Shown here in pieces: positions 1-22,315 of a DNA stretch of 22,315 bases. The notes under the pieces are model-generated. The model was not told the DNA's origin. It did not search any database and saw only the letters and a program-made list of their open reading frames with translations. Both the position numbers and the translations under genes were made by a program. The stretch covers positions 1 through 22,315 of IMG/VR virus record IMGVR_UViG_3300037537_000017, one strand, 5' to 3'. This stretch comes from a virus. How positions within the stretch are numbered: the first letter of the stretch is position 1; the number at the start of each line of letters is the position of its first letter.

Positions 1-1
1 A

Positions 2-703
2 GCTACGTTATTTGCAGGTGCTGGCATGACGGCTACAAGTTCTGTATTAAATGTAATTGGTGGAGATGGTATTACAGCAAATGCTAATGATATAGAGGTA
101 ACTGCCGCCCAGACAACTATAACCTCATTACTGGCTACTAACATCAAGATTGGTGAAGACGCTCAGACCATCATTGACTTTGAGACTGCCAACGAAATTC
201 ACTTTGATGCAGATAACGCTCAAAGAGCCAACATTACTTCTGCTGGTCTTACGATGTCTGATGATACTGTCATTAACTTGGGCGAAGCAGGAAAGATTGA
301 CTTCGGAGATGAAGCCCCCGCCGATAATGCTGCAACAGGAATTGTGTTCTCGTTTATTGCTGGCGCAACTCTGGCAATTGGCGACGTTGTGTACATTCAC
401 ACTGATGGGGAAGTAGCAAAAGCAGATGCAGACGCTGTAACTTCTATGCCAGCAGTCGGTATATGCGTCGGCGCAGGTACAGATGGTAACGCAGTTGATG
501 TTTTAGTGCAGGGAATAATGCACGACACTTCTGCCTTTCCAACCTTTACGGTTGGGGCAGATGTTTTTGTAAGTACCACAGCAGGAGCGGTTACAGCAAC
601 AGCCCCTTCAGGTAGTGGTGACACGGTGCAGAAAATAGGCGTAGCCACCCATGCTGACATGATTTACTTCAATTTCAACACGACCGAGGTATTACTTGCC
701 TAA
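2..703 (+). CDS. Virion fibre/decoration-like protein, 5' end cut by window
   Basis: The frame is open from base 2, so the first ATG (base 26) is probably internal and the gene is partial at its 5' end. At least 234 residues are visible. The visible N-terminal half (from about residue 30 after that ATG) has repeating beta-type segments such as INLGEAGKIDFGDEAP and ANEIHFDADNAQRANIT, a pattern typical of trimeric fibre shafts in marine phages. The last ~125 residues form a different, Ala/Val/Gly-rich beta domain containing LAIGDVVYIHTDGEVA, a type often found at the end of phage fibre or decoration proteins. There is no enzyme motif. It overlaps the next gene by one base (TAATG), so the two are probably translated together. 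It is a virion structural protein by style; whether it sits on the head or the tail cannot be told. Its position ahead of the head-tail connector gene is unusual for a tail fibre. Confidence 0.6.
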   Translation, partial: ATLFAGAGMTATSSVLNVIGGDGITANANDIEVTAAQTTITSLLATNIKIGEDAQTIIDFETANEIHFDADNAQRANITSAGLTMSDDTVINLGEAGKIDFGDEAPADNAATGIVFSFIAGATLAIGDVVYIHTDGEVAKADADAVTSMPAVGICVGAGTDGNAVDVLVQGIMHDTSAFPTFTVGADVFVSTTAGAVTATAPSGSGDTVQKIGVATHADMIYFNFNTTEVLLA

Positions 704-1710
704 TGCCCGATATAGATAAAATAAATAATGTAGCCGTTACCGCCATATCTAAGCTAGAGTCCATTACTTTTGCTACTGGGCAGAAAGTTAATAATCAAAG
801 TGTCAGCCTTTTTACCGCTACCGCTGCTTCAGGTGGTGACTCAACAGCCACTGATGGGGACTATAAAGTTCACACGTTTACGTCATCAGGGAATCTTAAT
901 ATAACGACTGTTGGTACTGATGATATTCAATACCTTGTCGTTGCTGGCGGAGGTGCCGGTGGTGCTGGTGTTACATGGCAGGGAAGTGGTTCCGGTGGTG
1001 GTGGTGCTGGTGGTATGTTAACTTCATCTTCGTACACTGTTCTAGGTACGGGCAACCATGCAATTACTGTAGGAGCCGGGGGAGTTGGTGCCGAAGGAGG
1101 AACTGGGTCTGGTACTGGTGTAAGTACAGATGGTAACGACTCTGTTTGGAACTCAGGTAACACAGGGAGTGCAGGAGTTGTCACTGCTGATGGCGGTGGT
1201 CGCGGTGGTGGTGCTAATGGTTTCGGCGTAGCCAACGCTCCTGCTACTGGTGGTTCTGGTGGTGGAGGAGTCAGTGGCGGTAGTGGAGGAGCAGGGACAT
1301 CTGGTCAAGGTTCTGCTGGTGGTTCTGGTAATGCTGGAAACTATCACGGTAGTGGAGGAGGGGGAAAAGGTGGCGGCGGTACTAATGGTTCTTATTATGT
1401 AGGTGGTGCCGGTGGTAGCGGTGGTTCAGATGATACAACGGGGTCTGCGGTAACTTATGCTGGTGGCGGCGGCGGAGGTTCAACCTGCCGGTCTGGAATC
1501 ACAGATACCGCTGGCACCGGTGGTTCCGGTGGTGGTGGTGCTGGCGGCAGTTCAGACCCCCAGTCGGCTAACGTAGGAATAGCTGGTACTGATGCATTAG
1601 GTGGTGGAGGAGGTGGTGCTGGTAATACTTGTTCCGCAAGTACTATCTATAGTGTCTTCGGTGGTGACGGTGGAGATGGCATAGTGATAGTGAGGTACAA
1701 GTTCCAATAA
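703..1710 (+). CDS. Glycine-rich virion protein, likely fibre tip/adhesin
   Basis: This 335-residue protein has a short N-terminal stretch (residues 1-50, with INNVAVTAISKLESITFATG) of the kind found at the start of several marine phage virion proteins, perhaps an anchoring segment. Around residues 55-90 there is a beta-strand entry segment (YKVHTFTSSGNLNITT, then IQYLVVAGGGAGG). The rest, about residues 80-325, is dominated by Gly, Ser, Ala and Thr in runs such as GGSGGGGVSGGSGG, and it closes with GGDGIVIVRYKFQ. This start-and-finish pattern matches the glycine-rich domain family found in phage adhesins and fibres. From known adhesins, such Gly-rich runs can pack as polyglycine II helices that present variable loops for receptor binding. 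That role is inferred here. The gene starts at the ATG overlapping the previous stop and ends overlapping the next start (TAATG on both sides). Confidence 0.7.
   Translation: MPDIDKINNVAVTAISKLESITFATGQKVNNQSVSLFTATAASGGDSTATDGDYKVHTFTSSGNLNITTVGTDDIQYLVVAGGGAGGAGVTWQGSGSGGGGAGGMLTSSSYTVLGTGNHAITVGAGGVGAEGGTGSGTGVSTDGNDSVWNSGNTGSAGVVTADGGGRGGGANGFGVANAPATGGSGGGGVSGGSGGAGTSGQGSAGGSGNAGNYHGSGGGGKGGGGTNGSYYVGGAGGSGGSDDTTGSAVTYAGGGGGGSTCRSGITDTAGTGGSGGGGAGGSSDPQSANVGIAGTDALGGGGGGAGNTCSASTIYSVFGGDGGDGIVIVRYKFQ
948..1640 (+). repeat. Low-complexity GGT/GGA codon repeats in the glycine-rich gene
   Basis: The DNA coding for the Gly-rich part is full of short imperfect GGT, GGTGGT, GGTGCTGGTGGT and GGAGGA units, for example around 991-1016, 1246-1290 and 1519-1550. 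Such tracts can expand or contract by recombination or polymerase slippage, which would change loop length in the adhesin. On the minus strand the same bases give spurious proline-rich reading frames. Confidence 0.6.
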
Positions 1711-2105
1711 TGGCACACTTCGCACAGATAAATGACAGCAATATAGTCCAACAGGTAATCGTAGTTGCTGACTCCGATGCTCCCAACGAGGCAGCAGGGA
1801 TAGCGTTCTGCAAAAGTCTGCTTGGGTCAGGTACTAACTGGGTTCAGACCAGTAAAACTAGGAGTATAAGATACAGATACGCTGGTATTGGAATGAAGTA
1901 CGATTCGAGCAATGATGTTTTTTATTACCAGCAACCCTATCCATCATGGACTTTGAACACCTCAACATGGTCATGGAAATCACCCGTAGCTATGCCCAGC
2001 GATGCTGGCATAGACGACGTAGAAAATCCAACCCAAAGAGTTGAGTATACTTGGGACGAAGATACAACATCGTGGGTAAATAGAACAGTAGTGGATATTA
2101 GTTGA
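1710..2105 (+). CDS. Conserved marine-phage-type virion protein
   Basis: This 131-residue protein begins MAHFAQINDSNIVQQVIVV and contains GTNWVQTSKTRSIRYRYAGIGMKYDSS... followed by FYYQQPYPSWTLNTSTWSW. The combination of an MAHFA start, a central G-x-x-Y-D segment and a P-x-PSW-x-L segment is familiar from a family of short structural proteins in cyanophages and other marine phages, usually encoded beside fibre genes. No biochemical role is established that I can name. It has no signal peptide or membrane segment. The ATG overlaps the stop of the glycine-rich gene by one base, so it belongs to the same translational unit. Its stop codon TGA (2103-2105) lies inside the -35 box of the following promoter. 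Confidence 0.6.
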   Translation: MAHFAQINDSNIVQQVIVVADSDAPNEAAGIAFCKSLLGSGTNWVQTSKTRSIRYRYAGIGMKYDSSNDVFYYQQPYPSWTLNTSTWSWKSPVAMPSDAGIDDVENPTQRVEYTWDEDTTSWVNRTVVDIS

Positions 2106-2129
2106 CTTTACCAAGCATAAGAGTATAAT
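2102..2129 (+). promoter_or_regulatory. Sigma70-like promoter ahead of the connector genes
   Basis: TTGACT (2102-2107) is followed after 16 bases by a perfect TATAAT (2124-2129). It overlaps the end of the previous gene and lies in one of only two real intergenic gaps in the structural region. Transcription would start near 2136-2138 and read the gene at 2164 onward. The match is close to consensus, so host sigma70 could use it; the phage sigma-like factor at 15653 might also. It is a sequence match only. Confidence 0.6.
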
Positions 2130-2152
2130 AACATAGGTGAATATAGCTTTAC

Positions 2153-2158
2153 AGGAGG
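2153..2158 (+). promoter_or_regulatory. Ribosome binding site AGGAGG deciding start 2164
   Basis: AGGAGG lies 5 bases before ATG 2164. A longer in-frame GTG start at 2137 would place this site inside the coding region and has no site of its own, so 2164 is chosen. Confidence 0.8.
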
Positions 2159-2163
2159 ATAGA

Positions 2164-2379
2164 ATGGCAGAGATAGATATAACGCAGGATTTAGTTAGTG
2201 TAACCGACCAGCTACAAAAGTCGATAACGCAGTTACAGGAATTAGATGGACAGAGGGCGAATTTAGCACAGCAGATTCAAAATTTAAATGGGGTAGCCAT
2301 GTATTTGCGTGGTAAGGAAAATCCCGAAGATGGCCCGTTCCAAACAGGTGATGGGGATACCGACGACAAGGAGACTTAA
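2164..2379 (+). CDS. Small coiled-coil protein, unknown role
   Basis: This 71-residue protein starts at the ATG 5 bases after AGGAGG. Residues ~8-50 are rich in Leu, Gln and Glu with heptad-like spacing (TDQLQKSITQLQELDGQRAN...), which predicts a helical coiled coil. The tail is short and acidic (DGDTDDKET). It is the first gene after the promoter at 2102 and overlaps the connector gene by one base (TAATG; an AAGGAG at 2368-2373 lies in its 3' end). I do not recognise a family. Small helical proteins in this position can be scaffolding, chaperone or virion accessory proteins, but nothing here decides between those. Confidence 0.65.
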   Translation: MAEIDITQDLVSVTDQLQKSITQLQELDGQRANLAQQIQNLNGVAMYLRGKENPEDGPFQTGDGDTDDKET

Positions 2380-3500
2380 TGCCGACTACATCCGGAAAAG
2401 TACTAGATACCGTATATCATTATAACGGAAGTACTTATTCAGATATAACTTTAGAAATGCAGTCCCCTGCTGGAACTTCTAAAACAACTTTAGAAGATAG
2501 TAATGATTTTCTGTATTTAGGGGATGATGAAAAATTTAACATGGTATTGTTTGATTTAGATCAGGGAGGAACTATAGCTAATCCTAAATGGGAATATAGT
2601 AATGGTTCTAATTGGACAGAATTTTTTCCGGGGTATGCAGAACAACGATATAATGATTCTGGAGAACTTGCAGGACAAGACCCCTATGCTTTTGACGCAG
2701 ATGGTGGGGAGCTGATTCTAGAACATACTGTAAAGAATTGGGCAACATTAACTGTAAATAGTACAAATATATATTGGCTTAGGGTAAGTACTTCTTCTAC
2801 CACTACGGCTCCATCTATAAAAAGTATTAATATACGTCCCATTAATACATATTGTACTACAGCGGATGTATATGATTTATTGCAGTTAAAGAATGTATTA
2901 GATGGTACCGATTTTACAGCATCTACGGTTCCTAGTAAAGCTGTTGTTGAACGGTACATACAGGCAGCAGAATCTACTATAGATTATCGTAGTAGGAAAG
3001 CATGGCGTACTAATTATGTTATAGATGAATTCCAAGACTTTAATCTGAACGGATTCAAGTTAGATAAAGCTGATCCCTATAAAGTTATAAATTTATCTAT
3101 TTGGACAGGTAATAGTTGGGAAACTAAAGAGCCGGGGAGAGGTAATGATTACTTCTTGGTTCCGGATACTGGAATGGTACATTTTGCTCGATTCTTTATA
3201 CTCCCAGCCAGATTCCAGACGTATACTGCTCCATTATGGAGATGGGGAGCGGGTGAGTTCATAATGCCCATCAAAATTAGTTATCTTGCTGGTAGGTCTA
3301 TACAAGGGGATAATAGAGAAGGTGCCTTTGTGCATGAGATAACTAAGAAAATGGCAGCATCAGATGTATTACGAAACTCTGATTTTGGTTTCACCACGGT
3401 TAGTGGGAGTGATAGAGTTCCTATGGGACAGAAATTACAAATGTGGGATGTGGAAGTGAATAATGCATTAGACGCGCTTAGAGGCTTCGAAACATTTTAG
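2379..3500 (+). CDS. Head-tail connector/adaptor protein with extra N-terminal beta domain
   Basis: This 373-residue protein has two parts. Residues ~1-150 form a beta-rich domain (KWEYSNGSNWTEFFPGYAE, then IYWLRVSTSSTTTAPSI) that looks like a beta-sandwich of the type found in phage decoration or structural proteins. From ~residue 155 a mainly helical connector-like part follows: TTADVYDLLQL, then PSKAVVERYIQAAESTIDYR with an RKAWR motif, as in gp6-type head completion proteins, where the helices form a ring under the portal. The C-terminal helices (~residues 315-373) contain HEITKKMAASDVL. The usual connector has only ~100-200 residues, so the N-terminal domain is an addition. Its place just before a tail-terminator-like gene fits the usual connector-terminator-tube order. 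AAGGAG lies 5 bases before the ATG. Confidence 0.65.
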   Translation: MPTTSGKVLDTVYHYNGSTYSDITLEMQSPAGTSKTTLEDSNDFLYLGDDEKFNMVLFDLDQGGTIANPKWEYSNGSNWTEFFPGYAEQRYNDSGELAGQDPYAFDADGGELILEHTVKNWATLTVNSTNIYWLRVSTSSTTTAPSIKSINIRPINTYCTTADVYDLLQLKNVLDGTDFTASTVPSKAVVERYIQAAESTIDYRSRKAWRTNYVIDEFQDFNLNGFKLDKADPYKVINLSIWTGNSWETKEPGRGNDYFLVPDTGMVHFARFFILPARFQTYTAPLWRWGAGEFIMPIKISYLAGRSIQGDNREGAFVHEITKKMAASDVLRNSDFGFTTVSGSDRVPMGQKLQMWDVEVNNALDALRGFETF

Positions 3501-3509
3501 GAGTAGTAT

Positions 3510-3953
3510 ATGGCTGATTTACCAGTACCCGTTTCTCTCCTAAAAACTGAGGTAAGCGGACAATGGAATGCTAGTAATGTTGCGGCACCTACATTTATAG
3601 AGGTAAATGTAAGTGCTCAATCATTACGATATGACTTGAATGTAAAAGATGCTCTTTTATTTAGAGCAGGAACTCCAAGTATCACAGAAGAACCGCTAGG
3701 CAATAGATGGGAATTTGTTAATAGAGTATATAATGTTGAATTAGAATTGAGTACTCAGATTAGTCGTCAACGGTTGTATAATATGGTACAGGAGGTTCGT
3801 AGAATTTGTTATGCACGGAGACACAGTATGACGAATTTTCAGCGGATTCAGTTTGAAGGATTTAATGAGTTAACTCAAGAACAAGCAAATATTTGGGTTG
3901 GAACAGTTTCCATTCAACTCGTAAACAATGCAGCACAGGCAAGCACATCTTAA
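3510..3953 (+). CDS. Probable tail terminator/tail completion protein
   Basis: This 147-residue protein lies between the connector and tail tube genes, the normal place for a tail terminator. Residues ~60-140 read like the alpha/beta terminator fold: RWEFVNRVYNVELELSTQIS, then SRQRLYNMVQEVRRICYARR, then an F-x-R-I-Q-F-E-G strand and ANIWVGTVSIQLV. The pattern of a strand, a helix with conserved Arg, and a final amphipathic strand fits proteins that cap the tail tube and join it to the head. No cysteine cluster or enzyme motif is present. The TAG stop of the connector gene is part of the TAGGAG ribosome binding site, six bases before ATG. The call rests on gene order as much as on sequence; another neck protein is the alternative. 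Confidence 0.55.
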   Translation: MADLPVPVSLLKTEVSGQWNASNVAAPTFIEVNVSAQSLRYDLNVKDALLFRAGTPSITEEPLGNRWEFVNRVYNVELELSTQISRQRLYNMVQEVRRICYARRHSMTNFQRIQFEGFNELTQEQANIWVGTVSIQLVNNAAQASTS

Positions 3954-3976
3954 ATTTAGGATAAACTGAGTATAAT
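3949..3976 (+). promoter_or_regulatory. Promoter ahead of the tail tube gene
   Basis: A perfect TATAAT (3971-3976) lies in the second clear intergenic gap, 35 bases before the tube start codon. The hexamer at the matching -35 position is poor (CTTAAA at 3949-3954, 16-base spacing). Both gap promoters share GAGTATAATA preceded by ATAA, so they may form one class with the site at 2102-2129. A dedicated promoter fits the high demand for tube protein. A further TATAAT-like repeat (TATAATATAATAA) follows directly. Confidence 0.45.
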
Positions 3977-4011
3977 ATAATAACCCGTGGGAAATTTTAA
4001 GGAGTGAGTAA

Positions 4012-5784
4012 ATGGCAATTTTTCGTTCAGACCAAGCTGTAGTAACTTTTTGTGGCGAAGCTGCATTAGGGGGGTACTCTGAAGGGGCAACAACTTGCCC
4101 AACTGCATCAGGTGCTGGAGTCCTAGCAGCGGCGGCTAATGCTGGGGATACAAGTTTTTCTAGCGGTACGGCCTTTACAGTAGGTCAATATGTAGCTATA
4201 GGAACTGTAGGCTCAGGAGCAACTCTAGAGGAAGTAGAAGTTAGGCGAGTGGTTGGGGTATTAGAGGCAGGAACGAACGATACATATTACATAGATGCTC
4301 CCCTTGGTTCCTATCATGCAAGTGCACAAACGGTAAAAACTGTTACGGCAGTTAGCGACAATGATCTCGATAAACATATCACTTACATACCCGGAGTGTA
4401 TGACACAGTAACAGTTCCAGATTTTACCCCTACCATTGAGCCTAGATACTTTCTAGGAACAGCGGCTAAACGGAATTTTACAGCCGCATACAAAGGTACT
4501 CAAGCTTATAGTGGGTCTGTGCCCAGCTTCATTCTGTTAAATGGGTGGCCTCTACGGTTCCCTATAGGTCGGATAAATACTACTATAAGTGGTGCTACAA
4601 CTACACCTTCTTCCCTATCCACAGCAGCTAAAAAAGGAGATTATATGCTAGCCCTTAACACTGGAACATCTAATGGTATAGAGCAACATGACTATATACA
4701 GATTGGTACAGGAGCTACAGCAGAGGTTTCGCGGGTAATAACTGCTGTAGCTGGGCATAAAGTAAAACTAAGTGGGCCTTTGAAATATGACCATCTAGTG
4801 TCTGGTTCTACTGTAATACCGATGACTGGTTCTAGTGGAGCGGTTAACTACTTCACTCATACTATTCATGAAGAAAACGTACTAGATAGTATTTCTATGA
4901 ATGTACATATGAGAGATAGTGCTGAAACTGCTACTAAAGATTTTGATAGAAGATTTTATGGCGGTAAAATAGGGGCCGCTACTCTTTCAGCCGAAGAAGG
5001 TGGGTTACTAGTTATGGGGTGGGATACTATACCATTCATGGGGGGAATCCATAATCAGAAACTGAATACTAATTTCTCTGATACTGAGGCTTTGCCGTTC
5101 CATTCGTATTTCCAAGCAATTGAATCTGACAATGTAGGTTCTCCAACGGGAACTGACTCCGCACTGGCATACCCACTACAAGACCCATTCTACTTCTCGC
5201 AAGGTACCGTCTCGCTTTTCGGACAAACCTTTGCTCGTGTAAGAAACTTTGCTATCAGTATAAATAACAATGTTGAGCCTAGATATTATATTGAACGTCG
5301 AGGAGACAGTAGGCAAAGAGGCCCTAATGACTTAGTGGAAATGCGTAGAGAATACACTATGACTGCTACTATCGCTTTACCAGATTCAGAACAGTCGGTA
5401 AATCTCTGGGGCGTTTCGGACTCGACAGTACCTTCCTTGTTCAAAGAATTGATGTTAGAGGGAGATTATGGACTAGCCAATGGTACTGGTTCAGGCATGA
5501 AAGGTTTTGCTATACAACTAACATTTAATAAGGGTGCTATAATGACAGGTGTTGACGGAACTGCAATTACAGGTGTTGACCATAAAATCACTATAGATAT
5601 CCCAACGGATGACGTTGTTGCTGGTATGGATGTAGCCGCAGCCACGGGACTAAATAATCAAGGAGCTTTTCTAACAGAGGCTCCGCATCCAATTGACGGA
5701 TCAAACCCATTGGAAGTATCGGCTTCATTCTTGTTTAGAAATATGGGAATAACGATTGTAGATAATCAAGGACTTTATCCCTAG
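4012..5784 (+). CDS. Major tail (tube) protein with duplicated beta domain
   Basis: This 590-residue protein is the most likely major tail protein, by position (after the terminator, directly before the tail assembly chaperone) and by sequence. Tube-like segments are FILLNGWPLRFPIG (~residues 174-187) and the late strands VEPRYYIERRGD and RREYTMTATIAL (~420-465). Two copies of one beta module are inserted, at ~36-112 and ~192-271: each has an A-G-D or K-G-D turn, a Y-(V/I)-x-I-G strand, an acidic/Arg strand and an APL- or GPL-type turn before an H-x-(S/V)-(A/S) element. A typical tube protein has 150-400 residues, so this is long. It has its own promoter at 3949-3976 and an AAGGAG 7 bases before ATG. 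A contractile sheath is a possible alternative, but no separate tube gene follows. Confidence 0.65.
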   Translation: MAIFRSDQAVVTFCGEAALGGYSEGATTCPTASGAGVLAAAANAGDTSFSSGTAFTVGQYVAIGTVGSGATLEEVEVRRVVGVLEAGTNDTYYIDAPLGSYHASAQTVKTVTAVSDNDLDKHITYIPGVYDTVTVPDFTPTIEPRYFLGTAAKRNFTAAYKGTQAYSGSVPSFILLNGWPLRFPIGRINTTISGATTTPSSLSTAAKKGDYMLALNTGTSNGIEQHDYIQIGTGATAEVSRVITAVAGHKVKLSGPLKYDHLVSGSTVIPMTGSSGAVNYFTHTIHEENVLDSISMNVHMRDSAETATKDFDRRFYGGKIGAATLSAEEGGLLVMGWDTIPFMGGIHNQKLNTNFSDTEALPFHSYFQAIESDNVGSPTGTDSALAYPLQDPFYFSQGTVSLFGQTFARVRNFAISINNNVEPRYYIERRGDSRQRGPNDLVEMRREYTMTATIALPDSEQSVNLWGVSDSTVPSLFKELMLEGDYGLANGTGSGMKGFAIQLTFNKGAIMTGVDGTAITGVDHKITIDIPTDDVVAGMDVAAATGLNNQGAFLTEAPHPIDGSNPLEVSASFLFRNMGITIVDNQGLYP

Positions 5785-5793
5785 GAGGAAAAA

Positions 5794-6180
5794 ATGACAA
5801 CAGCAAAAGGAAAGACTAGCCCAGCTAAGAAAGAGTTTGACGTAAAACAGTATATGGTGACGAATGTAATTGAAACAAAAACTATAACTATAGATGGTGC
5901 ATCGTTCGAAGTTAGAATTAAACCTTTATCATGGAGTAGAAAGAATCAGCTTGTAGCCCAATCAATGAAATTTGGTGGGGAAAAAGGGGGGATGTCCTTC
6001 GATGCTGATGGTTACGTTAAAGAATCTTTAAAAGCTATTATTGTTGATGCCCCATGGGGTAAAACAACTGATACATTCCTGATAAGTATTAATGAGAGGC
6101 TTGGTAGAGTCTTAGAAACCTTAGTCCCGAGGGCCTTTGAGGACACCGATGAAGAGGACGATGAACTAAAAAAAGAATAG
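5794..6180 (+). CDS. Tail assembly chaperone, short form (gpG-like)
   Basis: This 128-residue protein lies between the tail tube and tape measure genes, the standard place of lambda gpG-type chaperones that coat the tape measure protein and recruit tube subunits. Its start has AGGAGG 5 bases upstream, fused to the previous TAG stop. A basic N-terminus (~1-15) leads into a compact domain: TKTITIDGASFEVRIKPLSW, helix SRKNQLVAQSMKF, then LKAIIVDAPWG and a helix ending LETLVPRAF. This 'strand, loop, W-x-x-K, helix' layout is usual for this class. The C-terminus is very acidic (DTDEEDDE) and ends in the slippery codons CTA AAA AAA, just before the stop. Most ribosomes should make this short form; a minority should shift by -1 into the frame at 6174-6371 to make a 192-residue fusion. 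Confidence 0.75.
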   Translation: MTTAKGKTSPAKKEFDVKQYMVTNVIETKTITIDGASFEVRIKPLSWSRKNQLVAQSMKFGGEKGGMSFDADGYVKESLKAIIVDAPWGKTTDTFLISINERLGRVLETLVPRAFEDTDEEDDELKKE

Positions 6181-6197
6181 CCCTCTATCTGAGAGGG
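6168..6197 (+). promoter_or_regulatory. Programmed -1 ribosomal frameshift site
   Basis: The heptamer A_AAA_AAA (6168-6174) sits in the correct phase (zero-frame codons CTA AAA AAA GAA TAG). A 6-base spacer (6175-6180, which includes the zero-frame stop) is followed by a hairpin with a 6-bp stem, CCCTCT (6181-6186) with AGAGGG (6192-6197), and a 5-base loop. The loop bases TCTG (6188-6191) could also pair with CAGA (6215-6218), giving a possible small pseudoknot. The -1 frame is closed by TGA at 6162-6164, so it opens just before the heptamer. All parts match known -1 frameshift signals. Frameshifting itself is inferred. Confidence 0.8.
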
Positions 6198-6371
6198 GGC
6201 GATATGGTGACCCCCAGAGAAAGTTTAGTGTTTACCCACTATATGGTGAAGTATAATTTAATGAAATTAGGCTTTAGTTGGGCAGAAATAGATGATCTAC
6301 AACCGAGGGAGGTTGCTATGATGATGGAATTATATGGAGCAATAGTTACGAAGGAGCGAGGATTTGGCTAG
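6174..6371 (+). CDS. Tail assembly chaperone, -1 frame extension (gpT-like part of G-T fusion)
   Basis: After a -1 slip at 6168-6174, translation continues for 65 codons to TAG 6369-6371. This gives a fusion of 127 + 65 = 192 residues. The added part contains MVTPRESLVFTHYMVKYNLM and then KLGFSWAEIDDLQPREVAMM, which looks like the helical second domain of tail chaperones (a W-x-E-I-D segment followed by P-x-E-V helix). It fills what would otherwise be a 183-base gap between genes, and it runs 8 bases into the tape measure gene. An internal ATG at 6204 is preceded by a G-rich GAGGGGG stretch, so separate translation of a 55-residue protein cannot be excluded, though the frameshift signals make the fusion the better model. 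Confidence 0.75.
   Translation, partial: RIALYLRGGDMVTPRESLVFTHYMVKYNLMKLGFSWAEIDDLQPREVAMMMELYGAIVTKERGFG
6351..6356 (+). promoter_or_regulatory. Ribosome binding site for the TTG start of the tape measure gene
   Basis: AAGGAG lies 7 bases before TTG 6364. The next in-frame ATG would remove about 50 residues, including the linker, and no comparable site precedes it, so the TTG is the likely start. Confidence 0.7.
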
Positions 6372-8004
6372 TGGGTTTGATGAAGCTCAAAAATTCGTAG
6401 TTGAATATGGCGAAGCACCCGGTTCCAAAACAGGTAATGGAAGTGGAACGGGCAGCGGGGATAAAACGTCTAAAACTCTAGGTCAAAGCCTGAAGAAATT
6501 AGTTGGTATTGATCTTGGTATGGGTGCCCTCCTTAAACAATCTCAGATTTTCACAGGATACCTAGGAAATGTTTTCGCTATAGTTGGAGCCATGATTGAT
6601 ACTATACTAGCTCCCTTAGCTCCCATTGCGTTTAAAGCCCTAGCAGATTTAGGTAAAAAGATACCTATGATAGCTAAGGTGGCGGAAAAGTGGATACCAA
6701 AGATAGTTAGTTTCATAGGGTCTATGTTTAGAACGGTAGATAGAATAGGTAAATTTTTCAGTAGAGACTGGGCAAAATGGGCGGCGATATTCTTAGGAGC
6801 TTTAATTGCCATAAATCTGACGTTAAAACTGGGTAGATTAGGAGGGAGTGTTCTAGGGCTTAGATCGGGTGGTGCGGCAAGAGGTATTATCAGTACTGTC
6901 ATGGGTCGTGGAGCGACACAAGCAGCGACAGGAGCAGCGACTACAGGAGCTACCACCGCAGTTAGGGGTGCAGCAGGGGGAGGCGGGATGCTTTCAAGGT
7001 TCGCTCCGCGAGCACTTGGAACCGTTGGAAAAATTGCTGGGGGTGTCGGAGGTGGAATAATTGGTGCTGTTACAAGCTATGCTGGCGGTCGAAATAAAGG
7101 TATGTCTAAAGGAATGTCTATAGGTAGAGGTGTAACGGCGGGACTTCTAGGTGCTGGGGGAGCAGTCCTAGGGAGTGCTTTAGGCCCCCTAGGAACCGTG
7201 GCTGGGGGTGCAATGGGAGTTACAGCAGGAAACTGGCTCTTCGACAAGATGTTTGCTCCAGATCAAGGTGGTGGAAGTAGTAAAAAAGGCGGAATGGATG
7301 TAGCTGGTCAGCAGGGATTGGCTGGATATTCGGCTCCCATGTATATAGCATCGTCAGCTAAAAAATTCTCAGATCAGGTAAATGCGAGTGGGGAAATTTT
7401 AGCTGAGGCGATAATGAAAACAGTTGCTGCTGTTGATGAAACACCAAAAGTCTTTGACGAACTGGGCTACGACATATCCGTAACGGGGGATAGAATGATA
7501 GGTGGTGCGAATATAGCTATGGACAAAATGAAAGCCGGGGTAATGACGGTTATGGGAGCACTAACACCTGTGGTAGATGCCATGAAAGCTGCGATAGTTG
7601 AGAAAGTGAGGACGATGTTCATTGGAGAAGCAATAAAAAAAGACCCTACCCTAGCTTTTAGTAGAACCTCCCCCGAAGGATTCCGAACCCATGAAGTTGC
7701 TATGAAAATTCAACGAGAGCAGATTATGGATGAATTGATAGGCGGTAAGAAGACTAACGTGACAGGGGGATATTCTCTTGCGTCGAGTATGGGGTTTACA
7801 GGGACAGATTTCACAGTTTCGGGTTCAGGGAATGAGATGATTATGAGGGAAGCGTTCAATGAGGTGGAGGGCATACCGGGTAAAGAAGTTAAGATTCACA
7901 TCACCTATGGTGGACATGACGGGACACAACAAATTATTCAGTATGAACAGAATGGTAAACAAGTTTTCGTAAAAATGGAAGAAGATTACTCTACTTTTCC
8001 GTAG
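6364..8004 (+). CDS. Tape measure protein
   Basis: This 546-residue protein directly follows the tail chaperone frames and precedes the tail tip genes, the fixed place of the tape measure. It starts at TTG with AAGGAG upstream. After a Gly/Ser/Lys linker (~20-40) come hydrophobic helices near residues 65-95 and 135-165 (AIFLGALIAINLTLKLGRLG), then a long Gly/Ala-rich hydrophobic region (~215-295, with GGVGGGIIGAVTSYAGG and GAGGAVLGSALGPLGTVAGG) of the type thought to enter the host membrane. Amphipathic helices follow (~330-460), and the C-terminus is beta-like (EVKIHITYGG). No peptidase or muramidase motif is visible. By the ~0.15 nm per residue rule for tape measures, this suggests a tail of roughly 80 nm. 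The shift of the chaperone frame ends 8 bases inside it, coupling the two. Confidence 0.75.
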   Translation: MASGFDEAQKFVVEYGEAPGSKTGNGSGTGSGDKTSKTLGQSLKKLVGIDLGMGALLKQSQIFTGYLGNVFAIVGAMIDTILAPLAPIAFKALADLGKKIPMIAKVAEKWIPKIVSFIGSMFRTVDRIGKFFSRDWAKWAAIFLGALIAINLTLKLGRLGGSVLGLRSGGAARGIISTVMGRGATQAATGAATTGATTAVRGAAGGGGMLSRFAPRALGTVGKIAGGVGGGIIGAVTSYAGGRNKGMSKGMSIGRGVTAGLLGAGGAVLGSALGPLGTVAGGAMGVTAGNWLFDKMFAPDQGGGSSKKGGMDVAGQQGLAGYSAPMYIASSAKKFSDQVNASGEILAEAIMKTVAAVDETPKVFDELGYDISVTGDRMIGGANIAMDKMKAGVMTVMGALTPVVDAMKAAIVEKVRTMFIGEAIKKDPTLAFSRTSPEGFRTHEVAMKIQREQIMDELIGGKKTNVTGGYSLASSMGFTGTDFTVSGSGNEMIMREAFNEVEGIPGKEVKIHITYGGHDGTQQIIQYEQNGKQVFVKMEEDYSTFP

Positions 8005-8019
8005 ATAGGATAGATTAGT

Positions 8020-8511
8020 ATGGCTGCACAAAACTTAAACGTATTCCTCAAAAATACTTCTACTACTGAAAAGTATGCCTTACAGGTAGAAAAGATAACA
8101 ATTGCTATTCAGAAAAACCCAGTTCAAATAGCTGCTCCTAAAATGAGTCCGTACCTGTTTGACCTAGGGATTTACAAACCTGTTATAACCTTGGTCGGAG
8201 TAGTCGATGACCAAAGTAGTGGATCAACTATAGGGATAACTTTAGATTCAGGTTCAGAAACTTTCAGAATTCCAACTGCTTATCAGATGCATCGTATGTC
8301 TACAGATTGGTGGTACGATTCAGGACAAGCTGTATATTTATATATTTTAAATCCAGACAACGGAAATTATGTCAGCTTTTTTAGATATACCTCAGCTCTA
8401 CAACATGCGGCTGTAGACTATCAAGCCGCATCAGAGGAACGCCCGTCGTTCTCTATGGCGTTCGTAACTAGTAGAGCTTTATCTTACTACCCACATTTTA
8501 ATGAAGGTTAG
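8020..8511 (+). CDS. Tail protein, paralogue A (distal tail region)
   Basis: This 163-residue protein lies just after the tape measure gene. Its beta-rich sequence contains SPYLFDLGIYKPVITLVGVV, a Y-Q-M-H helix (TAYQMHRMSTDWW) and a final strand FSMAFVTSRALSYYP. The next gene has the same landmarks in the same order, so the two arose by duplication. Proteins at this location normally form the distal end of the tail tube (Dit-like) or baseplate rings; no finer assignment is possible from sequence. The upstream AGGAT is a modest ribosome binding site 9 bases or so before the ATG. Confidence 0.6.
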   Translation: MAAQNLNVFLKNTSTTEKYALQVEKITIAIQKNPVQIAAPKMSPYLFDLGIYKPVITLVGVVDDQSSGSTIGITLDSGSETFRIPTAYQMHRMSTDWWYDSGQAVYLYILNPDNGNYVSFFRYTSALQHAAVDYQAASEERPSFSMAFVTSRALSYYPHFNEG

Positions 8512-8516
8512 GTAAA

Positions 8517-9077
8517 ATGGCTAAATCATTAATATTACTAGAACGAACTCCAGCAAACCCAAGTGCCCTAACTTACGTCGATGTTGTCGATCCTAGTACG
8601 GCTGACCCCGGTATTGCCTCCGGTGGAGGGGATAATTCCACTAGGGCTAGGTATGCTTTACGAGCAAATGGGCTAGCCCTTAAAACATATCGAACTCCTC
8701 TACAAGTAGGTATCCCCGGAAACAGCCCTATACTATTCGATGTAGGTAGCTATAGACCTACGTTATCTATAAGTGGTTTTGTAGATGTGGAATCGACTGG
8801 CGACACCATGACGCACCCGGAAAATGGACTTACCTATTATTATCCTACTATGTTTCAACTACAACATGCTATGACTCAATGGAACTATTTAGAAGGTCAG
8901 GAAATAATAATAACTATAATCCATACGAATGTACAGTCTGCAACTTATGACGAGTATGGGGCAGCAATACAGACCTGTAATTTTAATATGACATCTTTGG
9001 ATCAAAGAAGATGGGCGTTTGATATAGCTTTTGTTTGTACTCGTCCGGTAGCAATTCGTCCAAGTCAGAATGTTTAG
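8517..9077 (+). CDS. Tail protein, paralogue B (distal tail region)
   Basis: This 186-residue protein is the paralogue of the preceding one: NSPILFDVGSYRPTLSISGF matches SPYLFDLGIYKPVITLVGVV, MFQLQHAMTQWNY matches YQMHRMSTDWWY, and WAFDIAFVCTRPVAI matches FSMAFVTSRALSY. It has an extra N-terminal region of ~25 residues (DVVDPSTADPGIASGGGDN). Only five bases separate it from its neighbour. A role beside it in the tail tip, perhaps as a hetero-ring, is inferred. The ribosome binding site is weak (TTAGG 8 bases upstream), so coupled translation from the first copy is likely. Confidence 0.6.
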   Translation: MAKSLILLERTPANPSALTYVDVVDPSTADPGIASGGGDNSTRARYALRANGLALKTYRTPLQVGIPGNSPILFDVGSYRPTLSISGFVDVESTGDTMTHPENGLTYYYPTMFQLQHAMTQWNYLEGQEIIITIIHTNVQSATYDEYGAAIQTCNFNMTSLDQRRWAFDIAFVCTRPVAIRPSQNV

Positions 9078-9093
9078 AAAGGAGTAAGTATTT

Positions 9094-12000
9094 ATGACCG
9101 TACACGGTAGAAGTTATGTGGAATATTGGGATACCAAACCAGCAACAGGGAGCTATAAGTGGACTCGATTGGAGAAAGGTGATCTTCAAAGGTTAGAATT
9201 AGTAGATGCCGTATATCAACCACTTAAAGTACATATGGTTATCAGTAATATCGGTATGAACCATAAACTATCAGACTCTTCGGATACTTCTTCTGGTTCG
9301 TATACAGTTGAGGGAGAAGTTGGTTACCCCACGTTTCAGCGGTATCAACCAATTAGAATACTCCATAACCCTAGAGCACTTTATACTACCACAGTTACTC
9401 ATGATAGCGGAACCGTATTAGGGGCGGGTGAGGACTACGAAATTACTTTCACCCTGCAATCACATGGTCTTTTAGCTGGCGATTATATAGATACGATGAA
9501 CGAAAATACTGGCTCCATGAATGACGGCGTATATAAGATAAAAGAAGTTACTACTAATACGTTTACTCTTAAGGCAAAAGATGTGGCTGGCACCAACAAG
9601 TCTAATAAATGGTACGTATATGATGTAGAAGGTACAGGAACAGGTACAGGCACTGTAGTTATGGTAACGAATAGTCAGCATATGTTATACCCCATATTTT
9701 TCGGTCGAATAGATTCCGTGGATGTTAATTACAGTGACCAAGTTGGTAAAAGTATTAGTATCACAGCTTCAGATTATCTGGCTAATTTAACAGGAGAGAT
9801 AATTACTAGGTCTTTTATAACCCCACCTCCCATCGGTCAAGATTTTTCAGGCTCTAGTATGGAAGTAGGGACGGAAGACGGGAAATATCAAGATGTTTCT
9901 TATGATAATGCTAAACTTTCTGATACGGTAAAAGAGCTTGTAGCTGATTGGTCATACGGACGAGAACTATTTTCAGATAATACTTATGATGGAACAAATA
10001 CTCTGGGCGATAGTAAATTTGAAGATTCGTCACATACTTTCCATGCTGACGATGAGGCTTCAGTTAGAAGATTTGGAGGTAGGGATACAAAAGTTTTAGA
10101 TGCTGTGAAAAATGTAGCTATGACGGAACGCCATTCTGCTGAAGCCGGGGCTGATGGAGGGGCAGGTGCTCCTGAAGCATCGGTTTACTACTGGGTAGAT
10201 GCGGGTACCATTCTGTACGGTGCCGCTCATTGGGCAAGTGCTGGTGAGACTGATAAAGATATTGTTGTTGAGGAGGTAAACCATGGTTATGTTAACGGTA
10301 ATATGGTTAATTTTGTTGATGGTTTAGCTGTATCTCATGCACAACATATAACAAATGCAGCTTATATAGTTAGTGACAGTACCATCAATTACTTTAAAAT
10401 TAGAAATTTACAGGGTGACGCAGTTCAAAGAACTGTACCGTCCCCGCTGGTCGCTCAAGCATGTACTATATCTCCCGGTCAAACAGGCTCATTTGGATAT
10501 GATTTTTATTTAGATACAGGTTTGTATGCTGCTAATATATCTAATACAGACGCTAATGCTCATAGACCCCATCTAAATTATTTTTTGCGGGGTTCAAGAC
10601 CTATAGACCCACAAGCTACCGGGCTAACTTTGCAGTATCCACAAGGTTATGATGAAACTGAAGATGTGTTTGGGTGGGGGCTTGCAGCATCTTCAGGGCG
10701 AACTAACAAAACTAAAGTGCATCTTATGCCTACTTTCGATCATGGAATGTATGCCGAAGATTTATATTCTCACGTAGGATTACGTAATGTGGATACGGAT
10801 GACAGAAAGGAGGGTGTCGGAGATTTAGGGCATAAAATGGAAATGCTGAAAATTAACAGTATTTCTAATGAAGATTATGTAGCTTCCATACCGTATGTTA
10901 TGGTGAAACTGCATGAAGCTTATAGTGGTGCTGAAGAAGGTAAAGGAAAATTTCACTGGGAGAGGGATGATAGTGCTGTCGGTCTAGGGTGGCGAGAAGA
11001 CACAGAGGGAACCGACGATGGGAGACAGAATAATATAGATTATTTTGACGGCACAAGTGCAATATTTCACGCTAAGGGTACTCTTGGAGCTTTGGCACAT
11101 AACACTAGAATTAACGATGTCGATGCTCCTTATAAACTCGGAGGTTCCGGTATCACGGGGGCTGCTTCTGTTCAGGGATTAGGCGGTTTATCAAGAGTAC
11201 CAGATGGAAGGCCAGCAATTACTACAGGGGATTCAGGCTCCGTACAGCGAGAGGCTTGTCCTGAGGATATGGGTATAGGAAGACCATTTACTGACCCTCC
11301 TTTAACTACTGCTGAAAAAGATGGTGGTCGGAGCGATTACGGAGCAACTGCTCTTACAGCCGCAGACCTGATTAAAGATGTGTATAATGTAGAGCTAGAA
11401 GGTTTACTAGGTAATGTTGTTACGGCTGAACATGATGCTTCTGGGCTTATTACACAAGATGGTCACACGCTAGAAACTGGGAATATAATAAAAATTACCG
11501 AGATAAACAATTCTACGAGCGATGTAGGTGGGCTAACTGTGAACACCGCACCCACTAGAGCTAACCCCGATTCAGATACTACGAATACTGGTAGTTATTA
11601 TAGAGTACTAAGGGTATCTAATCTTCAGTTTAGACTTACTAAATGTCAAACACATAGAGTTAATATATCAACATTAGGATTCACTAGTTCTACTACAACA
11701 GGAACGGATAGTTTTCAGTATAGAGTTGCTTATAATGTTTTTAAACATGCGTGTAGAGTACAGTGGGCTAGTGGACATACTTGGTCAACTAAAACTGAAG
11801 ATACTGTACTCAGAACCACTGAGACGGGTAAGGGTGCAGACTATATGATCATATCTGATGTAAGAAAAGCAGATAAACCTTATAAAGGTATACAGGTTAA
11901 TGCTTTGATAGAGAATTCACCACCTCCTAATCTATTGAAACATCCTACTGCTGGAGTATTCGGATATACTACGGTGCCACATTCCACCCAATACCCCACT

Positions 12001-12954
12001 CCACACGATGCTATGCCTAGATTGAATGAAAGTACATCACTGGCTGCTATTCCCGATGCCGCAGATGCTCAGTTTGCTTCTGACAGTAAGTTTACAGTAA
12101 GATTTTTATATGGAGATTATATTTCTGAAACCCGCTTCTTATATTCTGATGATGATCTTACAGGTGTCATAGGTCGGAATCAAGCTGCTCCCTCAAATGA
12201 TACTGAAAACACCAGTAAGGATGTATTTAAATCAGTCAAAGCTAAAATTTTAAGTCGAATGGTAAATCAAAAGAATGTCTCTAAAACTTATACCTTACAA
12301 TATAATGATAGTGCATCTAGTAGAGACACGGTACGAGATACGGTAGCCCAGATACTAAAACGAGTGATTATTCCTTCTAAACGTACTACGTGTAAAATAT
12401 TTGGTTACCCTACGATAAAACTAACTGGGTCAGCACAACCCGGTACAGGGTTTGTAGGTGGGGATGTGTTAGCGGCTACGGACGGTGACGTTTTGGTTCC
12501 CGCAGATAACCCAGTTGCCTATGGTGCTAGAGCAGGTCTGTATGTGGAAAAAACAATTACCTTAGACGGAGCACCATCCGATAGGACGCTTGCCAATAAG
12601 GTAACATCTGCTACAATTGAAGGATCATTATTTGGTGGGGATGATTGGGAAGTACTGGATTACTATCGTATATTTATATATCTAAGGGCTGGGAATTCTG
12701 TACGGGTTGAACATACTGCGGCAGGGGTAACAGGGAATCACATCATAACTAAACTTACTTACTACGAAAGATTAGGAACTACGGAAACAACTATTGAAAC
12801 CACGGGTTACGATGAAGCTTTACTTGCACAATTTGGCCCATTAAGTGAATTAATAGCTACAATAAAAAGAAGTGGTGATAATTGGGCAGAACCGAAGTAT
12901 ATCACAGTTAAAAAACTTAGTAAAAATGCGTTCTCATATGGAGATGCAGTTTAG
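9094..12954 (+). CDS. Large tail-tip/hub protein
   Basis: At 1286 residues this is the largest protein in the window. The first ~240 residues look like a tail hub domain split by an insertion: an N-terminal strand region, then YPIFFGRIDSVDVNY and GKSISITASDYLANLTG, the usual 'F-x-G-x-I' plus 'S-I-x-A-x-D' strands of gp27/tail-tip proteins. Three copies of a small beta module with a H-G-(L/Y/H)-x-x-G-(D/N) core are scattered at ~113-160, ~389-438 and ~776-850. The C-terminal ~250 residues again resemble hub or tip strands (RNAGN-type YYRIFIYLRAGNSVRVEHT). Position after the tape measure and ring proteins and before the fibre supports a central tip role, linking tube and fibre. No lysozyme or peptidase motif is seen. 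AAGGAG lies ~10 bases before ATG. Confidence 0.65.
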   Translation: MTVHGRSYVEYWDTKPATGSYKWTRLEKGDLQRLELVDAVYQPLKVHMVISNIGMNHKLSDSSDTSSGSYTVEGEVGYPTFQRYQPIRILHNPRALYTTTVTHDSGTVLGAGEDYEITFTLQSHGLLAGDYIDTMNENTGSMNDGVYKIKEVTTNTFTLKAKDVAGTNKSNKWYVYDVEGTGTGTGTVVMVTNSQHMLYPIFFGRIDSVDVNYSDQVGKSISITASDYLANLTGEIITRSFITPPPIGQDFSGSSMEVGTEDGKYQDVSYDNAKLSDTVKELVADWSYGRELFSDNTYDGTNTLGDSKFEDSSHTFHADDEASVRRFGGRDTKVLDAVKNVAMTERHSAEAGADGGAGAPEASVYYWVDAGTILYGAAHWASAGETDKDIVVEEVNHGYVNGNMVNFVDGLAVSHAQHITNAAYIVSDSTINYFKIRNLQGDAVQRTVPSPLVAQACTISPGQTGSFGYDFYLDTGLYAANISNTDANAHRPHLNYFLRGSRPIDPQATGLTLQYPQGYDETEDVFGWGLAASSGRTNKTKVHLMPTFDHGMYAEDLYSHVGLRNVDTDDRKEGVGDLGHKMEMLKINSISNEDYVASIPYVMVKLHEAYSGAEEGKGKFHWERDDSAVGLGWREDTEGTDDGRQNNIDYFDGTSAIFHAKGTLGALAHNTRINDVDAPYKLGGSGITGAASVQGLGGLSRVPDGRPAITTGDSGSVQREACPEDMGIGRPFTDPPLTTAEKDGGRSDYGATALTAADLIKDVYNVELEGLLGNVVTAEHDASGLITQDGHTLETGNIIKITEINNSTSDVGGLTVNTAPTRANPDSDTTNTGSYYRVLRVSNLQFRLTKCQTHRVNISTLGFTSSTTTGTDSFQYRVAYNVFKHACRVQWASGHTWSTKTEDTVLRTTETGKGADYMIISDVRKADKPYKGIQVNALIENSPPPNLLKHPTAGVFGYTTVPHSTQYPTPHDAMPRLNESTSLAAIPDAADAQFASDSKFTVRFLYGDYISETRFLYSDDDLTGVIGRNQAAPSNDTENTSKDVFKSVKAKILSRMVNQKNVSKTYTLQYNDSASSRDTVRDTVAQILKRVIIPSKRTTCKIFGYPTIKLTGSAQPGTGFVGGDVLAATDGDVLVPADNPVAYGARAGLYVEKTITLDGAPSDRTLANKVTSATIEGSLFGGDDWEVLDYYRIFIYLRAGNSVRVEHTAAGVTGNHIITKLTYYERLGTTETTIETTGYDEALLAQFGPLSELIATIKRSGDNWAEPKYITVKKLSKNAFSYGDAV

Positions 12955-12962
12955 GAGTATAC

Positions 12963-15083
12963 ATGGCAAATGATCATAATACTGTAACATGGTCTGGGCA
13001 TACGCTAACTGCTAGTGACGGTAACGATTATTATATAGTTTCCGGTACTACGACAGATGATTATCCCCTTCGTATGACAGCCGGTGTTCTATACTACATT
13101 TATTGGGATGAAACGTCCCCGTATAGATATAGCACTATTATAGCATCTGGTTGGGCTAGTGGAACCCCGGCAGGAAAGCATATAATTTCTGAAGTCACAG
13201 GGCAAGTATTTGCATCCCATCCCGGTGTAGTCACTGTCGCTAATATCGAATATAAGACTGATGTTCCTGCTACTACAGGGGTAAATATAACTACAATAGC
13301 AAACCAAGATTCACTTACGGCTGAAACTATATCTAATATAGGAACTACTGCTACCGCGGGTACGCGACTTAAAATGAATACCCCCGGTATAAATGAAAAC
13401 CTTGGTGCTGATGCAGGGTCGTCGGGGACTGACGCTGAACGACACTGGATTAGAGGGTATACCACTAGTAGTTCCTCAGATACCGGAGGCAGGTGGTTAG
13501 ATATAGATGGTTATGCAAAAGCTATTACTATTAGAGATGGAGCAGCAACAGACAAGCTACTAGGAAAATTTGATGAGACCGGGATTTCTTTTTATGATGG
13601 TTCTTCTGACAATAGTAATAATGGTAATATTTTATCTGGATTCAATGCGACTGGGATGAAATTTTATAGGGGTACGCAAAATGCAGCGTCTAATGCGACT
13701 ACAATATCTCATTATGCTGGGACTCAAATTAAGTATTTTAATCAGAATGGTTTTGGTGATACTAATCTACGTATGATGATAGATTCCGCAGCTACAACCG
13801 GGTACGACGGGTCTCTTGGTGAGGGTGTAACATTCTATAATGATACTGGGTATATCGTGCTGTCTATAGATGCAAATGGTGTAACCTTCTTCAATGGGAC
13901 TATTAGCGGTACCCAAAATGATGATATTGTATCTAAGTGGACTGCCACGGAGTTACTGTTTTTTACGGAAGATGGGTCTGATACTGAAGACCGGAAAGTA
14001 CGGATTGGTATGGGAGCTACTGCTGGAATTACACTTTTTGGGACGGTGGCGGGAACCGAGACTCCAACCTCCACCTTCCTGCAATTCCAGTCTGCTCCAG
14101 CCGGGAGTGAGAATACACTAGGTCTGTGGTCTGTAAAAGCATATCAGGGTCTTTGGAGACATAACACTGTTATAGATGATTATTTGTTATACGTTCCGAA
14201 ATCTGATGTTTATATTATTAGCAATAATCTTGACGGCACAGAATTCGGAGGGGGAAGAATAAGATTAGAAGCTTCGTCTGGTCTTGGACACAACCACAAT
14301 GGATGGGCTGTACACTCCTCCAGTGCTGCTTACTCAGCCCCTGCTACAGAAAAACATTATAATTTTTTCTATCCGTATAATCACGAAGCTGACCTCTTTC
14401 CTAATGGTGATACAGTAGGCGAACCATATAATTATATAGGTTATTATAATCCAGATTTACGAGCGGCATCGGGTACCGTTGGACTAGCCGCATCAATTAC
14501 TGCTATAGCTTGTTATTATTTTAATGGTGGCTATGGGTCTGCTCTTTACCCGTCCCATACATTTACTTATGATCCTAATACTGGTATGTATAGGGCTGGT
14601 AGTGATATTATAGGTTTTTCCGCAGGGGGGACAGGAAGGCTTGCTGTAAGTACTACCGCTGTTTATCCTATTTCAGATGCTTATATGACTCTAGGGCTGG
14701 GTGGAGGATCGGCATATAATAGGTTTCGTGACGCTTACATACAAATATCTACTACAACTTCGGGAACTAATGTAGTAGTTAGTGCGACTGGGCAGCTTAT
14801 AAGGGATTCAAGTTCTATACGGTATAAAAATAATGTAAAATCGTTAGATTTGGATATCTCAAAGTTATCTAAACTAAGACCCGTATCCTTTAACTATAAA
14901 TCTGATAATGCTTCTAACATAGGTTTAATTGCTGAAGAAGTGGATGAGGTTTTACCGGAACTGATTAATTATAACGAAGATGGTCAACCAGACTCTATAA
15001 GATTTAACGGTTTAACTGTAATGTTGTTAGAAAAAGTAAGAGAATTAGATAGTGAGATACAGAAATTGAAGGAGAAGAATTAA
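12963..15083 (+). CDS. Tail fibre with C-terminal S74 self-cleaving chaperone
   Basis: This 706-residue protein has an N-terminal attachment region (~1-120), a shaft of ~24-residue beta repeats (~200-360), then a head region with the well-known YDPNTGMYRAGSDIIGFSAG pattern (~537-556) and AYMTLGLGGG...YNRFRDAYIQ. The C-terminal ~90 residues are an S74-type intramolecular chaperone: S-S-I-R-Y-K starting at Ser617, with candidate catalytic Ser617 and Lys622, the segment IGLIAEEVDEVLPEL, and a final coiled coil (LLEKVRELDSEIQKL). In known members this domain drives trimer folding and then cuts itself off; here cleavage before Ser617 would leave a 616-residue fibre. It is probably the receptor-binding fibre. 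AGGAG overlaps the previous stop, 5 bases before ATG. Confidence 0.85.
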   Translation: MANDHNTVTWSGHTLTASDGNDYYIVSGTTTDDYPLRMTAGVLYYIYWDETSPYRYSTIIASGWASGTPAGKHIISEVTGQVFASHPGVVTVANIEYKTDVPATTGVNITTIANQDSLTAETISNIGTTATAGTRLKMNTPGINENLGADAGSSGTDAERHWIRGYTTSSSSDTGGRWLDIDGYAKAITIRDGAATDKLLGKFDETGISFYDGSSDNSNNGNILSGFNATGMKFYRGTQNAASNATTISHYAGTQIKYFNQNGFGDTNLRMMIDSAATTGYDGSLGEGVTFYNDTGYIVLSIDANGVTFFNGTISGTQNDDIVSKWTATELLFFTEDGSDTEDRKVRIGMGATAGITLFGTVAGTETPTSTFLQFQSAPAGSENTLGLWSVKAYQGLWRHNTVIDDYLLYVPKSDVYIISNNLDGTEFGGGRIRLEASSGLGHNHNGWAVHSSSAAYSAPATEKHYNFFYPYNHEADLFPNGDTVGEPYNYIGYYNPDLRAASGTVGLAASITAIACYYFNGGYGSALYPSHTFTYDPNTGMYRAGSDIIGFSAGGTGRLAVSTTAVYPISDAYMTLGLGGGSAYNRFRDAYIQISTTTSGTNVVVSATGQLIRDSSSIRYKNNVKSLDLDISKLSKLRPVSFNYKSDNASNIGLIAEEVDEVLPELINYNEDGQPDSIRFNGLTVMLLEKVRELDSEIQKLKEKN
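13563..14037 (+). repeat. ~24-residue protein repeats in the fibre shaft
   Basis: A unit of the form G-(K/G/S)-F-(D/N)-x-T-G-(I/M)-x-F-Y recurs: KFDETGISFYDG (~202), GFNATGMKFYRG (~226), HYAGTQIKYFN (~250), EGVTFYN (~287), NGVTFFNG (~305), KWTATELLFF (~325) and AGITLFG (~354). Key aromatic positions are residues 210, 234, 258, 291, 309, 333 and 358, so spacing is 24 or 25 in four of six steps. Such repeats usually build a trimeric beta shaft. Confidence 0.65.
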
Positions 15084-15271
15084 TGCCAGATATAACAATA
15101 TCTTTAACTGACGCACAATGGACTAGAGTAGTGGCAGCATCTACATATATAAAACGAACCGATGAACCCGGAAATGTTGATGAAGATTATTTAGTAGCTA
15201 CGTTCAAAAGTTTAATGTCTGATTGGGTAAAAGCCTACGAAGAAAGTCAAGTAACCGCAGACGAATTTTAG
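15083..15271 (+). CDS. Small protein after the tail fibre
   Basis: This 62-residue protein starts MPDITISLTDAQWTRVVAA, and continues with an acidic helix (DEDYLVATFKSLMSDWVKAY). The S-L-T-D-A-Q-W-x-R-V segment is like that of short proteins found beside fibre genes in other phages. Function is unknown. The ATG overlaps the fibre stop (TAATG) and is preceded by AAGGAG (15069-15074) within the fibre gene. Its stop TAG overlaps the GTG start of the zinc-finger gene. It ends the structural module. Confidence 0.65.
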   Translation: MPDITISLTDAQWTRVVAASTYIKRTDEPGNVDEDYLVATFKSLMSDWVKAYEESQVTADEF

Positions 15272-15663
15272 TGAAATTTAAAAATAGGGTAGTAAGGCTC
15301 CGTAAGAAATACCCCTTCATGCGAGTCTCCGAAATAGCTGCCGAGCTAGGAGCTACCAAGCAGAGAGTATGGGCTATTCTGAACCGTAGAGGGCTGGATA
15401 CAAATCCCCCTAGGTTGCACCCTGTCTTATACTGCGAAGTATGTAACACAGCCATCCTGAACAGGACTAAAAAGCGACCTATCTGCTCTAAAGAATGCTC
15501 AGAGAAGAATAGACGGATAAAAATATCCTGTGACTATTGCACTTCCACCATTTATAGGTTAAAATCAGAAGTACGCCGTGCCCACGAATTAAAATATCAA
15601 CACGCGTTCTGTAACAATAAATGTTACAACAAGTATAAGAAAGAACAATATATTGAAAATTGA
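15271..15663 (+). CDS. Helix-turn-helix protein with two Cys4 zinc fingers
   Basis: This 130-residue protein starts at GTG 15271, which overlaps the previous stop (TAGTG). A TTG 48 bases further upstream is in frame but would overlap the previous gene by 49 bases. After a very basic N-terminus, residues ~18-40 form a helix-turn-helix (MRVSEIAAELGATKQRVWAI), similar to sigma region 4-type or winged repressor helices. Two zinc-ribbon-like clusters follow: Cys55, Cys58, Cys72, Cys76 and Cys87, Cys90, Cys114, Cys118, each C-x2-C plus C-x3-C. This combination suggests a DNA-binding regulator. A hand count of 15301-15600 gives ~44% GC against ~34% in the next gene. Its neighbour is a sigma-like factor, so a joint role in transcription control is likely. 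An HNH-type or recombination-linked zinc protein is an alternative, though no HNH motif is visible. Confidence 0.65.
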   Translation: MKFKNRVVRLRKKYPFMRVSEIAAELGATKQRVWAILNRRGLDTNPPRLHPVLYCEVCNTAILNRTKKRPICSKECSEKNRRIKISCDYCTSTIYRLKSEVRRAHELKYQHAFCNNKCYNKYKKEQYIEN

Positions 15664-16201
15664 TGATGCTTTAATAAAACAATGGGAACCTAAGATAACT
15701 AGAATGATATCGACTTATAACATTGATGGGCTACACAGAGATGATTTAGCGCAAGAACTTCGGATTTGCATTTTGAAAGCAGCTAAACGATATGATCCTG
15801 ACAGAAATGTATTGTTCCATACTTATTTACATACAACTATGGTGAATACTATTCGTACTCTAGCAGCGAAAGCCAAGCGAAATATAAATAATTCAGCATC
15901 TTATCTAGGAGAGACGTTTTTTAGTAATACTTTAGATGATGATACTTCTAATCAAGCGTTGACGAGAGACCTATTTTTACAAGACCCAAAAGATTGGTTG
16001 AATGTAGTAGAAATAAATAATTTATTAGAATCTTTAAATCTTACTAAACCAGAATTAGTCTTTCTATCTTTACGCCAAGCAGGGCATTCTTTAAAAGAGA
16101 TACATCAAAAATTTGAGGAAACCTTTCCAGATAATTCATTAGCCTCAGTGAGGGAACATGTTAAGCAAAAGTTCCTTGGGAATAAACTCCCAAACCTTTA
16201 A
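15653..16201 (+). CDS. Phage RNA polymerase sigma-70-like factor
   Basis: This 182-residue protein has a clear sigma region 2: DDLAQELRICILKAAKRYDP (~30-49), then an FHTYLHTTMVNTIRTL helix (~55-71), matching the D-L-x-Q-E, 'A-x-x-(R/K)-(Y/F)-D-P' and 'F-x-x-Y' landmarks that contact core RNA polymerase and the -10 element. Near ~125-175 a helix-turn-helix (VFLSLRQAGHSLKEIHQKFE) is the likely region 4. The size fits small alternative or phage-encoded sigma factors. The TTG start overlaps the previous gene by 11 bases and has only a weak AAGAAAG upstream, suggesting translational coupling; the first in-frame ATG (15704) would cut off 17 residues. It probably redirects host RNA polymerase to phage promoters. 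Which promoters it uses is not shown by the sequence. Confidence 0.75.
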   Translation: MKIDDALIKQWEPKITRMISTYNIDGLHRDDLAQELRICILKAAKRYDPDRNVLFHTYLHTTMVNTIRTLAAKAKRNINNSASYLGETFFSNTLDDDTSNQALTRDLFLQDPKDWLNVVEINNLLESLNLTKPELVFLSLRQAGHSLKEIHQKFEETFPDNSLASVREHVKQKFLGNKLPNL

Positions 16202-16607
16202 ATTCAAAAATGCTCCGACACTATACAAAATCTTTAGTCACTTTTATAGAGATAAATTTAATGTTGAGTATAAAAGTCCCACATTTATAGGTAGGGAAAC
16301 GAAGGCTCTAAAAGAAGCTATTAATACGTTTGGGTTTGATAGGTTAGTAGGAGCTTTTTACGGGGGAGTAAAACAGGGACATAAAGACGTACACGTAATG
16401 TATATTCTAGGGGGTATTAATTCATACTTACCTACATGCCAACGGCCTGATCTGTATGCTAGCGTAGTATTGTATGGAGATTCAAAGATTAGACATCTTT
16501 GGAGAATTATGATACACTTGGAGACTAAGTGGTTTCCAACCGCATCAGATAAACAGAAATTAGCAAAAGCTACAAAGACGTTGGAGAAATGGAATGACAC
16601 CAATTGA
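16158..16607 (+). CDS. Unknown protein ahead of the helicase (possible replication accessory)
   Basis: I do not recognise a family for this 149-residue protein. It overlaps the sigma gene by 44 bases; GAGG lies just before ATG. The middle is helical with TLYKIFSHFYRDKFN, KALKEAINTFGFDRLVGAFY, then an R-H-L-W-R-I helix. The style (helix, 'Y-x-x-F', 'G-x-x-x-L' and helices) recalls DnaD/replisome-organiser-type helical proteins, and it stands near the helicase gene, where loaders are often found. That is a weak inference; no Walker motif is present. The gene could equally be an unrelated accessory protein. Confidence 0.55.
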   Translation: MLSKSSLGINSQTFKFKNAPTLYKIFSHFYRDKFNVEYKSPTFIGRETKALKEAINTFGFDRLVGAFYGGVKQGHKDVHVMYILGGINSYLPTCQRPDLYASVVLYGDSKIRHLWRIMIHLETKWFPTASDKQKLAKATKTLEKWNDTN

Positions 16608-16836
16608 CAAAGCGAAAGAGATGTCCTACACTGATTTAACAAGTCGTGCGGCACCTGAGGAAGGATTGTTTCGTGTGGTCTCCCAAAATTCTAAATTACG
16701 AAAGGCATGGATATTGGGGACATACAAAACATACTTAGAGGCAAAAACAGTAGCAGATGATGCCGCAGGAGAAGCAGGGGTATCTGCTTTCATCCATAAT
16801 GCTTATGGTCGCGTTCTATATTCAGTAAAGGATTAG
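16594..16836 (+). CDS. Small unknown protein before the helicase
   Basis: This 80-residue protein begins MTPIDKAKEMSYTDLTSRAA and ends with a beta-alpha-beta-like stretch (GLFRVVSQN, then WILGTYKTYLEAKTVADDAA, then AFIHNAYGRVLYSV). It overlaps the previous gene by 14 bases with TGGAG upstream. I do not recognise a family. The compact W-x-x-G-x-Y-x-x-x-x-E-A layout resembles small single-domain binding folds that follow 'x-A-W-x-x-G' with a helix, but nothing specific can be claimed. Confidence 0.55.
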   Translation: MTPIDKAKEMSYTDLTSRAAPEEGLFRVVSQNSKLRKAWILGTYKTYLEAKTVADDAAGEAGVSAFIHNAYGRVLYSVKD

Positions 16837-16842
16837 TACAGA

Positions 16843-18084
16843 ATGAATAGTGATAGTTTTAATTTTATAGAGTCCGCCCTAATTTTTAATCTCTGTGATT
16901 CTGATAATTACAAAGCTTTTCGGCACCCCCAGAATGATTTTGCTGTGCATAGAGATGCTTATATGTTTGTTCAGAAATATCTAGATGAATACAGAGATTT
17001 TCCTACTAACGCAGTATTACTTGAAGAGTTCTCTAAACTAAGGAAAGATGCAGCAACAGTAGAATTTTCTTATGCTCAAGATGAATTTAAGAAACAGGTA
17101 TTATTTAGGAAAGTTGTGTCAGCGTTTTCAGGTAATAAAGAAGAACTCACAGAAAATCCCAAGAAAGCAATGGGTAAGATATTACATGATTTAAATGATA
17201 TTGAAGTGTTATATGATGAAGATGTGCAGGAGTATGATACAGGTAATCTAGATAGACTAGAGGATTGGAAGGAGCGCAGTGACCTACGTAAAATGGGTGA
17301 CGGTCTCATAGGAATAAAGACCCCGTTCCGATCAATCAATACTACGGGTGTGGGGTGGCAACCCGGAGACCTCATCTCAGCATTCGCTCGACCAACGGTA
17401 GGTAAAACATGGTTGTGCGTAGATGTTGCTGCGACAGCCGCCTTGAATGGGTACAAAACACTTCTAGTCTCTACAGAAATGACTAAAAAAGCCATTAATA
17501 TGCGTATGGATGTAATAATGGGGCATAAAAGCGGGTATAAACTTTCTCATAGAGCGTTACGAACAGGTAGTCCGATTGACGAAGAGAAGTACACTAAGTT
17601 TTTAACTGAGTTAGATGAGAAAAATTTATTAATATGTGATCATATAAGTGGAGAAGATAGTATTTCTCTTCACAGTATAGCTAATCTAATACGAAAACAT
17701 GCTCCGGACATTACCGTAATTGATGGTGTGTATCTGGTGTCCACAGCCATGAAGAATTCAGCTTCATGGGAACAGAATCATAGTTTATTCTATGGATTAA
17801 AGAATTTGGCTTTATCCCAAGATACAACTATTATGGTATCCACACAGGCTACGAGAGATGCGGCAAATATGTTTGCGCCTCCTCGTGCTGATCAAGTAGC
17901 ATTTGGTGATGCTCTTATTCGTGCTTCCGATATTGCACTTTCTATGTGCATGGTAGAAGATTCTGATAATCTCAGGTCAATACAGTTCCAGAAGTATAGA
18001 GATGGAGAGTTACCGGTCGATATGTGTACCTTTTTGTGGAACGTTGATGAAGGCGAAATAAAGGAAATAGATGACGTTTTCTAG
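16843..18084 (+). CDS. DnaB-type replicative DNA helicase
   Basis: This 413-residue protein has a helical N-terminal domain (~1-120) and a RecA-like motor. The Walker A motif is ARPTVGKT (182-189), as in DnaB proteins (A-R-P-x-x-G-K-T), and is followed by TLLVSTEMTKK with the likely catalytic Glu212. Walker B is DITVIDG with Asp294. Then come VSTQATRDAA, FGDALIRASDIALSM and QFQKYRDGELP, the sensor and H4 region of this family. It unwinds DNA ahead of the phage polymerase in the 5'-3' direction and should work with the primase encoded two genes on. Its length is a little under the usual ~450 residues. The ATG is preceded only by TAGTACAG, a poor binding site, so coupling to the previous gene (6 bases away) is probable. 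Confidence 0.85.
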   Translation: MNSDSFNFIESALIFNLCDSDNYKAFRHPQNDFAVHRDAYMFVQKYLDEYRDFPTNAVLLEEFSKLRKDAATVEFSYAQDEFKKQVLFRKVVSAFSGNKEELTENPKKAMGKILHDLNDIEVLYDEDVQEYDTGNLDRLEDWKERSDLRKMGDGLIGIKTPFRSINTTGVGWQPGDLISAFARPTVGKTWLCVDVAATAALNGYKTLLVSTEMTKKAINMRMDVIMGHKSGYKLSHRALRTGSPIDEEKYTKFLTELDEKNLLICDHISGEDSISLHSIANLIRKHAPDITVIDGVYLVSTAMKNSASWEQNHSLFYGLKNLALSQDTTIMVSTQATRDAANMFAPPRADQVAFGDALIRASDIALSMCMVEDSDNLRSIQFQKYRDGELPVDMCTFLWNVDEGEIKEIDDVF

Positions 18085-18088
18085 GAGG
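18083..18088 (+). promoter_or_regulatory. Ribosome binding site AGGAGG deciding start 18095
   Basis: AGGAGG lies 6 bases before ATG 18095 and includes part of the helicase stop TAG. A longer start at ATG 18071 would place this site inside the gene and lacks its own site. Confidence 0.8.
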
Positions 18089-18094
18089 AAAGAA

Positions 18095-18295
18095 ATGCAA
18101 TTATTCGCATGGTTGAAGCAAGATGAGGATAGTGTTGTCGTTAAAACCGCTAAGAGCAAAGGGCCGGGGAAACTGTCTGTACCGATTACGGTAGCCGATA
18201 TTCGCCGGGGACGAGTTAGCGATTCTAGCGGTTACGAGAATGAAGTAGTGCTTTTTGTTAGAGCTAATAAGCTAGATCGGAAGGCACGTAAGTAA
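18095..18295 (+). CDS. Small basic protein between helicase and primase
   Basis: This 66-residue protein starts MQLFAWLKQDEDSVVVKTAK after a strong AGGAGG. It is rich in Lys, Arg and Val, with a strand-type middle (KLSVPITVADIRRGRV) and a basic end (RANKLDRKARK). I do not recognise a family. Its basic nature and location between helicase and primase suggest a replisome accessory role such as nucleic-acid binding; that is inference only. Its stop overlaps the primase ATG (TAATG). Confidence 0.6.
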   Translation: MQLFAWLKQDEDSVVVKTAKSKGPGKLSVPITVADIRRGRVSDSSGYENEVVLFVRANKLDRKARK

Positions 18296-19155
18296 TGATT
18301 GATTGGTCAGCAGTCCTGTTAAAAGCAGGATTGAATACTCCAGTAGGAGTAGAACAGTTCACCATTAGGTGTCCCTTTCATACTGACCAACATGACTCGT
18401 GTTCAATCAACACAGAAGAAGGTGTATGGATTTGCTTTCGGGGGTGTGGTCAAGGGAGTCTCAAATCGTTTCTACGAAGATATCTGAACTTATCGGGTAA
18501 ACAAGTAGATAGTTTCATAGGAGATCATGAGGTTATAATAGATACCTCATTCTTCGATGATGCGCCGATTGAACTAACCACACTTCCGGAAGTAGATTTC
18601 CCATACAATATTAAATTTGTACCTGATTGGATTTTTGATAGGCAATTCACAGTCAAAACTTTGAAGCGTTGGGAATGTGGAATAACCGGACAGAACGGGT
18701 TGGCTTTTCCTGTACGGGATGAACTAGCACGTATTGTTGGGTGGGCGGTGAGAAGAGAGAAGGGCTTCCCAAAGTACCTGTATAACCAATCATTGAAAAA
18801 GTCTAAGTTACTTTTCGGTGGGCATCTAATAAACGAAGTACCACTTATATATGTAACAGAAGGCCCATTAGATGCCATGTGGTTAGATCAGGCGGGGTAT
18901 CCCGCAGTAGCCCTACTCGGGGCTTACATGTCGAAAGCCCAAGCAGATTTACTACAGGATTTCTCAGTAGGGGAAGTAGTACTGTGCTTTGATAACGATG
19001 AAGCCGGTCAAATTGGTTTGGGTAAAGCCTTGACAGTCTTAGGTGAGGGTGTTAGAGTTTCTTATGTAAAGATTCCGGAGCCTTATAAAGATGTACAAGA
19101 CATACGAAAGTGTGATACACTAGATATGGTTCTAAAAGATAGAAATTATTGGTAA
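18295..19155 (+). CDS. DnaG-type primase (zinc finger and TOPRIM, compact)
   Basis: This 286-residue protein has a CHC2-type zinc-binding domain at the N-terminus: CPFH (Cys26, His29), then Cys47 and Cys51 (ICFRGCGQG). The next region has primase-core landmarks: FPVRDELARIVGWAVRREKG and PKYLYNQSLKKSKLLFGG. The TOPRIM metal site is intact: YVTEGPLDAM with Glu189, and CFDNDEAG with Asp233 and Asp235. It makes RNA primers on single-stranded DNA for the phage polymerase. Bacterial DnaG has ~580-600 residues; here the protein ends ~50 residues after the DxD motif, so the C-terminal helicase-binding domain is missing. Contact with the helicase must be direct or through another protein. It begins at ATG overlapping the previous stop. 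Confidence 0.85.
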   Translation: MIDWSAVLLKAGLNTPVGVEQFTIRCPFHTDQHDSCSINTEEGVWICFRGCGQGSLKSFLRRYLNLSGKQVDSFIGDHEVIIDTSFFDDAPIELTTLPEVDFPYNIKFVPDWIFDRQFTVKTLKRWECGITGQNGLAFPVRDELARIVGWAVRREKGFPKYLYNQSLKKSKLLFGGHLINEVPLIYVTEGPLDAMWLDQAGYPAVALLGAYMSKAQADLLQDFSVGEVVLCFDNDEAGQIGLGKALTVLGEGVRVSYVKIPEPYKDVQDIRKCDTLDMVLKDRNYW

Positions 19156-19160
19156 AGGAG
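19155..19160 (+). promoter_or_regulatory. Ribosome binding site AAGGAG deciding start 19167
   Basis: AAGGAG lies 6 bases before ATG 19167. A TTG at 19149 is in frame but would put the site within the coding region, so 19167 is chosen. Confidence 0.75.
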
Positions 19161-19166
19161 AAATCC

Positions 19167-19877
19167 ATGGTAGGTATTAGTGGAATACAGAATAGAATAG
19201 ATAAGCGTACTTCGTCGGAAACTTCGGCGGAACTACGAAAAGAACTATGGTTCAAAGATGGCGATCAAGCTTTCATGACCATAGTAGCAACGGGTGACGA
19301 AGATGACCCCAAGCTTGCAGATTACTGGATGTACACATTCAATGATGATGGTCGCTGGACTAGTGTTCTTGGTGGTACAAACGGCCCACTAACTTCGGTA
19401 CCCGAAGGCACTCGACCTTCGCACAGGTTTGGGTTCTGGGCGTTTGTACACGACGTTCTACATACAGAGCGTAGAGTAGATACATGGGAGCCTGTAGAAG
19501 GCCCCTCCGGGCGCAAGCTGTATAGAGAGAACGTAGACGATTTCAAGATCGTACCGCTAGCTTTTGGTCGAAGTAACTACATCTGGAATCAACTTGTAGA
19601 TGTTTACAATGACTGGGGTTCCCTAGACAAGGGTGTAGTACGGGTTCGTCGTACAGGTTCAGGAATGCAAGACACATCTTACACTGTGGTAGTAAGTCCT
19701 AGAGAATTAGATATCCCCAGTGATAAGCTTACTGAAATAGATGGATTAGTTCCAGTGTTGGACTATATGAATGAGCGGTACGGGGAAGCGACAAAGGAAT
19801 CTGTTTCTAATGACGTAACAGTACCGGATACTGCGGTGAGTATTGATACCGCTGCGGACGACAAACTTCCGTTCTAG
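19167..19877 (+). CDS. Probable single-stranded DNA-binding protein
   Basis: This 236-residue protein lies between primase and polymerase, the usual place of a phage SSB. The N-terminal part (~20-100) has strands such as WFKDGDQAFMTIVATG and WMYTFNDDGRWTSVLGG. A middle stretch with aromatic and basic residues follows (NYIWNQLVDVYNDWGSLDKG, then VVRVRRTGSGMQDTSYTVVV), and then a linker. The C-terminus is acidic and ends DTAADDKLPF, like the acidic 'D-D-x-(L/I)-P-F' tip by which bacterial SSBs recruit partners. It should coat single-stranded DNA during replication. There is no zinc cluster of gp32 type. Identity is by placement, composition and C-terminal tip, so a related accessory protein is possible. 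Confidence 0.65.
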   Translation: MVGISGIQNRIDKRTSSETSAELRKELWFKDGDQAFMTIVATGDEDDPKLADYWMYTFNDDGRWTSVLGGTNGPLTSVPEGTRPSHRFGFWAFVHDVLHTERRVDTWEPVEGPSGRKLYRENVDDFKIVPLAFGRSNYIWNQLVDVYNDWGSLDKGVVRVRRTGSGMQDTSYTVVVSPRELDIPSDKLTEIDGLVPVLDYMNERYGEATKESVSNDVTVPDTAVSIDTAADDKLPF

Positions 19878-21874
19878 TGTTAGTAACAACTACAGAAGAA
19901 TTCAATACAGCAATCACATACTTATCTGAATATGATGAATGGGTGATTGATTGTGAAACTAACGGGTTCTATGCCTTACAGGGCAATCAACTTTGCGGTG
20001 TCGGAGTGGGGGTAGAAGATAAAACTTATTACTTCCCATTCCGACATCAAACATTAGATAGCAATCTTGATAGTGACTTACTTCCTAAACTGATGGAAGT
20101 AATGAATACCTGTAAGACTATAGTTGGTTATAACATTAAGTTCGATCTAAAGTTTCTAGAGAAGGAAGGTTTGGCTATACAGGACAAAGACCTATTAGAT
20201 GTCATTGTTATGGTACGCCTTACAGAAAGTACGAATGTAACTGCTCTAAACCTCACAGATACCCTTATACGTAGATATGGGCCTGACGCAGGGGCTTATG
20301 ACATAGAAACTAAACAAGTGTTACGAAAGAATAAGTGGACTAAGGACTTCTCGCTATGTCCTCCCGATATACTTGGCCCTTATTGTGAGAAGGATGTAGC
20401 GGGTACAGCCAGATTATATGTAGATTGTAAAGATAAGATTCTTAGAAGTGGGCAAGAAAAGGTATGGCAGTTAGAAATTGATTTAACGAAGGTTCTATAT
20501 AACATGGAGTGTAAAGGGGTCGTAGTTGACAATAAGTATGTAGAAAGTTCTTTAGATAAACTAACTAAGCGTAGCGAGGAAGTTCTACAGATTATCTATG
20601 GGATTTCAGGTAAAGAATTCAATGTAGCTAGTGTTGCACAAGTAGGGGAAGTCTTTTCTAGTCTAGGTATTTGTTCCCCACAGAAGACCCTCACAGGGAG
20701 GGATTCGTGGAGTGAGGGAGCCTTGGCGCAGATAAATCACCCCTTAGCGGGTTGGATTAGGCAATACCGCACATTGGCTAAATTGATTTCTACCTATATT
20801 GAACCGTACAGAGGCGTATCTACTATGCATACAACCTATGCCAACTGGGGTACCGTTACGGGTCGTCTGTCATCAAGGGGGCCAAATCTTCAGAACATCC
20901 CAAGAAACCATTTCAAATTACATAATGTGGAATTTAATACTGAGGCTGAGTTAGAAGAAATTCGAGGTAGAGTCGATGCTATTATTTCATCTAAAGGTCA
21001 GAATGTATCTATATCTGCTAAAAGTTTAGGTAAAGATGTATTACAAGCATGGGGATTCCTAGGAGATGAATCATTAGATGAAAGTGATGATAAGCAGATA
21101 GCTATTAGAAGAATGTTCAAACCAAGGCCAGATCATTACCTCGTTTCGTATGACTACTCACAGATGGAAGTGCGTATGTTTATGAACTACATAGGTAACC
21201 CAGAAATGCTTGATCTCATGAAACAAAATGATGTGGATTTCCACGGGGAAGCTGCGAAGATAGCTTTCAAAGTAGATAAAGATCATCCGGAATATAAGTT
21301 CTATAGGCAATTAGCTAAAACCATAACTTTTGGAGTTATATATGGTATTGGTAGAGATAAACTTGCGGGTCAGTTAAACACAAGCCCTAAAGAAGCAGGT
21401 AAATACAAAGCCGAATATTTTAGAAATATTACGGGGTCTAAGAAGTTTTTTGACTCTGTGGTTCGTATGGTTGAACAGAGGGGTTGGGTTAAGAGTAAAT
21501 ACAATCGGGTATACAAAGTAGATAGAGATAAAGGATACAGAGCAGTAAATTACTTAATTCAAGGAACTAGTGCCGATCTTTTAAGTGAACGAATGATAGA
21601 AGTTTCTAAGTTTCTAAACGGTACTAAAAGTAGGATGTTATTACAAGTTCATGATGAGATCATATGTGAAATACATAAGGATGATATATTGCTAATTGAG
21701 AAGATTCGTGATATACTACAAGAGAATAGTTTAGGTATCCCACTTGTAGTGGATATGGAGTTGTGCGAGCCGTCGTGGGCGACTAAGCATGATTTCCAGA
21801 TACATGATGGGGATGTGGTATTTGGGAAACTTCCGGTATCCGTCCCCGTAGAAGAATATATAGATTGGAGTTAA
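19877..21874 (+). CDS. polA: Family A DNA polymerase with 3'-5' exonuclease
   Basis: This 665-residue enzyme copies the phage genome. The proofreading domain is complete: Exo I has Asp25 and Glu27 (DCETNG), Exo II has Asn86 and Asp90 (YNIKFDLKFL), and Exo III has Tyr169 and Asp173 (YCEKDVAG). The polymerase domain has TGRLSSRGPNLQNIPR (~328-343), motif A with Asp426 (YDYSQMEVRM), motif B with Arg477, Lys481, Phe485 and Tyr489 (RQLAKTITFGVIYG), and motif C His592-Asp593-Glu594 (QVHDEI). Phe485 corresponds to E. coli Phe762. There is no 5'-3' exonuclease domain. Between NIPR (343) and IRRMF (410) lie 66 residues where typical family members have ~7-10, so about 58 are extra. It starts at GTG overlapping the SSB stop (TAGTG). 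Confidence 0.92.
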   Translation: MLVTTTEEFNTAITYLSEYDEWVIDCETNGFYALQGNQLCGVGVGVEDKTYYFPFRHQTLDSNLDSDLLPKLMEVMNTCKTIVGYNIKFDLKFLEKEGLAIQDKDLLDVIVMVRLTESTNVTALNLTDTLIRRYGPDAGAYDIETKQVLRKNKWTKDFSLCPPDILGPYCEKDVAGTARLYVDCKDKILRSGQEKVWQLEIDLTKVLYNMECKGVVVDNKYVESSLDKLTKRSEEVLQIIYGISGKEFNVASVAQVGEVFSSLGICSPQKTLTGRDSWSEGALAQINHPLAGWIRQYRTLAKLISTYIEPYRGVSTMHTTYANWGTVTGRLSSRGPNLQNIPRNHFKLHNVEFNTEAELEEIRGRVDAIISSKGQNVSISAKSLGKDVLQAWGFLGDESLDESDDKQIAIRRMFKPRPDHYLVSYDYSQMEVRMFMNYIGNPEMLDLMKQNDVDFHGEAAKIAFKVDKDHPEYKFYRQLAKTITFGVIYGIGRDKLAGQLNTSPKEAGKYKAEYFRNITGSKKFFDSVVRMVEQRGWVKSKYNRVYKVDRDKGYRAVNYLIQGTSADLLSERMIEVSKFLNGTKSRMLLQVHDEIICEIHKDDILLIEKIRDILQENSLGIPLVVDMELCEPSWATKHDFQIHDGDVVFGKLPVSVPVEEYIDWS

Positions 21875-21876
21875 GT

Positions 21877-22098
21877 ATGGCAAAGGTTTCACAGGAATTA
21901 TCTTTTACAGTAAATTTAGGCGATTACAATAACGCAAAAGTTATTTTAGGTATCCATGACATAGATACTGAAGATGATGTAGATAAGCAATTACAGGAAG
22001 CGAAAGTAGCTTTAGGTAAAGCTTTCGTTCAACTCTTTATACTAGCAGATAAAGAACTTACGAAGATTAAATATCCCCATGAGGGTTCAATAGATTAG
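21877..22098 (+). CDS. Small unknown protein after the polymerase
   Basis: This 73-residue protein starts at ATG 21877, 6 bases after GGAG; a TTG at 21865 is in frame but overlaps the polymerase. The first half is strand-like (QELSFTVNLGDYNNAKVILG) and the second is a helix (VDKQLQEAKVALGKAFVQLF). I do not recognise a family. It sits between polymerase and a nucleotide-metabolism gene, so a replication or nucleotide role is possible. Its TAG stop is part of TAGGAGG, the binding site for the next gene. Confidence 0.6.
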   Translation: MAKVSQELSFTVNLGDYNNAKVILGIHDIDTEDDVDKQLQEAKVALGKAFVQLFILADKELTKIKYPHEGSID

Positions 22099-22102
22099 GA
22101 GG
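22097..22102 (+). promoter_or_regulatory. Ribosome binding site AGGAGG for the right-edge gene
   Basis: AGGAGG overlaps the previous stop codon and lies 8 bases before GTG 22111. It is the evidence for taking this GTG as the start of the right-edge gene. Confidence 0.7.
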
Positions 22103-22110
22103 TGGCTTTA

Positions 22111-22315
22111 GTGACTACGGAAATTACACGAATGAAAGTACTAGAAGCTGTATTAGCCGAACGGGAACGCCAAGACAAGAAGTGGGGCGATCAGACTAAT
22201 AATACAGATGAGCGTTGGACAGTAATACTAACTGAAGAGTTAGGAGAAGTTGCTCGTGAAGTCTTTGAGGGACGATCAGCAGGAATGTTTGAAGAGATTA
22301 TACAGTGTGCAGCGG
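22111..22315 (+). CDS. MazG-like nucleotide pyrophosphohydrolase, 3' end cut by window
   Basis: The gene is open to the window end; the first 68 residues are visible, from GTG after AGGAGG. Residues 17-26 read ERERQDKKWG, and then W36-x3-L40-x-E-E-L-G-E (EELGE, residues 42-46) and an IIQCAA stretch near the end follow. This is the layout of all-alpha NTP pyrophosphohydrolases of the MazG type, in which the E-E-x-x-E helix binds Mg2+. In phages such enzymes clear non-canonical or alarmone nucleotides, or change nucleotide pools. The exact substrate cannot be told. It lies at the end of the replication cassette. Confidence 0.65.
   Translation, partial: MTTEITRMKVLEAVLAERERQDKKWGDQTNNTDERWTVILTEELGEVAREVFEGRSAGMFEEIIQCAA

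Follow-up and report, generated by a model that had tools for sequence, protein, structure and literature searches.

Predicted programmed −1 frameshifting of a tail assembly chaperone gene in an uncultured marine tailed phage, and downstream RNA stems in its relatives

The production of two forms of a phage tail protein by ribosomes that slip back one base is a well-known device. The lambda gpG/gpGT pair exemplifies a frameshift that is conserved among the tail genes of long-tailed dsDNA phages (Xu et al. 2004, as described in PMC5009743). Reviews list −1 frameshifting for lambda-like phages generally and for the haloviruses HVTV-1, HVTV-2 and HCTV-5, with HCTV-1 and HCTV-2 also among the viruses for which it is reported (PMC5009743; PMC8211752). 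Outside tail genes, IS911 carries a frameshift stimulator in the form of a three-way junction (PMC5009743).

The locus described here lies in a 22,315-nucleotide stretch of viral DNA (IMG/VR record IMGVR_UViG_3300037537_000017, positions 1 to 22,315; hereafter the window). It resembles lambda gpG/gpGT in having two frames that overlap immediately before the tape measure position, with a predicted −1 shift close to the end of the first of them, and in the small second domain and the short and fused forms that would result. It differs in that Pfam showed no sequence relation to lambda, in its heptamer A_AAA_AAA and in the downstream stem found in its family. The nearest annotated proteins by tblastn are the tail assembly chaperones of HVTV-1, HVTV-2 and HCTV-5 (23% identity, E 2e-3), and the closest annotated relatives, HVTV-1 genes 129/130 and HCTV-5 genes 128/129, are very divergent. 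In HVTV-1 the chaperone is annotated as a joined CDS, located after the tail tube and before the tape measure as in the window, although its in-phase heptamer is G_GGA_AAG rather than A_AAA_AAA. The hosts of haloviruses are archaea, whereas the window encodes a bacterial-type sigma factor. The frameshift system is known in kind; the window chaperone is a new member, and the detail of the downstream stem may be new.

We interpret the locus as a tail assembly chaperone gene of a tailed phage that undergoes programmed −1 frameshifting, with a 192-residue fusion protein as the predicted product (probability about 0.95). The protein-coding features and the slip site are as follows.

4012..5784, + strand: tail tube protein, upstream of ORF1 (Pfam Phage_tube_2, E=6.7e-7; halovirus tail tube by tblastn).
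5794..6180, + strand: ORF1, short (G-like) form of the tail assembly chaperone, 128 aa, stop TAG 6178-6180 (PHROG matches; homologues in 93 viral contigs).
6168..6174, + strand: putative slippery heptamer A_AAA_AAA, in phase with ORF1 (sequence; conserved in phase in 126 loci; codon-choice test).
6174..6371, + strand: −1 frame extension (T-like domain), 65 codons, stop TAG 6369-6371 (identity with the nearest relative; helical AlphaFold2 model).
6364..8004, + strand: protein in the tape measure position, 546 aa, TTG start (position, length; gene order as in HVTV-1).

The 3' end of ORF1 reads GAT GAA CTA AAA AAA GAA TAG, the zero-frame codons within the heptamer being AAA 6169-6171 and AAA 6172-6174. 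In the −1 frame, TGA 6162-6164 is the last stop before the heptamer, and reading is open from 6165 to TAG 6369-6371, giving a fusion length of 127 + 65 = 192 residues. A sequence-only reading had proposed this arrangement, and direct reading confirms its letters and coordinates for the heptamer in correct phase, for the upstream TGA and for the 65 codons open to 6371. It had also pictured the extension as hidden in the only gap of about 180 bases and as reaching the start of the tape measure. Positions 6181-6363 (183 nt) are indeed the largest intergenic gap in the window, the second largest being 58 nt, and the TTG at 6364 overlaps the end of the extension by 8 nt.

In the mechanism that we propose, ORF1 would be the short form of the chaperone, and a minority of ribosomes on CTA AAA AAA would move back by one base at A_AAA_AAA (6168-6174). 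Both tRNA-Lys would pair anew with AAA, and reading would resume as AGA ATA GCC and continue until the stop at 6369-6371. On the model of lambda gpG/gpGT, labour would be divided such that the domain common to both forms binds the tape measure while the extension recruits tail tube subunits. The ratio of short form to fusion would be set by the slip rate, which is probably raised by a hairpin 5-6 nt downstream.

The chaperone locus sits between the tail tube gene and the tape measure position. Searches of the 6364..8004 protein against PHROG and Pfam families gave no significant match, and we infer that it is the tape measure from its position, length and HVTV-1-like gene order. It is short (546 aa) and glycine/alanine-rich in the middle, and it begins at a TTG within the final codons of the extension.

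No relative was found when viral contigs were scanned with the ORF1, tape measure or 1286-aa protein of the window, each used alone. The family was entered through the tube protein, which led to one relative, and through a two-member tube profile, which led to the family; profiles of the first chaperone domain then gave 47 and 80 loci in IMG/VR viral contigs. The patterns searched for fall in the LSW..NQ, F..GYV and PWG.T motifs and not near the heptamer, which was therefore not selected for by the search. The resulting set comprises 93 distinct related contigs, corresponding to 126 loci when duplicates and the window are included, and to 66 distinct sequences (<90% identity), again including the window. 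Every one of the 93 related contigs carries an X_XXY_YYZ heptamer in phase within the ORF1/−1 overlap (126/126 loci with the window), and every one has an open −1 extension reaching 59-88 codons past the ORF1 stop. Relatives without the heptamer, or with the second frame as an independent gene, were looked for as evidence against the frameshift; among the 93 contigs there is none of the former and no clearly independent case of the latter.

These relatives bear on whether the open −1 frame and the heptamer could be accidental, ORF1 alone being the chaperone. The run AAAAAAA is not rare in this AT-rich DNA (2 seen against 6.4 expected, both strands scanned), and as it is not improbable on its own, the weight is carried by phase, position and conservation. 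Likewise, a −1 frame of comparable open length arises in 17/2000 mononucleotide shuffles (~0.9%). However, both features are kept in 93/93 relatives and the extension is conserved as protein; conservation refutes coincidence, to which we give practically no weight. At its core the sequence-only reading, which placed the extension of a programmed −1 frameshift in the gap, is strongly supported by the 93 related contigs.

Where several heptamers occur in one overlap, the last of type AAAAAA, TTTAAA or TTTTTT was taken. Among the 66 distinct sequences, A_AAA_AAA is found in 61, A_AAA_AAC in one, T_TTA_AAA in two and T_TTT_TTC in two. In the two most divergent members (L053 4267-4273 and L054 3813-3819), T_TTT_TTC lies slightly upstream of the A_AAA_AAA site of the others. 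Elsewhere in ORF1 any X_XXY_YYZ heptamer occurs at just 37 of 3951 codon positions. All 62 A-type members have a final A in the codon preceding the slip codons, and the slip codons themselves are AAA AAA (AAA AAC in one). Given the amino acids, the mean chance of A|AAA|AAA is 0.25 per A-type member, these being related rather than independent sequences, such that the product is not a probability. At other Lys-Lys pairs in ORF1, A_AAA_AAA is found in 0/28 cases, and AAG makes up 26% of ORF1 Lys codons. The heptamer class is clearly kept in the family while its letters change.

The same heptamers bear on whether it is ribosomes or RNA polymerase that would slip. A runs can make RNA polymerase slip, and if this happened at the A7 run, mRNAs with one base more or fewer would yield the fusion; some relatives (e.g. 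L005, L011) even have nine A's. However, members with A_AAA_AAC, T_TTA_AAA or T_TTT_TTC lack a run of seven and yet stay within the ribosomal heptamer class, the phase of the heptamer relative to the codons is fixed in all members, and a stem a few nucleotides downstream fits ribosomal stimulation. Transcriptional slippage therefore seems highly improbable, and it is above all the heptamers without a run that favour ribosomal frameshifting.

The extension might instead be a gene of its own, for which one further feature is relevant.

6204..6206, + strand: in-frame ATG inside the extension, behind a Shine-Dalgarno-like GAGGGGG run, a possible internal start (sequence; not conserved).

A separate 55-codon gene could begin at this ATG (or at GTG 6207), perhaps translationally coupled to ORF1, since the ATG is in the extension frame and the purine-rich run lies 4 nt upstream of it. 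Yet the corresponding codon is CTA in the nearest relative, L003, which has no ATG, GTG or TTG until deep in the domain, and 26 of the 66 sequences lack any of these codons in the first 20 codons after the heptamer. Moreover, conservation of the extension sets in before 6204, immediately at the heptamer: counted from the codon next to the heptamer onwards, the extension is 52% identical to that of L003, with the motif KKR[IV]..[YF]LRGG in this nearest pair. We therefore consider a separate gene very unlikely, and the extension is better read as a frameshift product. In halovirus HHTV-2 (L056 3546-4489), the interval from tail tube to tape measure holds two ORFs, annotated as distinct genes (47 and 48) with 8 nt between them. 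It is possible that these are a chaperone pair made without a frameshift.

Protein comparisons identify the family. As the sequence-only reading suggested doing, the 192-residue fusion was searched against tail chaperone families, and it matches three PHROG tail assembly chaperone families (phrog_35486, phrog_32593 and phrog_25860; E 4e-6 to 1.6e-5) significantly, with modest scores of 25-28 bits. ORF1 alone matches phrog_32593 (E=3.1e-6) and phrog_35486 (E=7.3e-6), while phrog_25860 is matched better by the fusion (1.6e-5) than by ORF1 (1.1e-3). The extension alone gave no match in the PHROG profile search of chaperone families, and neither the fusion nor ORF1 matched Pfam. A sequence search of solved structures returned chance matches only (best E 0.51), and the relatives' chaperones gave no match to named phages.

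The two halves of the fusion were modelled apart with AlphaFold2. The first domain is predicted to have a mixed fold (pLDDT 81.8), and its top match in a fold search is a weak one to YqbN (3klu; probability 0.51, E 0.39), which we take to be a tail chaperone of a Bacillus prophage. The extension is modelled as four helices (pLDDT 87.6), in agreement with the earlier description of it as resembling the helical second domain of tail chaperones; a fold search of this model against solved structures found no match.

Downstream of the heptamer, two RNA pairings were considered in the window.

6180..6200, + strand: candidate stimulatory hairpin, best register 6180-6186/6194-6200, 7 bp, −10.2 kcal/mol, spacer 5 nt.
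6195..6215, + strand: competing helix GGGGG 6195-6199/CCCCC 6211-6215, up to −9.1 kcal/mol (minimum-free-energy fold).

The 6-bp hairpin with a 6-base spacer proposed from the sequence does exist (6181-6186/6192-6197, −8.0 kcal/mol, 6 nt after the heptamer), but the 7-bp register has the lower energy, and in the window neither stands out clearly from chance. For the 7-bp register, 9/100 synonymous shuffles do as well, and the local 63-nt stretch is ordinary by dinucleotide shuffling (z = −0.65). The G's of the hairpin can pair in two ways, and the minimum-energy fold prefers the GGGGG/CCCCC helix. In the nearest relative (L003/L009, one contig), a 9-bp hairpin of −13.3 kcal/mol is found at the same place, and 0/100 synonymous shuffles reach it. 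The window's own hairpin is thus likely by positional homology with L003 rather than by proof from the window sequence. The letters of a pseudoknot between TCTG 6188-6191 and CAGA 6215-6218, which had been put forward as possible, are present, but we set it aside as unsupported, as its 3' partner overlaps, and so competes with, the CCCCC helix, and its loop is not kept in L003. No conserved 5' Shine-Dalgarno stimulator was seen by eye.

Across the family, the best partner of a 5' arm starting 3 nt after the heptamer was sought out to about 170 nt and compared with synonymous shuffles. Over the 66 sequences the best-partner pairing has a mean z of −1.57, and in 33 sequences the mean energies of near and far pairing each beat 200/200 shuffled means. 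A downstream stem in the family is therefore under selection at the RNA level. RNAalifold on 35 codon-aligned sequences gave no single consensus structure, and near and far partners were accordingly tested apart. About 27 members have a near partner, starting 26-47 nt after the heptamer. In about 14 members the partner lies ~100 nt (92-102 nt) away inside the extension, as in L020, where AUGGCUUUCUGG pairs with CUGGGAAGCCAU. Far stems of 9-12 bp are seen in L020, L029, L030, L032, L036, L044, L047, L050, L064, L066, L093, L123, L124 and L128. Both near and far stems show compensatory changes. In the far stem (A8), 92.9% of cells are paired against 34-57% when slid, and 2 pairs have changed on both sides; the corresponding values for one near subgroup (A9) are 94.2% against 34-65%, with 3 such pairs. 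At the far Ala codon, GCC is used by 13/13 far-partner members and by 1/14 others with Ala, a contrast that is partly circular in that the groups were defined by pairing, whereas the shuffles over all sequences are not circular.

The 5' arm of the stimulator stem could have switched partners in evolution between a near one (~25-45 nt) and a far one (~100 nt), with the window and its nearest relative having a third, compact form; we hold this scenario at even odds. The far-partner members, with room between the arms, are comparable to IS911 in the elaborate stem structure just 3' of the −1 site, but IS911 is another gene with no homology, and the far-partner stem is here a prediction, and one absent from the window. 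The literature searched yielded no stimulator in which a far-partner stem directly follows the frameshift site of a tail gene. The near and far stems, found in the relatives and not in the window, are the one aspect that specialists may find surprising. They make it possible to test how the architecture of a stimulator evolves under retention of the protein that its bases also encode, and the 66 sequences, divergent but alike in frame layout, supply a set of natural frameshift sites. With the extension, the gene map of an uncultured phage group also becomes complete, as ordinary gene callers would miss it in all these contigs.

Two scans of genome contigs found no relative, and hence no host or provirus link. 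Two other gene products of the window are of note in this regard or as side observations.

15653-16201: RNA polymerase sigma-factor-like protein (phrog_351, E 5.5e-10).
12963-15083: protein whose C-terminal ~100 residues match the ends of several tail fibre/baseplate proteins (phrog_18186 and others).

The bacterial type of the sigma factor suggests a bacterial host for the window virus, despite the halovirus affinity of the nearest annotated chaperones. The C-terminus of the 12963-15083 product presumably resembles a self-cleaving S74-type chaperone domain.
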